A stretch of 64,000 bases of DNA from Sphingomonas sp. EC-HK361. Its GTDB lineage: Bacteria; Pseudomonadota; Alphaproteobacteria; Sphingomonadales; Sphingomonadaceae. The DNA is taken from assembly GCF_902498785.1 (NCBI RefSeq), contig NZ_LR701493.1:992724-1056723 (forward strand). Direction: 5' to 3'. Numbering within the stretch: position 1 is the stretch's first letter; each line of letters begins with the position of its first letter. Below the pieces are notes generated by a model that made no database searches, was not told the origin of the DNA, and saw nothing but the letters and a program-made list of their open reading frames with translations. This document shows, piece after piece, positions 1 to 64,000 of this stretch. Both the position numbers and the translations under genes were made by a program.

Positions 1-704
1 CGCATGGCCGTTCCGGCTTTGCCGAACCCACCGGCGCCGCAGTTCTGGAAACCCGCGGGCTGGCGCGCAGCTTCACCCAGGGTGGCGAGACGATCCACGT
101 CCTGCGCGGGGTGGACCTATCGGTCGCGCCGGGCGAGATCGTCGCGCTGCTCGGGCCTTCGGGGTCGGGCAAATCGACGCTGTTGCAGGCGGTCGGGCTG
201 CTCGAAGGCGGGTTCGAGGGATCGATCCGGATCGCGGGCGAGGAGGCGGCCCAGCTCGACGCGCACGGCCGCACTCGCGTGCGCCGCGATCAGCTCGGTT
301 TCGTCTATCAGTTCCACCACCTGCTGCCCGATTTCAACGCGCTGGAGAATGTCGTGCTGCCCCAGCTCATCCGCGATGTGTCGCGCGAGGATTCGGAAGG
401 ACGCGCGGCCGACCTGTTGCGCACGCTGGGGCTGGGCCACCGGCTCACCCACCGTCCCGCGCAGCTTTCGGGCGGCGAGCAGCAGCGTGTTGCCGTGGCG
501 CGCGCGCTCGCCAACCGGCCCGCGCTCGTGCTGGCCGACGAACCGACGGGCAACCTTGATGAGGCGACCGCAGACGTCGTGCTGGCTGAGTTCCTGCGGC
601 TCGTCCGCGAGCAGGGATCGGCGACGCTGATCGCCACGCACAACGAGCGGCTGGCGGCGAAGATGGACCGCGTGGTGCGGCTCCACGAGGGTCATCTGCA
701 ATGA
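1..704 (+). CDS. lolD: Lipoprotein-releasing ABC transporter ATPase LolD (5' end outside window)
   Basis: ATPase of the inner-membrane LolCDE machine, which extracts mature lipoproteins from the inner membrane and passes them to LolA. The reading frame is open from base 3, so the true start is probably upstream of the window; an internal GTG at 111 would cut off the first beta strands and is not the start. Visible in order are Walker [10 protein letters not shown], the Q-loop region with [12 protein letters not shown], signature LSGGEQQR, Walker [13 protein letters not shown] and the H-loop ATHNERLA. The FHHLLP segment after the Q-loop and the short length fit LolD/MacB-type ATPases rather than importers. 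The gene overlaps the next one by 4 bp (ATGA). LolC/E is expected immediately to the left. MacB or FtsE would be alternatives. Confidence 0.88.
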
Positions 705-1294
705 GCCTGTGGGACGCGGCGCCGACGCTTGCCGGCCGTCACGTCACGCTGCGCCCGCTGGAACGATCGGACCGCACAGCCCTTCTGGCGGCGTTCGACG
801 CGGGGCTGGACGATGTGTTCGCGACCTTCATCCCGCGCGAAGCCACGATCGACGGCTGGTATGACCGGCTCGATAGCGAGGCGGCGGCAGGACGGGTTCG
901 CGCGTTCACCGTCCTCGATGCGGACGGCAATGTCGCGGGAACCACGCGCTTCCTGCGGATGAACGCAGCGCACCGGCGGGTCGAGATCGGCGGGACCGTC
1001 TATGACAGACGCGTCCAGCGAACGGGGCTGAACACCGAGGCGAAACGCCTGCTTCTCGCCTACGCGTTCGACATGCTTGGTGCGGTCTGTGTGCAACTGC
1101 GCACCGATTTCCTCAATCACCGCTCGCGCGCCGCGATCGAACGGCTCGGCGCACGGATGGACGGAATCCTGCGCGGGCATATGCTGATGGACGGACATCG
1201 GCGCGACACGGTCGTCTACAGTATCCTTGATACGGAATGGCCGGGGGTGCGTCGCAACCTGGATTCGATGCTGGCGAGAGGGGCGGAGCGATGA
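701..1294 (+). CDS. GNAT family N-acetyltransferase (RimJ/RimL-like)
   Basis: Predicted acetyl-CoA dependent N-acetyltransferase of 197 residues. The N-terminal [13 protein letters not shown] opening is typical of the RimJ/RimL branch, followed by a mid-protein strand (GTTRFLRM) and [17 protein letters not shown], which matches the conserved Asn-x-x-Ser-x-x-hydrophobic-x-x-x-G segment of protein or small-molecule acetyltransferases. The substrate cannot be told from sequence. The ATG overlaps the lolD stop and its own stop overlaps the start of the glutathione peroxidase gene (ATGA both times), so the three are probably translationally coupled on one transcript. Confidence 0.85.
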
Positions 1295-1770
1295 ACGCGA
1301 TCACCGATTTCGAAGTCAAGGCGGCGGACGGCGGGCCAGCCTCGCTCGATACCTGGCGCGGCAAGGTGCTGCTGATCGTCAACACTGCCTCCAAATGCGG
1401 CTTCACTCCGCAATATGAGGGGCTGGAAGACCTTCACCGGGACCTAGGCCCGCGCGGGTTCGAGGTGCTGGCCTTTCCCTGCAACCAGTTCGGCGGGCAG
1501 GAACCGGGCGACGCGGCGGAAATCGCGAACTTCTGTTCGCTGACCTATGACGTGACCTTTCCGGTCTTTGCGAAGATCGACGTCAACGGCCCCGCCGCCG
1601 ACCCGCTGTTCGAGCGGTTGAAGGCCGACGCGCCGGGGCTGCTCGGGTCGAAAGCGATCAAATGGAACTTCACCAAGTTCCTGATCGATCGCGAGGGGCA
1701 GGTGGTACGGCGCTACGCCCCGACGACGAAGCCCGAGGATATCGTCAAGGATATCGAGGCGTTGCTGTAG
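1291..1770 (+). CDS. Glutathione peroxidase (thioredoxin-fold peroxidase)
   Basis: Thiol peroxidase of 159 residues, reducing H2O2 or organic hydroperoxides in the cytosol. The three glutathione peroxidase signatures are present: NTASKCGFTPQ with peroxidatic Cys36 (cysteine rather than selenocysteine), FPCNQFGGQEP with the catalytic Gln, and KWNFTKFL with the catalytic Trp/Asn. The ATG at 1291 is chosen because it overlaps the previous stop (ATGA) and gives the normal family length; in-frame codons further upstream lie inside the acetyltransferase gene. Bacterial non-seleno members often use thioredoxin rather than glutathione, so the reductant is uncertain. Confidence 0.93.
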   Translation: MNAITDFEVKAADGGPASLDTWRGKVLLIVNTASKCGFTPQYEGLEDLHRDLGPRGFEVLAFPCNQFGGQEPGDAAEIANFCSLTYDVTFPVFAKIDVNGPAADPLFERLKADAPGLLGSKAIKWNFTKFLIDREGQVVRRYAPTTKPEDIVKDIEALL

Positions 1771-1792
1771 ACGACCGAGCGGCCAAGCGCCG

Positions 1793-2281
1793 TCAGTCGC
1801 CCGCGTCCTTTTCCGAGGCAGAGTTGAGCTGGACGTAATTCTGGATGCCCATCCGGTCGATCATCTCGAACTGACGCTCCAGCGTATCGACATGCTCCTC
1901 CTCGCTGGCGAGGATCTTTGCGAACAGATCGCGGCTGACATAGTCGCGCACCGACTCGCAGTGGGCGACCGCGCCCTTTAGCTGCGCGACCGCCTCGACC
2001 TCGAGTGCAAGGTCGGCTTTCAGCACTTCCTCGACCGATTCGCCGATGCGCAGCCGGCCGAGCATCTGGAAATTGGGGAGCCCATCGAGGAAGAGGATGC
2101 GCTCCGCCAGCAGATCGGCGTGCTTCATCTCGTCGATCGATTCGCCATATTCGAACTGGGCCAGCTTCTTGACGCCCCAGTGATCGAGCATGCGAAAATG
2201 CAGGAAATACTGGTTGATCGCGGTCAGTTCGTTCTTCAGCGCCTCGTTCAGCAGCTCGATGACCTGCGCGTCGCCCTGCAT
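1793..2281 (-). CDS. bfr: Bacterioferritin
   Basis: Heme-containing iron-storage protein that forms a 24-subunit shell and oxidises Fe(II) at a di-iron site. The 162-residue protein keeps the E. coli numbering: Glu18, Glu51, His54, Glu94, Glu127 and His130 form the ferroxidase centre and Met52 is the heme ligand (motif IDEMKHAD). It lies 33 bp downstream of the small ferredoxin gene bfd on the same strand, so the two are probably co-transcribed and act together in iron storage and release. Confidence 0.97.
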   Translation of the reverse strand: MQGDAQVIELLNEALKNELTAINQYFLHFRMLDHWGVKKLAQFEYGESIDEMKHADLLAERILFLDGLPNFQMLGRLRIGESVEEVLKADLALEVEAVAQLKGAVAHCESVRDYVSRDLFAKILASEEEHVDTLERQFEMIDRMGIQNYVQLNSASEKDAGD

Positions 2282-2314
2282 GCTCGTCTCCCGATTGCTA
2301 TAGAAACTGGAAGA

Positions 2315-2485
2315 CTACGCGACCGTGCGCTCTTCGTCGATGATGGCGCGCGCAAAAGGAATGCACTGACCGCATTTCGGCTGCCGGCCGAGCGATCGAT
2401 AGGCCTGACAGGCGGTTGCGGACCCGTTGCGCGCAGCCTCGCGGACCTGCTGTTCCCGGATCGCATTACACACGCAGACGACCAT
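2315..2485 (-). CDS. bfd: Bacterioferritin-associated ferredoxin Bfd
   Basis: Small [2Fe-2S] protein that delivers electrons to bacterioferritin heme so that stored iron is reduced and released. The ORF encodes only 56 residues: it starts MVVCVCNAIREQQV and ends KCGQCIPFARAIIDEERTVA. Cys4, Cys6, Cys38 and Cys41 give the family pattern CxC-x31-CxxC, with an additional Cys26. A purine-rich GGGAG lies 6 bases before the ATG. It sits directly upstream of bfr, the usual functional partner. Confidence 0.93.
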   Translation of the reverse strand: MVVCVCNAIREQQVREAARNGSATACQAYRSLGRQPKCGQCIPFARAIIDEERTVA

Positions 2486-2518
2486 ATCGCTCCCTCGCTG
2501 ACGGGAGTTGAATAGCAG

Positions 2519-2538
2519 CTATTGAAAGTCACTCGCAA
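2519..2538 (-). promoter_or_regulatory. Possible Fur-like operator upstream of bfd-bfr
   Basis: Reading the minus strand, TGCGAGTGACTTTCAAT lies about 35-50 bp upstream of the bfd start. Its left half resembles the TGCGAATGA half-site of alphaproteobacterial Fur boxes; the right half is a poor match. Iron control of bfd is known in other bacteria, which is the main reason for listing it. Weak call. Confidence 0.25.
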
Positions 2539-2541
2539 GTC

Positions 2542-3777
2542 CTAATTGCGAGCTTTTCGCATGGGGACGGCTTCGCGCCGCGCGAGAATGCGCCACACCC
2601 ACTCGAGCGGACCGTAGCGATGGCCGGCGAGCCAGGGCTGCGACCATGCCAGCATCAGCAGCCAGACGGGCGGCGCGATGAGATACAAGGCAGCGCGAGG
2701 GATGGACCCGAACAGGCCAAGCCCCCAACCGGAGAAGATCGCGGTCATGACCAGTGTCGTGCCGAGGTAATTGGTGAAGGCGGTGCGGCCGACCGCGGCT
2801 ATCCGGTTCGTGAGCCGCCCACCCCGTCGGCAAGCTAGCGCGAGCAATGCGGCATAACCGATCATCAGCACTGTTCGCGGGAGGACAGCAAGCCCGACCG
2901 AACCGAGGAATACCCAGCGTTGATCGAAGCCGTGACCGAGCGTTGCGGCGGCGAGCGCGATCGGGATCGGGAGGCCGATCAGCAGGCAGACGACCGCCCA
3001 GCGGCGATAGCGGGCGGCGGGCCAATCGCCCGTGAGGAGGCCCGAGCGCAGGCCGGCCATGCCGAGCAGCATCATTCCCAGCGTCTCCGGCCACAATTGC
3101 AGCGCGAACGCGATCGGGGTGGGGCTGTGCTGCCAGCGCCACACTGCCGCGGTCCAGAAGCCGCTGCGATTGGCGCCGATCTCTGCGGCGAGCGCCGCGG
3201 GGGGCGGCGTGCCGAATCCGTTGGCGATGCCGTTCCAGAGCGTGACCGCTTGCGGCGTATCGCGCGCGCCGCTCGCAAACACGCGTAGCGCCGCCTGTAT
3301 GTCACCGAGGAATTGCCAGACGAGAAGCGCCAGTCCCGTGAAAACGAGCCAGCGCGTCGGCAGCCGCACGAACAGAAAAGCGAGCGCGCCGACGATCGCA
3401 TAATGCGCGAGGATGTCCCCCCACCAGAAGAGATAGAGGTGCGCGCAGCCTATGACGAACAGCACCGCCATCCGTGAGAGGTGGATGTCGGCGGGATTCT
3501 CGCCTGTGGCACGCGCGCGCTCGATCACCAGCAGCGCCGATGCCCCGAACAACATCGTGAAAAGTCCGCGCAGCTTGCCCTCGACGAGAAGGAAGGTCGC
3601 GGCCCATGCGGCAATGTCCGCCGGAGCGCGGCCACCCCAGGCGGCGGGGGAGAAATAGGCGGCCTCGGGCAAGGCGAAGGCAGGGAGGTTGGCGAGGAGG
3701 ATGCCCATCACCGCGACGCCGCGGATAAAGTCGAGCGTGACGATGCGGGCGTTACCGGACTCCGACGCGCAGGTCAT
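2542..3777 (-). CDS. DUF418 family membrane protein
   Basis: Polytopic inner-membrane protein of about 411 residues with roughly ten hydrophobic segments. The start IVTLDFIRGVAVMGILLANL is the typical N-terminus of the DUF418/YeiB family (related to acyltransferase-3/HgsA-type membrane proteins). The C-terminal half carries the DUF418 region with GRTAFTNYLGTTLVM and the aromatic RYGPLEWVWRIL near the end. Residues upstream of Met at 3777 are arginine-rich, not hydrophobic, and overlap the next gene, so 3777 is taken as start. Function in the family is undefined, with proposed roles in transport or surface acylation. Confidence 0.88.
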   Translation of the reverse strand: MTCASESGNARIVTLDFIRGVAVMGILLANLPAFALPEAAYFSPAAWGGRAPADIAAWAATFLLVEGKLRGLFTMLFGASALLVIERARATGENPADIHLSRMAVLFVIGCAHLYLFWWGDILAHYAIVGALAFLFVRLPTRWLVFTGLALLVWQFLGDIQAALRVFASGARDTPQAVTLWNGIANGFGTPPPAALAAEIGANRSGFWTAAVWRWQHSPTPIAFALQLWPETLGMMLLGMAGLRSGLLTGDWPAARYRRWAVVCLLIGLPIPIALAAATLGHGFDQRWVFLGSVGLAVLPRTVLMIGYAALLALACRRGGRLTNRIAAVGRTAFTNYLGTTLVMTAIFSGWGLGLFGSIPRAALYLIAPPVWLLMLAWSQPWLAGHRYGPLEWVWRILARREAVPMRKARN

Positions 3778-3802
3778 GCAACCACGCGCGATTGGGTGCC
3801 GA

Positions 3803-4282
3803 TCACGTCGCCCGCGTTGGTATGGCGGGATGCACTTTGGAAATTGATACCAGATGCGCGAGCCATAGCATCGCGGGCATTCCCTGTCGCATCTGCAACC
3901 CGTCGCTGCGCCCGTCGGCGATGGCATGGCGCAGGGGGGCGGCAAGCTGACGGCGGCGGAGATCCGCCAGTGCCTCGGTCGCCTCGCGCTCGCCGATCGC
4001 AAAGGCATTGGTCGAGAAGCTGACGAAGCCGGTTTGGATGAGATTTGCGGTCGTGGCGTCGTCGCGGTGCTCGGGCGGCAAATCGCTCAAAAGCGCATCG
4101 AAGGCGCCGAAGACATAGCCGCGAGAATAGGCGTCAGTCCAAAGCTGGCGTGCCGCAAGTTGCAGATGGTCGGTCGCGAACAGCAGCTGTGCGGCAAGAT
4201 GCGCGCGCACCCGGCGCCCGTCCGCCTGAATTGCCGCGATCCGTGCCCGCGATTCCGTGCGCTTTCTGCCGAACCCCAGCAC
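3803..4282 (-). CDS. Hypothetical protein, unrecognised
   Basis: Predicted soluble protein of about 159 residues that I do not recognise. It is rich in Ala/Arg/Leu and probably all-helical, with a central YSRGYVFGAFDALLSDLPPEHR segment. The GTG at 4282 is chosen because GGGGAG sits 7 bases upstream; an ATG at 4318 has no ribosome binding site, and longer upstream extensions run through the rpsI terminator. It lies between the DUF418 gene (25 bp apart, same strand) and the ribosomal operon terminator, so it probably has its own promoter. Confidence that it is a real gene is moderate. Confidence 0.55.
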   Translation of the reverse strand: MLGFGRKRTESRARIAAIQADGRRVRAHLAAQLLFATDHLQLAARQLWTDAYSRGYVFGAFDALLSDLPPEHRDDATTANLIQTGFVSFSTNAFAIGEREATEALADLRRRQLAAPLRHAIADGRSDGLQMRQGMPAMLWLAHLVSISKVHPAIPTRAT

Positions 4283-4341
4283 TCGCCTGCTCCCCAGTCT
4301 TCCTTCAATGCCTGACATTGGCGCCGGTCGCCCGCAATATG

Positions 4342-4370
4342 AAAAAGGGCGGCCCGTTGCGGGACCGCCC
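4342..4370 (-). terminator. Rho-independent terminator of rplM-rpsI
   Basis: On the minus strand the hairpin GGGCGGTCCC-GCAAC-GGGCCGCCC (one mismatch) is followed directly by TTTTT. It lies about 120 bp after the rpsI stop codon and before the next minus-strand gene. Confidence 0.75.
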
Positions 4371-4489
4371 GATCGCATTTCGTACGGTGCGCCGTCACGG
4401 AGTAATCCGTGACGTCGAACGAGGCGACTTCGCCGCCCCGTCGGCCGGCGAGAGTGAGTCTCGGGATTGCCGCGCAATCCTGGACACAC

Positions 4490-5038
4490 TCAGCGCTTGG
4501 AGAACTGGAAGCTGCGGCGGGCCTTTGCCCGGCCGTACTTCTTGCGCTCCACCGTGCGGCTGTCGCGGGTCAGGAAGCCTGCCGCCTTCACCGGCGCGCG
4601 CAGCACCGGCTCGTAGCGGGTGATCGCCTGGCTGATGCCGTGCTTCACCGCGCCGGCCTGACCCGACAGACCACCGCCCTTGACGGTGCAGATCACGTCA
4701 TACTGACCCTCGCGCTCGGTGATGCCGAACACCTGGTTGATGACGAGGCGCAGCGTCGGGCGTGCGAAATACACTTCCTGGTCGCGGCCGTTGACCGTGA
4801 TCTTGCCGGTGCCGGGCTTCAGCCAGACGCGGGCGACCGCATCCTTGCGGCGACCGGTGGCGTAAGCGCGACCCTGCTTGTCGAGGATCTGCTCGCGCAG
4901 CGGTGTGAACGCTTGCTGCTGGACGGGTGCCTGCTGCGCGGCATCATCGCCACCGGCAGAACCGGAGACGGCTTTCGAGGCTGGGGCTTCCGACGTCAGG
5001 TTCGCGAGATCGGAAAGCGACTGGCGGTTGTCTGTCAT
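4490..5038 (-). CDS. rpsI: 30S ribosomal protein S9
   Basis: Small-subunit ribosomal protein whose C-terminal tail reaches the P-site tRNA. The conserved S9 body begins at [18 protein letters not shown] and ends with the invariant FQFSKR. About 50 N-terminal residues rich in Ala, Ser and Gln precede it and have no counterpart in the 130-residue E. coli protein; such extensions are common in alphaproteobacteria. The start lies 3 bp after the rplM stop, the standard L13-S9 operon. Confidence 0.98.
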
Positions 5039-5041
5039 GTG

Positions 5042-5521
5042 TTACGCGCCCACCTTGTTCTTGCGGTTCATGCCCGCGATATCGAGGACTTCGGGGTTCT
5101 GGGCTTCGTGCGGATGCTCGGTGCCGGCGAAGATGCGCAGGTTGCGCATCTGCTGACGACCCAGCGGCCCGCGCGGGATCATCCGCTCGACGGCCTTTTC
5201 CAGCACGCGCTCGGGAAAGCGACCTTCGAGCATCTTGCCTGCGGTCACGCCCTTGATGCCGCCGGCATAGCCGGTGTGGCGGTAATAGACCTTGCCCTGC
5301 AGCTTGTTGCCGGTGAAGCGCACCTTGTCGGCGTTGATGACGATGACATTGTCACCGCAATCGACGTGCGGGGTGAAGCTGGTCTTGTGCTTGCCGCGCA
5401 GCACGTTCGCGATGATCGTCGCCGCACGACCGACCACCAGGCCTTCGGCATCGACGATGTGCCACTTCTTCTCCACCTCGTGCGGCTTGGCCGCCTTGGT
5501 GGTCTTCATGAGAGCCTTCAT
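5042..5521 (-). CDS. rplM: 50S ribosomal protein L13
   Basis: Large-subunit assembly protein. The 159-residue sequence carries the L13 hallmarks [35 protein letters not shown] and the C-terminal [21 protein letters not shown]. An alternative Met five codons in (MKTTKA) is possible. It is first in the rplM-rpsI operon and lies 116 bp downstream of ctaA, with a promoter-like sequence in that gap. Confidence 0.97.
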
Positions 5522-5582
5522 GGCTGTTCGACCTTTATGAAAACGCCAAGCGCCGCCTACGAGGGGCGACGCGATGGAGGCG

Positions 5583-5611
5583 CCAATGCTGGAGGCGCGT
5601 CAGAATGTCAA
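5583..5611 (-). promoter_or_regulatory. Candidate promoter of rplM-rpsI
   Basis: Minus strand TTGACA (5611-5606), then 17 nt, then CATTGG (5588-5583), with 61 bp of leader to the rplM start. The -35 box is perfect and preceded by GC, as in alphaproteobacterial housekeeping promoters. The -10 box is poor. Confidence 0.4.
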
Positions 5612-5637
5612 GCGAACCGCGGCTTTGCTGACGGGTA

Positions 5638-6690
5638 TTATAATACCGCAGGGTGTTTGGCTTGCCCGATGGTATGTGCCGCGGTGACCGCCGCGATCAG
5701 CAGAAGGGCCGCGTTCGCCTGATGCGCGACTGCGATCTCGATCGCGACCCCCGACAGCAACGTCGCGATGCCGAGCGCGATCTGGAGGACGACGAGACCG
5801 ATCACCACGCCGGCGACCCTCGACGTTCCGGCGCGACGCGCACAGATCGCGAGCCACACGAGTGCGCCTGCCACTGCGAAGGCGAGCCAGCGGTGAATGA
5901 ACTGGACGGCGATCGGATTGTCGACGGCATTGCGCCATTCGGGCGTCATCATCGGCACGCCGGCCGGAAAGACCGCATCGCCCATGAGCGGCCAGCTGGC
6001 AAACGCATAGCCAGCGTCGAGCCCGGCGGTGAAGGCGCCATACATCAGCTGCGCGAAGAGAAGCCCGAGCGCCGCGATTGCGACCGGTTGCAGTCTTGCG
6101 GGGCGGGCTAGCGGATTGGCCGCGAGGCGGAGCAGGTCGAGCGCGGTCCAGACGATGCCGGAGAGAATGAACAGCGCGGTGAGGAGGTGGACCGCGAGGC
6201 GGACATGGCTGACGTCGGTGCGCACCGACAGGCCCGAGGCGACCATCCACCAGCCGATCGCGCCCTGCAGTCCGCCGAGCGCGAGAAGCGCGGTCAGGCG
6301 CCAGCCATAGCCTTTGGGAATGCGCTTGCGGACCGCGAACCCAATCAGGGGCAGGGCGAAGGCAAGGCCGATGACCCGGCCGAGCAGGCGGTGAACATAT
6401 TCCCAGAAGAAGATCGCCTTGAACCCAGCGAGCGTCATGTCGGCGTTGAACGCTTTGTATTCGGGGATGCGCTGGTAGTTGGCGAATTCGGCCTGCCACT
6501 GCGATTGCGTCAGCGGCGGAATGATGCCGCTGATCGGCTTCCATTGCGTGATCGAAAGCCCGGACTCGGTGAGCCGTGTGATCCCGCCGACGACGACCAT
6601 CGCGACGATGAGCGCCGCCACCAGGAACAGCCAGCGGGCGATTGCGCGCGGGCGCGCGGTCGAGGCGAAGGCCGGGCTCGTCATCAGCAT
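5638..6690 (-). CDS. ctaA: Heme A synthase (COX15/CtaA family)
   Basis: Integral membrane monooxygenase that converts heme O to heme A for aa3-type cytochrome oxidase. About 350 residues with eight predicted membrane segments. Seen are VVVGGITRLTESGLSITQWKPI near the N-terminus, the heme-ligand region FWEYVHRLLGR, QGAIGWWMVASGL, and the second half histidines in VQFIHRWLAF and VAHQANAALL. The length and duplicated histidine pattern fit the alphaproteobacterial type. I take the Met at 6690; a Met at 6684 or an upstream one at 6726 are alternatives. The stop codon sits inside a perfect 14-bp palindrome (5634-5647). It is divergent from the S9 peptidase gene. Confidence 0.94.
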   Translation of the reverse strand: MLMTSPAFASTARPRAIARWLFLVAALIVAMVVVGGITRLTESGLSITQWKPISGIIPPLTQSQWQAEFANYQRIPEYKAFNADMTLAGFKAIFFWEYVHRLLGRVIGLAFALPLIGFAVRKRIPKGYGWRLTALLALGGLQGAIGWWMVASGLSVRTDVSHVRLAVHLLTALFILSGIVWTALDLLRLAANPLARPARLQPVAIAALGLLFAQLMYGAFTAGLDAGYAFASWPLMGDAVFPAGVPMMTPEWRNAVDNPIAVQFIHRWLAFAVAGALVWLAICARRAGTSRVAGVVIGLVVLQIALGIATLLSGVAIEIAVAHQANAALLLIAAVTAAHTIGQAKHPAVL

Positions 6691-6820
6691 GGTCGCGGCG
6701 TTACTCCACTCGCCGATCAAGGCCAAGCGTGGGCTTTACGCGGCCGTTCGCGCTCGCGATAACGCGCGCCGTATAACGGTGCGGCCGACCGGCCGAGTTG
6801 CCGATCAACGGAGATACGGG

Positions 6821-9076
6821 ATGCGCGCATGGGTGGTGGGACTGGCTTTGGCGTCAGCGTCGGTGGGAAGCATGGCGATGGCCGCTGACAAGACGCCCGC
6901 AAAGGCCGCGCAGGCCCCGGCGGGCGTGCTGACTCTCGACCGCGTCTTCGGCAGCCCGGACCTGTCGGGCACGCAGCCGCGTGCGCTGCGGCTTTCCCCG
7001 GATGGCACCCTGCTGACCTCGCTTCGCCCGCGCGCCGACGAGAAGGAGCGCTTCGACCTGTGGGCGCGCGACACGCGCACCGGCGCCGAGAGGATGCTCG
7101 TCGATTCGAAGAAGGTCGGTAGCGGGGCGGAGTTGACCGAGGCGGAGAAGATGCAACGCGAGCGTGCGCGCATCGCGGGGTCGAAGGGAATCGTCGCCTA
7201 TGACTGGGCGCCCGACGGCAAGTCGATCCTCGTCCCGCTCGATGGCGACCTCTATCTCGCATCGCTGACCGGCGCGGTGCAACGGCTGACGAATACGCCG
7301 GGCGGCGAACTCAACCCCGTCATCAGCCCGGCGGGCGGATTCGTCAGCTTCGTGCGTGACCAGAATCTGTGGGTCCAGCCACTGGCCGGCGGCGCGGCGC
7401 GCGCGGTGACGAACGGGGGCGGGGGCACCGTCCATTTCGGCGAGGCCGAGTTCGTCGCGCAGGAGGAAATGGACAGGCGCACCGGTTACTGGTGGTCGCC
7501 GAACGATCGGATGGTCGCCGTCGAGCGCTTCGACGAGGCGCCGGTGCACGTCTTCACGCGGGCCGCGATCGGCGCGTCGGGTACGAAGACGTTCGAGCAG
7601 CGCTATCCGGCGGCGGGAACGCCCAACGTGCTCGTCGATCTCTATGTCATGCGGCCCGACGGGACCGGGCAGGTCAAGGTCGACCTGGGCAAGGATCCCG
7701 ACATCTATCTGGCGCGCGTCGACTGGTTGCCGGATGGCTCGGCGCTGATCGTCCAGCGCCAGTCGCGCGATCAACGGACGCTCGACGTTCTGAAGGTCGA
7801 TCCTGCAACCGGCAAGAGCCAGGTGCTCTTCACCGAAAAGGCGGGCGCGAAGAGCTGGCTGAATCTTTCCGATGCGTATCACTGGATGAAGGACGGTAGC
7901 CTCATCTGGCGCTCCGAACGCGATGGCTTCGGACACATCTACCGCTGGAACAAGGGCAAGTGGACGCAGCTGACCAAAGGCCCCTGGGTCGTCACCGATC
8001 TCGTTGGCGTCGATGAAGCGAAGGGGCGGCTCTATGTTTCGGGCAACAAGGACGACGTGCTGGAGCAGCAACTCTACGCGGTCGACATCGCGAAGCCCGG
8101 CGTCGCGACGCGACTGACCGAGCGCGGCTGGTGGAATGGCGCGACCATGGACGGGGCGGCGAGCCGGATCATCGTCTCGCGCTCCAATCCGAAGCAGCCG
8201 GGGCAGGTGTATCTCGCGGACACCAGCGGCAAGCGGCTGGAATGGATCAACGAGAACGCGGTGGTCCCGGGGCACCCTTATTATCCATATCTTGCCAGCC
8301 ATCAGGAAACGAAGTTCGGGACGCTGAAAGCGGCGGACGGATCGACACTCTATTGGGAGATGGTCACGCCGAAGATGGAGGCGGGAAAGCGCTATCCGGT
8401 GTTCTTCGAACATTATGGCGGCCCCGGCACCGGCCAGCAGGTGACGCGCGGGTGGCAGGGGGTGCTGCCGCAATATCTCGTCAGCCAAGGCTGGGTCTAT
8501 TTCAAGATCGACAATCGCGGGTCGTATAATCGCGGCAAGGCGTTCGAGGACCAGATCTGGCACGCGATGGGCACCGTCGAGGTCGCCGATCAGCTGGCGG
8601 GCGCCAACTATCTGAAGTCGCTGCCGTTCGTCGATCCGGCGAAGATCGCGACCTATGGCTGGTCCTATGGCGGCTATATGTCGCTGAAGATGCTGGAGAA
8701 GACGCCGGGGGTATATGCGGCAGCGGTTTCGGGCGCGCCGGTGACCGACTGGCAGCTTTACGACACGCATTATACCGAGCGGTATCTGGGCGATCCGGCG
8801 AAGGACCCGAAGAGCTATGCGTCGTCGACCGCCTGGGCGGAGGCGAGCAAGATCAAGGACCCGCTGCTGATCGTCCACGGCATGTCTGACGACAACGTCT
8901 TCCTCGACAACTCGCTGAAGGCGGTGGCCGAGATGCAGAAGACCGACACGCCGTTCGAGATGATGTTCTACCCCGGCTATACCCACCGCGTGGGCGGGCC
9001 GGGGATCAGCCAGCACCTGTGGGGGACCATTCTGGAGTTTCTGGATCGTGAGGTGAAGAACAAGCCGGCGAAATAG
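6821..9076 (+). CDS. Secreted S9 family prolyl peptidase (dipeptidyl peptidase IV-like)
   Basis: Periplasmic or exported serine peptidase of 751 residues that likely releases N-terminal dipeptides ending in Pro/Ala. A signal peptide is clear (MRAWVVGLALASASVGSMAMA, cleavage before ADK). Residues of about 50-480 form the DPPIV N-terminal beta-propeller, including QEEMDRRTGYWWSP, the double-Glu region that binds the substrate N-terminus. The C-terminal hydrolase has the triad Ser615 (GWSYGGYMS), Asp690 (HGMSDDNVF) and His722 (YTHRV). The ATG at 6821 is set by the signal peptide; the frame is open upstream over the ctaA region. Confidence 0.93.
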   Translation: MRAWVVGLALASASVGSMAMAADKTPAKAAQAPAGVLTLDRVFGSPDLSGTQPRALRLSPDGTLLTSLRPRADEKERFDLWARDTRTGAERMLVDSKKVGSGAELTEAEKMQRERARIAGSKGIVAYDWAPDGKSILVPLDGDLYLASLTGAVQRLTNTPGGELNPVISPAGGFVSFVRDQNLWVQPLAGGAARAVTNGGGGTVHFGEAEFVAQEEMDRRTGYWWSPNDRMVAVERFDEAPVHVFTRAAIGASGTKTFEQRYPAAGTPNVLVDLYVMRPDGTGQVKVDLGKDPDIYLARVDWLPDGSALIVQRQSRDQRTLDVLKVDPATGKSQVLFTEKAGAKSWLNLSDAYHWMKDGSLIWRSERDGFGHIYRWNKGKWTQLTKGPWVVTDLVGVDEAKGRLYVSGNKDDVLEQQLYAVDIAKPGVATRLTERGWWNGATMDGAASRIIVSRSNPKQPGQVYLADTSGKRLEWINENAVVPGHPYYPYLASHQETKFGTLKAADGSTLYWEMVTPKMEAGKRYPVFFEHYGGPGTGQQVTRGWQGVLPQYLVSQGWVYFKIDNRGSYNRGKAFEDQIWHAMGTVEVADQLAGANYLKSLPFVDPAKIATYGWSYGGYMSLKMLEKTPGVYAAAVSGAPVTDWQLYDTHYTERYLGDPAKDPKSYASSTAWAEASKIKDPLLIVHGMSDDNVFLDNSLKAVAEMQKTDTPFEMMFYPGYTHRVGGPGISQHLWGTILEFLDREVKNKPAK

Positions 9077-9103
9077 TCAGCCCTTACACAAGTTGCCCAA
9101 TGT

Positions 9104-9152
9104 GCTCCCGCGAAGGCGGGAGCCCAGTCTGGATCCCCGCCTTCGCGGGGAT
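9104..9152. repeat. Paired REP-like palindromes
   Basis: Two GC-rich hairpins in inverted relation, GCTCCCGCGAAGGCGGGAGC (9104-9123) and ATCCCCGCCTTCGCGGGGAT (9133-9152), lie 27 bp after the S9 peptidase stop. The cores CGCGAAGGCG and CGCCTTCGCG are reverse complements. A third related piece with GGTGGATGCCGG and GGCATGACGG follows at about 9242-9272. These are dispersed intergenic repeats of the type common in sphingomonads and could attenuate transcription. The 209-bp gap before asd holds nothing else I can identify. Confidence 0.75.
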
Positions 9153-9285
9153 ACATTCAGAGGCATAGGGCGCAGTAGATAACCCGACTTGTTCCTTGGA
9201 CCACCGTGTTGCAAGAGCCGCGACGACGGTGCTTGTCCCGCGGTGGATGCCGGAACAAGTTCGGCATGACGGTTGGAGGCATATG

Positions 9286-10314
9286 ATGGGTTACCGGGTC
9301 GTGGTCGCAGGCGCGACGGGCAATGTCGGGCGCGAGATGGTCAACATCCTCGCCGAGCGCGAGTTTCCCGCCGACGAGATCGCGCTGCTCGCCTCATCGC
9401 GCAGCCAGGGCGACGAGATCGAATATGGCGATACGGGCCGGATGCTGAAGGTCCAGAATATCGAGCATTTCGACCCCGCCGGCTGGGACATCGCGCTGTT
9501 CGCGATCGGCTCCGAAGCGACGAAGGTCTATGCGCCGAAATTCGCTGCGGCCGGCTGCACGGTGATCGACAATTCGTCGCTCTACCGGATGGACCCGGAT
9601 GTGCCGCTGATCGTGCCGGAGGTGAACCCCGACGCGATCGACGGCTACCGCGCCAAGAATATCATCGCGAACCCCAATTGCTCGACCGCGCAGATGGTCG
9701 TCGCGCTGAAGCCGCTGCACGATGCCGCAACGATCAGGCGGGTCGTCGTCGCGACCTATCAGTCGGTGTCGGGCGCGGGGAAGCAGGGGATGGACGAGCT
9801 GTTCGAGCAGAGCCGCAACATCTTCGTCGGCGACCCCGCGACCCCGCAGAAGTTCACCAAGCAGATCGCGTTCAACGTCATTCCCCACATCGACAGCTTC
9901 CTCGACGACGGATCGACCAAGGAAGAGTGGAAGATGGTCGTGGAGACCAAGAAGATCATGGGCGCGAAGATCAAGGTCACCGCGACGTGCGTGCGCGTGC
10001 CGGTGTTCGTCGGGCATAGCGAAGCGATCAACATCGAGTTCGAGGACGAGATCAGCGCCGCGAGGGCCAAGAGCATCCTGCGCGAGGCACCGGGGATCAT
10101 GCTCGTCGACGCCCATGAGGACGGCGGCTACGTGACCCCGATCGAATGCGTCGGCGAGTTCGCGACCTATGTCAGCCGCGTGCGCGAGGACCCGACCGTC
10201 GATAACGGCCTGTCGCTGTGGTGCGTGAGCGACAATCTGCGCAAAGGCGCTGCGCTGAACGCGGTGCAGATCGCGGAACTGCTGGGACGGCGGTATCTGA
10301 AGAAGGCGGCTTGA
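9286..10314 (+). CDS. asd: Aspartate-semialdehyde dehydrogenase
   Basis: NADPH-dependent reduction of aspartyl phosphate to aspartate semialdehyde, the branch point to lysine/diaminopimelate, threonine and methionine. The 342-residue protein shows the Rossmann motif VVVAGATGNVGREM, the phosphate-binding SSRSQG, the catalytic Cys132 in NPNCSTAQM, and YQSVSGAGKQG. The GGAGG at 9275-9279 is better spaced for the ATG at 9286 than for the one at 9283; the upstream frame runs through repeats. Confidence 0.96.
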   Translation: MGYRVVVAGATGNVGREMVNILAEREFPADEIALLASSRSQGDEIEYGDTGRMLKVQNIEHFDPAGWDIALFAIGSEATKVYAPKFAAAGCTVIDNSSLYRMDPDVPLIVPEVNPDAIDGYRAKNIIANPNCSTAQMVVALKPLHDAATIRRVVVATYQSVSGAGKQGMDELFEQSRNIFVGDPATPQKFTKQIAFNVIPHIDSFLDDGSTKEEWKMVVETKKIMGAKIKVTATCVRVPVFVGHSEAINIEFEDEISAARAKSILREAPGIMLVDAHEDGGYVTPIECVGEFATYVSRVREDPTVDNGLSLWCVSDNLRKGAALNAVQIAELLGRRYLKKAA

Positions 10315-10315
10315 G

Positions 10316-10756
10316 GTGACTGTCGCGGGCGGATGCCGGTGCGGTGCGGTCCGCTACGAACTGGCGGTCGATGCCCTGCCGCCGGTCTATGCCTGCCACT
10401 GCCACCAGTGCCAGCGCTGGACGGGAAGCGCCTTCAGCCTCCAAGCGCTCGTGCCGGAGCAGGCATTGTCGATCAGCGGTCCTGTAGAAGTCTACGAGAA
10501 GACGACGGACGACCGCACCTCGACCCAGCGGATTTGCGGCACCTGCCGTTCGCGCCTCTACAACACGAACACCCGTCGGCCCGGTGTTGCCGTTGTCCGG
10601 GCCGGAACACTCGATGATTCCGAGCGTCTGGATTGTCGCGCGCACATCTACATCGCCTATAAACAGGACTGGGTGATCCTGCCCGATGGCATCCCGACAT
10701 TTGAAGAGGCGGCGCCGGCGGCCGAATTCCTGACCATCCTGACGCGCTCCTGGTGA
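10316..10756 (+). CDS. GFA (CENP-V/Gfa-like) zinc protein
   Basis: Member of the glutathione-dependent formaldehyde-activating enzyme family, 146 residues, with a Mss4-like zinc fold. Zinc-binding cysteines are seen in GGCRCGAVRYE, YACHCHQCQRW and CGTCRSRLY. Most family members are not proven formaldehyde enzymes, so no reaction is assigned. It starts with GTG one base after the asd stop, so it is probably on the asd transcript. Confidence 0.85.
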   Translation: MTVAGGCRCGAVRYELAVDALPPVYACHCHQCQRWTGSAFSLQALVPEQALSISGPVEVYEKTTDDRTSTQRICGTCRSRLYNTNTRRPGVAVVRAGTLDDSERLDCRAHIYIAYKQDWVILPDGIPTFEEAAPAAEFLTILTRSW

Positions 10757-10780
10757 ACCTGAATACCTATTCAACTTGGG

Positions 10781-10809
10781 TTGACCAGCCCCGTCGCGGC
10801 GTCCTAAGC
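10781..10809 (+). promoter_or_regulatory. Candidate promoter of the sco genes
   Basis: TTGACC (10781-10786), 17-nt spacer, CTAAGC (10804-10809), 26 bp before the scoA start. This fits the -35 consensus of sphingomonad housekeeping promoters; the -10 match is weak. Confidence 0.35.
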
Positions 10810-10835
10810 GCGCGAGCGATCAGGAGAGATTTGCC

Positions 10836-11555
10836 ATGCAGAAGCTGTATCCCAACGCCGCGGCCGCGCTCGACGGGTTGCTTTTCGATGGGATGACGAT
10901 CTGCGCAGGCGGATTCGGGCTTTGCGGCATTCCCGAGCGGCTGATCGACGCGATCCGCGATGCCGGAACGAAGCAGTTGACGATCGCGAGCAACAACGCC
11001 GGGATCGACGGCGAGGGCCTCGGCAAGCTGCTGCGCACGCGACAGGTAAAGAAGATGATCTCCAGCTATGTCGGCGAGAACAAGGAGTTCGAGCGGCAGT
11101 ATCTGGCGGGCGAACTCGAGGTCGAGTTCTGTCCGCAGGGAACCCTGGCCGAGCGCTGCCGCGCCGGCGGCGCGGGAATCCCGGGCTTTTACACCAGGAC
11201 CGGGGTCGGCACGCAGGTGGCCGAGGGCAAGGAGGTCAAATCCTTCGACGGCGAGGACTATATCCTCGAACGCGGCATCCGCGCCGATCTGGCGATCATC
11301 AAGGGCTGGAAGGCGGATGAGAGCGGCAATCTGATTTTCCGCAAGACGGCGCGCAACTTCAACCAGCCGATGGCGACCGCGGGCAAGGTCTGTGTCGCCG
11401 AGGTCGAAGAGGTCGTGGCGGTCGGCCGCCTCGATCCCGACTGCATCCATCTGCCGGGCATCTATGTGAAGCGGATGATCGTGGGGGCACCTTACGACAA
11501 GAAGATCGAGTTCCGCACCGTGCGCGAGCGAGCGCCCGAACGGGTGGGGGCGTGA
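10836..11555 (+). CDS. scoA: 3-oxoacid (succinyl-CoA) CoA-transferase subunit A
   Basis: Alpha subunit of succinyl-CoA:3-ketoacid CoA-transferase, which moves CoA from succinyl-CoA to acetoacetate or another 3-oxoacid. The 239-residue protein has the family signature GMTICAGGFGLCGIPERLI at the N-terminus and the conserved NNAGIDGEGLGKLL and KSFDGEDYILE segments. AGGAGA precedes the ATG. Its beta subunit is at 12642, but an unrelated phosphatase gene lies between and overlaps scoA by 4 bp. Confidence 0.95.
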   Translation: MQKLYPNAAAALDGLLFDGMTICAGGFGLCGIPERLIDAIRDAGTKQLTIASNNAGIDGEGLGKLLRTRQVKKMISSYVGENKEFERQYLAGELEVEFCPQGTLAERCRAGGAGIPGFYTRTGVGTQVAEGKEVKSFDGEDYILERGIRADLAIIKGWKADESGNLIFRKTARNFNQPMATAGKVCVAEVEEVVAVGRLDPDCIHLPGIYVKRMIVGAPYDKKIEFRTVRERAPERVGA

Positions 11556-12628
11556 GCCGGACCGCGTCGATCGCGCTGCTGCTGGGCGCGGCCTCGCTGA
11601 CCGGCGGCTGCGTCGCGGCAGCGATTCCCGTCGCGGCGGGCGGGGTCATCGCGAAGAACAAGATCGGCAAGCGGGACCGTGACGCACCGCGCAAGCCGAC
11701 CCGCGAGGAACGCCGGGCAGCGGCGGCGCTACCGGCACTGGGCGGCACTGCGCAGCCGGGCCAGATTTATCGCGGCAACCTGCCGCCGCCTTCGGGTGTT
11801 GCGGCAGCTCCTGCGCCGGCTTCAGCGCGCGGCCCCTCAGTGCCCGCGGGGATGCAGTATCTCTACGGCTCGGGCGAGGCGACGGCGGCGAGCCTGCAGG
11901 CCTATCTCGCGCTCAACGACTGGATGGTCGCGAAGGCGACCGCCCGGCGCATCGGCGACAAGGTCGATTCGGTCGTGCTTGCGCCCGGCGCGACGCTCGC
12001 CAGCCCGCGTTTCCTGCCGTGCGGGGACAAGCCGCTGGCGGTGGTGCTCGACGTCGACGAAACGTCGCTGCTGAACCTCGGTTACGAGGCCGACGACAGC
12101 CAGCGCGGCACGGGATATGATGCGCAGCGCTGGGATGCGTGGGAGAAGACCGGGGGGAACGCCGTAGCGGCGGTGCCGGGCGTCCTGGAAGCCAAGGCCG
12201 TCGCGGATTCGGTAGGGGTGACCTTCGTCTACAATTCCAATCGCGCAGCGGCGAATGCCGGGCAGACGGCGGCGACCTTGACCCGCGCCGGCCTTGGCCC
12301 CGCTGCGCATGGCAGCACGCTCTGGTTGCAGGGCGATGTAGGCGGCGGCAGCGGCAAGGACGCGCGCCGCGCCGCGATCGCGGACAAATACTGCGTTATC
12401 GCGATGGTCGGCGATCAGCTCGGCGATTTCAGCGACCTGTTCAACGCGCCCGGCGAAGGCCCCCAGGCGCGGCGCGCGTTCGCAGCGTCGAAGGCCCTGA
12501 AGACGATCTGGGGACATGGCTGGTTCGTCCTGCCCAACCCGGTCTACGGCACCGCGCTGAAGGGCGGGCTCGACGACGTTTTCCCGGCGGACAAGCGTTG
12601 GTCCCCGACCGCCGCTGCGACGAAGTAA
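11552..12628 (+). CDS. HAD acid phosphatase lipoprotein (class B/e(P4)-like)
   Basis: Predicted exported acid phosphatase or 5'-nucleotidase of the HAD IIIB group, 358 residues. An N-terminal signal ends at LTGG-Cys20, a relaxed lipobox, followed by a Pro/Ala-rich linker to about residue 100. The catalytic motif is [16 protein letters not shown] (DxDxT), with FVYNSNR as the motif-II region and a late GDQLGDFSD with the acidic motif. The GTG start overlaps the scoA stop (GTGA). It is an odd insertion between the two subunit genes of one enzyme; a membrane nucleotidase has no evident role in CoA transfer. Confidence 0.85.
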
Positions 12629-12641
12629 GAAGGAACGAGAT

Positions 12642-13277
12642 ATGGCTTGGGATCGCAACCAGATGGCGGCGCGCGCCGCGAAGGAACTGCGCGACGGCTT
12701 TTACGTGAATCTGGGCATCGGCATCCCGACGCTCGTCGCGAACAACATTCCGGACGGCATGACGGTGACGCTGCAGTCGGAGAACGGGATGCTCGGCATC
12801 GGGCCGTTTCCCTATGACGACGAGGTCGACCCCGATCTCATCAACGCCGGCAAGCAGACGATCAGCGAGCTGCCGCAATCGGCATATTTCTCCAGCGCCG
12901 ACAGCTTCGCGATGATCCGCGGCGGGCATATCGACCTGACCGTGCTCGGCGCGATGGAAGTCGCCGAGAATGGAGATATCGCGAACTGGATGATCCCCGG
13001 CAAGATGATCAAGGGCATGGGCGGCGCGATGGATCTCGTCGCGGGGGTGAAGAAGATCATCGTCGTGATGGAGCACACGTCCAAGAACGGCGACCCGAAG
13101 TTCATCCCGGCCTGCACCCTGCCGCTGACCGGCAAGAATGTGGTCGACATGATCGTGACCGATCTCGCGGTGTTTCAGCGCCCCGATCATGCGAGTCCGT
13201 TCCGGCTCATCGAGCTGGCACCCGGGGTGACGGCGGACGAGGTCGCCGCAAAGACGACGGCGCATTACCAGGCCTGA
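12642..13277 (+). CDS. scoB: 3-oxoacid CoA-transferase subunit B
   Basis: Beta subunit of the succinyl-CoA:3-ketoacid CoA-transferase. 211 residues, with the invariant GIGIPTLV and SENGMLGIG motifs; Glu47 in the latter is the residue that forms the glutamyl-CoA thioester. GTMDL-type substrate contacts correspond to [11 protein letters not shown]. It is preceded by AAGGAACGAGAT and follows the phosphatase gene by 13 bp. The following esterase starts within its stop codon. Confidence 0.95.
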
Positions 13278-14188
13278 TGCGCCAGCTGGCGATCATCGCG
13301 GCGGTGATCGCCATTCTGGTCGGCGCGACCGCCTATTCGGCGGGGCCGGGGATGCTGAGTCTCCTCGACGGCCTGATGGGCGGCGGGCGCGGGACGGCGC
13401 GGGTCGGGACCGGCATCGCGTTCGGGACGCACGGGCAGAAGCTGGACGTGTGGCGGCCATCGGGCGGGCCGCGCACAAATCTGCCGGTGTTGATCTTCTG
13501 GTATGGCGGCGGGTGGGCGCACGGGACGCGGGACGAATATGCGTTCGCGGCGCGGGCCTATGCGAAGAACGGGTTCGTCGTCGTGATGCCCGACTATCGC
13601 AAGGTGCCGGAGGTGCGGTTTCCCGCGTTTCTTCAGGACGGCGCGGAAGCGGTAAGGTGGACGCGCGATCATATCGCGGAGTTCGGTGGTGACCGCGACA
13701 CGCTAGCCGTCGCGGGGCATTCGGCGGGCGCCTATACGGTCGCGATGCTGGCGCTCGACCAGCGCTGGCTGCGTGCCGAGGGCGTCGATCCGGGGATTAT
13801 CAAGGCAGCGGTCGGGCTGTGCGGGCCGTATGACTTTTACCCCTTCACAGCCAAGCGCGCGATCGATGCGTTTCAGGGCGCGGCCGATCCGGTGACGACG
13901 CAGCCCATCCACTTCGCCCGCGCCGACGCGCCGCCGATGCTGCTCGTGTCCGCGGGAAACGACACGCAGGTCAAAGCGCACAACGCGAACAATCTGACCG
14001 CACGACTGAAGGCGCTGGGCGCGCCGGTTACGCATATCGACTACCCGGGCCTCAGCCACGAGAATGTCGCGATGGCGCTATCCAAGCCCTTCCGCGGCAA
14101 GGCGCCGGTGCTCGCCAACAGCGTCGCGTTCATCAAGGCCGCGCTGGCGCGTGCGCCGTCTCCGGCATCGCAAGCCAATACAAGATAA
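13277..14188 (+). CDS. Alpha/beta hydrolase (carboxylesterase, HSL/BD-FAE-like)
   Basis: Predicted esterase, 303 residues. An N-terminal hydrophobic stretch ([23 protein letters not shown]) suggests a signal anchor or export signal. The oxyanion motif is WYGGGWAHGT, with Tyr in place of the usual His of HGGGW; the nucleophile elbow is GHSAGAY, the acid is probably in SAGNDTQV and the histidine in YPGLSHENV. Its ATG uses the A of the scoB stop (TGATG), so translation is likely coupled. The last 56 bp overlap the 3' end of the convergent MFS gene. Confidence 0.85.
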   Translation: MRQLAIIAAVIAILVGATAYSAGPGMLSLLDGLMGGGRGTARVGTGIAFGTHGQKLDVWRPSGGPRTNLPVLIFWYGGGWAHGTRDEYAFAARAYAKNGFVVVMPDYRKVPEVRFPAFLQDGAEAVRWTRDHIAEFGGDRDTLAVAGHSAGAYTVAMLALDQRWLRAEGVDPGIIKAAVGLCGPYDFYPFTAKRAIDAFQGAADPVTTQPIHFARADAPPMLLVSAGNDTQVKAHNANNLTARLKALGAPVTHIDYPGLSHENVAMALSKPFRGKAPVLANSVAFIKAALARAPSPASQANTR

Positions 14189-15374
14189 ATGCCGCCGCGC
14201 CGATCGCGGCGAGCGTCAGGAACGCCGGCGTGTAGCCAGCCCAGACGATGATCCCGCCCGCCACCGTCGTGCTCAGCGCACCGCCGAGGCCCTGAATCGT
14301 CGCCGCCACGCCTTGCGCCGCGTTGAATCGCCCGGTGCCGCGCATGATCGCGGCGATCACCACCGGGAACAGCGCCCCGAAAATGCCCGCGCCGATGCCG
14401 TCGAGCAGCTGGACGCCGAGCAGCCAGATCGGCGCGTCCGACAGCGTGTAGAGGATGCCGCGCGCGACGAGCACTGCGAACCCGAACAGCATGATCGGCT
14501 TGTGACCCCACGCATCGGCATAGCGCCCGACGACGATCGCGGTCGGCACCATCACCAGTTGCGCGCCGACGATGCACGCAGCGACCAGCGACGTCGCCTG
14601 CCCGCTGCCGACGCTCTTCGCGAGCGCCTGGCCGACCGATGGCAGCATCGCGGCGTTGGCGAGGTGGAAGAGGAAGGCGCTGCCTGCGAAGACGGCGAGC
14701 GCGGGAGAACGGCGGAGCGTGCCGATAAATGAGGTATCGGCCGCCTTGGCCGCCTCGCCTTCGGGACAACCGCGCGCGACGTCGTGGTCTATCGCGCGCG
14801 GATCGATGCGCAGGATCGCGACGATGCTGAGCGCGGCGAGTGCGCCCATCAGCCAGAAGACGACGACCGGCCCGAGTTTCCATGCGAGCAGCCCGGCGAG
14901 TGCTGCGGATATGGCGTTGCCGGCATGGTTCCAAGCCTCGTTCCGGCCGACACGCCGGGTAAACATGCGCGGGCCGACGATGCCGAGCGTGATCGCCGCA
15001 ATGCCCGGCGCGAAGACGGCACCTGCGACCGCGGCGATGGACTGGCTGAGCGTGACCGCGGTGAAGCCGCTGACTGCAGGCAGCGCCACCGAAGCCAGTG
15101 TGACGGCGAGCGCTGCTGCAACCAGGAGCGCGCGCTTTGCCCGGATTCGATCGACGAGAACGCCCGCCGGTGTCGTCGCGAGCAACCCCGCGATACCGGC
15201 GATCGTCATGACCAGCCCGGCGGTCGCCTCGTTCCAGCCATGGGTCGGCCCGCGCACCGAAACGAGGTAGATGGCCAGATAGGGGCCAAGCCCGTCGCGT
15301 ACATCGGCCAGAAAGAAGTTCGTCGCGTCGAGCGCGCGCCGGCTGGCCTGGGGGGGTGGGTGCGGCGCGTGCAT
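14133..15374 (-). CDS. MFS transporter
   Basis: Major facilitator carrier of about 413 residues with twelve predicted membrane helices. It begins DATNFFLADVRDGLGPYLAIYL, a start typical of a small group of MFS proteins related to sugar or drug transporters, and contains GVLVDRIRAKRALL as loop 2-3 (motif A) and a second-half copy GRYADAWGHKPIM. Substrate unknown. The Met at 15374 is chosen because the longer frame adds a hydrophilic leader into the leuC promoter region. The 149-bp gap to leuC must contain both divergent promoters; I see no clear boxes there. Confidence 0.85.
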   Translation of the reverse strand: MHAPHPPPQASRRALDATNFFLADVRDGLGPYLAIYLVSVRGPTHGWNEATAGLVMTIAGIAGLLATTPAGVLVDRIRAKRALLVAAALAVTLASVALPAVSGFTAVTLSQSIAAVAGAVFAPGIAAITLGIVGPRMFTRRVGRNEAWNHAGNAISAALAGLLAWKLGPVVVFWLMGALAALSIVAILRIDPRAIDHDVARGCPEGEAAKAADTSFIGTLRRSPALAVFAGSAFLFHLANAAMLPSVGQALAKSVGSGQATSLVAACIVGAQLVMVPTAIVVGRYADAWGHKPIMLFGFAVLVARGILYTLSDAPIWLLGVQLLDGIGAGIFGALFPVVIAAIMRGTGRFNAAQGVAATIQGLGGALSTTVAGGIIVWAGYTPAFLTLAAIGAAAFILYWLAMPETAHAPARP

Positions 15375-15523
15375 GATGTGGTTCCATCGAAAGCCTCGCG
15401 TCCAACGCCGCTCCGCAACGATGGGTCCGGATCGATTATGATCTATGAGATAGTCCCGGCTGCCCGCGCAATAAACGGAGCGCGTGACTTTGCGTGCGTG
15501 AAACAATCCGCTAGGGCGAGCCA

Positions 15524-16954
15524 ATGGCCAGTCGACCGCTCACCCTGTACGAAAAAATCTGGGCCGCTCATGTGGTGGAGCGGCGCGAGGACGGCACCTG
15601 CCTGATCTATATCGATCGTCACCTCGTCCATGAAGTGACGAGTCCGCAGGCGTTCGAGGGGCTGCGCGTTGCCGGGCGCAGAGTGCGGCGGCCCAATCTG
15701 ACGCTGGCGGTGCCCGACCATAATCTGCCGACAACCGCGCGTGTCGATGCAGCGGGGCGCGAGCTGCCGATCGCCGACCGCGAGAGCGCAGCGCAACTGG
15801 AGGCACTGCGGCACAACGTTGCCGAATTCGAAGTGCCCTATATCGACGCGCTCGCGGCCGAGCAGGGGATCGTCCATGTCGTCGGGCCGGAGCAGGGTTT
15901 TACGCTGCCGGGGACCACTTTGGTCTGCGGCGACAGCCATACATCGGCACACGGCGCGCTTGGGGCGCTCGCCTTCGGAATCGGGACTAGCGAGGTCGAG
16001 CATGTGCTCGCAACGCAGACGCTGCTGCTGACCCAGTCGAGGACGATGGAGGTGCGCGTCGACGGCACGCTGGGGTTCGGGGTGAGCCCCAAGGACGTCA
16101 TTCTCGCGATCATCGGCAAGATCGGCGCGTCGGGCGGCACCGGCTATGTCATCGAATATACCGGCGAGGTCATTCGCAAGATGTCGATCGAGGGGCGGCT
16201 GACGGTCGCCAACATGTCGATTGAGGGCGGCGCGCGGGCCGGGCTGATCGCGCCCGATGAGACGACCTTTGCCTATCTGAAAGGCCGCCCGATGGCGCCG
16301 AAGGGCGCCGATTGGGACAAGGCGGTCGCGTGGTGGCGCACGCTGCCGAGCGACGCTGGCGCGCGCTACGACCGCACGGTGACGCTGGATGCGAGCGAGA
16401 TCGCGCCGTCACTCACTTGGGGAACCAGCCCCGAAGACGTCGTGCCGATCACCGGGAGCGTGCCTGATCCGGAGAGTTTCGCCGATCCTGCCAAGCAGGC
16501 GGCGGCGCGCAAGTCACTCGACTATATGGGCCTGACGCCGGGGATGCGGATGGAGGATGTGGGTGTGCAACACGTCTTTATCGGCAGTTGCACCAACAGC
16601 CGGATCGAGGATCTTCGCGCAGCGGCGCGGGTGGCTGACGGGCGTCATGTGGCGGACGGGGTGCGCGCGCTCGTCGTGCCGGGGTCCGGGCTGGTGAAAC
16701 GACAGGCCGAAGCGGAAGGGCTGGATCGCATTTTCACCTCGGCAGGGTTCGAGTGGCGCGAGCCAGGGTGCTCGATGTGCCTGGCGATGAATCCGGATAA
16801 GGTGCCGCCGGGCGAACGCTGCGCTTCCACCTCGAATCGAAATTTTGTAGGACGGCAGGGACCGGGGGCGCGGACCCACCTGGTTTCGCCCGCAATGGCT
16901 GCCGCGGCGGCGGTCACGGGGCGGTTGAGCGATGTCCGCACGTTGATGCGTTAA
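15524..16954 (+). CDS. leuC: 3-isopropylmalate dehydratase large subunit
   Basis: Catalytic [4Fe-4S] subunit of isopropylmalate isomerase in leucine biosynthesis. The 476-residue protein matches the family throughout: [10 protein letters not shown] start, [32 protein letters not shown], and the cluster-ligand motifs [13 protein letters not shown] and [11 protein letters not shown] (three cysteines). The C-terminus [19 protein letters not shown] is intact. Its partner leuD is 149 bp downstream with a tiny ORF between. Confidence 0.98.
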
Positions 16955-16975
16955 CCATAAAAGGGGTCGGGGCAC

Positions 16976-17077
16976 ATGAAGCGGATACTTATCTTGCTGG
17001 TGGCAGGATCCATCGTAAGCGGCATCGCCGCCTATGCGGCGATCGCGCGGCCGGCGGAGACCATCGCGCGGCGCTGA
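16976..17077 (+). CDS. 33-residue single-span membrane peptide between leuC and leuD
   Basis: The ORF reads [20 protein letters not shown] followed by [13 protein letters not shown]. It is a basic start, one hydrophobic helix of about 20 residues and a basic tail, consistent with a small inner-membrane protein. AAGGGG with GGGG lie 6-12 bases before the ATG, it starts 21 bp after leuC and ends 25 bp before leuD. Its position inside a biosynthetic operon suggests a translated small ORF rather than chance, but I know of no characterised homolog. Confidence 0.55.
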
Positions 17078-17102
17078 TGCGCTGCCCATCCAAGGACGAC
17101 GA

Positions 17103-17732
17103 ATGCAGCCTGCCACCACCGTGTCGGGGCGCGCCTATCCGTGGGGCGCCAAGAATGTCGACACCGACGTCATCATCCCCGCGCACTGGCTGAAGACGAT
17201 CGCGCGGTCGGGGCTTGGCAAGGGCGCGTTCGAGACGGTGCGAGCGCAGGAGGGCAACATCTTCAACGATCCGCGCTACGCGGGTGCGCCGATCCTGATC
17301 GCGGGCGACAATTTCGGTTGCGGATCGAGCCGCGAGCATGCCGCCTGGGCGCTCGCCGATATGGGGGTGAAGGCGGTGATCGCGCCGTCCTTTTCCGACA
17401 TCTTTTCGGGCAACGCCTTCAAGAACGGCATCGTCGCGGTCGTGCTGCCGCAGGATCAGGTCGACCGGTTGCTGGAGGTCGCGCGTGACCATCCTGTGAC
17501 GATCGATCTGGAGACGATGACCGTGACGACGCCGTTCCAGGACCGCTTCGTCTTCGAACTCGACGCGTTTCGGCGGCAATGCCTGATGGAAGGGCTGGAC
17601 GAAGTGGGGCTGACGCTGGCAAGGGATACCGCGATTTCGAATTACGAGGCGATCGCCGACGAGCATCGCCCGTGGATCAGCGGAGGAAGCCGGAATGCGA
17701 GCGTTGTTGTCGAAGGCGCCGGGCGGACCTGA
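17103..17732 (+). CDS. leuD: 3-isopropylmalate dehydratase small subunit
   Basis: Swivelling-domain subunit of isopropylmalate isomerase, 209 residues. Motifs are [31 protein letters not shown] (substrate-binding serine loop) and [14 protein letters not shown]. The ATG at 17103 has AGGA 7 bases upstream and gives the normal length; an upstream in-frame Met would overlap the small ORF. The last 38 bp overlap the beginning of the following MDR gene. Confidence 0.97.
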
Positions 17733-18696
17733 AACACTAACCATCGACGAAATGCCCGATCCGGTGGCGGGGGCGGGCGAGGTCGTGGTCGCGGTGAAGG
17801 CGTGCGCGATCAACTATCCCGATGTGCTGGTGATCGAGGACAAATACCAGTTCCGCCCGCAGCGGCCTTTCGCGCCGGGCGGGGAGATATCGGGCGTTGT
17901 CGAAAGCGTTGGCGAGGGCGTGACGGAGTTTGCACCGGGCGACCGCGTGATGTGCAACACATCGATGAACGGCCTGTCCGAGCGCGTCGTCGTGCGCGAG
18001 GCGGCGCTGTACCGCCTGCCCGACGGACGGACGTTCGAGGAAGGCGCGTCGCTATTGCTGACGTATGGCACGACGATCCATGCGTTGATCGATCGCGGGC
18101 ATCTGAAAGAGGGCGATACGCTGCTGGTGCTCGGCGCGGCCGGCGGCGTTGGTCTGGCGGCGATCGAACTGGGCAAGGCGTTCGGCGCACGCGTCGTCGC
18201 CGCGGTATCGTCCGACGAGAAGGCGGCGGCCGCGCGCGAGGCGGGGGCGGACGAAACGATCGTCTATGCCCGTGCGCCCTTCGACAAGGATCAGTCGAAG
18301 GCGCTGGCCGAGCAGTTCAAGGCGGCGGCCGGCAAGGAAGGGTATCAGGTCATCTACGATCCCGTCGGCGGCGATTATGCCGAACCGGCGCTGCGGTCGA
18401 TCGGCTGGGAAGGACGGTATCTCGTCGTCGGCTTCCCGGCCGGCATCCCGAAGCTACCGCTCAACCTGACCTTGCTGAAGAGCTGTGATGTGTGCGGGGT
18501 GTTCTGGGGCGCGTTCGCGGCGCGCGATCCGGAAGGAAACCGCGCACATATCGATCACCTTTTCCGGCTCTGGGCGGACGGCAAGATCGCCCCGCGGGTG
18601 ACCGAGGTGTTTCCGTTCAACCGCGGCGGCGATGCGATCGCCAAGATGGCGGCGCGCGGCGCCATCGGGAAGCTGGTGGTGCGGGTTGCCGATTGA
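17695..18696 (+). CDS. NADPH:quinone oxidoreductase family MDR protein
   Basis: Zinc-free medium-chain dehydrogenase/reductase of 333 residues. It opens with the GroES-like domain ([29 protein letters not shown]) and has the nucleotide-binding [19 protein letters not shown]. The catalytic-zinc cysteines of alcohol dehydrogenases are absent, and NYPDVL is characteristic of quinone oxidoreductase or enoyl reductase types. GGAGGAAGCCGGAATG gives a good ribosome binding site within leuD. The physiological substrate is unknown. Confidence 0.88.
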
Positions 18697-18766
18697 TTCC
18701 CATTGATCCGTTGCGCGGGGTGACGGTGCGCTCTATCTCGCTGGTGAAACGAACTCTGGAGCGAGC

Positions 18767-19090
18767 ATGACCACCTTCGACGACCGCGAACGCGCCTTTG
18801 AGACCAAGTTCGCGCGCGACGAGGAAATGGCCTTTCGCGTCACCGCGCGCCGCAACCGCCTGCTCGGCCAGTGGGCGGCCGGGCTGATGAAGCTGACGCC
18901 AGAAGAAGCGGACGCTTATGCGAAGGCGGTCGTCCACGCCGAGTTCGAGGAAGCGGGCGACGAGGACGTGATCCGCAAGCTCGTGGGCGATCTGACCGCG
19001 GCCGGTGTCGATATCGACGATGCGCGGGTGCGCGTGGCGCTTGACGAGCAGATGGTCGAGGCGCGCCGTCAGCTCATGCAGTCGGAGTAA
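18767..19090 (+). CDS. DUF1476 protein (F1-ATPase inhibitor zeta subunit)
   Basis: 107 residues matching DUF1476. In Paracoccus this family is the zeta subunit, which blocks ATP hydrolysis by F1. The N-terminus MTTFDDRERAFETKFARDEE is the inhibitory segment, followed by a four-helix bundle beginning RRNRLLGQWAAGLM. The start has GGAGCG upstream. The genes following it (BolA, Grx4) are the usual alphaproteobacterial neighbours. Confidence 0.92.
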   Translation: MTTFDDRERAFETKFARDEEMAFRVTARRNRLLGQWAAGLMKLTPEEADAYAKAVVHAEFEEAGDEDVIRKLVGDLTAAGVDIDDARVRVALDEQMVEARRQLMQSE

Positions 19091-19102
19091 CCCAAGGTGC
19101 CG

Positions 19103-19330
19103 ATGGCTGCCGAGGACATCTCCGACCTGATCCGCGCGGGGATCCCCGATGCGGTGGTCGAAATCACCGATCTGGCCGGTGACGGCGACCATTATGCCGC
19201 AAAGGTGACGAGCGCGTCGTTCGCCGGCATGCCGCGCGTGCGCCAGCATCAGGCGGTCTACGCGGCGCTTGGCGGGCGGATGGGCGGCGTTCTCCACGCA
19301 TTGCAACTGACGACCGTCGTCCCGAAATAG
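19103..19330 (+). CDS. BolA family protein
   Basis: Small BolA/IbaG-type protein, 75 residues, that pairs with a monothiol glutaredoxin to handle [2Fe-2S] clusters. The core reads HYAAKVTSASFAGMPRVRQHQAVYAAL with the conserved histidine in RQHQ that co-ligates the cluster. The ATG at 19103 is preceded by AAGG at 5 bases; a GTG at 19097 is an alternative. It lies 29 bp before the Grx4 gene. Confidence 0.93.
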   Translation: MAAEDISDLIRAGIPDAVVEITDLAGDGDHYAAKVTSASFAGMPRVRQHQAVYAALGGRMGGVLHALQLTTVVPK

Positions 19331-19359
19331 CGGGTTCGCACGACACAGGAATTCTCGAC

Positions 19360-19686
19360 ATGACCGACGACGCACAGGCCCGCATCGCAGAGGTGGTGAA
19401 AGCCAACCCGGTGGTGTTGTTCATGAAGGGCACGCCGCTGTTTCCGCAGTGCGGCTTTTCGAGCCGCGCGACCGCCATTCTCCAGCATCTGAACGTCGCG
19501 TTCGAAAGCGTCGACGTGCTGCAGGATCAGGGCATCCGCCAGGGCATCAAGGCCTATTCGGATTGGCCGACGATCCCGCAACTCTATGTGAACGGGGAGT
19601 TCATCGGCGGTTCGGACATCATGATGGAAATGTACGAAAGCGGCGAGCTCGCGCAACTTTTCGAAGGGGCAGACGTCTCCCGCTGA
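19360..19686 (+). CDS. grxD: Monothiol glutaredoxin Grx4
   Basis: CGFS-type glutaredoxin of 108 residues that binds a [2Fe-2S] cluster with glutathione and transfers it, often together with BolA. The active motif is PQCGFSSRA with Cys31; glutathione contacts WPTIPQLYVNGEFIGGSDI are complete. Adjacent to bolA, as in most alphaproteobacteria. Confidence 0.96.
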   Translation: MTDDAQARIAEVVKANPVVLFMKGTPLFPQCGFSSRATAILQHLNVAFESVDVLQDQGIRQGIKAYSDWPTIPQLYVNGEFIGGSDIMMEMYESGELAQLFEGADVSR

Positions 19687-19701
19687 GGACCGGGAGATGT
19701 C

Positions 19702-20988
19702 ATGCTGTACGATGATGGCACGCGCCGCGCCGAGGACGGCCGACCGCTGATCCTCTGCGACCTGACGCAGAGCTGGTCCCCGACCGGCGGCGGCGGGATC
19801 AGCACCTATCTGAAGGAAAAGCGGCGCTGGGTGCTGGAAAACACCTCGCATCATCTGCTGCAGATCGTGCCGGGCCCTGAGGATCGGGTGACGATCGATG
19901 GCCGTCATATCTTTGCCGAGGTCGGCGCAGACCCGGTGCGCGGCAGCCCGAACTACCGCTTCATCCTGCGCACCAGCATCGTCCGCGAGCTGCTGGCGAC
20001 CTATCGGCCCGACGTGATCGAATCGCTGTGCCCATGGGTCTTGCCGTGGACCGCAATCAACCACCGCAAGGCGTTCCCCGATACGGCGTTGGTTGCCGGC
20101 TATCGCACCGACTTCCCCAACGCGCACGTCTACCGGGTGGGGCGCGACCTGTTCGGTGATGCGATCGCGCGGGGCTTTCGCTGGCTGAGCTATGGCTATG
20201 CCGAGATCACCTATCGCGAGTTCGATCATGTCTATACGCTGGGTGAGCCGGCCCGGCGGGCGCTCGCCATGCGCGGAATCGACCGGACGAGCGTGCTGCC
20301 GCTCGGCACCGACACCGCACTGTTCTCGCCGCGGATCGGCGACCCGCATTACCGCCGGTCGTTGGGGCTAGGCGGTGATGGGCCGCTGCTGATCTACGCG
20401 GGCCGGATCGACAACGAGAAGCGTGCCGATCGGCTGGTTGCGATGTTTCGCCGCCTGCCGGCGGACTTCGGCGCGGCGATGGTCATGATCGGCGACGGCA
20501 AGCTGCGCGACGAATTGATGCGCGAGGCTGCCGACCTGCCGATCGCCTTTCCCGGCTTCGAACGGAACCGCGCCGAACTCGCCAAGGCGCTCGCCTCGTC
20601 AGACATCTACGTCTCGGCGATGGCGGACGAGACGTTCGGCATCTCGATCATCGAGGCGCAGGCGGCGGGGTTGCCGGTCGTCGGCGTCGCGTCGGGCGCG
20701 ATGCCGGATCGCGTGCCGCAGGGTCTGGGCTATCTCGGCCCCGTCGATGACGTGGCGGCGATGGCGGCGAATGTGGAACGGATATGGTGCGGCGATCACC
20801 GCGCGATGTCGGTGGTCGCGCGACAGCACGTCATCGACAATTTCGGCTGGAACCGCACATTTCGCACGCTGCTGGAGGAAGTCTATCCTGCCGCGATGCG
20901 CGCGGCGCAGAGGCGGGGCGAAAGGGCTGACCGGGTGCGGGCGGGCCGACGCGAGATACGGACCATAGCGTCGAACCCGCCCTGCTGA
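19702..20988 (+). CDS. Glycosyltransferase family 4 protein
   Basis: GT-B fold glycosyltransferase of 428 residues. The N-terminal acceptor domain contains LTQSWSPTGGGGISTYLKEKRR; the C-terminal donor domain has LIYAGRIDNEKRADRLV and the E-x7-E motif in ADETFGISIIEAQAAGLPVVG. It resembles lipid mannosyl- or glucosyltransferases, so a role in glycolipid or envelope sugar assembly is plausible but unproven. It follows grxD by 15 bp, probably on the same transcript. A 237-bp gap to blaI holds only operators. Confidence 0.85.
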   Translation: MLYDDGTRRAEDGRPLILCDLTQSWSPTGGGGISTYLKEKRRWVLENTSHHLLQIVPGPEDRVTIDGRHIFAEVGADPVRGSPNYRFILRTSIVRELLATYRPDVIESLCPWVLPWTAINHRKAFPDTALVAGYRTDFPNAHVYRVGRDLFGDAIARGFRWLSYGYAEITYREFDHVYTLGEPARRALAMRGIDRTSVLPLGTDTALFSPRIGDPHYRRSLGLGGDGPLLIYAGRIDNEKRADRLVAMFRRLPADFGAAMVMIGDGKLRDELMREAADLPIAFPGFERNRAELAKALASSDIYVSAMADETFGISIIEAQAAGLPVVGVASGAMPDRVPQGLGYLGPVDDVAAMAANVERIWCGDHRAMSVVARQHVIDNFGWNRTFRTLLEEVYPAAMRAAQRRGERADRVRAGRREIRTIASNPPC

Positions 20989-21172
20989 AGCGATTGCGGC
21001 TTCAGATGGCAATAAGCAGACGGCGTGCCAGGATTCCCCAGCGCCGCTTTTGCGCGGGTGCCGACGGTTAACGGCCATCACGATCGATGCGCCGCTGTAA
21101 GAAAAGCCGACATGTCTCGTCATGCCGCAGAGGCTCAGGGCGCATGGATGGCAGCGCATTTGCACCACCATT

Positions 21173-21209
21173 GACTACGCGCGTAATCAATGCGACTACA
21201 TACGTAGTC
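21173..21209 (+). promoter_or_regulatory. Two BlaI-type operators upstream of blaI
   Basis: GACTACATACGTAGTC (21194-21209) matches the TACTACATATGTAGTA-type operator of BlaI/MecI. A second, weaker copy GACTACGCGCGTAATC (21173-21188) lies exactly 21 bp upstream, two helical turns. A TTGACT -35 box begins at 21171, so repressor binding would cover the promoter, and the blaI start is 17 bp downstream. This implies autorepression. Confidence 0.8.
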
Positions 21210-21225
21210 AAATGGGGAGCGAGTC

Positions 21226-21594
21226 GTGGCGGAGCGCATTAGCGAAGCGGAGCATGCGGTCATGGAGGTGCTCTGGAACGAGTCGCCGTTAACCGCGCAG
21301 GATGTGGCCGAACGCGTCGATCCCGACCGCGGATGGAGCGCCAACACCGTCAAGACGCTGCTCGGCCGGTTGCTCGCCAAGGCCGCCATCGCGCACGAGG
21401 AGGACGGGCGCCGGTATCTCTATCGCCCCGTCGTCGCGCGCGAGGATTATGTCAGCGGGGAATCACGCCGGCTGATCGATCGGCTCTTCGGCGGCAAGCT
21501 GACCCCGCTGGTCGCACATCTGGCCGAGCGCGACGAGATTTCGAACGACGACATCGTCGAGATCGAAGCGCTGCTCAAGGCGCTGAAACAATGA
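21226..21594 (+). CDS. blaI: BlaI/MecI family repressor
   Basis: Winged-helix repressor of 122 residues. The sequence ISEAEHAVMEVLWNESPLTAQDVAERV and WSANTVKTLLGRLLAKA is diagnostic of the family. The GTG start has GGGGAG 6 bases upstream. It overlaps the membrane peptidase gene by 4 bp (ATGA), so the pair should act as sensor and cleavable repressor. In non-clinical bacteria such pairs control genes other than beta-lactamases; none is adjacent here. Confidence 0.95.
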   Translation: MAERISEAEHAVMEVLWNESPLTAQDVAERVDPDRGWSANTVKTLLGRLLAKAAIAHEEDGRRYLYRPVVAREDYVSGESRRLIDRLFGGKLTPLVAHLAERDEISNDDIVEIEALLKALKQ

Positions 21595-23159
21595 GCGCGC
21601 TGTCGCTCGGCTGGGCGGTCGAGGCGTTGATCGCATCGACGGTCCTGATGCTGCTGGTGCTTGCCATCCGGGCGCCGGCGCGGCGCAGCTTTGGCGCGCA
21701 GATCGCCTATGCCTTGTGGGCGCTCCCGGTGCTGCGGTTGGCGTTGCCGCCGCTTCCCGAGAACTGGCGTCATGCTGTCGCCACGCCGATCGCCGAGGTC
21801 GGTCAGCAGGTCACGATTTTGATCGTGCCCGCACAGGCCGCGACGTCGGCCGCGCCCACGATCGCCTGGGGTGCCATCCTCGCGGCATGCTGGGCCGTGG
21901 GTGCGGTCGCGTTCCTGGGCTGGCACCTGCTGTCCTACGCGCGCTTCTGTCGTCGCGTTCTCGAACGGGCGGACGCGATCGACCGCGTGGGACGCGTGAC
22001 GATCCTTGCCACCGACGCGGCATCCGGACCGCTCGCCTTCGGGATCGCGCGACGGTTTGTCGCCTTCCCGCGCGACTTCACCGCCCGCTATGATGACGGC
22101 GAACGCGCGCTGGCCCTCGCGCACGAGCTCGGCCATCACCAGCGCGGCGATCTGATCGCGAACTGGGTCGCTTTGGCGGTGCTGGCGCTTCACTGGTTCA
22201 ATCCGCTCGCATGGATCGCCTACCGTGCCTTTCGTGCCGACCAGGAAATGGCGAACGACGCGCGGGTGCTCGCCCATCTCGGTGGGACGGAGCGCCACGC
22301 CTATGCCTGCGCCATCGTCAAGTCGGCGCATGGCGGCGCCGTGGCCGCCGCGTGCCATCTGCACACGATCAACGATCTGAAAGGGAGACTGAAGATGCTG
22401 GGTCTACACCGTGCCTCGCGCACGCGGCTGCTCGTCGGCAGCGTTGCGGTCGGATCGATGACCGTTCTCGGGCTGGGGTTCACCGCGTCGGGTACGCAGG
22501 CGGCCGAAGCCGTGCGCGCCAAGGTCGAAACCGCGACCGGCGTCGATCTCGTCGCCGCGATGCCGCTCGCAGCGCCCGTGCCGATCACCCGCAGCGAAAC
22601 CACGAGCCAGACGGTCGATGTGACCAGGCACGGCAAGCATCGCCGCGTCGTCATCGTGAAGGACGGCAAGACCCAGACCTATGACGGCGCGGAGGCGGAC
22701 GCGTATCTGGCCGCCAACCCGGATCTGGTCCCGCCGACACCGCCGGTTCCTCCCGCACCACCCGCGCCGGGTGTGGCGCCGCTGCCGCCGGTCCCGCCCG
22801 CGCCACCGCGCGTGCCCGAAGCTTATGCGGACATCCCGCAAATCTCCTCACGCAATTGTTCCGGGCGCGACGGCGGGGGGAGCCGCGAAGTCGTCATCCA
22901 CCGGAAGGACGGCGACAAGCGGATGATGGTCATCTGCACCAATCGGATCGAGAAGATGGCGGCCGAGAGCGCCGAGATGGCAGCGAACAGCAAGGATATG
23001 CAGCGCCATGCGCTCGAAAGCGCGCTTGCCGGGCTCACCAGCGCCCGGGCGAGCATCACCGCGAACCGCGACATGAGCGAAGCACAGCGCCGCGAGGCAC
23101 TGGCGGGGATCGATACGAGCCTTGCTGAGATCCAGGCCGATATCGCACGCGGCGATTGA
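21591..23159 (+). CDS. M56 membrane metallopeptidase (BlaR1/MecR1-like, no penicillin-binding domain)
   Basis: 522 residues. Residues 1-280 form the M56 peptidase with several membrane helices and the zinc motif LAHELGHHQRGD, with a later Glu in FRADQEMANDARV. A further hydrophobic segment (LLVGSVAVGSMTVLGLGF) is near residue 285. The remaining 220 residues are exported: a segment of unknown fold, a Pro-rich stretch of VPPAPPAPG type near 380-405, and a Glu/Ala-rich probable coiled coil at the C-terminus. The BlaR1 penicillin-sensor domain is missing. The ATG at 21591 overlaps the blaI stop. Likely target is BlaI; the signal sensed is unknown. Confidence 0.88.
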   Translation: MSALSLGWAVEALIASTVLMLLVLAIRAPARRSFGAQIAYALWALPVLRLALPPLPENWRHAVATPIAEVGQQVTILIVPAQAATSAAPTIAWGAILAACWAVGAVAFLGWHLLSYARFCRRVLERADAIDRVGRVTILATDAASGPLAFGIARRFVAFPRDFTARYDDGERALALAHELGHHQRGDLIANWVALAVLALHWFNPLAWIAYRAFRADQEMANDARVLAHLGGTERHAYACAIVKSAHGGAVAAACHLHTINDLKGRLKMLGLHRASRTRLLVGSVAVGSMTVLGLGFTASGTQAAEAVRAKVETATGVDLVAAMPLAAPVPITRSETTSQTVDVTRHGKHRRVVIVKDGKTQTYDGAEADAYLAANPDLVPPTPPVPPAPPAPGVAPLPPVPPAPPRVPEAYADIPQISSRNCSGRDGGGSREVVIHRKDGDKRMMVICTNRIEKMAAESAEMAANSKDMQRHALESALAGLTSARASITANRDMSEAQRREALAGIDTSLAEIQADIARGD

Positions 23160-23250
23160 GCGCGAAGTAACGGGACGCCGCCGGGGCTGGCGACGCGGTA
23201 AACGTGGCTGGCCCCTTGCCTTGCGCGCAGCCAGCCGCCATTTCGCCCAT

Positions 23251-24117
23251 ATGGCCGCTACAAGCGATCCGCCGATCGGCATTCCCATCCTGCTCGAGCC
23301 GATGGTGACGCGCGTGCTCGCGCCCAATCCGTCGCCCTACACCTTCACCGGCACGCAGACGCATATCGTCGGCACGCGAGACGTGGCCGTCATCGATCCA
23401 GGGCCGGCGGACACCGCGCATGTGGACGCATTGCTTGCTGTTATCGACGGGCGACGGGTGTCGGCGATCGTCATCACCCATCATCACCGCGATCACAGCC
23501 CGGCAGCAGTCTCGCTCAAGGCCGCCACCGGCGCGCCGATCGTCGGCGCGGCGCCGTTTCACCTGAGCGACGATGGTCCGCAGGTCGATGCTGCGTTCGA
23601 CCCGGATTATGTCCCCGACCTTGTGCTGGCGGAAGGCGACGCGGTCGCAGGCGAGGGGTGGACGCTGGAGGCGATCGCGACGCCGGGGCACACCTCGAAT
23701 CATCTCGCCTTTGCGCTTCTCGAGACGAAGGCGGTGTTCTCCGGCGATCACGTGATGGGCTGGTCGACGAGCGTCGTTTCCCCTCCCGATGGCGACATGA
23801 CGGCGTATATGGCGAGCCTGGAAAAGCTGATGAAGCGCGATGACCGCGTCTATTATCCGGGGCATGGCGAGGCGGTGGAGAAGCCGCAGCGGCTGGTGCG
23901 CGGCATGCTGGGCCACCGCAAACAGCGCGAGGGGCAGATCCTTCGGCTACTGGCCGCCGGGCCACAACCGGTCGCGGCGATGGTGGAGCGGATGTATGTC
24001 GGCATCGACGCGCGGCTGTTTCCCGCCGCTGAACGATCGGTCCTCGCGCACCTGATCGACCTCGAACGCCGCGGGCTCGCCTCGGTCGGCGACGACGCCT
24101 GGCGCGCAGCGGCATGA
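23251..24117 (+). CDS. MBL-fold hydrolase, LACTB2-like
   Basis: Metallo-beta-lactamase-fold hydrolase of 288 residues. The first metal motif is THHHRDHSPAA (HxHxDH), further ligands lie in ATPGHTSNHLAF, FSGDHVMGW and YYPGHGEAV. After residue 225 comes a winged-helix tail beginning HRKQREGQILRLL, which is characteristic of the LACTB2/endoribonuclease-like subgroup. RNA or thioester hydrolysis are both known in the wider group, so the substrate is open. The Met at 23251 is the most plausible start; upstream sequence is Arg-rich and unlike the family. Confidence 0.85.
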   Translation: MAATSDPPIGIPILLEPMVTRVLAPNPSPYTFTGTQTHIVGTRDVAVIDPGPADTAHVDALLAVIDGRRVSAIVITHHHRDHSPAAVSLKAATGAPIVGAAPFHLSDDGPQVDAAFDPDYVPDLVLAEGDAVAGEGWTLEAIATPGHTSNHLAFALLETKAVFSGDHVMGWSTSVVSPPDGDMTAYMASLEKLMKRDDRVYYPGHGEAVEKPQRLVRGMLGHRKQREGQILRLLAAGPQPVAAMVERMYVGIDARLFPAAERSVLAHLIDLERRGLASVGDDAWRAAA

Positions 24118-24848
24118 CCGATCTCGTGCCCCCGCGCGACCGACAGGCCGTCAAGCTCGTCGTTGCGGTCGTTCTGGCCTTTGGCATCCTCGCGCTCGGG
24201 GCGATCGGCTATCGAACCTATGTGCAGCGCTACACCGTCTCGACCCGCGAGGACCTGACGGGTGAGAAGGACAGCAGCGTCGTTGCCGGCGTCGTCACCG
24301 CAACCTTGTTCAAGGCGGGAGACCTGCGTGTAAGCCGGCTGACGGGCGTGGTGCAGGGGGTCGGTCGCGACGTGCGCGGCTTCGGCATGCTGCAATCGCA
24401 GCGGGTCGTGAAATCACCGTTCGAGGTCGATTATTTCATCGATCTTTCAGGGCTTGGCGCCAGGGACTTCCACTACGATGCGAAGACGAACACCCTGCTC
24501 GTCCGCGCGCCGGGTATCCGTATCGGTCGCCCCGATATCGACGAATCGCGCACGACTCTGGACAATACGGATGGCCTGTTCGTAACCCGAGCCGCGATGG
24601 CCGCGATGCAAAAGCAGGTGGCGACGAGCGCGATGCGCGTCGCGAGCGAGGATGCGAAGAAGCCGGAGAACCTCGCGAAGGCGCGCGAAAGCGGCCGCAC
24701 CGCGATTGCGCGGCTTTTCGGCGCGCCGCTGCGCGCGGCCGGCATCGAGGCGACGGTGAAGGTGCGCTTCGCCGACGATCCTGTCAGGAATGACGAGCAG
24801 TGGGATATGTCCCGATCGCTCGAGGAAGTGCTAGGAAACGCAAAATGA
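24114..24848 (+). CDS. DUF4230 membrane-anchored protein
   Basis: 244 residues with a single N-terminal membrane anchor (about residues 15-35) and a periplasmic DUF4230 region including SPFEVDYFIDLSGLGARDF and a C-terminal helix with VKVRFADDP. The family has no established function. It is locked between the MBL hydrolase and nadA by 4-bp overlaps on both sides, so all three are likely one operon. Confidence 0.82.
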   Translation: MTDLVPPRDRQAVKLVVAVVLAFGILALGAIGYRTYVQRYTVSTREDLTGEKDSSVVAGVVTATLFKAGDLRVSRLTGVVQGVGRDVRGFGMLQSQRVVKSPFEVDYFIDLSGLGARDFHYDAKTNTLLVRAPGIRIGRPDIDESRTTLDNTDGLFVTRAAMAAMQKQVATSAMRVASEDAKKPENLAKARESGRTAIARLFGAPLRAAGIEATVKVRFADDPVRNDEQWDMSRSLEEVLGNAK

Positions 24849-25846
24849 CACAGCAGCCGACCAACCTTGCCGGGCTGGACTTGCGCGCCGAGATCGATCG
24901 CTTGCGGCGCGAGCGTAACGCGGTGATCCTCGCGCATTATTATCAGAAACCCGAAATCCAGGACCTCGCCGATTTCGTCGGCGACAGCCTTGATCTCAGC
25001 CGCAAGGCGCAGGCGACCGACGCCGATGTCATCGCCTTTTGCGGCGTGCGCTTCATGGCGGAAACGGCGAAGATCCTGTCGCCCGAAAAGATCGTCGTGC
25101 TGCCCGACATGGATGCCGGCTGCAGCCTGGAAGACAGCTGCCAGCCCGAAGAGTTCGCGGCGTTCCGCGCGAAGCATCCCGATCACATCGCGCTGACCTA
25201 CATCAACTGCTCGGCTGCGGTGAAGGCACTGAGCGACATCATCGTCACTTCGTCGTCTGCCGAAAAGATCATCAGCCAATTGCCGAAGGACCAGAAGATC
25301 ATCTTTGGACCCGATCGCAATCTTGGCGGCTATCTCGTTAGAAAGACGGGACGGGACATGCTGCTATGGCCGGGCGTGTGCATCGTCCACGAGGCGTTCT
25401 CGGAAACAGAGCTGCTAAAGCTCAAGGCGAAGCATCCCGGTGCGCCGATCGCCGCCCACCCGGAATGTCCGCCGCTCATCCTCGACCATGCCGACTATAT
25501 CGGATCAACGAGCGGCATCCTCGCCTTTGCGAACGACTTCCCCGGCGACACGCTGATCGTCGCGACCGAGCCGCACATCATCCATCAGATGGAAAAGGCG
25601 CTGCCGGGCAAGACCTTCATCGGTGCGCCGGGCGCCGACGGCAACTGCAACTGCAACATCTGCCCGTATATGGCGCTCAACACGATGGAGAAGCTTTACG
25701 TCGCGTTGCGTGATCTGGAGCCGCGCATCGAGATCGAGGAAGGTCTGCGGCTGAAGGCTAAGACGAGCCTCGATGCGATGCTGGCGATGGCGTCGGCCAC
25801 GGTCGGGCAGGGCGATCTCGGGCCGGCGAAGGTGACGGGCGACTGA
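24845..25846 (+). CDS. nadA: Quinolinate synthase
   Basis: [4Fe-4S] enzyme that condenses iminoaspartate and dihydroxyacetone phosphate to quinolinate in NAD biosynthesis. The 333-residue protein carries ILAHYYQKPEIQDLADFVGDSL, the cluster cysteines Cys122 (YINCSAAVK) and Cys208 (AAHPECPP), and the CNCNICPYMALN segment with the third. The start overlaps the DUF4230 stop (ATGA). nadB and nadC, usual partners, are not in the window. Confidence 0.97.
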   Translation: MTQQPTNLAGLDLRAEIDRLRRERNAVILAHYYQKPEIQDLADFVGDSLDLSRKAQATDADVIAFCGVRFMAETAKILSPEKIVVLPDMDAGCSLEDSCQPEEFAAFRAKHPDHIALTYINCSAAVKALSDIIVTSSSAEKIISQLPKDQKIIFGPDRNLGGYLVRKTGRDMLLWPGVCIVHEAFSETELLKLKAKHPGAPIAAHPECPPLILDHADYIGSTSGILAFANDFPGDTLIVATEPHIIHQMEKALPGKTFIGAPGADGNCNCNICPYMALNTMEKLYVALRDLEPRIEIEEGLRLKAKTSLDAMLAMASATVGQGDLGPAKVTGD

Positions 25847-25894
25847 TCCGAACGCCGCGCTGACGCGTTATCGGTGCTCACCAAGGAGCAGATT

Positions 25895-26293
25895 ATGGAT
25901 ATCATGCGCAGCGGTTCGGTCGAATCCGGAGAGGGGCCAGCGGACTATTTCACGGGCCGCGTCCGTGTCGACATGCGGTTCCAACGCGAAGACCCGGCGC
26001 GGATCGGCGGCGCGATCGTCACGTTCGAGCCGGGCGCGCGGACGGCGTGGCACACCCATCCGCTCGGCCAGACGCTGATCGTGACGGCGGGGCTGGGATT
26101 GGTGCAGCGCGATGGCGGGGCCATCGAGCAAATCCGTCCGGGCGACATCATCTGGTTCGCGCCGGACGAAAAGCACTGGCATGGTGCGACCGCGACGACA
26201 GGAATGACGCACATCGCCATCGCCGAAGCAAAGGGCGGCAAGGCGGTCGACTGGATGGAAAAGGTCAGCGACGATCAATATCGCGGGCGCTGA
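25895..26293 (+). CDS. Cupin domain protein
   Basis: Single-domain cupin of 132 residues. Metal-site motif 1 is [18 protein letters not shown] and motif 2 ends with the histidines of [14 protein letters not shown], a pattern close to small (R)-mandelonitrile-lyase-like or carboxymuconolactone-associated cupins. AAGGAG lies 6 bases before the ATG at 25895, which decides against the upstream GTG at 25874. Function not assignable. Confidence 0.85.
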
Positions 26294-26311
26294 TCGCCGC
26301 TGACCGGGCGG

Positions 26312-27496
26312 TCAATCGATCAGTTCGAGCGCAACCGCGGTCGCTTCACCGCCGCCGATGCACAGGCTCGCTACGCCGCGCTTCAGCCCGCGGTTCTGTA
26401 GCGCCGCGATGAGCGTCGCCATGATCCGCGCGCCCGAGGCGCCGATCGGATGGCCGAGCGCCGTTGCGCCGCCATTCACGTTCACCTTGGCGTGATCGAT
26501 GCCGAGATCCCGCATCGCAATCATCGAGACGCAGGCAAAGGCTTCGTTGACCTCGAACAGATCGACATCGTCCACCGACCAGCCGGCGCGCGCGAGCACC
26601 TTCTTCACCGCATCCACCGGAGCCGTCGTGAATTTCGCGGGTTCATGGGCATGCGCTGCGGTGGCAACGATGCGCGCCAAGGGCTTCAATCCCTTGGACT
26701 TTGCGACATCCTCGCGCGCCATGACGAGCGCCGCCGCACCGTCCGAGATCGACGAGGCATTGGCGGCGGTGATCGTCCCGTCCTTCGCGAACGCGGGCTT
26801 CAGCGTCGGGATCTTGGCCGGATCGCCCTTCAACGGTTGCTCGTCGCGATCGACCGTTTCGGTGCCCTTGCGCCCGCTGATCTCGACCGGCACGATCTCC
26901 CGGTCGAACGCACCCGAGGTCTGCGCGTCCTTGGCACGGGTGAGCGACGCGATTGCATAATCGTCCTGCGCGGCGCGGGTGAATTGATACTCGCCCGCCG
27001 TTTCCTCGGCGAAACTGCCCATCGCGCGGCCGGGTTCATAGGCATCCTCGAGACCGTCGAGGAACATCGAGTCCATGATCCGGTCATGCCCGATGCGCGC
27101 GCCGCCCCGGTGCTTCTGGAGCAGATACGGCGCGTTGGTCATGCTTTCCATGCCGCCAGCGACCAGCATGTCGACGGACCCCGCCGCAAGCGCCTCAGCG
27201 CCCATGATCGCGGCCTGCATGCCGGAACCGCACATCTTGTTGACGGTCGTTGCCTCGACAGACTTCGGCAATCCCGCCTTCAGCGCCGCCTGCCGCGCCG
27301 GTGCCTGGCCGAGGCCGGCGGGCAGGACGCAGCCCATGTAAATGCGTTCGATGTCCTCACCCGACACGCCCGCGCGCTCCACCGCCGCCTTGACCGCCGT
27401 AGCGCCTAGATCGGTCGCGCTCGCGCCCGAGAGGCTGCCCTGAAACGATCCCATCGGGGTGCGGGCATAGGAAAGGATGACGACGGGGTCGGCCAT
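26312..27496 (-). CDS. Acetyl-CoA C-acetyltransferase (thiolase)
   Basis: Degradative or biosynthetic thiolase of 394 residues, making or cleaving acetoacetyl-CoA or longer 3-ketoacyl-CoA. Active-site motifs are NKMCGSGMQAAIMG (acyl-carrying Cys), NEAFACVSMI, GGATALGHPIGASGARI (His) and the C-terminal SLCIGGGEATA (second Cys). GGAGC is 6 bases upstream of the ATG at 27496. It follows the exosortase-associated hydrolase gene by only 31 bp on the same strand. Confidence 0.94.
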   Translation of the reverse strand: MADPVVILSYARTPMGSFQGSLSGASATDLGATAVKAAVERAGVSGEDIERIYMGCVLPAGLGQAPARQAALKAGLPKSVEATTVNKMCGSGMQAAIMGAEALAAGSVDMLVAGGMESMTNAPYLLQKHRGGARIGHDRIMDSMFLDGLEDAYEPGRAMGSFAEETAGEYQFTRAAQDDYAIASLTRAKDAQTSGAFDREIVPVEISGRKGTETVDRDEQPLKGDPAKIPTLKPAFAKDGTITAANASSISDGAAALVMAREDVAKSKGLKPLARIVATAAHAHEPAKFTTAPVDAVKKVLARAGWSVDDVDLFEVNEAFACVSMIAMRDLGIDHAKVNVNGGATALGHPIGASGARIMATLIAALQNRGLKRGVASLCIGGGEATAVALELID

Positions 27497-27527
27497 GAAA
27501 AGCTCCGATTGAAAGGTTGCCGCCGAT

Positions 27528-28331
27528 CTAGGCGCGCTGGCCTGCCTTTTCCAGCGCGGTGATGATCGCGGCGGTGAGCGCTTCTGCTTCGGACGGGCGG
27601 GCGAAACTGTGCGAGTGCCCCGCGATGCGGATGATCCGCGCGCGGTCGCGGATGGAAGCGAAGGCTGGCGTCGAGAGCGCGGTTTCGAAGGCGATTGCGG
27701 TCGCATCGCCCCTCGTCAGGATAATTGTCGTCGGGCGGTTCGCCTCGTCCAACGCGGCCGCGAAGTCGTCTGCCAAATCCTGCGCGTGAGAGGAAAGTAT
27801 CGATCCCAACCCTCTGCGTAGTTTGCCGAAACTCACGCCACCCGTCAGCAGTCGGCCGACCGACTTCGGCTCGCGCAGTTTCTCGGCGTAGCGTGCGCGG
27901 ATGGCGCTTGCCGGGGGCAGATCGTCATCACCCGCTTCGACAAAGGGGTTGGCGAGAATGAAGGCGTCGATGCCGATTTCCGCGCCGAACATCGCCAACG
28001 CCGTTGCGGCATCGCAAAGTCCGAACCCGACGATGCGGGTGACCTCGCTCGCCTCGCTCCGAAACGCGTTCAGCGCAGCGGCAATGTCCTCCACTGAACT
28101 GCCATAGCCGGTATTCTCCCCCGTCGAATCACCGATCCCCCGGCGATCGAAGCGGAACACGGGGAAGCCGGCTTCCGCGATCGAATCCGCGAGCATCGCC
28201 ATGCCGCGGTGCGCGCCGCTGCGGATTTCATCGCCGCCCGACACGATCAGCAGCCCGGTCTGCCCCTCTGCAGTGTCGAGCGTGCCGACGAGCGTATCGT
28301 CGCCCACGGAGAAGGCGATCAGCCTTCGCAT
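27528..28331 (-). CDS. Exosortase A system-associated hydrolase 1
   Basis: Alpha/beta hydrolase of 267 residues. The AFSVGDDTLVGTLDTAEG start, SGGDEIRSGAHRG and FRFDRRGIGDSTG fit the hydrolase-1 group that occurs only beside XrtA loci. Nucleophile elbow FGLCDAATALA has Cys in place of Ser (G-x-C-D), a feature of this group. Probably acts on a polysaccharide or acyl intermediate. Overlaps hydrolase 2 by 13 bp. Confidence 0.85.
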   Translation of the reverse strand: MRRLIAFSVGDDTLVGTLDTAEGQTGLLIVSGGDEIRSGAHRGMAMLADSIAEAGFPVFRFDRRGIGDSTGENTGYGSSVEDIAAALNAFRSEASEVTRIVGFGLCDAATALAMFGAEIGIDAFILANPFVEAGDDDLPPASAIRARYAEKLREPKSVGRLLTGGVSFGKLRRGLGSILSSHAQDLADDFAAALDEANRPTTIILTRGDATAIAFETALSTPAFASIRDRARIIRIAGHSHSFARPSEAEALTAAIITALEKAGQRA

Positions 28332-29032
28332 TGTTCGACCCAGCGGGTGATGTCGGTCGCGACGGCGCCGATGAGATCGCGATCCTCTTCAGGCCGCGCG
28401 CGCCGCCACAGCGCGGTGCCGGTCAACCGCATCTGCGCGGCTCGGGCATCGGTTCCTGGCCGCGCGACCCGATCCGCGGTGCGCGGCATCGCGGCCTTGA
28501 GATCGTCGATGAGCCAGCGCGAGAGGATGTTGCCGGCAAGCTCGACCGGCGGCCCCGGCGGGCGGATCGCTTCCGGGTTGAACGCCTCGTCATTCTCCTC
28601 GGCAGAAAGCTGGCGGATGCGGACGAGGTCGCGGATCAGGTCGCCGCCCGGCACTGGCGCGAAGTGATAGCGCCCCGCGGTAAGGCACTCGCCGTCGAGC
28701 AGGGTGCCCCCGCGGATCGCGAAGAGGTGCGGCTTGCCGAGCGAGGCAGCTGCCGTCGCGAGCGCCGTGCGCCATTTCGCCACCGCGCAATGCTCCGTCT
28801 TCCAGACGCTCTCGCCCTGTCCGGGAAGATCGGGAAGGACGCTCGCCACACCGCGGTGCGCCAGCTCGCGCATCAGCGCGATCGTCCAGCCGCGAAGGCG
28901 ATTGGCTTCCTCGAAGAGCGCGGGCGCGATGAGGACGGTGCCCAGCATGCCGCGTTCCGGCCCGAGCCGCAGCAGCGCCTCGCGCCCGCCCGCCCAGTGA
29001 TAATAATCGATGCGCGGTGCCGGTTCGGCCAT
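28319..29032 (-). CDS. Exosortase A system-associated hydrolase 2
   Basis: Second alpha/beta-hydrolase-like protein of the XrtA locus, 237 residues. FEEANRLRGWTIALMRELAHRG and VLPDLPGQGESVW are the conserved early segments. Located between hydrolase 1 (13-bp overlap) and the acyl carrier protein (7-bp gap). The trio probably handles an acyl or amino-acyl group attached to the carrier protein; this is inferred from context. Confidence 0.83.
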   Translation of the reverse strand: MAEPAPRIDYYHWAGGREALLRLGPERGMLGTVLIAPALFEEANRLRGWTIALMRELAHRGVASVLPDLPGQGESVWKTEHCAVAKWRTALATAAASLGKPHLFAIRGGTLLDGECLTAGRYHFAPVPGGDLIRDLVRIRQLSAEENDEAFNPEAIRPPGPPVELAGNILSRWLIDDLKAAMPRTADRVARPGTDARAAQMRLTGTALWRRARPEEDRDLIGAVATDITRWVEQCEG

Positions 29033-29039
29033 GCGCGCG

Positions 29040-29297
29040 TCAGACCAGCGCCTTGCCGGCCGCGAATTCGGTCAGCGCGCCGAAGGTTTCGAGCATGTCG
29101 CCATCGACCTCGTCGTCCTCGATGACGATGCCGAGCCGGTCTTCGAGCTCGGTCAGCACCCCCGCCACAGCCATGGAATCAAGTTCGGGCAGGGCGCCGA
29201 ACAAGGGCGTCGTGGCGTCGAACGCAGCGACACGCGCTGCATCCAGCCCAAGCACGTCGCGCAGCACCGCCCGCACCGTCGTGTCGATCTGTCCCAT
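29040..29297 (-). CDS. Acyl carrier protein of the exosortase A locus
   Basis: 85-residue carrier protein with the phosphopantetheine site at Ser41 (LPELDSMAVAGVLTELE) and the acidic helix 2 typical of ACPs. It should be loaded by the divergently transcribed AMP-forming ligase 63 bp away. The ATG at 29297 has GGAGG only 2 bases upstream, which is tight; a GTG at 29312 would add five residues and is a real alternative. Confidence 0.87.
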   Translation of the reverse strand: MGQIDTTVRAVLRDVLGLDAARVAAFDATTPLFGALPELDSMAVAGVLTELEDRLGIVIEDDEVDGDMLETFGALTEFAAGKALV

Positions 29298-29360
29298 ACC
29301 CTCCGGGATCACGCGCAACGCCCCTCCACCCAACTTCTGATCTCGCCCTATAAGCGGGGG

Positions 29361-30896
29361 ATGAAATCCGCAACGGCTTGGCGCTATGGAAAGCGGGTGG
29401 AAGCCATACCTGTCCCGAAACCGATCGACCACGTGGCCGAAGGCGCGAGCGATGCGCCGGCGCTGATCCTGCGCGATCGGACGCTGACCTACGCTGATCT
29501 GGAAGACGCCGTCGCGCGCATGGCCGGCTGGCTTGCGGCGCGCGCCTTGCCTGAGGGAGCAAGGGTAGCGACGTGGCTGCCGAAGACGCTGGAAGCGTGC
29601 GTCATGCCGCTCGCCGCACCACGGGCGGGGCTGGTGCACGTTCCGATCAATCCGCTGCTGAAGCGTGTGCAAGTGGCCCATATCCTGCGCGACAGCGGCG
29701 CGTCGCTGCTGCTGACCCAGCCGGCGCGGGCGGCGACGCTCGAGTCTGGCGACGTTCTTCCGGGCGTCCCGGTTGCGATCGAGGCCGGGATGGGGGGTGC
29801 GATTTCACGATCCCAGGCGGATACGGATACGCTGGCGGCGATCCTCTACACCTCCGGATCGACCGGGCAGCCCAAGGGGGTGATGCTGAGCCACACCAAC
29901 CTCTGGCTGGGTGCGAAATCCGTCGCGCAATATCTTGAACTCACAACTCAAGACCGCGTGCTCGGCGTCCTCCCGCTCAGCTTCGACTATGGGCAGAACC
30001 AGCTTTTTTCCACATGGGCGGCGGGCGGTGCGGTCGCGCCGATCGACTATCTGACCGCGCGTGATGTGGTGAAGGCGGTCGAGCGGGTGGGCGCTACGAC
30101 GCTCGCGGGGGTGCCGCCGCTCTGGACCCAATTGCTGGAAGCGGACTGGCCTGCCGAAACCGCTGCGCGGCTGCGCCGGCTGACGAATTCGGGCGGTGCG
30201 CTGACGGTGCGGATGGTTCGCGACCTGCGCGCGCGCTTCCCGCAAGCCGATCTCTATCCGATGTATGGTCTGACCGAGGCGTTTCGTTCGACCTATCTGC
30301 CGCCCGCGCTCGTCGATGCGCGCCCGGATTCGATCGGGCGAGCGATCCCGTTTGCCGAGATCTTGGTCGTGCGCGCCGACGGATTACGTGCGGCGGCGGG
30401 AGAGCCGGGAGAATTGGTTCATGCGGGGCCGCTCGTCGCGCAAGGCTATTGGCAGGATGCGGAGCGCACCGCGAAGCGCTTTCGTCCGGCACCAGCGTTC
30501 TCGGCCCTTGGCGGCACCGCCGTATGGTCCGGCGACACGGTCGTGGCCGACGCGCAAGGGCTGCTGCGCTTCGTCGGGCGCGACGACGAGATGATCAAGA
30601 GCGCGGGTAACCGGATCAGCCCGACCGAGATCGAGGATGCAGTGACCGCGGGCGACGAGGCGCGCGAAGCGGTCGCGACCGGAGTTCCGGATACTCGACT
30701 GGGACAGGCGATCGTCGTGACGCTCGCGGGGGATGCCGCGAGCGAGCCGGGCTTGCGGTCGCGGCTCCAGCGCATCCTGCCCAACTTCATGCAGCCTGCG
30801 CGCTATCGCTGGGTGGACGCGTTGCCGCGCAATGCGAACGGCAAGATCGACCGCGCCGCGATAAATGCGGCGGTTCTGGAGCAGATGACGTCATGA
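29361..30896 (+). CDS. AMP-forming acyl-CoA ligase, exosortase A system-associated
   Basis: Adenylate-forming ligase of about 511 residues, expected to activate an acid and transfer it to CoA or to the neighbouring ACP. Motifs: LYTSGSTGQPKGVMLSH (P-loop), YGLTEAFRSTYLPP, GDTVVADAQGLLRFVGR and the C-terminal NANGKIDRAAI with the catalytic Lys. The ATG at 29361 lacks a well-spaced Shine-Dalgarno; a GTG at 29397 could be the start. First gene of the rightward XrtA operon. Confidence 0.88.
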   Translation: MKSATAWRYGKRVEAIPVPKPIDHVAEGASDAPALILRDRTLTYADLEDAVARMAGWLAARALPEGARVATWLPKTLEACVMPLAAPRAGLVHVPINPLLKRVQVAHILRDSGASLLLTQPARAATLESGDVLPGVPVAIEAGMGGAISRSQADTDTLAAILYTSGSTGQPKGVMLSHTNLWLGAKSVAQYLELTTQDRVLGVLPLSFDYGQNQLFSTWAAGGAVAPIDYLTARDVVKAVERVGATTLAGVPPLWTQLLEADWPAETAARLRRLTNSGGALTVRMVRDLRARFPQADLYPMYGLTEAFRSTYLPPALVDARPDSIGRAIPFAEILVVRADGLRAAAGEPGELVHAGPLVAQGYWQDAERTAKRFRPAPAFSALGGTAVWSGDTVVADAQGLLRFVGRDDEMIKSAGNRISPTEIEDAVTAGDEAREAVATGVPDTRLGQAIVVTLAGDAASEPGLRSRLQRILPNFMQPARYRWVDALPRNANGKIDRAAINAAVLEQMTS

Positions 30897-32122
30897 AACC
30901 GATGGGGCCGCTGCCGCCGGAATTTGCCGCCCAGACGGGCGTGTTGCGCGTTGGAGGGCGCGACCTCGAGGCACTGGTCGCAGAGGCGGGGACGACGCCG
31001 TTCTTCTTTTATGACCTGGGCATCGCTGCGGCGCGCGTCGCGCGGTTTCGCGCGGCATTTCCGGGGATCGACCTGCACTATGCGATGAAGGCGAACCCAC
31101 ACCCGGCCGTCGTCGCGGGTATGGCGACCATGGTCGATGGGCTGGATGTCGCGTCCGGGGGCGAGATGGACCTCGCGCTACGATCGAAGCCGGCGGGCGC
31201 GATCAGCTTTGCCGGACCGGGGAAGCGCGACGCGGAGCTCGGTGCCGCGATTGCCGCGGGCGTGACGCTCAATGTGGAGTCGGAAGGCGAAACCGAACGC
31301 GCGCTTGCCATCGCGGCGCGGATCGGCGTGGCGCCGCTGCTTGCGGTGCGCGTGAACCCCGACATGGAATTGCGCGGATCGGGTATGAAGATGGGCGGGC
31401 GGCCGTCGCCCTTCGGCGTCGATGAGGCGCGCGTGCCCGCGCTCGTCCGAAGCATCATCGATGCTGGCGCCGACTGGCGGGGGCTACACGTCTATGCCGG
31501 CTCGCAGGCGTTGGACGCGCAAGCGATCGTGGACACGCAGGCCGAGACGCTGGCGCTTGCCGGTCGCATTGCACAGGCGGTCGGCGTTACGCCGCGCCTC
31601 GTTAATCTGGGTGGCGGCTTCGGCATTCCCTACTTTGCAGGCGACACGCCGCCCGACATAGAGCGCGTTGGGAGAAGCCTTCGGGAAGCTACTGATAATG
31701 CCGCACATTCCCTCACTGGCACACGCTTTGCCATCGAATTGGGGCGGTGGCTGGTCGCCGAGGCAGGGGTCTATCTGACGCGTGTCGTCGATCGTAAGGA
31801 AAGCCGCGGCGAAACCTTTCTCGTCGTCGATGGCGGCCTGCATCACCAGCTTGCGGCGAGCGGTAATTTCGGCACCGTCGTGCGTCGCAACTATCCGGTC
31901 GCGGTCGCGCACCGGATGGGCGAGCCGGCGAGCGAAACGGTCTCGGTCGTCGGATGCCTTTGCACCCCGCTCGATCGCCTGGCCGACCGCGTGGCGCTGC
32001 CACGGGCCGATGCGGGTGACGTCATCGTGATCTTCCTTGCGGGAGCTTACGGCGCGACCGCGAGCCCGATGGCCTTTCTCGGCCACCCGCCAGCGGCCGA
32101 GATCGTTCTGCCGCCGTCCTAA
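30893..32122 (+). CDS. PLP-dependent decarboxylase, exosortase A system-associated
   Basis: Fold-III (diaminopimelate/ornithine decarboxylase-like) enzyme of 409 residues. Lys66 in LHYAMKANPHP is the PLP lysine; NLGGGFGIPY binds the cofactor phosphate and VVGCLCTPLDRLA carries the catalytic Cys. It overlaps the ligase stop by 4 bp. In XrtA loci it is thought to make an amine or modified amino acid used in polysaccharide decoration; the substrate is unknown. Confidence 0.9.
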   Translation: MKPMGPLPPEFAAQTGVLRVGGRDLEALVAEAGTTPFFFYDLGIAAARVARFRAAFPGIDLHYAMKANPHPAVVAGMATMVDGLDVASGGEMDLALRSKPAGAISFAGPGKRDAELGAAIAAGVTLNVESEGETERALAIAARIGVAPLLAVRVNPDMELRGSGMKMGGRPSPFGVDEARVPALVRSIIDAGADWRGLHVYAGSQALDAQAIVDTQAETLALAGRIAQAVGVTPRLVNLGGGFGIPYFAGDTPPDIERVGRSLREATDNAAHSLTGTRFAIELGRWLVAEAGVYLTRVVDRKESRGETFLVVDGGLHHQLAASGNFGTVVRRNYPVAVAHRMGEPASETVSVVGCLCTPLDRLADRVALPRADAGDVIVIFLAGAYGATASPMAFLGHPPAAEIVLPPS

Positions 32123-32223
32123 ACGCTATCTTCACCTCTTTGCCCGATAGCCGGCGCTGAAATTGCGCGGGTTTCGGGCGTCGAAAGGCGTCCAATCCGA
32201 CTCGCGCCGATGGAGGTCGGTTG

Positions 32224-32871
32224 ATGCGTTTTCGGCACGGTTCCAGGGGTCTGATCGCGGCCGCGCTCGCCTCTTCGGCGCTGATGGGATGTGCGGGGAG
32301 CGGCGGCGATCGCCCCGCGCTGCCCCCCGCCGATTTCGTCGGCACCAAGGAGCAGCCGGGCGAGCAGTACAAGATCGGCCCGCTCGATCAGCTCAACATC
32401 TTCGTGTGGCGCAACCCGGAACTGTCGGCGAAGGTTCAGGTGCGCCCCGATGGCCGGATCACGACCCCGCTGGTCAACGACATGCCGGCGACGGGCAAGA
32501 CGCCCGCGCAGCTTAGCGAAGACATGCGCCTGGCGCTCGCCGAATATATCAAGGACCCGATCGTCTCCGTCATCGTAGAGAATTTCTCGGGCACCTACAG
32601 CCAGCAGGTGCGTATCGTCGGCGCGACCGAGAAGCCGGCTTCGCTGCCCTACCGCGCCAACATGACGCTGCTCGACGCGATGATCGCGGTGGGTGGGCTG
32701 AACCAGTATGCCGCGGGCAACAAGGCGCGGCTCGTTCGCTATGATCCGAAGACGGGCACGCAGAAGGAATATGACCTCAAGATTTCCAAGCTGCTCAAGG
32801 ACGGCGACGCCAGCGCGAACGTGAAGCTGGAGCCGGGCGACGTCATCATCATCCCCGAAAGCATGTTCTGA
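32224..32871 (+). CDS. XrtA-type polysaccharide export lipoprotein (Wza/OPX family)
   Basis: Outer-membrane polysaccharide export protein, 215 residues. A lipoprotein signal ends at LMG-Cys23. The Poly_export domain reads YKIGPLDQLNIFVWRNPELS, followed by the SLBB segment VRIVGATEKPASLPYR and AMIAVGGLNQYAAGN. GGAGG is 7 bases upstream of the ATG. It is shorter than Wza, so it probably works with the beta-barrel protein encoded at 35385. The 101 bp upstream of it contain no obvious promoter. Confidence 0.92.
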   Translation: MRFRHGSRGLIAAALASSALMGCAGSGGDRPALPPADFVGTKEQPGEQYKIGPLDQLNIFVWRNPELSAKVQVRPDGRITTPLVNDMPATGKTPAQLSEDMRLALAEYIKDPIVSVIVENFSGTYSQQVRIVGATEKPASLPYRANMTLLDAMIAVGGLNQYAAGNKARLVRYDPKTGTQKEYDLKISKLLKDGDASANVKLEPGDVIIIPESMF

Positions 32872-32873
32872 GC

Positions 32874-34382
32874 ATGGGCGGGATGTACGACGAATCGCGG
32901 ATCGCCCTCCACGCGGTCTGGACACGCCGCTGGTTGGGGCTGGCGGTGGCATGGGGCGTGTGCGTGCTCGGCTGGCTCGTCGTCTCGCAGATGCCGAGCA
33001 AGTATGAGTCGCGCGCCCGCGTTCAGGTGCAACTCCGCTCGATGCTGCCGCCGGGGGTTGCCGGGCAGAATCCCGGCGACGACGTCGATACGATCCGCCA
33101 GACGATGACCTCGGCGGTGAACCTCGAAAAGGTTGTGCGCGGGACCGATCTGGCCACGACCGCGTCGAGCGACCGCGAGATCGCAGATCGGGTGTCCGGT
33201 TTGCAGCAGAACATCAAGGTCGTCGCACAGCAGAACAACCTGTTCGAGATCACGACGACCAGCGGATCGCCCAAGCTCGCGCGCGACATCACTCAGAAGC
33301 TGATCGACATCTTCGTCGAGCAGAACCTGTCCGACGACCGCAGCGAGAACAGCCAGACGCTCGCCTTTCTCGACCAGCAGCTCGCCCAGCGGCAGAAGCA
33401 GCTGCAGGATGCCGAGGCGAAGCGCGCCGATTTCCAGAACCGCTATCTCGGCTCGCTTCCCGGCACCGGCTCGGTCGCCGACCGGATGGGGGCGTCGCGT
33501 ACCCAAATGGCACAGGTCGACAGCGACTTGGCGGCTGCGCAGTCGGCGCTCGCCGCGGTATCGGGGCAAATGGCCGGAACGCCCAGGACGATCGCAGGCG
33601 CGGGCATCGCACCAGGCGTTGGCCCGGCGCGCGCGCGCGTCCTCGCCATTCAGGGTCAGCTCGCCGATGCGCGGTCGCGCGGCTATACCGATGCGCATCC
33701 CGATGTGATCGCGCTGAAGGCGCAGCTTGCCGCCGCCAATGCCGCCGCGCGGGGTGAACCGGCGGGCGCCGATGCTGGCGGCACACCGAACCCGACCTAT
33801 CTTTCGCTCCAGTCGATCCAGGCCGATCGTCAGGCGGCGGTCGCATCGCTGATGGCGCGCAAGCGGCAGTTGCAGGGCGATCTGGACCAGCTCACCGCCA
33901 AGCTCTCCGACGACCCGACGGTCGCCGCCGAGCAGGGGCAGATCGATCGCAGCTATCAGGTACTGAAGGACCAGTACGACCAGCTCCTCGCCCAGCGCGA
34001 GCAGACGAGCCTGCGCGGACAGGCGGCGACGCAGACCGATTCGGTGAAGTTCAGCGTCATCGATCCGCCGACGTCCCCGCGCACGCCCACCGCGCCCAAC
34101 CGGCCGCTTCTGCTGACCGGGGTGCTTTTTGCGGGGCTCGCGGCGGGCATCGGCGCGGCGTTCGCGATGTCGAAGCTGCAGACGACGTTTCCGACCGCGG
34201 ACCGGCTGGAAAAGGCATCGGGCATGCCGGTCATCGGCCAGATCGGCGAGATGCTGACCCAGGCGCAGGATACCGAACGGCGCCAACGCTTCAAATATTT
34301 CGCCGGGGCCGCGGCGGCGCTGGTGGCGAGCTGGGTGCTGTTGCTCGGTGTCGAGATGCTGCAGCGGGGGATGGCCGCATGA
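32874..34382 (+). CDS. XrtA-type polysaccharide chain-length determinant protein
   Basis: Wzz/GumC-like inner-membrane co-polymerase of 502 residues. First membrane helix at about 20-40, a long periplasmic region with coiled coils (QTLAFLDQQLAQRQKQLQDA), then the Pro-rich FSVIDPPTSPRTPTAPNRP preceding the second helix at about 415-435; an additional hydrophobic segment ends the protein. It starts 2 bp after the export lipoprotein and overlaps the kinase by 4 bp, so these three form the synthesis-export core. Confidence 0.9.
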   Translation: MGGMYDESRIALHAVWTRRWLGLAVAWGVCVLGWLVVSQMPSKYESRARVQVQLRSMLPPGVAGQNPGDDVDTIRQTMTSAVNLEKVVRGTDLATTASSDREIADRVSGLQQNIKVVAQQNNLFEITTTSGSPKLARDITQKLIDIFVEQNLSDDRSENSQTLAFLDQQLAQRQKQLQDAEAKRADFQNRYLGSLPGTGSVADRMGASRTQMAQVDSDLAAAQSALAAVSGQMAGTPRTIAGAGIAPGVGPARARVLAIQGQLADARSRGYTDAHPDVIALKAQLAAANAAARGEPAGADAGGTPNPTYLSLQSIQADRQAAVASLMARKRQLQGDLDQLTAKLSDDPTVAAEQGQIDRSYQVLKDQYDQLLAQREQTSLRGQAATQTDSVKFSVIDPPTSPRTPTAPNRPLLLTGVLFAGLAAGIGAAFAMSKLQTTFPTADRLEKASGMPVIGQIGEMLTQAQDTERRQRFKYFAGAAAALVASWVLLLGVEMLQRGMAA

Positions 34383-35383
34383 CGAACGCTGCCCGCCAAT
34401 CCTCGCTGATCGAACGCGCGGCCGAGGTCTATGATTTCGGCAAGCATTTGCGCGGAACCACCGATAGCGGATATGCCGCCAATCCTCCCCTTCAAGGGGA
34501 GGGGGACCATGCGCAGCATGGTGGAGGGGTATCCCCCGATCGAAAGAGCGATACCCCTTCGTCAGGCGCTGACACGCCTGCCACCTCCCCTTCCAGGGGA
34601 GGATTTGGGATCGACGATCCCGCCATGCCCGAATGGTTTGCCGCACCCGTTGGGGTCGCGGCGATCGACCGGGCGATGCTGGCGCAAAAGGGGATGCTCG
34701 TCCCCGGTGCACCGATCGGGGCGCTGGCCGAGGAGTTTCGGCTGGTGAAGCGCCAGCTGCTGCTGACCGCGAAGACCGTTGCATCGGGGCCGCTCGGCGA
34801 CCGCGCGCGCACGATCCTCGTCGGCTCGGGCAAGCCCGGCGACGGCAAGACCTTCTGCGCGATCAACCTCGCGCTGTCGCTCGCGGCGGAGCGGGACACC
34901 AACGTGCTGCTGGTCGATGGCGACTTCGCGAAGCCCGATGTCATGAAGACGCTGGGGCAGGACGATTCCACCGGGTTCCTGGACGCGCTGGGCGACGATG
35001 GGCTCGATCCCGAGAGCTGCGTCGTCGCGACCGACGTGCCGCATCTGTCGCTGATGCCGTCCGGCAAGCGCACCAATCACGATACCGAACTGCTCGCGAG
35101 TGCACGCACGGGGGCGGTGATCGACCGTTTGCTGGCGGCCGATCCGCGACGGATCATCATCTTCGATACCCCGCCGGCGCTCGCGGCGTCGCCCGCGTCG
35201 GTGATGGCGTTGCAGGTGGGGCAGGTGATGCTCGTCGTCCGCGCCGACCGGACGACCGAGGGCGATGTGGCGAAGGCGGTCGGGCTGCTCGATCGGTGCG
35301 AGCATATCTCGCTGGTGCTGAACGCGGTGTCCTACGCGCCCGGCGATGGCCGGTTCGGCAGCTATTACGGGCAGGAGAGGTAA
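34379..35383 (+). CDS. XrtA-associated tyrosine autokinase with in-frame palindromic insertion
   Basis: BY-kinase of 334 residues that controls polysaccharide polymerisation together with the chain-length protein. Motifs: Walker A SGKPGDGKTFCAINLAL, Walker A' VLLVDGDFAKPD, Walker B IIIFDTPPALA. The C-terminal Tyr cluster is reduced to GSYYGQER. Between the conserved start (SLIERAAEVYDFGKHLRG) and PEWFAAPVGVAAIDRAML lie about 42 low-complexity residues rich in Gly, Ser, Asp and Pro that are encoded by a palindromic DNA repeat (34481-34606). The frame stays open across it. Confidence 0.92.
   Translation: MTNAARQSSLIERAAEVYDFGKHLRGTTDSGYAANPPLQGEGDHAQHGGGVSPDRKSDTPSSGADTPATSPSRGGFGIDDPAMPEWFAAPVGVAAIDRAMLAQKGMLVPGAPIGALAEEFRLVKRQLLLTAKTVASGPLGDRARTILVGSGKPGDGKTFCAINLALSLAAERDTNVLLVDGDFAKPDVMKTLGQDDSTGFLDALGDDGLDPESCVVATDVPHLSLMPSGKRTNHDTELLASARTGAVIDRLLAADPRRIIIFDTPPALAASPASVMALQVGQVMLVVRADRTTEGDVAKAVGLLDRCEHISLVLNAVSYAPGDGRFGSYYGQER
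34481..34606. repeat. Composite palindromic repeat inserted in frame within the kinase gene
   Basis: Ordered hairpins: CCTCCCCTTCAAGGGGAGG (34484-34502), ACCATGCGCAGCATGGT (34506-34522), GGGGTAT paired with ATACCCC across the segment 34526-34557, GTCAGGCGCTGAC (34561-34573), then CCACCTCCCCTTCCAGGGGAGG (34581-34602). The first and last hairpins are near copies. This is the architecture of dispersed intergenic repeats in alphaproteobacteria (CCTCCCCT...AGGGGAGG with ACCATGCGCAGCATGGT). Here it is about 126 bp, a multiple of 3, and is translated. Confidence 0.85.
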
Positions 35384-35384
35384 T

Positions 35385-37043
35385 GTGATCCGGCTTTCGA
35401 CCGCGCTGTTCTGCGCCGCCGCGGCACTGACGGCGACGCCCGTCGCTGCGCAGGATGCGGGTGCCGCTGGCGCGCGCGATGGCCGTGCGGTCTATGTTTC
35501 GCCTTACGTTGAACTGAGCCAGACCTTGCTCGCCGATCTCAGCAACGACGATACGCTGACCTATACCCAGCTGGCTGCGGGTGTGGACGCCGGCGTCGCG
35601 ACGCGGCGGGCGCAGGGTCAGGTGAGCTATCGCTATGAACGCCGCTTCGCCTGGAACGACAATCTGTCCGACGACAGCATTCACTCCGGACTGCTGCGCG
35701 GCGCGTATCGGCTGACGCGCGACCTGACGATCGAGGGCGGAGCGCTCGCGACCCGTGCGCGCTCCGACATTCGCGGTGCGGCGCCGGGAACGTTCGGCGG
35801 CGACCTGCCCAACGTCACCCAGGTCTACTCCGCCTATATCGGCCCGACGCTGTCGACGCGGGCCGGCCCGGTCGAGATCGGCGCGGCGTATCGCTTCGGC
35901 TATACCAAGGTGGAGGTGCCGAACGTGCCCGGGCTTGCTCCCGGCCTGCCACGGCTCGATTATTACGACGATTCGACGGGCCATGTCGCACAGGTGAGCG
36001 CGGGCGTGGCGGCGGGCAGCGTTTTGCCGGTCGGCGTCACGCTGAGTGCCGCCTGGGACCGCGAGGATGCGAGCCAGCTCGACCAGCGGTATGAAGGCAA
36101 ATATGTCCGCGGCGACGTGCTTTATCCGGTGTCGCGCACGCTCGCGGTGCGCGGCGGCGTCGGCTACGAGAAGATCGAGGCGAGCCAGCGCGACGCGCTT
36201 GTCGATGCGACGGGCACGCCGGTCACCGATGGCAATGGCCGCTTCATCACCGATCCCACCTCTCCCCGCCGCATCGCCTACAATACCGACGGGCTGATCT
36301 ATGACGCGGGCGTCGTCTGGCGCCCGAACCGCCGTTTCGAGCTCCAGGCCAATGCCGGCTATCGCTATGGCGGCGAAATCTATACCGGTTCGCTGACCTA
36401 TCAGATGACACGCGACATGGGGTTGCAGGTCGTCGTGTATGACGGGATCGAGACGTTCGGTCGCCAGCTTCGCGACGGCCTTCGCTCACTGCCGACCAGC
36501 TTCATGACCGGGCTCAATCCCTTCGGCGGCCAGTTCGGTGGCTGCGTTTTCGGGGCCAATCCCGGCGCGGCGGCTTCGTCGGGCGGCGGCGCAGGCGGCT
36601 GCCTGAACGACGCGTTCCAGTCGATCTCCACGTCCAGCTATCGTGCCCGCGGCGTCGATGCGGTTTGGGCGGTGACACGCGGGCCGCAGAGCTTCGGGGT
36701 CGGCGCTGGCTATACCAACCGCCGCCTCTACGCGCCGCGCGCCGCGCCGGGGCTGACCGTGTTCGGGGTGGAGGACGAAGGCTATTACGGCCAGGTCTTC
36801 TACGCGCGCCAGCTCGACCGCGTGTCGTCGTTCGACACCAACGTCTACGTCAATTATTTCGAAAGCGGGCTTGCCGGCTATAACGGCAACGGGACGCTGG
36901 GCGCGGGCGCAAACGCGGCCTATTCGCGCAGCTTCGGCCGGCTGGGCACGATTGCCGCGCTCGGGCTCTATTCCTACGATCAGCAGGGCTTTGACAGCGA
37001 CCTGTCGCTCCAGGCACTGCTCGGCGCGCGCTATCAGTTCTGA
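35385..37043 (+). CDS. XrtA/PEP-CTERM-associated outer membrane beta-barrel protein
   Basis: 552 residues. A signal peptide is visible (LFCAAAALTATPVAA, cleavage before QDA), then alternating aromatic beta strands (GQVSYRYERRFAW, FELQANAGYRYGG) to a C-terminus of LQALLGARYQF ending in Phe, as in outer-membrane barrels. It matches in position and layout the PEP-CTERM-locus outer membrane protein family. GTG at 35385 is chosen because GGAGAGG precedes it and the signal peptide follows. Likely role: outer-membrane passage of the polysaccharide. Confidence 0.87.
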   Translation: MIRLSTALFCAAAALTATPVAAQDAGAAGARDGRAVYVSPYVELSQTLLADLSNDDTLTYTQLAAGVDAGVATRRAQGQVSYRYERRFAWNDNLSDDSIHSGLLRGAYRLTRDLTIEGGALATRARSDIRGAAPGTFGGDLPNVTQVYSAYIGPTLSTRAGPVEIGAAYRFGYTKVEVPNVPGLAPGLPRLDYYDDSTGHVAQVSAGVAAGSVLPVGVTLSAAWDREDASQLDQRYEGKYVRGDVLYPVSRTLAVRGGVGYEKIEASQRDALVDATGTPVTDGNGRFITDPTSPRRIAYNTDGLIYDAGVVWRPNRRFELQANAGYRYGGEIYTGSLTYQMTRDMGLQVVVYDGIETFGRQLRDGLRSLPTSFMTGLNPFGGQFGGCVFGANPGAAASSGGGAGGCLNDAFQSISTSSYRARGVDAVWAVTRGPQSFGVGAGYTNRRLYAPRAAPGLTVFGVEDEGYYGQVFYARQLDRVSSFDTNVYVNYFESGLAGYNGNGTLGAGANAAYSRSFGRLGTIAALGLYSYDQQGFDSDLSLQALLGARYQF

Positions 37044-37056
37044 GGGCAAGGCGGAT

Positions 37057-38088
37057 ATGTACGACACTCATTTCGGCCTGACGGATCGCCCGTTCCAGCT
37101 GACGCCCGATGCGCGTTTCTGGTTCGACACCGCGACCCACAGGAAGGCGATGGCCTATCTCGGCTACGGCCTGGCGCAGGGTGAGGGCTTCATCGTCATC
37201 ACCGGCGATATCGGTGCGGGCAAGACCACACTTGTCGGGCATCTGATGGGCGCGATCGACACCGCGTCGCTGCATCCGATCCAGATCGTCTCGACCGCGG
37301 TCGAGGCGGAGGACCTGCTCCGGGTGGTCGCAGCGGGGCTGAAGCTGGAGGCGGCGGGCAGGACCAAGGCCGACCTGCTGGCGATGATCGAGCGCGGGCT
37401 TCATGCCATCGCGCGGTCGGGCCGACGCACGCTGCTGATCGTCGACGAGGCGCAGGCGCTGCCGGTGTCGGCGCTGGAGGAGCTGCGCATGCTCTCCAAC
37501 TTCCAGGCCGGCGGGCATGCGATGCTCCAGATCTTCCTGCTCGGTCAGCCGGAGTTTCGCGATCGGCTCTACGGCACCGATGCGCTGGAGCAGCTGCGCC
37601 AGCGAGTCATCGCGGTTCATCATCTCGACCCGATGGGTGTCGACGAGGTCGCGAGCTATATCGGGCACCGCCTGAGCGTCGCCGGATGGCAGGGGCGGCC
37701 GGATTTCGCGGAGGATGCCTTTCCTCTGCTCCACCGCTCGTCGGACGGCGTGCCGCGGCGGCTCAACCAGCTGATGGGGCGTGTGCTGCTCCATGCGGCG
37801 ATCACAGGAGCTGACGTGATCGACGGCGCGCTTGTGTCCACCGTGGTGGCCGATGCGCAGTCCGAGACGCCGGCGGTCAAGCCGGTCGCCACGGTCGTGC
37901 CGGTCACTGCATCTATTCCTGCTGTGACCTTCGATCTGTCGCCCATCGAGACGCGCGTCGCGCAGCTCGAGGCGCGGATCGAGGAGCAGGACGCGGCACT
38001 CCGCCGCGTGCTGAGGCTGCTGGTGGACTGGGTCGAAGCAAGCGAAACCTACCATCAGCCGGAGGCGGTGCGCGGCGCCGCTGCGTGA
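37057..38088 (+). CDS. XrtA-associated ExeA-like ATPase
   Basis: AAA-type ATPase of 343 residues, related to general secretion protein ExeA. YDTHFGLTDRPFQLTPDARFW is the conserved N-terminus, Walker A is GDIGAGKTTL and Walker B LLIVDEAQAL. The last 60 residues form a probable coiled coil (RVAQLEARIEEQDAALRRVL). Present in nearly all XrtA loci; exact role unknown. Confidence 0.92.
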   Translation: MYDTHFGLTDRPFQLTPDARFWFDTATHRKAMAYLGYGLAQGEGFIVITGDIGAGKTTLVGHLMGAIDTASLHPIQIVSTAVEAEDLLRVVAAGLKLEAAGRTKADLLAMIERGLHAIARSGRRTLLIVDEAQALPVSALEELRMLSNFQAGGHAMLQIFLLGQPEFRDRLYGTDALEQLRQRVIAVHHLDPMGVDEVASYIGHRLSVAGWQGRPDFAEDAFPLLHRSSDGVPRRLNQLMGRVLLHAAITGADVIDGALVSTVVADAQSETPAVKPVATVVPVTASIPAVTFDLSPIETRVAQLEARIEEQDAALRRVLRLLVDWVEASETYHQPEAVRGAAA

Positions 38089-38089
38089 T

Positions 38090-38941
38090 ATGAAAAGGCC
38101 CGTTCTCAACGGCCTGTCGGTCGACGTGGAGGAATGGTTTCAGGTCGGCGCGTTCGAACGCACGATCGATCGCGCCGATTGGGACGGCATCGCCACCCGG
38201 GTCGAATATAACACCGGCAAGGTCCTCGATCTCTTCGGCGAGAGCGGGGTCAAGGCGACGTTCTTTACGCTCGGCTGGGTCGCCCACCGTTACCCTGCAT
38301 TGATCCGCCGGATCGTCGCGGAGGGTCACGAAATCGCGAGCCACGGCTGGGACCACGCGCGCGTCTTCACGATGGACGCCGAAACCTTCCGCGCCGATCT
38401 GGCAAAAACGCGCGCCGCGCTGGAGGATGCGAGCGGCGCGCGCGTGACCGGCTACCGCGCGCCCAGCTTCTCGATCGACGCGCGCACACCCTGGGCACAC
38501 CGCGTGCTTGCCGAGGAAGGCTATACCTATTCGTCGAGCGTCGCGCCGATCCGGCACGACCATTATGGCTGGCGGGACTCGCCGCGCTATGCATGGCGTC
38601 CGGTCGAAGGGGCGGAGTTGATCGAGTTGCCGGTGACCGTGGCGGAGATCGCCGGGCGGCGGCTGGCGACGGGGGGCGGGTTCTTCCGGCTGCTCCCCGC
38701 GGCGCTCACCGATTATGCGGTGCGGCAGGTCAACGCTGACGGCGGGCGACCGGCGATCTTTTATTTTCATCCGTGGGAGGTCGATCCCGATCAGCCGCGT
38801 GTCGGTGCCGCGCCGCTGCGATCGAGGGTGCGCCATTATTCGCGGCTCGGCGCGATGGCGGGGAAGCTGCGCGGACTTGCGGCGCGCCATCATTGGGGGC
38901 GGATCGACGCGGTCGCCGCGATCGAGGCGGCGCGCGTGTGA
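38090..38941 (+). CDS. XrtA-associated polysaccharide deacetylase
   Basis: NodB-domain deacetylase of 283 residues that should remove N-acetyl groups from the polysaccharide. NGLSVDVEEWFQVGAFE supplies the catalytic Asp and the first metal Asp, EIASHGWDHARVF the metal histidines, and GYRAPSFSID motif 3. It starts one base after the ATPase stop. Confidence 0.93.
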   Translation: MKRPVLNGLSVDVEEWFQVGAFERTIDRADWDGIATRVEYNTGKVLDLFGESGVKATFFTLGWVAHRYPALIRRIVAEGHEIASHGWDHARVFTMDAETFRADLAKTRAALEDASGARVTGYRAPSFSIDARTPWAHRVLAEEGYTYSSSVAPIRHDHYGWRDSPRYAWRPVEGAELIELPVTVAEIAGRRLATGGGFFRLLPAALTDYAVRQVNADGGRPAIFYFHPWEVDPDQPRVGAAPLRSRVRHYSRLGAMAGKLRGLAARHHWGRIDAVAAIEAARV

Positions 38942-39975
38942 CGATGGCGCTCGTTCAGGCCCCGATCGGTGTGCGTGAGGCGAATTTGCGCGACGACGCG
39001 GCGCGGATCGACGCGTTCGTGCGTGCCCAGCCGGAGGCGACACCGTTCCATCTGCCGGGTTGGTCGATCGCGGTGGAGCGGGGCTGCCGGCAGCGTGCGC
39101 GGTATCTGGTGGCCGAACACGCAGACGGCGCGATCGCGGGGGTGCTGCCGCTGACCGAGATGCGCTCGCGGCTATTCGGGCGAGCGCTCGTCTCGACCGC
39201 GTTCGGGGTCGATGGCGGAATCCTCGGCGACCCAGCGACAAACGCGCCGCTTGCTGCCGGCGCCTGGGCGCTTGCGGAGCGACTCGGCATCGGGTCGGTC
39301 GAACTGCGCGGTGGCGCGGTGCCCGATGGCTGGACCGCAGATGCGGGAAGCTATCTCGGCTTTGCACGTGATCTGGCCGCGGATGAGGACGCGGAACTGC
39401 TCGCCATCCCGCGCAAGCAGCGCGCGGAGGTGCGGCGCGCGCTTGGTTTCGACCTGGAAGTCGAGGCCGGAACGCTGGCCGAGCATTATGCAGTCTATGC
39501 GGAATCGGTGCGGAACCTCGGCACGCCCGTCTTCCCGCGGGCACTGCTTCGATCCGTTGCCGAAGTCATCGATGCGGATATCCTGACCGTTCGTCATCGG
39601 GGTCGCGCGGTTGCCAGCGTCCTGAGCCTGTATTTCAACGGCACGGTCTATCCTTACTGGGGCGGCGGCACCGCGGCGGCGCGGGCGCTCCGCGCCAACG
39701 ACCGCATGTATTTCGCGCTCATGGCGCATGCGCGGAAAAGGGGGTGCACGCGGTTCGACTTCGGACGATCGAAGGTCGGCACCGGCGCCGCGGCGTTCAA
39801 GAAGAATTGGGGGTTCGCCGGGCAACCGCTTGTCTATGCACGCAAGAGCGATGGGCCGGCGCGCGAGATCAACCCGCTCAATCCCAAATATGCGCTGATG
39901 GTGCGGACATGGCAGAAGCTGCCCCTGTGGGTCGCGAACCTCGCCGGACCACCGATTTCGCGGGGGTTGGGATGA
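38938..39975 (+). CDS. FemAB family protein of the XrtA locus
   Basis: GNAT-related FemAB-like transferase of 345 residues, expected to transfer an aminoacyl or similar group. The C-terminal domain shows NDRMYFALMAHARKRGCTRFDFGRSKVGTG, a typical FemAB/BioF2-like segment, and FKKNWGF. GTG at 38938 overlaps the deacetylase stop (GTGA); ATG at 38944 is an alternative. With the decarboxylase and amidotransferase it suggests amino-acid-like decoration of the sugar chain. Confidence 0.88.
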   Translation: MTMALVQAPIGVREANLRDDAARIDAFVRAQPEATPFHLPGWSIAVERGCRQRARYLVAEHADGAIAGVLPLTEMRSRLFGRALVSTAFGVDGGILGDPATNAPLAAGAWALAERLGIGSVELRGGAVPDGWTADAGSYLGFARDLAADEDAELLAIPRKQRAEVRRALGFDLEVEAGTLAEHYAVYAESVRNLGTPVFPRALLRSVAEVIDADILTVRHRGRAVASVLSLYFNGTVYPYWGGGTAAARALRANDRMYFALMAHARKRGCTRFDFGRSKVGTGAAAFKKNWGFAGQPLVYARKSDGPAREINPLNPKYALMVRTWQKLPLWVANLAGPPISRGLG

Positions 39976-41147
39976 AGGACATCCTGTTCCTCGCCCACCG
40001 CGCACCGTTCCCCCCCGATCGCGGGGACCGGATTCGCAGCTACAACATCTTCCGATATCTGGCGGCACGGGCGCGCGTGCATCTGGTCGCGTTCGTCGAC
40101 GATGCGCGCGATCTTGCGGTTTGCGATGCCGACCGGGCGATGCTGGCCGATTGCCGGCTATTCGTTCGCACGAAGCCGACCTGGCGGGCGGCCGGGGAAG
40201 CGCTTGCGCGCGGCGAGCCGGTTTCGATCGCCGCGTTCCGCGATGCCCGCGTTGCGGCGGCGGTTGCCGATATTCTCGCGCAACGACCGATCGACGCGAT
40301 TTACGCCTTTTCGGGGCAGATGGCGCAGTATCTGCCTGCGGGAGGGCCGCGCGCGATCATGGATTTCGTCGATCGCGATTCCGCGAAGTTCGCGGCCTAT
40401 GCGGACCGCGCGCATGGCCCGAAACGCTGGATGATGAAGCGGGAAGCGCGGTTGCTTCAGGCGTATGAGAATGACGTTGCGGCCCGAGTATCGCAGAGCC
40501 TCTTCGTCAGCGAGGCGGAGGCGGCGCTGCTGCCCGGCGCGAAGGCGATCGAGAACGGGATCGATTCCGCCCGGTTCGATCCGGCGGGTGCGTTCCCGCG
40601 CGTCGATCATCCGGAACCGCTGATCGTCTTCACCGGCCAGATGGATTACCGCCCCAATATCGAGGCGGTCGAGCATTTCACGCGGGATGTGCTCCCCGGC
40701 GTGTTGCGCGCGCATCCCGGCGCCCGCTTCGCCATCGTCGGTCGCGCCCCGGCGGCGGCGGTGCGTGCGCTGGCGAGCGACAGGGTGATCGTGACGGGCG
40801 AGGTTCCCGATGTGAGGGGCTGGATCGCGGTCGCGCGCGTGGTCGTGGCCCCGCTCGAACTCGCGCGCGGGGTGCAGAACAAGGTGCTCGAGGCGATGGC
40901 CATGGCGCGCCCGGTCGTCGCGTCACCCGCCGCAGCGGAAGGGATCGACCACGGCGGCACGATCCGCGTTGCGGGCGATGCCGAGGCGATGGCGGCGCAG
41001 ATTTGTGCGCTGATCGCCGATCCTGCGACGGGTGACACGCTTGGAGAGGCGGCGCGTGCGCAGGTCATGCGCCGCTATGGCTGGGGTGCGCGGTTGGCAC
41101 CGCTCGACGCGCTTCTCGGCCTGAACAGTGCAAAGGCGGCGGCGTGA
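39972..41147 (+). CDS. XrtA/PEP-CTERM system glycosyltransferase
   Basis: GT-B glycosyltransferase of 391 residues, TIGR03087-like. It starts DILFLAHRAPFPPDRGDRIRS, which is diagnostic of that family, and the C-terminal donor site is ARVVVAPLELARGVQNKVLEAMAM. The ATG overlaps the FemAB stop by 4 bp and the gene overlaps the exosortase by 4 bp. Presumed to extend the repeat unit in the cytosol. Confidence 0.9.
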   Translation: MKDILFLAHRAPFPPDRGDRIRSYNIFRYLAARARVHLVAFVDDARDLAVCDADRAMLADCRLFVRTKPTWRAAGEALARGEPVSIAAFRDARVAAAVADILAQRPIDAIYAFSGQMAQYLPAGGPRAIMDFVDRDSAKFAAYADRAHGPKRWMMKREARLLQAYENDVAARVSQSLFVSEAEAALLPGAKAIENGIDSARFDPAGAFPRVDHPEPLIVFTGQMDYRPNIEAVEHFTRDVLPGVLRAHPGARFAIVGRAPAAAVRALASDRVIVTGEVPDVRGWIAVARVVVAPLELARGVQNKVLEAMAMARPVVASPAAAEGIDHGGTIRVAGDAEAMAAQICALIADPATGDTLGEAARAQVMRRYGWGARLAPLDALLGLNSAKAAA

Positions 41148-42673
41148 CGATCGCGGTGCCGAGCAGGTCCTTCGCCGGAACGTCGGTTCGCTGGAGCAGG
41201 CATCTTGTCGCGCTCGCGATCGTCGCGATAGTCCTGCTCGTAACGTTTCGCGGCGATTTCGCCGGGCTGGTCGATATCTGGTGGAACAGCACGACCTTCG
41301 GGCACTGCCTGTTCATCGCTCCCGTTATCGGATGGCTGGTGTGGACCCGGCGGCGCGAGCTTGCGCAGCTTCAGCCGGAAGCGTGGTGGCCGGGCCTGGC
41401 GCTCGTCGGTGCCGGTGCGGCTGCGTGGCTGGCCGGCGATGCGGCGAGCGTTGCGCTTGCACGGCACCTCGGGCTGGTGATGATGTTGCAGGGGGCGGTC
41501 GTGACATTGCTCGGCGCCAATGTGGCGCGCGGACTCATGTTCCCGCTCACCTACGCGCTCTTCCTCGTGCCGTTCGGGGACGGGATGGAGCCGTGGTTGC
41601 AGGGCGTGACCGTCGCGATCGTCATGCCGTTGCTGAACGCCGTCGGCGTTCACGCCTATGTCGATGGCGTGCTGATCCACACCGGCAGGCACGTCTTCGA
41701 GGTTGCAGAGGCGTGCTCCGGCGCGAAGTTCGTCATCGCGATGCTCGCTTATGGCGCGCTCGTCGCGAATGTCTGCTTCCGGTCGTGGCGGCGGCGCGCG
41801 ATCTTCATGGGCGTCTCGTTCGTCGTGCCAATCCTCGCCAACGGCGTGCGGGCCTTTGCGACGATCTGGGCGGCGGAACTGACCTCGCTGGAGACGGCGA
41901 CGGGGTTCGATCATATCGTCTATGGCTGGGTGTTCTTCGGGCTGGTGATGGCCGCCGTGATGGCAATCGGCTGGCGCTGGTTCGATCGTGCGCCCGACGA
42001 TCCTGCGTTCGATCCGGAAGGGCTGCGAGGTCCGGTCGTTGGGCGCATCCCCGTCTGGCTCGCGGCGATCCTTGTGCTCGGCACCGCCAGCGTTGCGCCG
42101 GCGTGGAGCGCAGTCGTCGCGCGGCAGGTGCAGCCGATGAACGGCGCGGTCGCTTTGCCCCAAATTCCCGGCTGGACCCGCGCGCCGCTGAGCACCCGCG
42201 CGCCGTGGACGCCTTACTATCCCGGCGCGGATCATTTTCTGATCGGCCGTTATGTCGATGGGCAGGGCAATGCGGTGGACGTCGCGGTCGCCTTCTTCGC
42301 CGATCAGCATGAGGGCAAGGAACTGATCGCGTTCGGCACCGGGGTGCTGCGCGAGGAGGATGCGTGGGTGCGGGTCGCCGATCTCCCCCCGATCGCGGGC
42401 GGCGCGGCGATGCGGATCACGGCACCGGGGCCGGTGGAGCGCGTCGTCGCGACGTGGTACCGCGTCGGCGATATGGTGACCGATGACGATCTGGCGGTGA
42501 AGTTTGCGACGTTGAAGGCGCGGCTGTTGGGCGGCGATCAGCGGGCGGCGGCGGTGCATCTGTCGGCGGAGGCGGAAGCGGGGCATGACCCTCCGAGCGC
42601 GATCCGCCGGTTCGCCGCGGCGCTGGGGCCTATCGCGCCTGCGACAGACGCCATGATGCGGGCCGCGCGCTAG
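41144..42673 (+). CDS. xrtA: Exosortase A fused to EpsI domain
   Basis: Membrane transpeptidase that recognises PEP-CTERM signals on exported proteins and processes their C-terminus. 509 residues: residues 1-290 hold about eight membrane helices with the catalytic residues Cys191 (EACSGAKF), Arg236 (ANGVRAF) and His257 (FDHIVYGW). Residues 325-500 form the periplasmic EpsI/DUF3485 domain (IPGWTRAPLS, ATWYRVGDM). The GTG start overlaps the glycosyltransferase stop. In betaproteobacteria EpsI is sometimes separate, whereas it is fused here. Confidence 0.94.
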   Translation: MTIAVPSRSFAGTSVRWSRHLVALAIVAIVLLVTFRGDFAGLVDIWWNSTTFGHCLFIAPVIGWLVWTRRRELAQLQPEAWWPGLALVGAGAAAWLAGDAASVALARHLGLVMMLQGAVVTLLGANVARGLMFPLTYALFLVPFGDGMEPWLQGVTVAIVMPLLNAVGVHAYVDGVLIHTGRHVFEVAEACSGAKFVIAMLAYGALVANVCFRSWRRRAIFMGVSFVVPILANGVRAFATIWAAELTSLETATGFDHIVYGWVFFGLVMAAVMAIGWRWFDRAPDDPAFDPEGLRGPVVGRIPVWLAAILVLGTASVAPAWSAVVARQVQPMNGAVALPQIPGWTRAPLSTRAPWTPYYPGADHFLIGRYVDGQGNAVDVAVAFFADQHEGKELIAFGTGVLREEDAWVRVADLPPIAGGAAMRITAPGPVERVVATWYRVGDMVTDDDLAVKFATLKARLLGGDQRAAAVHLSAEAEAGHDPPSAIRRFAAALGPIAPATDAMMRAAR

Positions 42674-44566
42674 ATGTGCGGGATCGCGGGGCTGTTCTAC
42701 CCCGCCACGCCCAAGCCCGTGGATCCGGCGCGCGTCGCCGCGATGACGGACGTGATGGCGCACCGCGGCCCGGACGGATCGGGCGTGTGGACCGCGCCAG
42801 GCGTCGGGCTCGGCCATCGGCGCCTGTCGATCATCGACGTCGCGGGATCGCCGCAGCCGATGTCCTCCGCGGAGGGCGACGTCACCGTCGCCTACAATGG
42901 CGAAATCTATAATTTTGCCGAACTCCGCGCCGAATTGCAGGCCAAGGGCGCGATCTTCCGCACCTCCGGCGATACCGAGGTCCTGATCCACGGGTGGCGG
43001 CATTGGGGCGCGGCGATGCTCGACCGGCTGAACGGGATGTTTGCCTTCGCGCTCCACGATGCGCGGCGGCAATGCCTGGTCTTGGCGCGTGACCGGCTGG
43101 GCGTGAAACCGCTCCATTATGTCGAGCTTTCGGACGGCGCGTTCGCGTTTGCATCAGAGCTGAAAGGTCTGCTGGCGCACCCGCTGCTTCGCCGGGTGCC
43201 GGATTTGCGCGCGCTCGAGGACTATTTGGCGTTCGGTTATGTCCCCGACGATGCCTGCCTCGTCGCGGGGGTGAAGAAACTGCCCGCGGGGCATTTCCTG
43301 CTGATCGAGCGCGGGAAGCCGCTGCCCGCACCGACGAAGTGGTGGGACATTGACTTCTCGAGCCGCGCGCGAGGGTCTGCGAAGGCGCTGGAAGAGGAAC
43401 TGGTCGAGCGGATGCGTGCCGCGGTTCGCTCGCGCATGGTCGCGGACGTGCCGCTGGGCGCGTTCCTGTCGGGCGGGGTCGACAGTTCCGCCGTCGTCGC
43501 GCTGATGGCGGAGGCGACCAAGGCGGCCGTGACGACCTGCACGATCGGCTTTGCCGAGGTCGGACATGACGAACGCGCTTATGCGGCGCAGATCGCCGAG
43601 CGCTTCGCCACCGATCACCGCACGCGAAGGGTCGCGAGCGACGATTTCGCGCTCATCGACACGCTCGTTGGCGCCTTTGACGAGCCGTTTGCGGATGCCT
43701 CTGCGCTCGCGACCTACCAGGTCTGTGCGCTGGCCCGCGAGCAGGTGACGGTCGCGCTTTCCGGCGACGGGGCGGACGAAGCGTTCGCGGGATATCGCCG
43801 CTACCGGTTCCAGGCGGCGGAAGAGCGCGTGCGCGGCCTGCTGCCCGCGGGTATGCGGCACAGTCTTTTCGGCACGCTGGGGCGGCTCTATCCCAAGGCC
43901 GACTGGGCGCCGCGGCCGCTGCGTGCGAAGACAACGTTGCTGGCGCTCGCCGAGGATGGGGCAGAAGCCTATGCCCGCTCGGTCGGGGTGACGATGCCGG
44001 CGACCCGTAGCGCGCTTTACTCGGACTCTGCGCGCACGGGTTTGCGCGGTTACCGGGCGGAGGATCGCTATGTCGAAATGATGCGGAATGCGCCGGCGCG
44101 CGACGCGATCGACCGGGCGCAATATGCCGACATGAAATTGTGGCTGCCCGGTGACATTCTGACGAAGATGGACCGCACCAGCATGGCGGTGAGCCTGGAA
44201 GCGCGCGAACCGCTGCTCGACCACCGGCTGATCGAATTCGCGGCCACGCTGCCCGCGTCGATGCGGCTGCGGCGGGGCGAGGGCAAGTGGCTGATGAAGA
44301 AGGCGATGGAGCGCTATCTGCCGCGCGATATCCTTTATCGGCCGAAAATGGGGTTCGTGACGCCGGTGAGCACGTGGTTTCGCGCGGCGCTTGCGGACGA
44401 GGCGGCAGGGTTGTCGCGGTCTCGGACGCTCGTGGATACTGGCTGGTTCGACATGGCCGCGATCGGGCGGCTCGCGGAGCAGCATCGTAGCGGACGCGCC
44501 GAGCATGGGCGGACGCTGTGGCAGCTGGTGATGCTGGAGCGGAGCGTGAAGCGGCTGTTCGCCTAG
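42674..44566 (+). CDS. Asparagine synthetase-like amidotransferase 1, exosortase A system
   Basis: 630 residues. An N-terminal class II glutaminase (Cys2 in MCGIAGLFYP, RGPDGSG) is joined to an AsnB-like ATP pyrophosphatase domain (AFLSGGVDSSAVVAL, ALSGDGADEAFAGYRRY). In XrtA loci it is thought to amidate an acidic sugar or peptide rather than make free asparagine. It begins directly after the xrtA stop and is the last gene of the operon before a long hairpin. Confidence 0.92.
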   Translation: MCGIAGLFYPATPKPVDPARVAAMTDVMAHRGPDGSGVWTAPGVGLGHRRLSIIDVAGSPQPMSSAEGDVTVAYNGEIYNFAELRAELQAKGAIFRTSGDTEVLIHGWRHWGAAMLDRLNGMFAFALHDARRQCLVLARDRLGVKPLHYVELSDGAFAFASELKGLLAHPLLRRVPDLRALEDYLAFGYVPDDACLVAGVKKLPAGHFLLIERGKPLPAPTKWWDIDFSSRARGSAKALEEELVERMRAAVRSRMVADVPLGAFLSGGVDSSAVVALMAEATKAAVTTCTIGFAEVGHDERAYAAQIAERFATDHRTRRVASDDFALIDTLVGAFDEPFADASALATYQVCALAREQVTVALSGDGADEAFAGYRRYRFQAAEERVRGLLPAGMRHSLFGTLGRLYPKADWAPRPLRAKTTLLALAEDGAEAYARSVGVTMPATRSALYSDSARTGLRGYRAEDRYVEMMRNAPARDAIDRAQYADMKLWLPGDILTKMDRTSMAVSLEAREPLLDHRLIEFAATLPASMRLRRGEGKWLMKKAMERYLPRDILYRPKMGFVTPVSTWFRAALADEAAGLSRSRTLVDTGWFDMAAIGRLAEQHRSGRAEHGRTLWQLVMLERSVKRLFA

Positions 44567-44598
44567 CGTGACATCCTCACTATGGCTTCACCACCTCC

Positions 44599-44673
44599 GT
44601 TTGCTTCGAGCGTAGTCGAGAAGCGTCTCCGAAAACGCCCTCAAATCCGTTTCTCGACTACGCTCGAAACAAG
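44599..44673. repeat. Long inverted repeat between convergent genes
   Basis: Arm GTTTGCTTCGAGCGTAGTCG onward to 44625 is complementary, with few mismatches, to the arm at 44648-44673 (CTCGACTACGCTCGAA core). The stem is about 25 bp with a 22-nt loop. It lies between the amidotransferase and dcd, which converge on it, and may terminate both. The same TCTCGACTACGCTCGA core recurs as a dispersed repeat in sphingomonad genomes. Confidence 0.7.
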
Positions 44674-44707
44674 CGGGAAGGGTGCGTTCTGCCAAGCAAG
44701 AGCGGCG

Positions 44708-45262
44708 CTACAGCTTCGGCAGCGTCACGCCCTGCTGGCCCATATATTTGCCCGCCCGGTCGGCGTAGCTGACCTCGCACGGTTCATTGCCGGCCAGGAA
44801 AAGGAACTGGCACGCGCCCTCATTCGCGTAGATCTTGGCCGGCAGCGGGGTCGTGTTCGAAAACTCCAGCGTCACATGGCCTTCCCAGCCGGGTTCCAGC
44901 GGAGTGACGTTCACGATGATTCCGCACCGCGCATAGGTCGATTTGCCCAGGCAGATGACGAGGACGTCGCGCGGCACGCGGAAGTATTCGACCGTGCGGG
45001 CAAGCGCGAAGCTGTTGGGCGGGATGATGCACACATCGGTCTTGCGATCGACGAAGCTGTTCGCGGCGAAATCCTTTGGATCGACGACCGCGGAGTCGAC
45101 GTTGGTGAAGATCTTGAACTCGTCCGCCACCCGCGCGTCATAGCCGTAAGAGGACAGGCCGTAACTGATACAGCCGTCGCGGCGTTGGCTCTCGACGAAC
45201 GGTTCGATCATGCCCTGGTTGAGGGCGGCTTCGCGAATCCAGCGGTCTGACAATACGGGCAT
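44708..45262 (-). CDS. dcd: dCTP deaminase
   Basis: Homotrimeric enzyme that converts dCTP to dUTP for thymidylate supply. 184 residues with [14 protein letters not shown], the dUTPase-fold motif [23 protein letters not shown] containing the catalytic Glu, and a C-terminal [17 protein letters not shown] that closes over the nucleotide. Confidence 0.97.
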
Positions 45263-45298
45263 GACGTGGATGTTGCCGGGATCGCGCCGAAGGGCAAC

Positions 45299-46642
45299 CT
45301 ATTGCGCGCGCGGCAACACGATCTGCGCCTCAAGCCCGCCCTCGGCGCGGTTGGCGAGCGTGATGTCGCCGCCCGCTTCCCGCACGATCGCGCGGGCCAG
45401 CGCGAGCCCCAGCCCGATCCCGCCCGTCTCGCGATTGCGCGAGGTTTCTAGGCGGATGAACGGGTCGAACACATCCTCCAACCGATCGGCCGGGATACCG
45501 GGTCCGGAATCGGTCACGCAGATGACCACACGAGCCGCCTCGGCACGGATCGCGACTTCGGCCGAACCCGCATATTTTATCGCGTTCTCGATGAGGTTGC
45601 GGACCGCCCGGCGGACGAGCGTTGGCCGCAGCCGCATCAACACGCGTGGTGTCTCGGTGAAGGCGACATCGGCGTCGAGATCGCGGAAATCCTCGACCAC
45701 CGCTTCGACCAGCGCGGAGAGATCGACCTGGGTCACCGCTTCGCTGGATCGGCCGAGCCGCGCGAGCGACAGGATGTCGTCGAGCGTGCGGTTCATCTCG
45801 TCGATCGTGCCGGCCATGCGTGTGCGATCATCCTCGTCCTCCACCGATTCGATGCGGACGCGCAGCGCGGCGAGCGGCGTGCGCAGATCGTGCCCGATCG
45901 CGCCGAGCATCCGGTCCTTCTCGTCGAGCATCGCCACCACGCGCAATTGCAGCGCATTGAATGCGTCGATGAGGACGCGGACGTCGTGCGGACCTTCGGC
46001 CTCCACCGGCGCCGTTTCAGCGCGTGGGTCGAACGCTGTCGCGGCCGCCGTAAGCGAGCGGAGCGGGCGCGAGATGCGGCGCGTGATCCAAAGAACCGGC
46101 AGAAGGATCATCGCGTAGATCAACAAGGTCTGGAACAGCAGCCGCCCGACGATCGGCACGCCGTTGCGCGGCCACGGCGTCGCGACGACGAGCCAGCCCT
46201 TGCCCGGCTGTTCTACCGCGATCAGCAATTCCAGCGCGCCGGGGCGCGGCTCGAACCGGCGGCGAAAGGCGCGCGGCAGATCGGACCGGTCGCCGAGCGC
46301 GTGCAGCCCGGTCACGATCCGGCCCGCCTTGAAGCCGGCGTCATCCAACGCATCGCGCAGACCGGCCTCGACTTCCGGACTGCGCGGGAGGTTCGAGGCA
46401 ATTGGATTGGTCGTCATCCGTCGGACCCGCCCGCGGTCGGCCCTCAGCGCGCGCCCGGTCGAAATTTCGCGCTCGACACCATCGACGATGCGGGTGGCGG
46501 CCGGGTTGACCGCACTCGCCAGCCGAAAGGCGGTGCGTTCGCGCAGCAGCAGCCCCAGGTTGATCGCCTGCGCGACGAACAAAGCCATCGCGACAAGTAG
46601 CGCCATCTGGCCCGCAAGGCTGCGCGGCCACGGAAATCTCAC
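45299..46642 (-). CDS. Sensor histidine kinase (EnvZ/HAMP type)
   Basis: Membrane histidine kinase of 447 residues. A first helix (about 10-32) and a second (about 165-188) flank a periplasmic sensor of roughly 130 residues, then HAMP, the phosphorylation site GHDLRTPLAALRVR, N-box NLIENAIKYA and G-box DSGPGIPADRLEDVFDPF with GGIGLGLALAR. GTG start overlaps the response regulator stop (GTGA). The signal is unknown. Confidence 0.93.
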   Translation of the reverse strand: MRFPWPRSLAGQMALLVAMALFVAQAINLGLLLRERTAFRLASAVNPAATRIVDGVEREISTGRALRADRGRVRRMTTNPIASNLPRSPEVEAGLRDALDDAGFKAGRIVTGLHALGDRSDLPRAFRRRFEPRPGALELLIAVEQPGKGWLVVATPWPRNGVPIVGRLLFQTLLIYAMILLPVLWITRRISRPLRSLTAAATAFDPRAETAPVEAEGPHDVRVLIDAFNALQLRVVAMLDEKDRMLGAIGHDLRTPLAALRVRIESVEDEDDRTRMAGTIDEMNRTLDDILSLARLGRSSEAVTQVDLSALVEAVVEDFRDLDADVAFTETPRVLMRLRPTLVRRAVRNLIENAIKYAGSAEVAIRAEAARVVICVTDSGPGIPADRLEDVFDPFIRLETSRNRETGGIGLGLALARAIVREAGGDITLANRAEGGLEAQIVLPRAQ

Positions 46643-47376
46643 AGGCGGGTCACCTCCGCCGCCAGCGTGTAGCCGCCGCCCCAGACGGTCTTCACCAGCT
46701 CCGGGTTCTTGGCGTCCGCCTCGATCTTGCGGCGCAGGCGGCTGACCTGATTGTCGATCGCGCGGTCGAAGGCGGCTGCCTCACGGCCCTGCGTCAGATC
46801 GAGCAGCTGATCGCGGGTCAGCACCTGACGCGGGCGGGTGACGAGCGCGAAGAGGAGGTTGTACTCGCCCGTCGACAGCGGCACCGACACGCCTTCGCGA
46901 TCGACAAGCGTGCGCTCGCCCGTTTTCAGCACCCAGCCGGCGAAGGCGTAGCTGCCGCTTTCGGGGGCGTGCTGCCGCGTGCCGCCGGCCTGCATGCGGC
47001 GCAGCACCACCTTGATCCGCGCGGCGAGCTCGCGCGGCGAGAAGGGCTTCACGACATAGTCATCGGCGCCCATTTCGAGCCCTACGATCCGGTCGGTCTC
47101 CTCGCTGCGCGCGGTCAGCAGGATCACCGGCGTTTCGCTCGTCTCGCGGATGTGGCGGCAGAGCGACAGCCCGTCCTCGCCCGGCATCATGATATCGAGG
47201 ATGACGAGATCGATCGCATAGGCCGACAGCCGCGTCCGCGCCGCCTCCGCATCGCCGACTTGCGTCACCCTGAAACCCTGTTTGGTGAGGTATTGCGCGA
47301 GCGGCTCGCGGATCGAGCGCTCGTCATCGACGAGCAGCAGGTGCGGTGTGTCTCCCATGTCGTCGGGGATAGGCAT
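46639..47376 (-). CDS. OmpR family response regulator
   Basis: DNA-binding regulator of 245 residues. Receiver domain: acidic pair in LLVDDERSI, phospho-acceptor Asp61 (LVILDIMMPGEDG), Lys in DDYVVKPFSP. C-terminal OmpR winged helix: STGEYNLLFALVTRPRQVLTRDQLLDL and DNQVSRLRRKIE. The Met at 47376 is chosen; Met at 47358 is an alternative. Co-transcribed with its kinase. Confidence 0.95.
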   Translation of the reverse strand: MPIPDDMGDTPHLLLVDDERSIREPLAQYLTKQGFRVTQVGDAEAARTRLSAYAIDLVILDIMMPGEDGLSLCRHIRETSETPVILLTARSEETDRIVGLEMGADDYVVKPFSPRELAARIKVVLRRMQAGGTRQHAPESGSYAFAGWVLKTGERTLVDREGVSVPLSTGEYNLLFALVTRPRQVLTRDQLLDLTQGREAAAFDRAIDNQVSRLRRKIEADAKNPELVKTVWGGGYTLAAEVTRL

Positions 47377-47410
47377 GATCGGTATCTCGCGCAAAGGGGT
47401 GCTGGCGCGC

Positions 47411-47447
47411 AAAAGGGCCGGGCGGGCGAGGAGGACACCCGCCCGGC
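47411..47447 (-). terminator. Rho-independent terminator after the EF-hand gene
   Basis: On the minus strand a perfect 11-bp stem, GGCCGGGCGGG / CCCGCCCGGCC with an 11-nt loop, is followed by CTTTTG. It sits 14 bp after the EF-hand stop codon and would separate that gene from the response regulator downstream. Confidence 0.65.
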
Positions 47448-47460
47448 CGCCCGACGACCG

Positions 47461-47799
47461 TTACTCGCCGTCGGGGCTACCAGCGGGCGGGGGTGTGTCG
47501 CCGCCGCGGCGGCCATAGGGGCCGCCGATGCCGCGCATCTGGCGCAGATCACGCATCGCCTTCATCTCGGCCGCATCGATCTTGCCGTCATGGTTGGTGT
47601 CCATGCGATCGAAGCGTTTCCCTGCGGCGTCGAGCGCCTCCTGGCGGGTGATGACGCCATCACGGTTGGCGTCCTGCCCCATGCCGCGATGCTTCATCGC
47701 GGGCGGCGGCGTGGCGGGGGCTGTCGGGGTGGTCTGTGCGGCAGCGATACCGGCAAGGCCGGTCGCGGCGAGAGCGGAGAGAATCAGCAGTTTCTTCAT
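47461..47799 (-). CDS. Exported EF-hand protein
   Basis: 112-residue precursor with a signal peptide (MKKLLILSALAATGLAGIAAA, before QTT). It contains two EF-hand loops, DANRDGVITRQE and DTNHDGKIDAAE, separated by about 12 residues, and a Gly/Arg/Pro-rich tail. Probably a periplasmic Ca2+-binding protein. The Met at 47799 is set by the signal peptide. Its location upstream of the two-component genes may be chance. Confidence 0.85.
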   Translation of the reverse strand: MKKLLILSALAATGLAGIAAAQTTPTAPATPPPAMKHRGMGQDANRDGVITRQEALDAAGKRFDRMDTNHDGKIDAAEMKAMRDLRQMRGIGGPYGRRGGDTPPPAGSPDGE

Positions 47800-47926
47800 C
47801 GGGTAAGGCTCCACGGAGCGGCGGAACCGTCCGCCGACATGTGGCCTTATGCCGCCCGCCTGTCGCGCGGATGTGTCGGGTGGACGCGGGATTGTCGCAA
47901 TTTGTATCGTCAGGCGAATTATAATG

Positions 47927-48703
47927 TCAGGCGAAGAGCGCGACCGATTGCATCTGCTCGGCAACCATCTCGCCATCGGCATTCCAGACGCCCATGACCT
48001 GGCTGGAACTGCCCGCGCGCGCGTAGTCTGCGTTGGAGCGCAGCAGCCACCAGCCGTCGGACGATCGCGGTTCGGGGCCGAGTATATTGAGGATCCAGGT
48101 CAGCGAGCTCATCGGCACGTTGCGGCCGAGCAGGCGGAGCGCCGCCGGGGGAAGGCAATCCGCCATCGCGACGAGTTCCACCATCGGGTCAAGCCCGTCG
48201 CGTTCCTTAAGGCGGGTCCAGCGCAGCCATTCGGCGGGCTGGAGATCAGCGCCTTCACGGCGATCGACGAACTCGAAGTGCTGGGTGAACGCGACGCCCA
48301 CGCCGCTGAAGGTCCGGTCGCCAGGTTCGGGCCTGCGGAAATCGGGCAGCGTGGTGACCTGGTGATCGACCTCGCTGTCGATCCCTCGCATGAAGACGAA
48401 GGTCGCGCGCAGTCCTAGCCCTGCCTCGCTGACGACATCGGCCTGGATGAATGCGGCATTGCGCCCGCGGCGAAGCTTTTCGGTCTTGACCACGATCGGA
48501 CCGGCGAGCGGGCCGATGAACGAAACCTGTGCGGAGCGGAGCGCGGGGAGGTCAGGCTCGGACAGCATCGCGGCATGGAGCGCAATGGCTGAGGACAGCC
48601 CACCATAGGCCGTGCGTCCCTGTAGCCAGTCGTCGGGGATAGCGCCGTGCCAGCCGTCCTCGCGGCGGTCGAGGCCGTCGAGAATCGCCTTCAACGCGGT
48701 CAT
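47927..48703 (-). CDS. TesB-like acyl-CoA thioesterase
   Basis: Double hot-dog thioesterase of 258 residues. GRTAYGGLSSAIALHAAM is the N-terminal hot-dog helix, and the C-terminal half includes LRSNADYARAGSSSQVMGVWNADGEMVAEQMQ, the classic TesB-type ending with the catalytic Gln and Ser/Thr. It overlaps the acyl-CoA ligase by 4 bp, suggesting joint control of a CoA ester pool. Confidence 0.88.
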   Translation of the reverse strand: MTALKAILDGLDRREDGWHGAIPDDWLQGRTAYGGLSSAIALHAAMLSEPDLPALRSAQVSFIGPLAGPIVVKTEKLRRGRNAAFIQADVVSEAGLGLRATFVFMRGIDSEVDHQVTTLPDFRRPEPGDRTFSGVGVAFTQHFEFVDRREGADLQPAEWLRWTRLKERDGLDPMVELVAMADCLPPAALRLLGRNVPMSSLTWILNILGPEPRSSDGWWLLRSNADYARAGSSSQVMGVWNADGEMVAEQMQSVALFA

Positions 48704-50226
48704 GCAAACTCCCCCGCGGCGAGCCGGTCGCGCAACTCGCGTTTCAACACCTTCCCGATCGCGCTGCGTGGCAGTTCATCGGCGACATGAAGCGCCGATA
48801 GCCGCTGCGTCTTGCCGAGCTTCGCATTGGTGGCGGTGAGGATCGTTGCAGCATCTGACGCCCCCGCGCGCGACACATAGAAGGCGACCGGTGTCTCGCC
48901 CCAGGCTTCGCTCGGCACACCGATCACCGTGCAGTCGGCGACGTCGGGATGCTGTGCCAGCACCGCCTCGAGATCGGACGGATAGATATTGTAGCCGCCC
49001 GAGATGATGAGGTCCTTCTTGCGGTCCATGAGAATCAGGAAGCCGTCGGCGTCGAAGCGGCCGACATCGCCGTGGCGGATGAAGCGCTCGCCTTCGGGCG
49101 AATACCACTCCGCATCGCGCGTCGCGGCTTCGCGGCCGTGATAGGCGGTCATCATCGCTGGGGAGCGGCCGACGATCTCCCCCGTGTCACCGGGCGCGAC
49201 TTCGTTGCCGTCATCGTCAATGAGCCGGATTTCATGGCCGGGCAGCGGCTGGCCGACGGTGTGGAGCTTGTCCGGATGGGCGCTGGCATTAAGCGCGCAC
49301 GAAGCGCCGCCCTCGGTCATGCCGTAATATTCAACGAGTAGTCCGGGCCAGCGCGCCAGGACATCGGCTTTCAACTCGGCCTTGAATGGCGCCGAGGTGC
49401 AGGTCTTGAAGCGGAAGGCGGAAAGATCGAACGTATCGAAATCGGGAAGCGCCATGATCCGCTGGTATTGGACCGGGACCAGCATCGTGTGGGTCGCGCG
49501 ATACTGCTGCGCCAGTTCGAGATAATGGCGCGCATCGAACTTGGGCAGCAGCACGACCGTTCCGCCCCAGCCGAGCGTCGGCAGGAAGCTGACGAGCGTG
49601 GTGTTCGAATAAAGTGGGGTCGCGATGAGGGTGACGGCCGTGTCGAAGCCCGCCGCGGCGTTGCGCGACAGATGCTGCCAGCGCATCGCGTGGCTCTGGA
49701 CGATGCCCTTCGGCACGCCGGTCGTGCCCGAGGAATAGATGATGTTGAAGCCGTCGGTCGGGGCGATCTGGACGGGTAGTGGTTTCGCATCGTCGGTCGC
49801 CAGCCACTGCTCGAGCGCTTCGAGCATTACGACCCTGGCCGGTATCGTCTGCCCTTCGAGCGCCTCCGCATTCGCCGCATCTAGGAAGACGATCGGCGCC
49901 CCGCAATCCGCGATCATCGCGGCGATCTGTTCAGGCGTTGCGGAGGGTTGGATGGGAGCGGAGACGCAGCCGGCGCGGAGAGCGCCAAGATAGATGAGCG
50001 CTTGCGCCGTGCTGGGGTACGCGACGATTGCGACTGCCTGCCGAGCCGCGACCCCTTCGCGCTGGAGCGCGGCGGCGATGCGGTCCAGCGCGGTGTCGAG
50101 CGCCGCATAGCTTACCTCGCTTGCGCCATCGGTGATCGCCAGCTTGTCGGGACGGTCCGCCGCGTGTGCGCGGATGAGGTCGGATAGCGTCGCGAAGTCG
50201 GTCGCGAGGAGTTCGGCAGCGGTCAT
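48700..50226 (-). CDS. AMP-dependent acyl-CoA synthetase
   Basis: Class I adenylate-forming enzyme of 508 residues that would activate a carboxylic acid as its CoA ester. Motifs: IIYSSGTTGVPKGIVQSH, EYYGMTEGGASC, GDVGRFDADGFLILMDRKKD and RSAIGKVLKREL with the catalytic Lys. Substrate specificity is not readable; it resembles medium- or long-chain and aryl-acid ligases. Met at 50226 begins the conserved region. Divergent from the SDR gene. Confidence 0.92.
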   Translation of the reverse strand: MTAAELLATDFATLSDLIRAHAADRPDKLAITDGASEVSYAALDTALDRIAAALQREGVAARQAVAIVAYPSTAQALIYLGALRAGCVSAPIQPSATPEQIAAMIADCGAPIVFLDAANAEALEGQTIPARVVMLEALEQWLATDDAKPLPVQIAPTDGFNIIYSSGTTGVPKGIVQSHAMRWQHLSRNAAAGFDTAVTLIATPLYSNTTLVSFLPTLGWGGTVVLLPKFDARHYLELAQQYRATHTMLVPVQYQRIMALPDFDTFDLSAFRFKTCTSAPFKAELKADVLARWPGLLVEYYGMTEGGASCALNASAHPDKLHTVGQPLPGHEIRLIDDDGNEVAPGDTGEIVGRSPAMMTAYHGREAATRDAEWYSPEGERFIRHGDVGRFDADGFLILMDRKKDLIISGGYNIYPSDLEAVLAQHPDVADCTVIGVPSEAWGETPVAFYVSRAGASDAATILTATNAKLGKTQRLSALHVADELPRSAIGKVLKRELRDRLAAGEFA

Positions 50227-50296
50227 CGCGGCCACGGCTAGGCGAAGCGGGATGCGAATGCCATACGCGATCTTCGAAAAACGCATTGGAGGGCAT

Positions 50297-51082
50297 ATGG
50301 ACGGTTCGGTTGCGATCGTGACGGGCGGCGGCACCGGAATCGGTGCGGCGGCGGTCAGGCGGCTCGTCGCGCGCGGGGTGCGTTGTGTCATCAACTATGC
50401 ATCGAGCCGCGAGGATGCCGAGGCGCTGGCCGCCGAGGTCGGCAACGGATCAATCGCTGTTCAGGCCGATATTGCCGAAGACGCCGCCTGCCGCGCACTC
50501 GCCAAGGCAGCGACGGATGCGTTCGGACGGATCGATTTCCTGGTGAACAATGCAGGGCGGACAAAATTCGCCAATCACGAGGATCTGGACGCGCTGTCGG
50601 GTGAGGATTTCGTCGATATCTACCGGCTCAACACGGTCGCGGCCTTCCAGATGATCCGCGCCTGCGCGCCGGCGATGAAGGCGAGCCCGCACGGCGCGGT
50701 CGTCAATGTCGCGTCGGTCGCGGGAGTGTTCGGGATCGGGTCGTCGGTCGCTTATGCCGCGTCGAAGGGCGCGCTGATCACCATGTCGAAAAGCCTGGCG
50801 CGCGTGCTGGCGCCTGAAATCAGGGTGAATGCGGTGGCGCCGGGCTATGTCGGGACGGGCTGGTTCGAGAAGCGGCTGGGCGAGGCGGGCTTCGCGGCGC
50901 TGAACGACCGGATCGCGGGCGCGACGCCGCTGGCGATGGCGGCTGGGCCGGATGATATCGCGGGGCCGATCGTCATGCTGCTCGATCCGGCATCGAGGGT
51001 AATGACGGGAGAAGTGCTGCTGCTCGATGCAGGCGCGCATCTCGATATCGGTCTGTCACGGCGCCCCGGCCGGGAGATTTGA
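50297..51082 (+). CDS. SDR family oxidoreductase
   Basis: Classical short-chain dehydrogenase of 261 residues. NAD(P) motif TGGGTGIGAAAV, NNAGRTKF, catalytic Ser in NVASVAGVFG and YAASKGA (Tyr-x3-Lys). C-terminal VMTGEVLLLDAGAHLDIG is FabG-like. GGAGGGC precedes the ATG at 50297. Alcohol or 3-hydroxyacyl-CoA oxidation is plausible beside the ligase. Confidence 0.93.
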   Translation: MDGSVAIVTGGGTGIGAAAVRRLVARGVRCVINYASSREDAEALAAEVGNGSIAVQADIAEDAACRALAKAATDAFGRIDFLVNNAGRTKFANHEDLDALSGEDFVDIYRLNTVAAFQMIRACAPAMKASPHGAVVNVASVAGVFGIGSSVAYAASKGALITMSKSLARVLAPEIRVNAVAPGYVGTGWFEKRLGEAGFAALNDRIAGATPLAMAAGPDDIAGPIVMLLDPASRVMTGEVLLLDAGAHLDIGLSRRPGREI

Positions 51083-52294
51083 GGCATCGTCGACCGTGCT
51101 CACCTTGGGCACGAACGCGACGATGATGAGCGCGGCGAGCGCGATAAGCCCGCCCGCAACGAGGAATGCCGCGCCGTCGAACCCGCGCGCCGCGCCCCAG
51201 GCGAGCGATTGCGCGGCGATGAGCGGCCCGAAGATCTGCGCGACGCTGCCCATGCTGCCGATCCCGCCCTGCAGCGCCCCCTGCCGGGTCGCATCGACCA
51301 TGCGGGTGAGCAGGCCGTTCAGCGCCGGATACCCCATCTGACCGAGCGCACCGATAAGAAAGAAGGCGTAGACCTGCCAGCCGTGCGTCGTGAAGGCGTA
51401 GGCAAAGAGGCAGGCCGAGGCACTGACCGCCGCGACGATCGCGGTGCGACGCTCGCCCAGCCTGGCGACGACACGCCCGGTCACGCCCAACTGCACCACG
51501 ATCGTCACGAAGCCGACCCAGGCTAGGCTCCAGCCGATCGCCTTCGCGTCCCAGCCGAAGCGCAGCGTCGCCCAGAAGCTCCATACCGCAGGGTAGACGA
51601 TCCCGCCCAACTGCCAGAAGAACCAGGCGAGCAGCAGGGGGCCGGCGGCACCCGCCGCGAACAGCGGGCGGAACGCCCCGACGATATGGGCATCGCGCAA
51701 GCGGAAGGGGCGCCGGTTTTCCTCGGCGAGGGTCTCGGGAAGGAGGATCAGCATCGCGACCGCGTTGCCAGCAGCGAGAATGGCGGCCGCGACGAAAGGC
51801 GCGCGCGGACCGATCGTCGCGAGCACACCGCCAAGCGCGGGGCCGATGATGAATCCGATGCCGAACGCTGCGCTCATATAGCCGAAGGCGGCTGCGCGTT
51901 TTTCCGGCGGAGTCACGTCCGCAATGACGGCACCTGCCGGTCCGAACGTCGCGCCGGCGATGCCGGCAATGATCCGCCCCACGAACAACCATGCGAGCGT
52001 CGGGGCCGCGGCGGTCAGCGCGTAATCGATCGCGAATGCGGCCATCGATGCGATCAACACCGGCCGCCGCCCGAACCGGTCCCCCAGATTGCCGAGCACT
52101 GGCCCGGCAAAGAACTGCGCGATCGCGAAGACCGCGAGCAGCCATCCAGCGATTCGCGTCGCCGCCGACAGATCGACGTGGCCAAGTTGCGTGATGAGGG
52201 TCGGCAGCACCGGCATGATGATTCCGAAGCCGATGACGTCGATGGTGACCGCCGCGAGGACGACCGGCACCGCGTAGCGATGCGCCATCGTCAT
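51056..52294 (-). CDS. TCR/Tet family MFS efflux transporter
   Basis: Twelve-helix drug:H+ antiporter-like protein of 412 residues. ITIDVIGFGIIMPVLP-type helix 1 (here TIDVIGFGIIMPVLP), loop 2-3 GNLGDRFGRRPVLI (motif A) and helix 5 GFIIGPALGGVLA (motif C) place it with TetA/TCR transporters. Environmental members rarely confer tetracycline resistance, and no tetR sits beside it. Its 3' end overlaps the convergent SDR gene by 27 bp. Confidence 0.88.
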   Translation of the reverse strand: MTMAHRYAVPVVLAAVTIDVIGFGIIMPVLPTLITQLGHVDLSAATRIAGWLLAVFAIAQFFAGPVLGNLGDRFGRRPVLIASMAAFAIDYALTAAAPTLAWLFVGRIIAGIAGATFGPAGAVIADVTPPEKRAAAFGYMSAAFGIGFIIGPALGGVLATIGPRAPFVAAAILAAGNAVAMLILLPETLAEENRRPFRLRDAHIVGAFRPLFAAGAAGPLLLAWFFWQLGGIVYPAVWSFWATLRFGWDAKAIGWSLAWVGFVTIVVQLGVTGRVVARLGERRTAIVAAVSASACLFAYAFTTHGWQVYAFFLIGALGQMGYPALNGLLTRMVDATRQGALQGGIGSMGSVAQIFGPLIAAQSLAWGAARGFDGAAFLVAGGLIALAALIIVAFVPKVSTVDDASNLPAGAP

Positions 52295-52350
52295 GCTGGT
52301 GTGCCTTGCGGATATAACAACAAAATCGGTGTTCCACGGCAGGTCGGTCG

Positions 52351-52375
52351 GATCATGCGATCATTCTGCATGATC
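52351..52375. promoter_or_regulatory. Inverted repeat, possible operator
   Basis: GATCATGC (52351-52358) and GCATGATC (52368-52375) form an 8-bp inverted repeat with a 9-nt spacer that itself contains GATCAT. It lies in the 200-bp region between the divergent MFS and acyl-CoA dehydrogenase genes. A TTGACG (52383) follows. No regulator can be assigned. Confidence 0.35.
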
Positions 52376-52494
52376 TGAGCACTTGACGACAGGGAGATTG
52401 GCGCGCGCACGCGATCCCCTTTGCGTCCCACGCGCATTTGTGCGATGCCTTGACCATACCCGATATTCAGAATCGATTGAGAGAGGATCCGTCG

Positions 52495-53709
52495 ATGGCG
52501 ACCGCCGCCGAACTCGAACGCCCCGCCGCGACCGACGCTTTCCGGGAGGAAGCGCGCGCCTGGCTTGCGGCGAATTTCCCGCCGAGTCTGAAGCACGCCG
52601 ACAATGCGATGTCGGCGGTCGAGGGGCCGACCGAGGAAACGCCGGATCAGCGCAAATGGCGCGAGGCGATGGGCGCAAAGGGCTGGGGCGTGCCGACCTG
52701 GCCGAAGGAGTATGGCGGCGGCGGGCTCAGCCGCGCCGAGGCGCGGGTGCTGTCCGACGAGATGGCGCGGATCGGCGCGTGGAACCCGATCGGCGGGATG
52801 GGCGTGATGATGTTCGGGCCGACGCTGCTGGAATATGGCAGCGAGGCGCAGAAGCACGAACATATTCCCGCGATCGCAAAGGCTGAGGTGCGCTGGTGTC
52901 AGGGTTATTCGGAGCCGAGCGCCGGGTCCGACCTCGCCAACATTCAGACCTTCGCTGAGGACAAGGGCGATCATTATCTGGTGAATGGCCAGAAGACATG
53001 GACGTCCGGCGGGCAATGGGCGGACAAATGCTTCGCTCTCGTTCGCACCGACAAGACCCAGAAGCATGGCGGGATCAGCTTCCTGCTGATCGACATGACC
53101 GCACAAGGCGTGGAGACGAAGCCGATCAAGCTGATCTCCGGCGCGTCGCCCTTCTGCGAGACGTTCTTCACCAATGTGAAGGTGCCGAAGGAGAACCTCG
53201 TCGGGCGCGAGGGGCAGGGCTGGGAAATCGGCACGCGACTACTCCAGCATGAGCGCCAGAATCTGTCGGGCGGCGGCAGCATGGGCCGGATGATGGCGGG
53301 CAATCAGGTGAGCGATACCGCGAAGAAATATCGCGGCACCGACGATCAGGGGCGGCTGAACGACAGCGATCTGCGGATGCGGATCGTGCGGCATGAGATG
53401 GACGCGCGCGCTTTCGCGCTGACGCTGCGGCGTGCGGCGCTGGAGGCGAAATCGAACCAGGGGCCGTCGGCCGCGACCTCGATCATGAAGAATGTCGGCG
53501 CGCGGATCACGCAGGACCGCGCCGAACTGAACGTCGAGATCATGGGGATGCAGGGTCTCGGCTGGGAAGGCGAGGGGTTCAGCGAGGCGGAACTTCAGCA
53601 GACCCGCACGTGGCTGTGGGGCAAGGCGGTGTCGATCTATGGCGGATCGACCGAAATCCAGAACAACGTGATCGCAAAGCGCATCCTCGGGATGCTCGAT
53701 CACCAATAA
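52495..53709 (+). CDS. Acyl-CoA dehydrogenase (catalytic-type subunit)
   Basis: FAD enzyme of 404 residues for alpha,beta-dehydrogenation of an acyl-CoA. Signatures: WCQGYSEPSAGSDLAN (FAD and substrate site), NGQKTWTSGGQWAD and C-terminal YGGSTEIQNNVIAKRILGM. The second dehydrogenase 53 bp downstream lacks the last motif; such adjacent pairs form heterotetramers in sterol side-chain degradation. Met at 52495 gives the normal N-terminus. Confidence 0.92.
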   Translation: MATAAELERPAATDAFREEARAWLAANFPPSLKHADNAMSAVEGPTEETPDQRKWREAMGAKGWGVPTWPKEYGGGGLSRAEARVLSDEMARIGAWNPIGGMGVMMFGPTLLEYGSEAQKHEHIPAIAKAEVRWCQGYSEPSAGSDLANIQTFAEDKGDHYLVNGQKTWTSGGQWADKCFALVRTDKTQKHGGISFLLIDMTAQGVETKPIKLISGASPFCETFFTNVKVPKENLVGREGQGWEIGTRLLQHERQNLSGGGSMGRMMAGNQVSDTAKKYRGTDDQGRLNDSDLRMRIVRHEMDARAFALTLRRAALEAKSNQGPSAATSIMKNVGARITQDRAELNVEIMGMQGLGWEGEGFSEAELQQTRTWLWGKAVSIYGGSTEIQNNVIAKRILGMLDHQ

Positions 53710-53762
53710 CTGTCAGATATTGCGCCGGTGTTAGCCGGCGACGATTTTGAGAAGGGATCACC

Positions 53763-54830
53763 GTGGCAGTCCTCAACGAAGAACAGACGATGCTGCGCGA
53801 CATGGCGCGTGAGTGGGCCGACAATGAATCGCCCGTCACCGCATTCCGCCGGTTGCGCGATGCGAAGACCGAGGGCGGCTATGACCCGCAGGCCTGGGGT
53901 GCGATCGGGCAGATGGGCTGGGCGGGGATCGTCGTGCCCGAACAGCATGGCGGGTCGGCGTTCGGATATCTGTCGCTAGGCCTCGTCGTCGAGCAACTCG
54001 GGCGCAACCTCGCGGCGTCGCCACTTGCTTCCACTGCTGTCGCGGCGAGCGCGATCGTGATGGGCGGTGACGCCGCCGCGAAGGCGCAGTGGCTGCCGAA
54101 GATCGCATCGGGGGAGGTCGTCGCGACGCTTGCGGTCGACGAAGGGCCGCTCCACGATCCCCGGCGTATCGCGACGACGGTCAGCGACGGCCAGCTGACC
54201 GGCACCAAGGCATTCGTCGCCGAGGGCGATACCGCGCAGCTGTTCATCGTGGCGGCCGAGGACGGGCTCTACCTCGTCGGTGGCGAGGAAGGCGTCACGC
54301 GTTCGACCCGCAAGATGGCGGATTCACGCTCCCACGCCGAAATCCGCTTCACCGCAGCGCCGGCGACGCGGCTGGGCGGCTTGGAGCTGACCGCGGCCAT
54401 CTGCGATCGTGCTTCGGCGATCACGACCGCCGAGATGCTCGGCATGGCGGAACACGCGTTCGAGCAGATCAACGATTATCTCAAGCAGCGCGTCCAGTTC
54501 GGGCAGCCGCTATCGACCTTCCAGGCACTCCAGCACCGGATGGCGAAGATGTTCACAGAATTGCAGCTCATGCGATCGGTGGTGGAGGGCGCGCTGGAGG
54601 CGATCGACGCAGGGCGTTCCGATGTCGATCAGGCGGCGAGCCTCGCCAAGGCTGTGGCGGGTGAGACGCTTAAGCTCGTCAGCCGCGAGATGGTGCAGCT
54701 CTATGGCGGCGTCGGCATGACCGACGAATATGACCCGGGATTCTATATGAAACGCGCGGCGGTGCTGGAAGCAAGGTGGGGCAATGCTGCCTCGCACCGC
54801 GATCGATTTGCGGTGCTTAACGGCTATTGA
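53763..54830 (+). CDS. Acyl-CoA dehydrogenase (partner subunit)
   Basis: Shorter acyl-CoA dehydrogenase-fold protein, 355 residues. It keeps the N-terminal helical domain and the C-terminal helices (RVQFGQPLSTFQALQHRMAK, VQLYGGVGMTDEYDPGFYMKR) but the central GSDL-type site is degraded (VDEGPLHDPRR), as in the non-catalytic subunit of alpha2beta2 dehydrogenases. GTG start with AAGGGATCACC upstream. Likely complex with the preceding gene product (inference). Confidence 0.88.
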   Translation: MAVLNEEQTMLRDMAREWADNESPVTAFRRLRDAKTEGGYDPQAWGAIGQMGWAGIVVPEQHGGSAFGYLSLGLVVEQLGRNLAASPLASTAVAASAIVMGGDAAAKAQWLPKIASGEVVATLAVDEGPLHDPRRIATTVSDGQLTGTKAFVAEGDTAQLFIVAAEDGLYLVGGEEGVTRSTRKMADSRSHAEIRFTAAPATRLGGLELTAAICDRASAITTAEMLGMAEHAFEQINDYLKQRVQFGQPLSTFQALQHRMAKMFTELQLMRSVVEGALEAIDAGRSDVDQAASLAKAVAGETLKLVSREMVQLYGGVGMTDEYDPGFYMKRAAVLEARWGNAASHRDRFAVLNGY

Positions 54831-54890
54831 GCCAAGACATCCTTGAATGTTCGGCCGATCTTTTCGAACGGATAGGACTGTACGGCTGAC

Positions 54891-54919
54891 TTGACGCTTA
54901 TCGCGTCACTCTATTTATT
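54891..54919 (+). promoter_or_regulatory. Promoter of the TonB-dependent receptor gene
   Basis: TTGACG (54891-54896), 17-nt spacer, TTTATT (54914-54919), 51 bp before the ATG. The spacer contains ATCGCGTCACTCTAT (54900-54914), 14 of 15 bases identical to a sequence at 61847-61861 covering the tetR start, which may mark a shared operator. Confidence 0.5.
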
Positions 54920-54970
54920 CGAACCCAAGGTACGGTGCGGGAGGAAGCACTGGCCTTGGGGGAGGATATC

Positions 54971-57784
54971 ATGAAGAGGAAGTCGCTTCTCGCAGCCTGC
55001 GCGCTGCCGGCGCTCGTGATCGCGAGTGGAGCCAGTGCACAGGCAACCCAGACCGCGCCGGTCGAACAGACCGACACGACCGACCAGACCAGTGGCGACG
55101 ACATCGTCATCACCGCGCAAGGTCGCGCACAGGCACTGGCCGATGTGCCGGTCGCAGTATCCGCAGTCACTGCGGAATCCCTTCAGAATTCGGGCGCGAA
55201 CGACATTCGTCAGCTCAACCAGCTCGCTCCGTCGCTGCTCGTGTCCTCGACCGGCTCGGAAGCCAACGGTTCGGCGCGCATCCGCGGCATCGGCACGGTC
55301 GGCGACAACCCTGGCCTAGAAAGCTCGGTCGCGGTCTTCATCGACGGCGTCTATCGCTCGCGCTCGGGCATAGGGCTCAACGAGCTGGGCGAAATCGACC
55401 GGGTCGAGGTGCTGCGCGGGCCGCAGGGGACGCTTGGCGGGCGCAACTCGTCAGCGGGCCTCATCAGCATCATCAGCAAGGCGCCGTCGTTCAACGGCAT
55501 CAGCGCCGGCGCCGAGGCGACCTACGGCAACTACGATTACTGGCGCTTTGCAGGCAATTTGAATTTGCCGCTGGGCAAGACGCTCGCGGCAAGGATCGAC
55601 GGCGTCTATGTGAAGCGCGACGGCTTCTATTACGACCCGACGAACAAGACCGACGTCAACGACCGCGACCGCTATTTCGTGCGCGGGCAGCTGGCGTTCG
55701 AGCCGTCGAGCGATCTCAGCGTCCGCCTGATCGCCGACTTCACCCGGCGCAACGAGAAATGCTGCGCGGCGATATATGTCGATCGCAGCGTCAACGAAGC
55801 GGTCGGCAATCTCAACAATCCGGCGACTCCGCTCACGACCGGGTTGGCCACCGGCAACAACATCGTCAACGTCCTGCGTGACCTCGGCCAGCCTGTCTCG
55901 CGGATCACGAACGCAGGCTATGATCGCACCATCTCGGTCAGCCCGGGGCGCAGCTTCGCCGGGATCACCAAGGATTACGGATTTTCGGGCCAGGTCGATT
56001 ATGATTTCGGCGGGGCGAAGCTCACCTCGATCACCGCCTATCGCGACTACAAGTCCGATCAGGGCTCCGATACCGATTATGACGCGGTCGATATCCTTTA
56101 CCGCGCGGCCGACGGTAATTCCTCACGCCAGTTCAAGACGTTCACCCAGGAGCTGCGGCTTCAGGGCAGCGCGTTCGGCGACAAACTCGACTGGCTGATC
56201 GGCGGCTTCTACGCGGATGAGAAGCTGACCGTTCACGACAATCTCAAATTCGGCAGCCAATATGGCCGCTTCGCGACGTGCCGGATCATTTCGGGCGGCG
56301 GCCTGGCCGGGCTGTATTCGCCGACCAGCCCGGGCTGCGTGGTGCCCGGGGTAGGGCAGGCGACGCTCGCCGCGGTGACGGGCGCAAGCGGCCCGGATAT
56401 CGTCGCTGGCTTCAGCCGGCTCGATTCGCTCAACAATCTCGGCTCGACGATCGATACCTATCGGCAGGACAGCAAGAACTATGCGTTCTTCACCCACAAC
56501 ATCGTGCATCTGGCCGACACGCTCGATCTGACGCTCGGCGCGCGCTACACGCATGAGCGCAAGAAATTCAACGCGACCTTCGGCAACAACAACACGGTCT
56601 GCACCGCGCTCGAATCCTCGCTCACCGACGATCTGGTCAGCACGAACGCCACCGCGCGCGCGCTGGCCGGCGCGCTGATCGGTCTTGGCTGCCAGGGCAA
56701 TTCGACCGCCGAGCTGGACGGGGTGAGCATCAACGACAGCCGCAGCGAGCACAAGTTTACCGGCACCGCGATCCTGTCGTGGAAGCCGATCGACGACCTG
56801 CTGCTCTACGGCAGCTACTCGCGCGGCTACAAGGCCGGCGGGTTCAACCTCGACCGATCGGCACTGAAGCAGCCGATCCAGGTCGTGAACGGCGTGCCGA
56901 CGACGACCTTCGCGGCCGTTGGCGGCGCGCAGGCCTTGACCCGCAACCTTCAGTTCGATCCGGAAACGGTCAACGCCTATGAGATCGGCGCGAAATACGG
57001 CACCGGGCCGTTTTCGCTCAGCGTCGCGGCGTTCATTCAGGATTTCAGCAACTTCCAGCTGAACACCTTCAACGGCACGGTCTTCCTCGTGCAGAACATC
57101 AATGGCTGCTCGTCGAGCCTTGCCGGCGGCGACCGTGACCAGAGCAAGTTTGCAGGTGCCGCAAACTACAACGCCGCGGCTTCCACGACGGGCGCGTGCC
57201 CTTCGGGCGATGTCGGATACGGGGTGCGGGCGAAGGGCGTCGAGCTTGAGGCCTCGCTCGTCCCGATCCGCGACTTCCGGGTGACGGCCGGACTGACGGT
57301 GACGGACACCAGCTACCGCGACCAGCTGGTCGGCAACAGTGCTGGCGCGCCGCTCGATCAGGCACTGCGCAGGCTGCCAGGGCAGACGCTGTCGAACTCC
57401 GCCGATATCGTCGCGACCTCGTCGGTCGCATGGACGCCCAAGCTCGGCAGCAGCGGATTGTCGGCCTTGTTCTACGTCGATGGCCGCATGACGAGCGATT
57501 ACAACACCGGCTCGGACCTGTTTCCGCAGAAGGAGCAGGATGGCTATGTCCTGGTGAACGCGCGTGTCGGCCTGCGCGGGCGCGACGAACATTGGGGCAT
57601 CGAATTGTGGGTCCAGAACGCGACCAATCAGAATTATGCGCAGGTCGCGTTCAACTCGCCGTTTCAGGAAGGCGCCGCGACCGCTGCGTTTCAGGACCCG
57701 CAATATCCCGGCGGCCGGCAGCTCTTCTCGCAGTTCCTCGCCGAGCCGCGGACCTACGGCGTGACGTTGCGGGGCAAGTTCTGA
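54971..57784 (+). CDS. TonB-dependent receptor
   Basis: Outer-membrane active-transport receptor of 937 residues. Signal peptide LLAACALPALVIASGASAQA, TonB-box-like DDIVITAQGR, plug domain (VPVAVSAVTAESLQNSG, SARIRGIGTVG, VEVLRGPQGTLGGRNSSAG), then a 22-strand barrel ending YGVTLRGKF with terminal Phe. GGAGG precedes the ATG by 5 bases. The family in sphingomonads includes many receptors for aromatic or steroid-like compounds; the acyl-CoA dehydrogenases upstream support an organic-acid substrate rather than a siderophore. Confidence 0.95.
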   Translation: MKRKSLLAACALPALVIASGASAQATQTAPVEQTDTTDQTSGDDIVITAQGRAQALADVPVAVSAVTAESLQNSGANDIRQLNQLAPSLLVSSTGSEANGSARIRGIGTVGDNPGLESSVAVFIDGVYRSRSGIGLNELGEIDRVEVLRGPQGTLGGRNSSAGLISIISKAPSFNGISAGAEATYGNYDYWRFAGNLNLPLGKTLAARIDGVYVKRDGFYYDPTNKTDVNDRDRYFVRGQLAFEPSSDLSVRLIADFTRRNEKCCAAIYVDRSVNEAVGNLNNPATPLTTGLATGNNIVNVLRDLGQPVSRITNAGYDRTISVSPGRSFAGITKDYGFSGQVDYDFGGAKLTSITAYRDYKSDQGSDTDYDAVDILYRAADGNSSRQFKTFTQELRLQGSAFGDKLDWLIGGFYADEKLTVHDNLKFGSQYGRFATCRIISGGGLAGLYSPTSPGCVVPGVGQATLAAVTGASGPDIVAGFSRLDSLNNLGSTIDTYRQDSKNYAFFTHNIVHLADTLDLTLGARYTHERKKFNATFGNNNTVCTALESSLTDDLVSTNATARALAGALIGLGCQGNSTAELDGVSINDSRSEHKFTGTAILSWKPIDDLLLYGSYSRGYKAGGFNLDRSALKQPIQVVNGVPTTTFAAVGGAQALTRNLQFDPETVNAYEIGAKYGTGPFSLSVAAFIQDFSNFQLNTFNGTVFLVQNINGCSSSLAGGDRDQSKFAGAANYNAAASTTGACPSGDVGYGVRAKGVELEASLVPIRDFRVTAGLTVTDTSYRDQLVGNSAGAPLDQALRRLPGQTLSNSADIVATSSVAWTPKLGSSGLSALFYVDGRMTSDYNTGSDLFPQKEQDGYVLVNARVGLRGRDEHWGIELWVQNATNQNYAQVAFNSPFQEGAATAAFQDPQYPGGRQLFSQFLAEPRTYGVTLRGKF

Positions 57785-57790
57785 TCCATC

Positions 57791-57822
57791 GACCGGGCGC
57801 GCGACGAACCGCTCGCCCGGTC
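57791..57822 (+). terminator. Hairpin after the receptor gene
   Basis: GACCGGGCG (57791-57799) pairs perfectly with CGCCCGGTC (57814-57822) just after the stop codon. There is no T tract, so intrinsic termination is uncertain. A T6 run at about 57920 is not attached to a good stem. Confidence 0.35.
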
Positions 57823-57959
57823 ATCGTTCGGCTTCGTCGCAAAGCGCATCGCGATGCGCCTCGGCTGGCGCATGGTCAGCCCGCGCCGCCGCCCGGCCCC
57901 AACCCGGACGTCGGCGTACTTTTTTGACTTCGCGTCCGGCACCATAGAGGGTCGCACCC

Positions 57960-59255
57960 ATGTCGTCCGCCAGCCATCCCGAAATTGCCGACGCGCTCGC
58001 GATCCGGCGTCGCGGCCTTACCCTTGCGCTGCTGACCACGACCTATTTCTTCAGCTACATGGACCGGCAGATCCTCGCCATCCTGCAGGAGCGGATCAAG
58101 GCGGACCTGACGCTGACCGATACGCAGCTCGGGCTGCTGACGGGGGTGTTCTTCGCGATCTTCTATGCCGGGCTCGGCATCCCGGTGGCGCGGCTCGCCG
58201 ACCGGACGAGCCGGCGCAACGTCATCGCGGTCAGCCTGGCGATCTGGAGCGCGATGACCGCGGCGTGCGGGCTTGCGCAGAACTTCGTCCAGTTGGCTGC
58301 AGCGCGTATCGGTGTGGGAATCGGCGAGGCCGGATCGAGCCCGCCGAGTCATTCGATCATCGCCGATCTCTATCCGCCCGAAAAACGGGCCGGGGCGATG
58401 GCGGTCTATTCGCTCGGCGTGGTGCTGGGTGCGGGGTTCGGGACGCTGATCGGCGGCGTCGTCGCGCATCATTATGGCTGGCGCGCGGCGCTGATGACGG
58501 TGGGCTTGCCGGGCGTGGCGCTGGCAATCCTGGTGCGGCTGTTCGTGGTCGAACCGCGGCGCGGACTGTCGGACGCTGCGCGGGTCGCGGATCAGTCTGC
58601 GATGCCGAGTGTCGGGCAGGGCTTCGCATCGATCTTGCGCAGCCGCCCGGCGGTGCATCTGGTGATGGGCGTCACGCTGACGTCGTTGATCGGCTATGCG
58701 CTGACCGGCTGGGGGCCGAGCTATATGCAGCGGTCGCTTGGCATGTCGATGCTCGATATCTCCAAATATGTCGCGCTGCCGGGCGCCATTCTCGGATCGA
58801 TCTCTGCGATCGTCGGCGGCAGGATCGCGGACCGTGTGGCGCGCACGCGCGGTCTGCACGCGCAGAGCTGGGTCGTGGTGGTGATGAAGACGCTGGCGTG
58901 GCCGTTCCTGCTGGGCTTTTACCTCGTCGACAGCGCGGTGATCGGGATTGGCCTGTATTTCTGCTCGCTGCTGTTCGCGAATAGCTATCTCGGCCCCAGC
59001 TTCGCGCTGATCCAGCATCTGGCGCCGCTCCGGCTGCGCGCGATGTGGGCGGCGATCACGCTGCTGGTTATCAACATGATCGGGCTGGGGCTTGGCCCAT
59101 TTTTCGTCGGAAGACTGAGCGACATGCTACGACCCGCTTACGGGGAAGAATCCCTGCGTTATGCGATGACCATCGTCGCATGCGGGACGCCGTGGGCGAT
59201 CTTCCACTACTGGCGCGCCGGCGTGCTGCTGCGGCGAGAGGAACGGCGCGGCTAG
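57960..59255 (+). CDS. MFS transporter (Spinster/NMP-like)
   Basis: Twelve-helix carrier of 431 residues. TYFFSYMDRQILAILQERIK in helix 1 and ARLADRTSRRNVIAV (motif A), with GIGEAGSSPPSHSIIADLYPP, are characteristic of the spinster-type MFS group common in sphingomonad degradation clusters. Follows the receptor on the same strand and could carry the same substrate over the inner membrane. Its stop overlaps the stop of the convergent DUF1989 gene by 4 bp. Confidence 0.9.
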   Translation: MSSASHPEIADALAIRRRGLTLALLTTTYFFSYMDRQILAILQERIKADLTLTDTQLGLLTGVFFAIFYAGLGIPVARLADRTSRRNVIAVSLAIWSAMTAACGLAQNFVQLAAARIGVGIGEAGSSPPSHSIIADLYPPEKRAGAMAVYSLGVVLGAGFGTLIGGVVAHHYGWRAALMTVGLPGVALAILVRLFVVEPRRGLSDAARVADQSAMPSVGQGFASILRSRPAVHLVMGVTLTSLIGYALTGWGPSYMQRSLGMSMLDISKYVALPGAILGSISAIVGGRIADRVARTRGLHAQSWVVVVMKTLAWPFLLGFYLVDSAVIGIGLYFCSLLFANSYLGPSFALIQHLAPLRLRAMWAAITLLVINMIGLGLGPFFVGRLSDMLRPAYGEESLRYAMTIVACGTPWAIFHYWRAGVLLRREERRG

Positions 59256-59833
59256 GCGATTTCGTATTCGATCGGCTTGAAGCTTCCGTTGTTCGACTGG
59301 AGTGCCGAGCAGGCGGTGAGGCCGATGACGAGGTCCTCCTTCGCCTCGAAAACGATCCGGTCGCCGGCCTTGCTGAGCGGTGGATCGACCCGCAGTTCGC
59401 CGGTGGCCCCGTCGACGGGCACGTTCATGAAGCAGTTGAACGCGGTCGGGATCATGTCGTCGATCACGCCATAGGGCGCGAGCGCGGCGGCGAGGTTGCC
59501 GAAACAGCCGCGGTGGGGATCGGTATCGCCGTAGATGATCCGGAACGTGTCCTTCGAACACGGCGTCAGCAGGAAGTCGTGGCGCCCGACATCGTCCTCG
59601 ACGATTTCGAGCAGGACATTCGATCGATTCGAATAGAGCTTGTCGCCGGTGGTGAGGTAGATGCGGCTCGCATAGTCGAGCGTGCGGCCCGACGAGATGA
59701 CCTCGCGCACGTCTGCGCGGTTGAAGGCGAGGAGATCGGCCACCTGCTCGCCATGCGGATCGATGACGGTCAGCCGCTGGCCCTTGGCGAGGGTGAAGGC
59801 GGTGCCGGTGCGCGGCGCGATTTCAGAGCGCAT
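59252..59833 (-). CDS. DUF1989 (urea carboxylase-associated/CgdAB-like) protein
   Basis: 193 residues matching DUF1989. Conserved pieces: GQRLTVIDPHGEQVADLLAFN, SSGRTLDYASRIYLTTGDKLYS, FLLTPCSKDTFRIIYG, HRGCFGNL and FNCFMNVPVDG, with the cysteines and histidine of the metal site. Family members include the carboxyguanidine deiminase subunits (CgdA/CgdB), so hydrolysis of a guanidine or urea-type bond is a reasonable guess. The ATG lies within the upstream YcgG gene (11-bp overlap), so the two are translationally coupled. Confidence 0.88.
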   Translation of the reverse strand: MRSEIAPRTGTAFTLAKGQRLTVIDPHGEQVADLLAFNRADVREVISSGRTLDYASRIYLTTGDKLYSNRSNVLLEIVEDDVGRHDFLLTPCSKDTFRIIYGDTDPHRGCFGNLAAALAPYGVIDDMIPTAFNCFMNVPVDGATGELRVDPPLSKAGDRIVFEAKEDLVIGLTACSALQSNNGSFKPIEYEIA

Positions 59834-60518
59834 TCTGGGTCTCCGGACGGCCGGCAAAGGGGCAGGCCCAGTCGCTGCCGACTGCGCGCCCGCTATATTG
59901 TCGCGCTTCGGACAGCGAGCCGTGGCGCGCGAGCATCGGATTTTCGGTTCCGGCCAGCGCGAGATCGCGGACGAGGATCGTCTCGCGCAGCTTTTCGTAG
60001 CGTCCCTGCGCGCGCAGCTGTTCGAACTGATCGTGGAGATTGAAGATCATCGCCGGCACCTCGAACCGCCGCGCGGGGCGGCTCGCGCGGGGATGAAGCC
60101 CGACGACGAAGAACGCCTCGCCGCCAAAGCTCAATGAGAAATGCGGGTTGGCGGGATCGTCACTTACCCGCGGGTCGGGCTGCTGGCCGAGCCAGGCATC
60201 CTTGTTCGTCAGCGACTGGATACGCCGCCACAAGTGGCGCTCAAACGTGGCCTCATCGCTTTGCGTGCTGTCGGTGAAGAGGACCGCGAGCGACTGGAAG
60301 AGCGTGGGCTGTCGCTTGTAGCCCGCCGCGAGATCGACGATGGCGGGCCAGATCGCGAGGTCGTCCCAGCTCGACGCAATGTCGCGCGCGAGGAGAACGC
60401 GCATCTGCCCCTTGGCGAGTGCGGATTTGGCCCCGACGCAGGGGAATGCGGGATCGCGGATGAAGGCGTGGAAACGGGCGGCGAGCGTGTGCTCGCGCTG
60501 GGATATGTCAGTCGGCAT
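59823..60518 (-). CDS. YqcI/YcgG family heme-oxygenase-like N-hydroxylase candidate
   Basis: 231 residues of the YqcI/YcgG (GntA-like) family. The founding enzyme of known function in this family hydroxylates a guanidino nitrogen in a heme-dependent way in guanitoxin synthesis. Seen here: FPCVGAKSALAKGQMRVLLARDI, HFSLSFGGEAFFVVGLHPRASRPARRF (conserved core with His and Arg) and FNLHDQFEQLRAQGRYEKLRETI. It is the first gene of an operon with DUF1989. The reaction in this organism is not known. Confidence 0.85.
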   Translation of the reverse strand: MPTDISQREHTLAARFHAFIRDPAFPCVGAKSALAKGQMRVLLARDIASSWDDLAIWPAIVDLAAGYKRQPTLFQSLAVLFTDSTQSDEATFERHLWRRIQSLTNKDAWLGQQPDPRVSDDPANPHFSLSFGGEAFFVVGLHPRASRPARRFEVPAMIFNLHDQFEQLRAQGRYEKLRETILVRDLALAGTENPMLARHGSLSEARQYSGRAVGSDWACPFAGRPETQNAL

Positions 60519-60591
60519 GGATGGGTAACGCGGTCTCATCATCGCGGTTGCCCAAGTTGAGCGAGATCAGCACGATTGCGGGCGGCGGCGC

Positions 60592-61848
60592 TCAGGCGTC
60601 GAGTGCGCGATCGTCGAACATTCCGAACAGCAACGTCGACGCATACATCGCGATCGCCTTTTCGCGCGGCATGGTCGACGCCCATTTGCGCATGTCGAAC
60701 GCGGCGTTCTGGAGCGCCATGAGTGCCTGCGCCGCAATCAGCCCGTCGACCGGGCGGCACGATCCTTCCGCCACGCCGTCCATGATCGTGCCCGCGAAGC
60801 GCCGCGCGATGCGGTTCGACCGGTCGACCATCGCCTGGCGAACGCCGTGCGGCAGGCCGGAGAGTGCGGTCGTGCGCAGCAACGGACCCTGTTTCGAAAA
60901 CTGGAAGTCGAGCAGCGTCGCGATGACGCTCGACAGGCGCTGCCAATGCGTGCCGCCGCCCTCGTCGGCCTGCACCTGCGCGTCCGCGATCGTGTCGAAG
61001 CTGCGCTTGTAGCAGGCGATGACCAGATCGTCCTTCGCATCGAGGTGATGATAGAAGCTGCCCTTGGTCACGTTCAGCTCTGACGCGATCCGCTGCACGC
61101 TGGCGCCGCGATAGCCGAGTTCGTTGATGAGGCGGGTGGCCGCGAGCAGGAAGGCGGCGCGACCCGGCTCCGCCTCGGGATGTGCCAGATCGATAAGCGC
61201 GGGTGCCCAGCCGTCGCCGGCGGTGGCGATGCCGTGCGCGAAGACGTCCATCAGCCGCGCCTCGACGCGGCCATACTGATCGGGCTCGTAGCGATTGAGC
61301 CAGACGGGAAGCCAGAAGGTGTTTTCCAGAAGCACATGCGCGCGCGCGCCATGAAGATCGGTCTCGGCGCGGTTCGCGGGCGGGCCCCACAGGCCGCGGG
61401 TCTGGCGAAAGACCCGCTGCCAGCCGGCCATGAGCCGCCCGCGGACCGGGTCCTCCGTGGCGCGCAGATCGGACAGAACGGCGAAGGCGCGCTCCTCGCC
61501 CCGGTCGATTTTGCCCAGCCGCGCGATGTTGAGCGCCAGGAAGCGGGCGACGCGGGCGTGGGGCGTCGGCTCGCGCTCCGCCTCGTCCAGCATCTCGGTC
61601 AGGCGATCGAGGGTGTTCTCGAACGCGGCGGCGGCGAGGTCTTCCTTGCGCTTGAAATAATAGGTTACGCTGGTGGTGTTGAGTCCCACGCGGCGTGCGA
61701 CATCGGCGAAGGTCATGCCCTTTGCGCTCTGTTCGTTGATCGCGTCGGCAGCCGCTGCAAGGATCGCATCGCGCTTCGCACGGAAACGCAGCGTGCCCTG
61801 CTCGCCCGCGTCCTCTCCCTCGGATTCCAACGCCCCCGTCGTATTCAT
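60592..61848 (-). CDS. TetR family regulator with two tandem TetR modules
   Basis: 418 residues, about twice the usual length. Module 1 (residues about 20-210) has the helix-turn-helix TFADVARRVGLNTTSVTYYF; module 2 (about 222-418) has SVQRIASELNVTKGSFYHHL. Each is followed by its own helical ligand-binding region. A single chain may act like a TetR dimer. A perfect 15-bp palindrome lies 16 bp upstream of the start. Between the YcgG operon and the third acyl-CoA dehydrogenase, it probably controls lipid or acid catabolism genes nearby. Confidence 0.9.
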   Translation of the reverse strand: MNTTGALESEGEDAGEQGTLRFRAKRDAILAAAADAINEQSAKGMTFADVARRVGLNTTSVTYYFKRKEDLAAAAFENTLDRLTEMLDEAEREPTPHARVARFLALNIARLGKIDRGEERAFAVLSDLRATEDPVRGRLMAGWQRVFRQTRGLWGPPANRAETDLHGARAHVLLENTFWLPVWLNRYEPDQYGRVEARLMDVFAHGIATAGDGWAPALIDLAHPEAEPGRAAFLLAATRLINELGYRGASVQRIASELNVTKGSFYHHLDAKDDLVIACYKRSFDTIADAQVQADEGGGTHWQRLSSVIATLLDFQFSKQGPLLRTTALSGLPHGVRQAMVDRSNRIARRFAGTIMDGVAEGSCRPVDGLIAAQALMALQNAAFDMRKWASTMPREKAIAMYASTLLFGMFDDRALDA

Positions 61849-61863
61849 CGAGTCACTCTATCA

Positions 61864-61878
61864 TCTTCGATTCGAAGA
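61864..61878. promoter_or_regulatory. Palindromic operator candidate at the tetR promoter
   Basis: TCTTCGATTCGAAGA is a perfect 7+1+7 palindrome located 16 bp upstream of the tetR start codon, between tetR and the divergent acyl-CoA dehydrogenase. Size and position suit a TetR autoregulatory site. A TCTTCGA half-site also occurs at 50271-50277 in the ligase/SDR divergent promoter. Confidence 0.5.
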
Positions 61879-62008
61879 AACAGTGTTTTTTGCGGAGAGT
61901 CTGCAGATGTCGATTTAAAGCCTGCACGGGCATGATTCCGCTGCTTTACCGAAAACACGGTATGGTCTAAGCGATCGTGCGACTGGCGATATTCGATGGA
62001 GAGGTTCG

Positions 62009-63292
62009 ATGGATTTCACGCTGAGCGAACGGGAGGGCTATTTCCGGGACCGGGTGCGCGATTTCATCGAGCAGAACATCCGGCCACGCAATGACGAATA
62101 TCATGCGCAGGAGCATGAGGGCGAGCGCTGGAAGGTCGTCCCCGTCATCGAAGAGGTGAAGGCGAAGGCGAAGGCCGCGGGGCTATGGAACTTTTTCATG
62201 CCTCCGCATTCGGGACAGACCCATGTCGACGACAGTTTCGAATTCGAGGGGACGCAGCTGACGAACCTCGAATATGCGCTGTGCGCCGAGGAGATGGGCA
62301 AGGTGGGCTGGGCGAGCGAGTGCTTCAACTGCTCGGCGCCCGACACCGGCAATATGGAGGTCTTTCATCGTTACGGTACGCTGGAGCAGAAGGAGCAGTG
62401 GCTGCGGCCGCTGATGAACGGCGAAATCCGTTCCGCCTTCCTGATGACCGAGCCGGCGGTCGCCTCGTCCGACGCGACAAACATCCAGACCTCGATGGTG
62501 CGGGATGGCGATCACTATGTCATCAACGGCACGAAATGGTGGTCTTCGGGCGTTGGCGATCCGCGCTGCAAGGTCGCGATCGTCATGGGGAAGACAAACC
62601 CGGACAGCTCCCGTCATACCCAGCAAAGCCAGATCATCGTGCCTATGGATGCGCCCGGCGTGACGATCAAGCGGATGCTGTCGGTCTATGGTTACGACCA
62701 CGCGCCGCACGGGCACGGCGAGGTCGAGTTGAAGGACGTGCGCGTGCCGGTCGAGAACGTCCTGCTCGGCGAGGGGCGCGGGTTCGAGATCGCTCAGGGT
62801 CGGCTCGGGCCGGGGCGCATTCACCACTGCATGCGGACGATCGGGGTCGCGGAGACGGGCATCGAGGCGATGGCGAAGCGGCTGCTGTCCCGCGTCGCGT
62901 TCGGCAAGCGGATCGCGGACTTCTCGGTGTGGGAAGAACGGATCGCGCGCGCGCGGATCGATATCGAGATGACCCGGCTGCTTTGTCTGAAGGCCGCCGA
63001 CATGATGGACAAGGCCGGCAACAAGAGCGCGCAGCAGGAAATCGCGATGATAAAGGTGCAGGCGCCCAACATGGCGCTCAAGATCCTCGACGATGCGATC
63101 CAGGCGCATGGCGGCGGCGGTGTGTCGGGCGATTTCGGGCTCGCGCATTCTTGGGCGGCGATGCGGACGTTGCGCTTCGCCGACGGACCGGACGAAGTGC
63201 ACAACCGCGCGATCGCGCGAAACGAGTTCGGGAAATACGCAGACTATAGAGCGGAGCGCGTGTCGAGCGGGGACGTGGGGGTCAGCCGCTAA
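62009..63292 (+). CDS. Acyl-CoA dehydrogenase (ACAD10/11-like)
   Basis: 427-residue FAD dehydrogenase. [19 protein letters not shown] is the FAD/substrate loop, [17 protein letters not shown] follows, and the C-terminus has [34 protein letters not shown], which is typical of the ACAD10/11-type group acting on 4-hydroxyacyl or long-chain CoA esters. GGAGAGG lies 6 bases before the ATG. Divergent from tetR across 160 bp. Confidence 0.92.
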
Positions 63293-63303
63293 CCGAAGAA
63301 AAC

Positions 63304-63384
63304 CGTCATCCCGGCGAAGGCCGGGATCCACTCATCCACTTGCGTTAACCTGCGCAGTGGATCCCGGCTTTCTCCGGGATGACG
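63304..63384. repeat. Large inverted repeat (REP pair)
   Basis: The arm 63304-63332, starting CGTCATCCCGGCGAAGGCCG, is complementary to 63356-63384 with 2 mismatches over 29 bases, around a 23-nt loop. Each arm also folds by itself (CCCGGCGAAGGCCGGG). It occupies nearly the whole gap between the acyl-CoA dehydrogenase and the alcohol dehydrogenase and is related in style to the repeat at 9104-9152. Confidence 0.85.
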
Positions 63385-63395
63385 AAAGGACATAG

Positions 63396-64000
63396 ATGAA
63401 AGCCGCCGTTCTGTTCGAAGCGAAGACGCCGCTCAGCATCGAAGACGTCACGATCGACAAGCCCGCCGCGCACGAGGTGCTGATCCGCACCGTGGCGTGC
63501 GGGGTATGCCGCAGCGACCTCCACTTCGTCGATGGCGCCTATCCGCATCCGCTGCCCGGCATTCCCGGGCATGAGGCGGCAGGGGTCGTCGAGGCTGTCG
63601 GCGAGGAGGTGCGCAGCGTGAAGGTCGGCGACCATGTCGTCACCTGCCTGTCGGCCTTTTGCGGCCACTGCGAGTTCTGCGTGACGGGACATATGTCGCT
63701 GTGCCTCGGCGCCGATACGAAGCGTGCGAAGGGCGCGCCGCCGCGGCTGAAGATCGGCGATCAGCCGATCGCGCAGATGCTGAACCTGTCCGCCTATGCC
63801 GAGATGATGCTGGTCCACGAACATGCCTGCGTGGCGATCGATCGCGAGATGCCGATGGACCGCGCGGCATTGATCGGCTGCGCGGTGACGACCGGGGCGG
63901 GCGCGATCTTTAATGCGGCCGAGCTGGTGCCGGGCGAGACGGTGTGCGTCGTCGGCTGCGGCGGGATCGGGCTGGCGGCGGTGAATGCCGCGAAGATCGC
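63396..64000 (+). CDS. Zinc-dependent alcohol dehydrogenase (3' end outside window)
   Basis: First 201 residues of a zinc MDR alcohol dehydrogenase. Catalytic zinc ligands are Cys in VACGVCRSDLH and the His of PGIPGHEAAGVVE; the structural zinc tetrad is CLSAFCGHCEFCVTGHMSLC-like, with four cysteines; CAVTTGAGAIFNAA and the start of VVGCGGIGLAAVNAAK are the NAD site. This pattern fits class III/long-chain alcohol dehydrogenases. AAAGGA precedes the ATG. The gene runs off the right edge. Confidence 0.9.
   Translation, partial: MKAAVLFEAKTPLSIEDVTIDKPAAHEVLIRTVACGVCRSDLHFVDGAYPHPLPGIPGHEAAGVVEAVGEEVRSVKVGDHVVTCLSAFCGHCEFCVTGHMSLCLGADTKRAKGAPPRLKIGDQPIAQMLNLSAYAEMMLVHEHACVAIDREMPMDRAALIGCAVTTGAGAIFNAAELVPGETVCVVGCGGIGLAAVNAAKI

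Follow-up and report, generated by a model that had tools for sequence, protein, structure and literature searches.

A palindromic repeat dispersed in Sphingomonas genomes lies in frame in the tether of an XrtA-associated tyrosine kinase and is probably tolerated there

In the 64-kb stretch of DNA analysed here (the window), we found that the gene for an XrtA-associated BY-type tyrosine kinase contains a palindromic segment, which we name family A. Judging from the sequences, this segment is probably (we put the probability at about 0.87) a tolerated copy of a dispersed palindrome of sphingomonads, inserted in the DNA for the kinase tether and read through in frame. On this reading, a highly palindromic, selfish dispersed repeat that has no gene of its own would spread mainly into the gaps between genes; one copy would have inserted where the gene encodes the disordered tether that links the conserved N-terminal motif with the catalytic domain, and its in-frame translation would add about 41 hydrophilic residues. 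Intragenic copies would persist if the frame stays open and the site is a flexible linker or loop. Most probably the insert is selfish DNA that a flexible linker tolerates; the full-length kinase protein is presumably made, the insert would be about neutral for the kinase, and selection against broken genes may explain why copies are found between genes or in frame.

The kinase frame is open from the ATG at 34379 to 35383 (334 aa in the ORF reading) and residues 35–76 are encoded by the element, in agreement with the first-pass annotation, which had described an in-frame segment of about 42 codons (Table 1). Residues 109–315 match the NCBIfam family TIGR03018 (XrtA-associated tyrosine autokinase) with an E-value of 1.9e-56 and a score of 190.7 bits, which is below the family cut-off of 230.65. 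The end of the upstream chain length determinant gene overlaps the kinase start by 4 nt. In an AlphaFold model of the kinase (57 sequences), pLDDT is over 90 across most of the catalytic domain, the N-terminal motif region forms helices at residues 10–17 and 20–25, and pLDDT is under 50 at residues 26–59 and 61–82, which supports the earlier placement of the segment in a flexible N-terminal linker.

Table 1. Features of the kinase gene and its element (window coordinates), and in-frame inserts in two other XrtA-system genes (locus coordinates)
Feature	Position	Strand	Basis
Family A palindromic dispersed repeat, 123 nt, in frame in kinase	34482..34604	+	aligned copies
5' arm of closing stem / terminal inverted repeat	34481..34504	+	repeat analysis, RNA fold
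First internal hairpin, sequence variable among copies	34506..34522	+	copy alignment, RNA fold
Central hairpin (GGAGGGGTATC...GATACCCCTTC)	34523..34560	+	repeat analysis, RNA fold
Third internal hairpin, compensatory changes at three pairs among copies	34563..34580	+	consensus pairs, RNA fold
3' arm of closing stem / terminal inverted repeat	34581..34605	+	repeat analysis, RNA fold
Kinase gene holding the element, XrtA-associated BY-type tyrosine kinase	34379..35383	+	NCBIfam TIGR03018
Conserved N-terminal motif of kinase (SLIERAAEVYDFGKHLR, residues 9–25), intact 5' of element	34403..34453	+	kinase alignment
Kinase domain (residues 109–315), 3' of element, in same frame	34703..35323	+	TIGR03018 match
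XrtA-system polysaccharide chain length determinant (TIGR03007), upstream gene	32874..34382	+	profile match
Glycosyltransferase loop inserts, in frame	L030:16419-16516, L049:16289-16386, L053:16260-16357, 14 more loci		
Acyl-CoA ligase in-frame inserts	L043:5151-5253, L045:5272-5368		

The outer A and T of the element (34481 and 34605) are common among copies and not universal (A in 41/81, T in 54/81); when they are counted, the element extends from 34481 to 34605. Near-identical units had been described at both ends, and we found that 34481–34606 carries a 19-nt hairpin unit at either end, the two being 95% alike; the inverted arms of the element, 25 nt long, are 88% complementary. As RNA, the element folds at –78.5 kcal/mol (z –8.3) and 0/200 shuffles folded equally well. 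In the best fold, a closing stem encloses three hairpins, instead of the five consecutive hairpins first proposed. The inverted-repeat score of the kinase linker (17.5) is higher than that of all 1000 codon shuffles (maximum 15.0) and ranks fourth among 148 XrtA-kinase linkers. Inside the element, GC at the first, second and third codon positions amounts to 0.71/0.68/0.54; the kinase part downstream has 0.71/0.48/0.88 and the short upstream part 0.59/0.53/0.71. Because the element does not have the high third position of the downstream part, these values fit an element that was not born as coding DNA. The window holds no second family A copy besides the one in the kinase, and no match to an Rfam family at gathering score. 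Three palindromes of other repeat types (9099–9157, 44597–44676 and 63304–63384) are seemingly intergenic, as judged from ORF lists.

In 254 of 295 Sphingomonas-group genomes, we found family A matches at E ≤ 1e-5, with only two candidates scored per genome and up to 230 first-look candidates; the best match is 91% identical over query bases 3–123. Matches are also present in 26 of 32 genomes at E ≤ 0.1 (the genomes of 32 of the 80 kinase loci) and in 12 of 13 genomes at E ≤ 0.01 (three shared with the 32-genome sample). A palindrome can match on both strands, so that matches outnumber places. In the plasmid collection, 17 records carry the repeat (12 Sphingomonas, 5 Sphingobium; 128 places), and it is also found in three unannotated records of the phage collection. 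The contigs MT839258.1, MT840053.1 and MT840039.1 of that collection, which come from human faeces and carry the repeat, are perhaps bacterial DNA. Thus the segment is a dispersed repeat, as had been proposed, and the lack of other genomic copies that was to count against the proposal is not what the relatives display.

A pattern search (up to two errors per end, inner length 80–130) gave 81 copies of 112–148 nt, to which genome G229 contributes 41 and S. parapaucimobilis 8. The copies end in ATCCTCCCC and GGGGAGGAT, which are terminal inverted repeats of the kind that defines a MITE. Full-length copies have their ends and layout in common, and the internal hairpin sequences differ among copies; compensatory changes occur at 7 of 33 consensus pairs, with a small covariation term of the energy (–0.33). 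Target-site duplication, which also defines a MITE, was not found beyond chance in the 81 copies: 2-nt flank identities under three choices of the end numbered 4, 7 and 4, as compared to 6.9, 4.9 and 4.6 in re-paired flanks, and the longest flank identity was 4 nt, seen once. We dropped an early idea that the 49-nt end unit often stands on its own, because a match of that length may come from a full element worn elsewhere, as in L089.

Copy number differs widely among genomes. The first-pass annotation had taken the repeat to be normally intergenic, and this holds for 19 of 19 places in a 200-kb stretch of Sphingomonas parapaucimobilis YK209 DNA (NZ_CP155751): each is intergenic, overlapping an annotated gene by 2 nt at most, as read from a gene table that is incomplete and in which an unlisted gene could be overlooked. 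This stretch (NZ_CP155751.1 1-200000, L165–L168) is labelled as a plasmid; it carries hisS, prfA, leuS, polA, rho, mnmG and further core genes and resembles a piece of chromosome. At least two of the six frames are stop-free in 76/81 copies (mean 3.6 of 6), and length is divisible by 3 in 35/81. Since open frames are common and these 35 lengths are divisible by 3, in-frame landing need not be rare.

We compared the kinase tether across 171 sequences (the window, 80 loci, and 90 loci from whole genomes, 30 + 60), every one of which gave a kinase; six without the N-terminal motif or cut were left out, and 148 distinct proteins remained, the window's included. A hypervariable tether, 39 to 123 aa long in 82 loci, joins the conserved N-terminal motif to the catalytic domain. 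The window's peptide is absent from all 147 other distinct XrtA kinases examined, in line with the insertion proposed at the outset. We found no close strain that lacks the element, so that the empty site of the kinase insertion was not seen; between species the tether is too variable.

Four other kinases also have in-frame palindromic repeats in this tether, of kinds unlike family A: family D in L009, family B in L119 and L170, and family C in L011. Families A to D have no matches to each other. With the query place counted, the L009 element has 79 matches in its own genome (G009), the L119 element has 80 in its own genome (G125) and 106 in that of L170 (G184), and the L011 element has 8 in G011; the L011 element also has 60 matches in G242, and its matches fall nearly all on the end hairpins, about 30 nt. 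The two family-B kinases lie apart (2 changes) on a tree of 32 hand-picked catalytic domains, in which the window's placement within its clade is not resolved. When shuffles were run for the 30 best of the 148 linkers, nine exceeded all 60 shuffles; palindromes are strong (z above 6) in L140 (the same as L011), L119, L137 (the same as L009), the window and L170, and weak (z 3.7–4.0) in L121, L111, L048 and L201. Most XrtA-kinase linkers are without a palindrome. By eye, L111 and L067 resemble worn family C copies; the ends of L067 match those of L011, but its palindrome is no better than shuffles, and the L111 DNA has no more than one weak further match in its own genome.

In-frame copies of family A are also found in methylmalonyl-CoA mutase and in GlyS, so that the case is not special to the kinase. 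We classed 94 places (one more lies at an edge) by an automatic in-frame test that proved imperfect: its positives were L082, L160, L253 and L292, and it picked up neither the window nor L089, which has a low score on one side. On inspection, the real in-frame places are the window, L089 (the mutase) and L253 and L292 (both GlyS); NCBIfam identifies the last three as real genes. L082, L155 and L160 were rejected as hosts; in our judgement their frames read as spurious Arg/His-rich frames of antisense type.

In the mutase, family A lies in the same linker in 3/24 loci (L089, L324 and L325), and the insert peptide is of the same kind as that of the kinase (N/D-PP..GEGD...GGG). One cultured species whose mutase site is filled is S. 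echinoides (G029). In 20 of the other 21 loci (L346 was not displayed), the linker without insert is a junction of a few residues, and L326, which is 94% identical over residues 1–501, is a clear empty site in a close relative. By eye, the in-frame repeat of L325 (G023) seemingly contains a further palindrome.

GlyS overlaps a family A match by position in at least 8 of 30 genomes (G125, G105, G053, G034, G184, G229, G007 and G023). The gene is present in 29/30 genomes (G009 has a weak match only) and a second full-length GlyS in none; therefore the filled gene is, by inference, the working one. We aligned 29 GlyS loci, of which three run off the sequence end and one (L320) has an unread base. 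Inserts of 60 nt or more at site 2 were captured in 15/29 loci, and 14 of these 15 are palindromic beyond all 40 codon shuffles (L308 fails). This subunit, the beta subunit of glycine-tRNA ligase (L292 in G229, L253 in G184, L293–L321), thus hosts in-frame palindromes recurrently, and at more than one site.

The XrtA glycosyltransferase (TIGR03087 confirmed for L030; other loci found by motif) has a loop that is short (19–26 aa) in 38/55 loci and long (56–74 aa) in 17/55, and 17/17 long loops are palindromic beyond all 40 shuffles. This site is taken by two families, D (the L017 insert matches the L009 element) and a fifth, E, which has no match to families A–D. In the XrtA acyl-CoA ligase (TIGR03098 confirmed for L043), a loop is short in 19/35 loci and long in 16/35; 13 of the 16 long loops are palindromic and three are not above shuffles. 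In both enzymes the palindromic inserts belong to families other than A. The window's own glycosyltransferase and ligase genes are of the short form (the ligase as judged by eye). A blind scan of 80 loci gave nine in-frame candidates among 32 interior places (34 in total, two at edges); two of the candidates, L009 and L011, are circular, being kinase linkers that served as probes. In L007, a candidate 522-aa open frame at and around 13697–13724 seemingly holds several worn repeat copies in frame.

Could the insert instead be useful? A longer tether or a strong mRNA hairpin would then tune the reach or the translation of the kinase and be kept by selection. The variable length of the tether, the gain of palindromes there by several kinases and the very stable mRNA fold all favour this possibility; however, the insert is not conserved between species, similar peptides come from the same repeat in unrelated proteins, and most linkers do without a palindrome, so that we regard a selected function as improbable. 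A little more doubtful is the possibility that a RAYT (Y1) transposase moves the element as a REPIN, in which two REP hairpins form a doublet. One element with two inverted end units would look like this, and a 21-residue GlyS insert in L309 resembles a single unit. However, when 16 genomes were searched for the Y1 transposase (PF01797), it was absent from seven copy-rich genomes (G023, G028, G007, G004, G019, G013 and G024) and from G229, and was found in three: weakly in G026, and in G001 and G020, which have no repeat match at E ≤ 0.1.

We give slightly less credence again to a shorter kinase, in which the element would stay untranslated and synthesis would start at the ATG at 34625 (residue 83) or later. 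This codon is in frame, as are the ATGs at 34676 and 34694, and it could bypass the element, which counts against full read-through. However, relatives share the N-terminal motif, which is preserved here in frame ahead of the element, the ribosome-binding site before 34625 is only weak by eye, and a restart in GlyS or the mutase, where the inserts sit mid-protein, would cost a large conserved part. That the segment arose by chance or as an assembly artefact seems very improbable: the window has a single copy, as an artefact would, but the palindromy exceeds that of the codon shuffles, copies are present in named records and in frame in other genes, and the gene and operon are otherwise continuous. 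A tolerated selfish palindrome, read through in frame, therefore stays our preferred reading.

Beyond the kinase, we think it somewhat probable that sphingomonads have a process like that of the Rickettsia palindromic elements (RPE), by which palindromes of at least five unlike families repeatedly insert in frame into conserved proteins, at one small set of permissive sites (the XrtA kinase tether, the glycosyltransferase loop, the acyl-CoA ligase loop, GlyS and the mutase linker), and supply new disordered segments. Part of the recurrence of sites may come from a target preference of insertion itself.

Palindromes inside protein genes have reportedly been described in Wolbachia as well (protein-coding palindromic repeats, attributed to Ogata in 2005); to judge by the title alone, as given among the references of PMC3733652, family A is like them in lying within protein genes and differs in host. 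Like REP and REPIN elements, family A has paired inverted hairpin units and is mostly extragenic, but the seven copy-rich genomes without a Y1 transposase set it apart from those that have RAYT. As a kind, family A is RPE-like, being a dispersed intergenic palindrome with in-frame copies in conserved genes. The available parts of two papers describe RPE as palindromes of about 105–150 bp, open in frame, in several families, found within conserved protein genes as well as in intergenic DNA (PMC2229807, PMC10969869). The likeness first suggested therefore is one of behaviour (palindromic, in frame, genic and intergenic), as far as those parts go, and the host is Sphingomonas, not Rickettsia. Several unlike families lie at the same sites of the same proteins in Sphingomonas; those parts of the RPE papers hold no such statement.

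In enterobacteria, the small palindromic mobile sequences ERIC and YPAL (RU-2) are fused in frame to genes and, according to Table 1 of the part available, have target-site duplications (PMC2229807), in contrast to family A, which has none beyond chance. The Caulobacter CIR, like family A, are long inverted-repeat elements of alphaproteobacteria between genes; however, the same part of that source describes CIR as not found inside genes and as having stops in all six frames (PMC2229807), whereas family A has copies inside genes and two or more open frames in most copies. Small palindromic elements fused in frame to genes are known from several bacteria; a 2024 review, in the part available, sets Rickettsia apart by how often they occur there and treats such protein evolution elsewhere as only conceivable (PMC10969869). 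Our literature search, which left most subscription papers and all bioRxiv preprints outside, turned up no paper about protein-coding palindromes in Sphingomonas.

Sphingomonas is free-living and can be grown in the laboratory, and therefore the neutrality, harm or use of the inserts can be tested directly. Orthologous genes with and without the insert, available across many species, also make it possible to trace how selfish DNA becomes a new protein segment. If sphingomonads do have an RPE-like process, selfish palindromes would keep adding disordered segments to the proteins of free-living bacteria.
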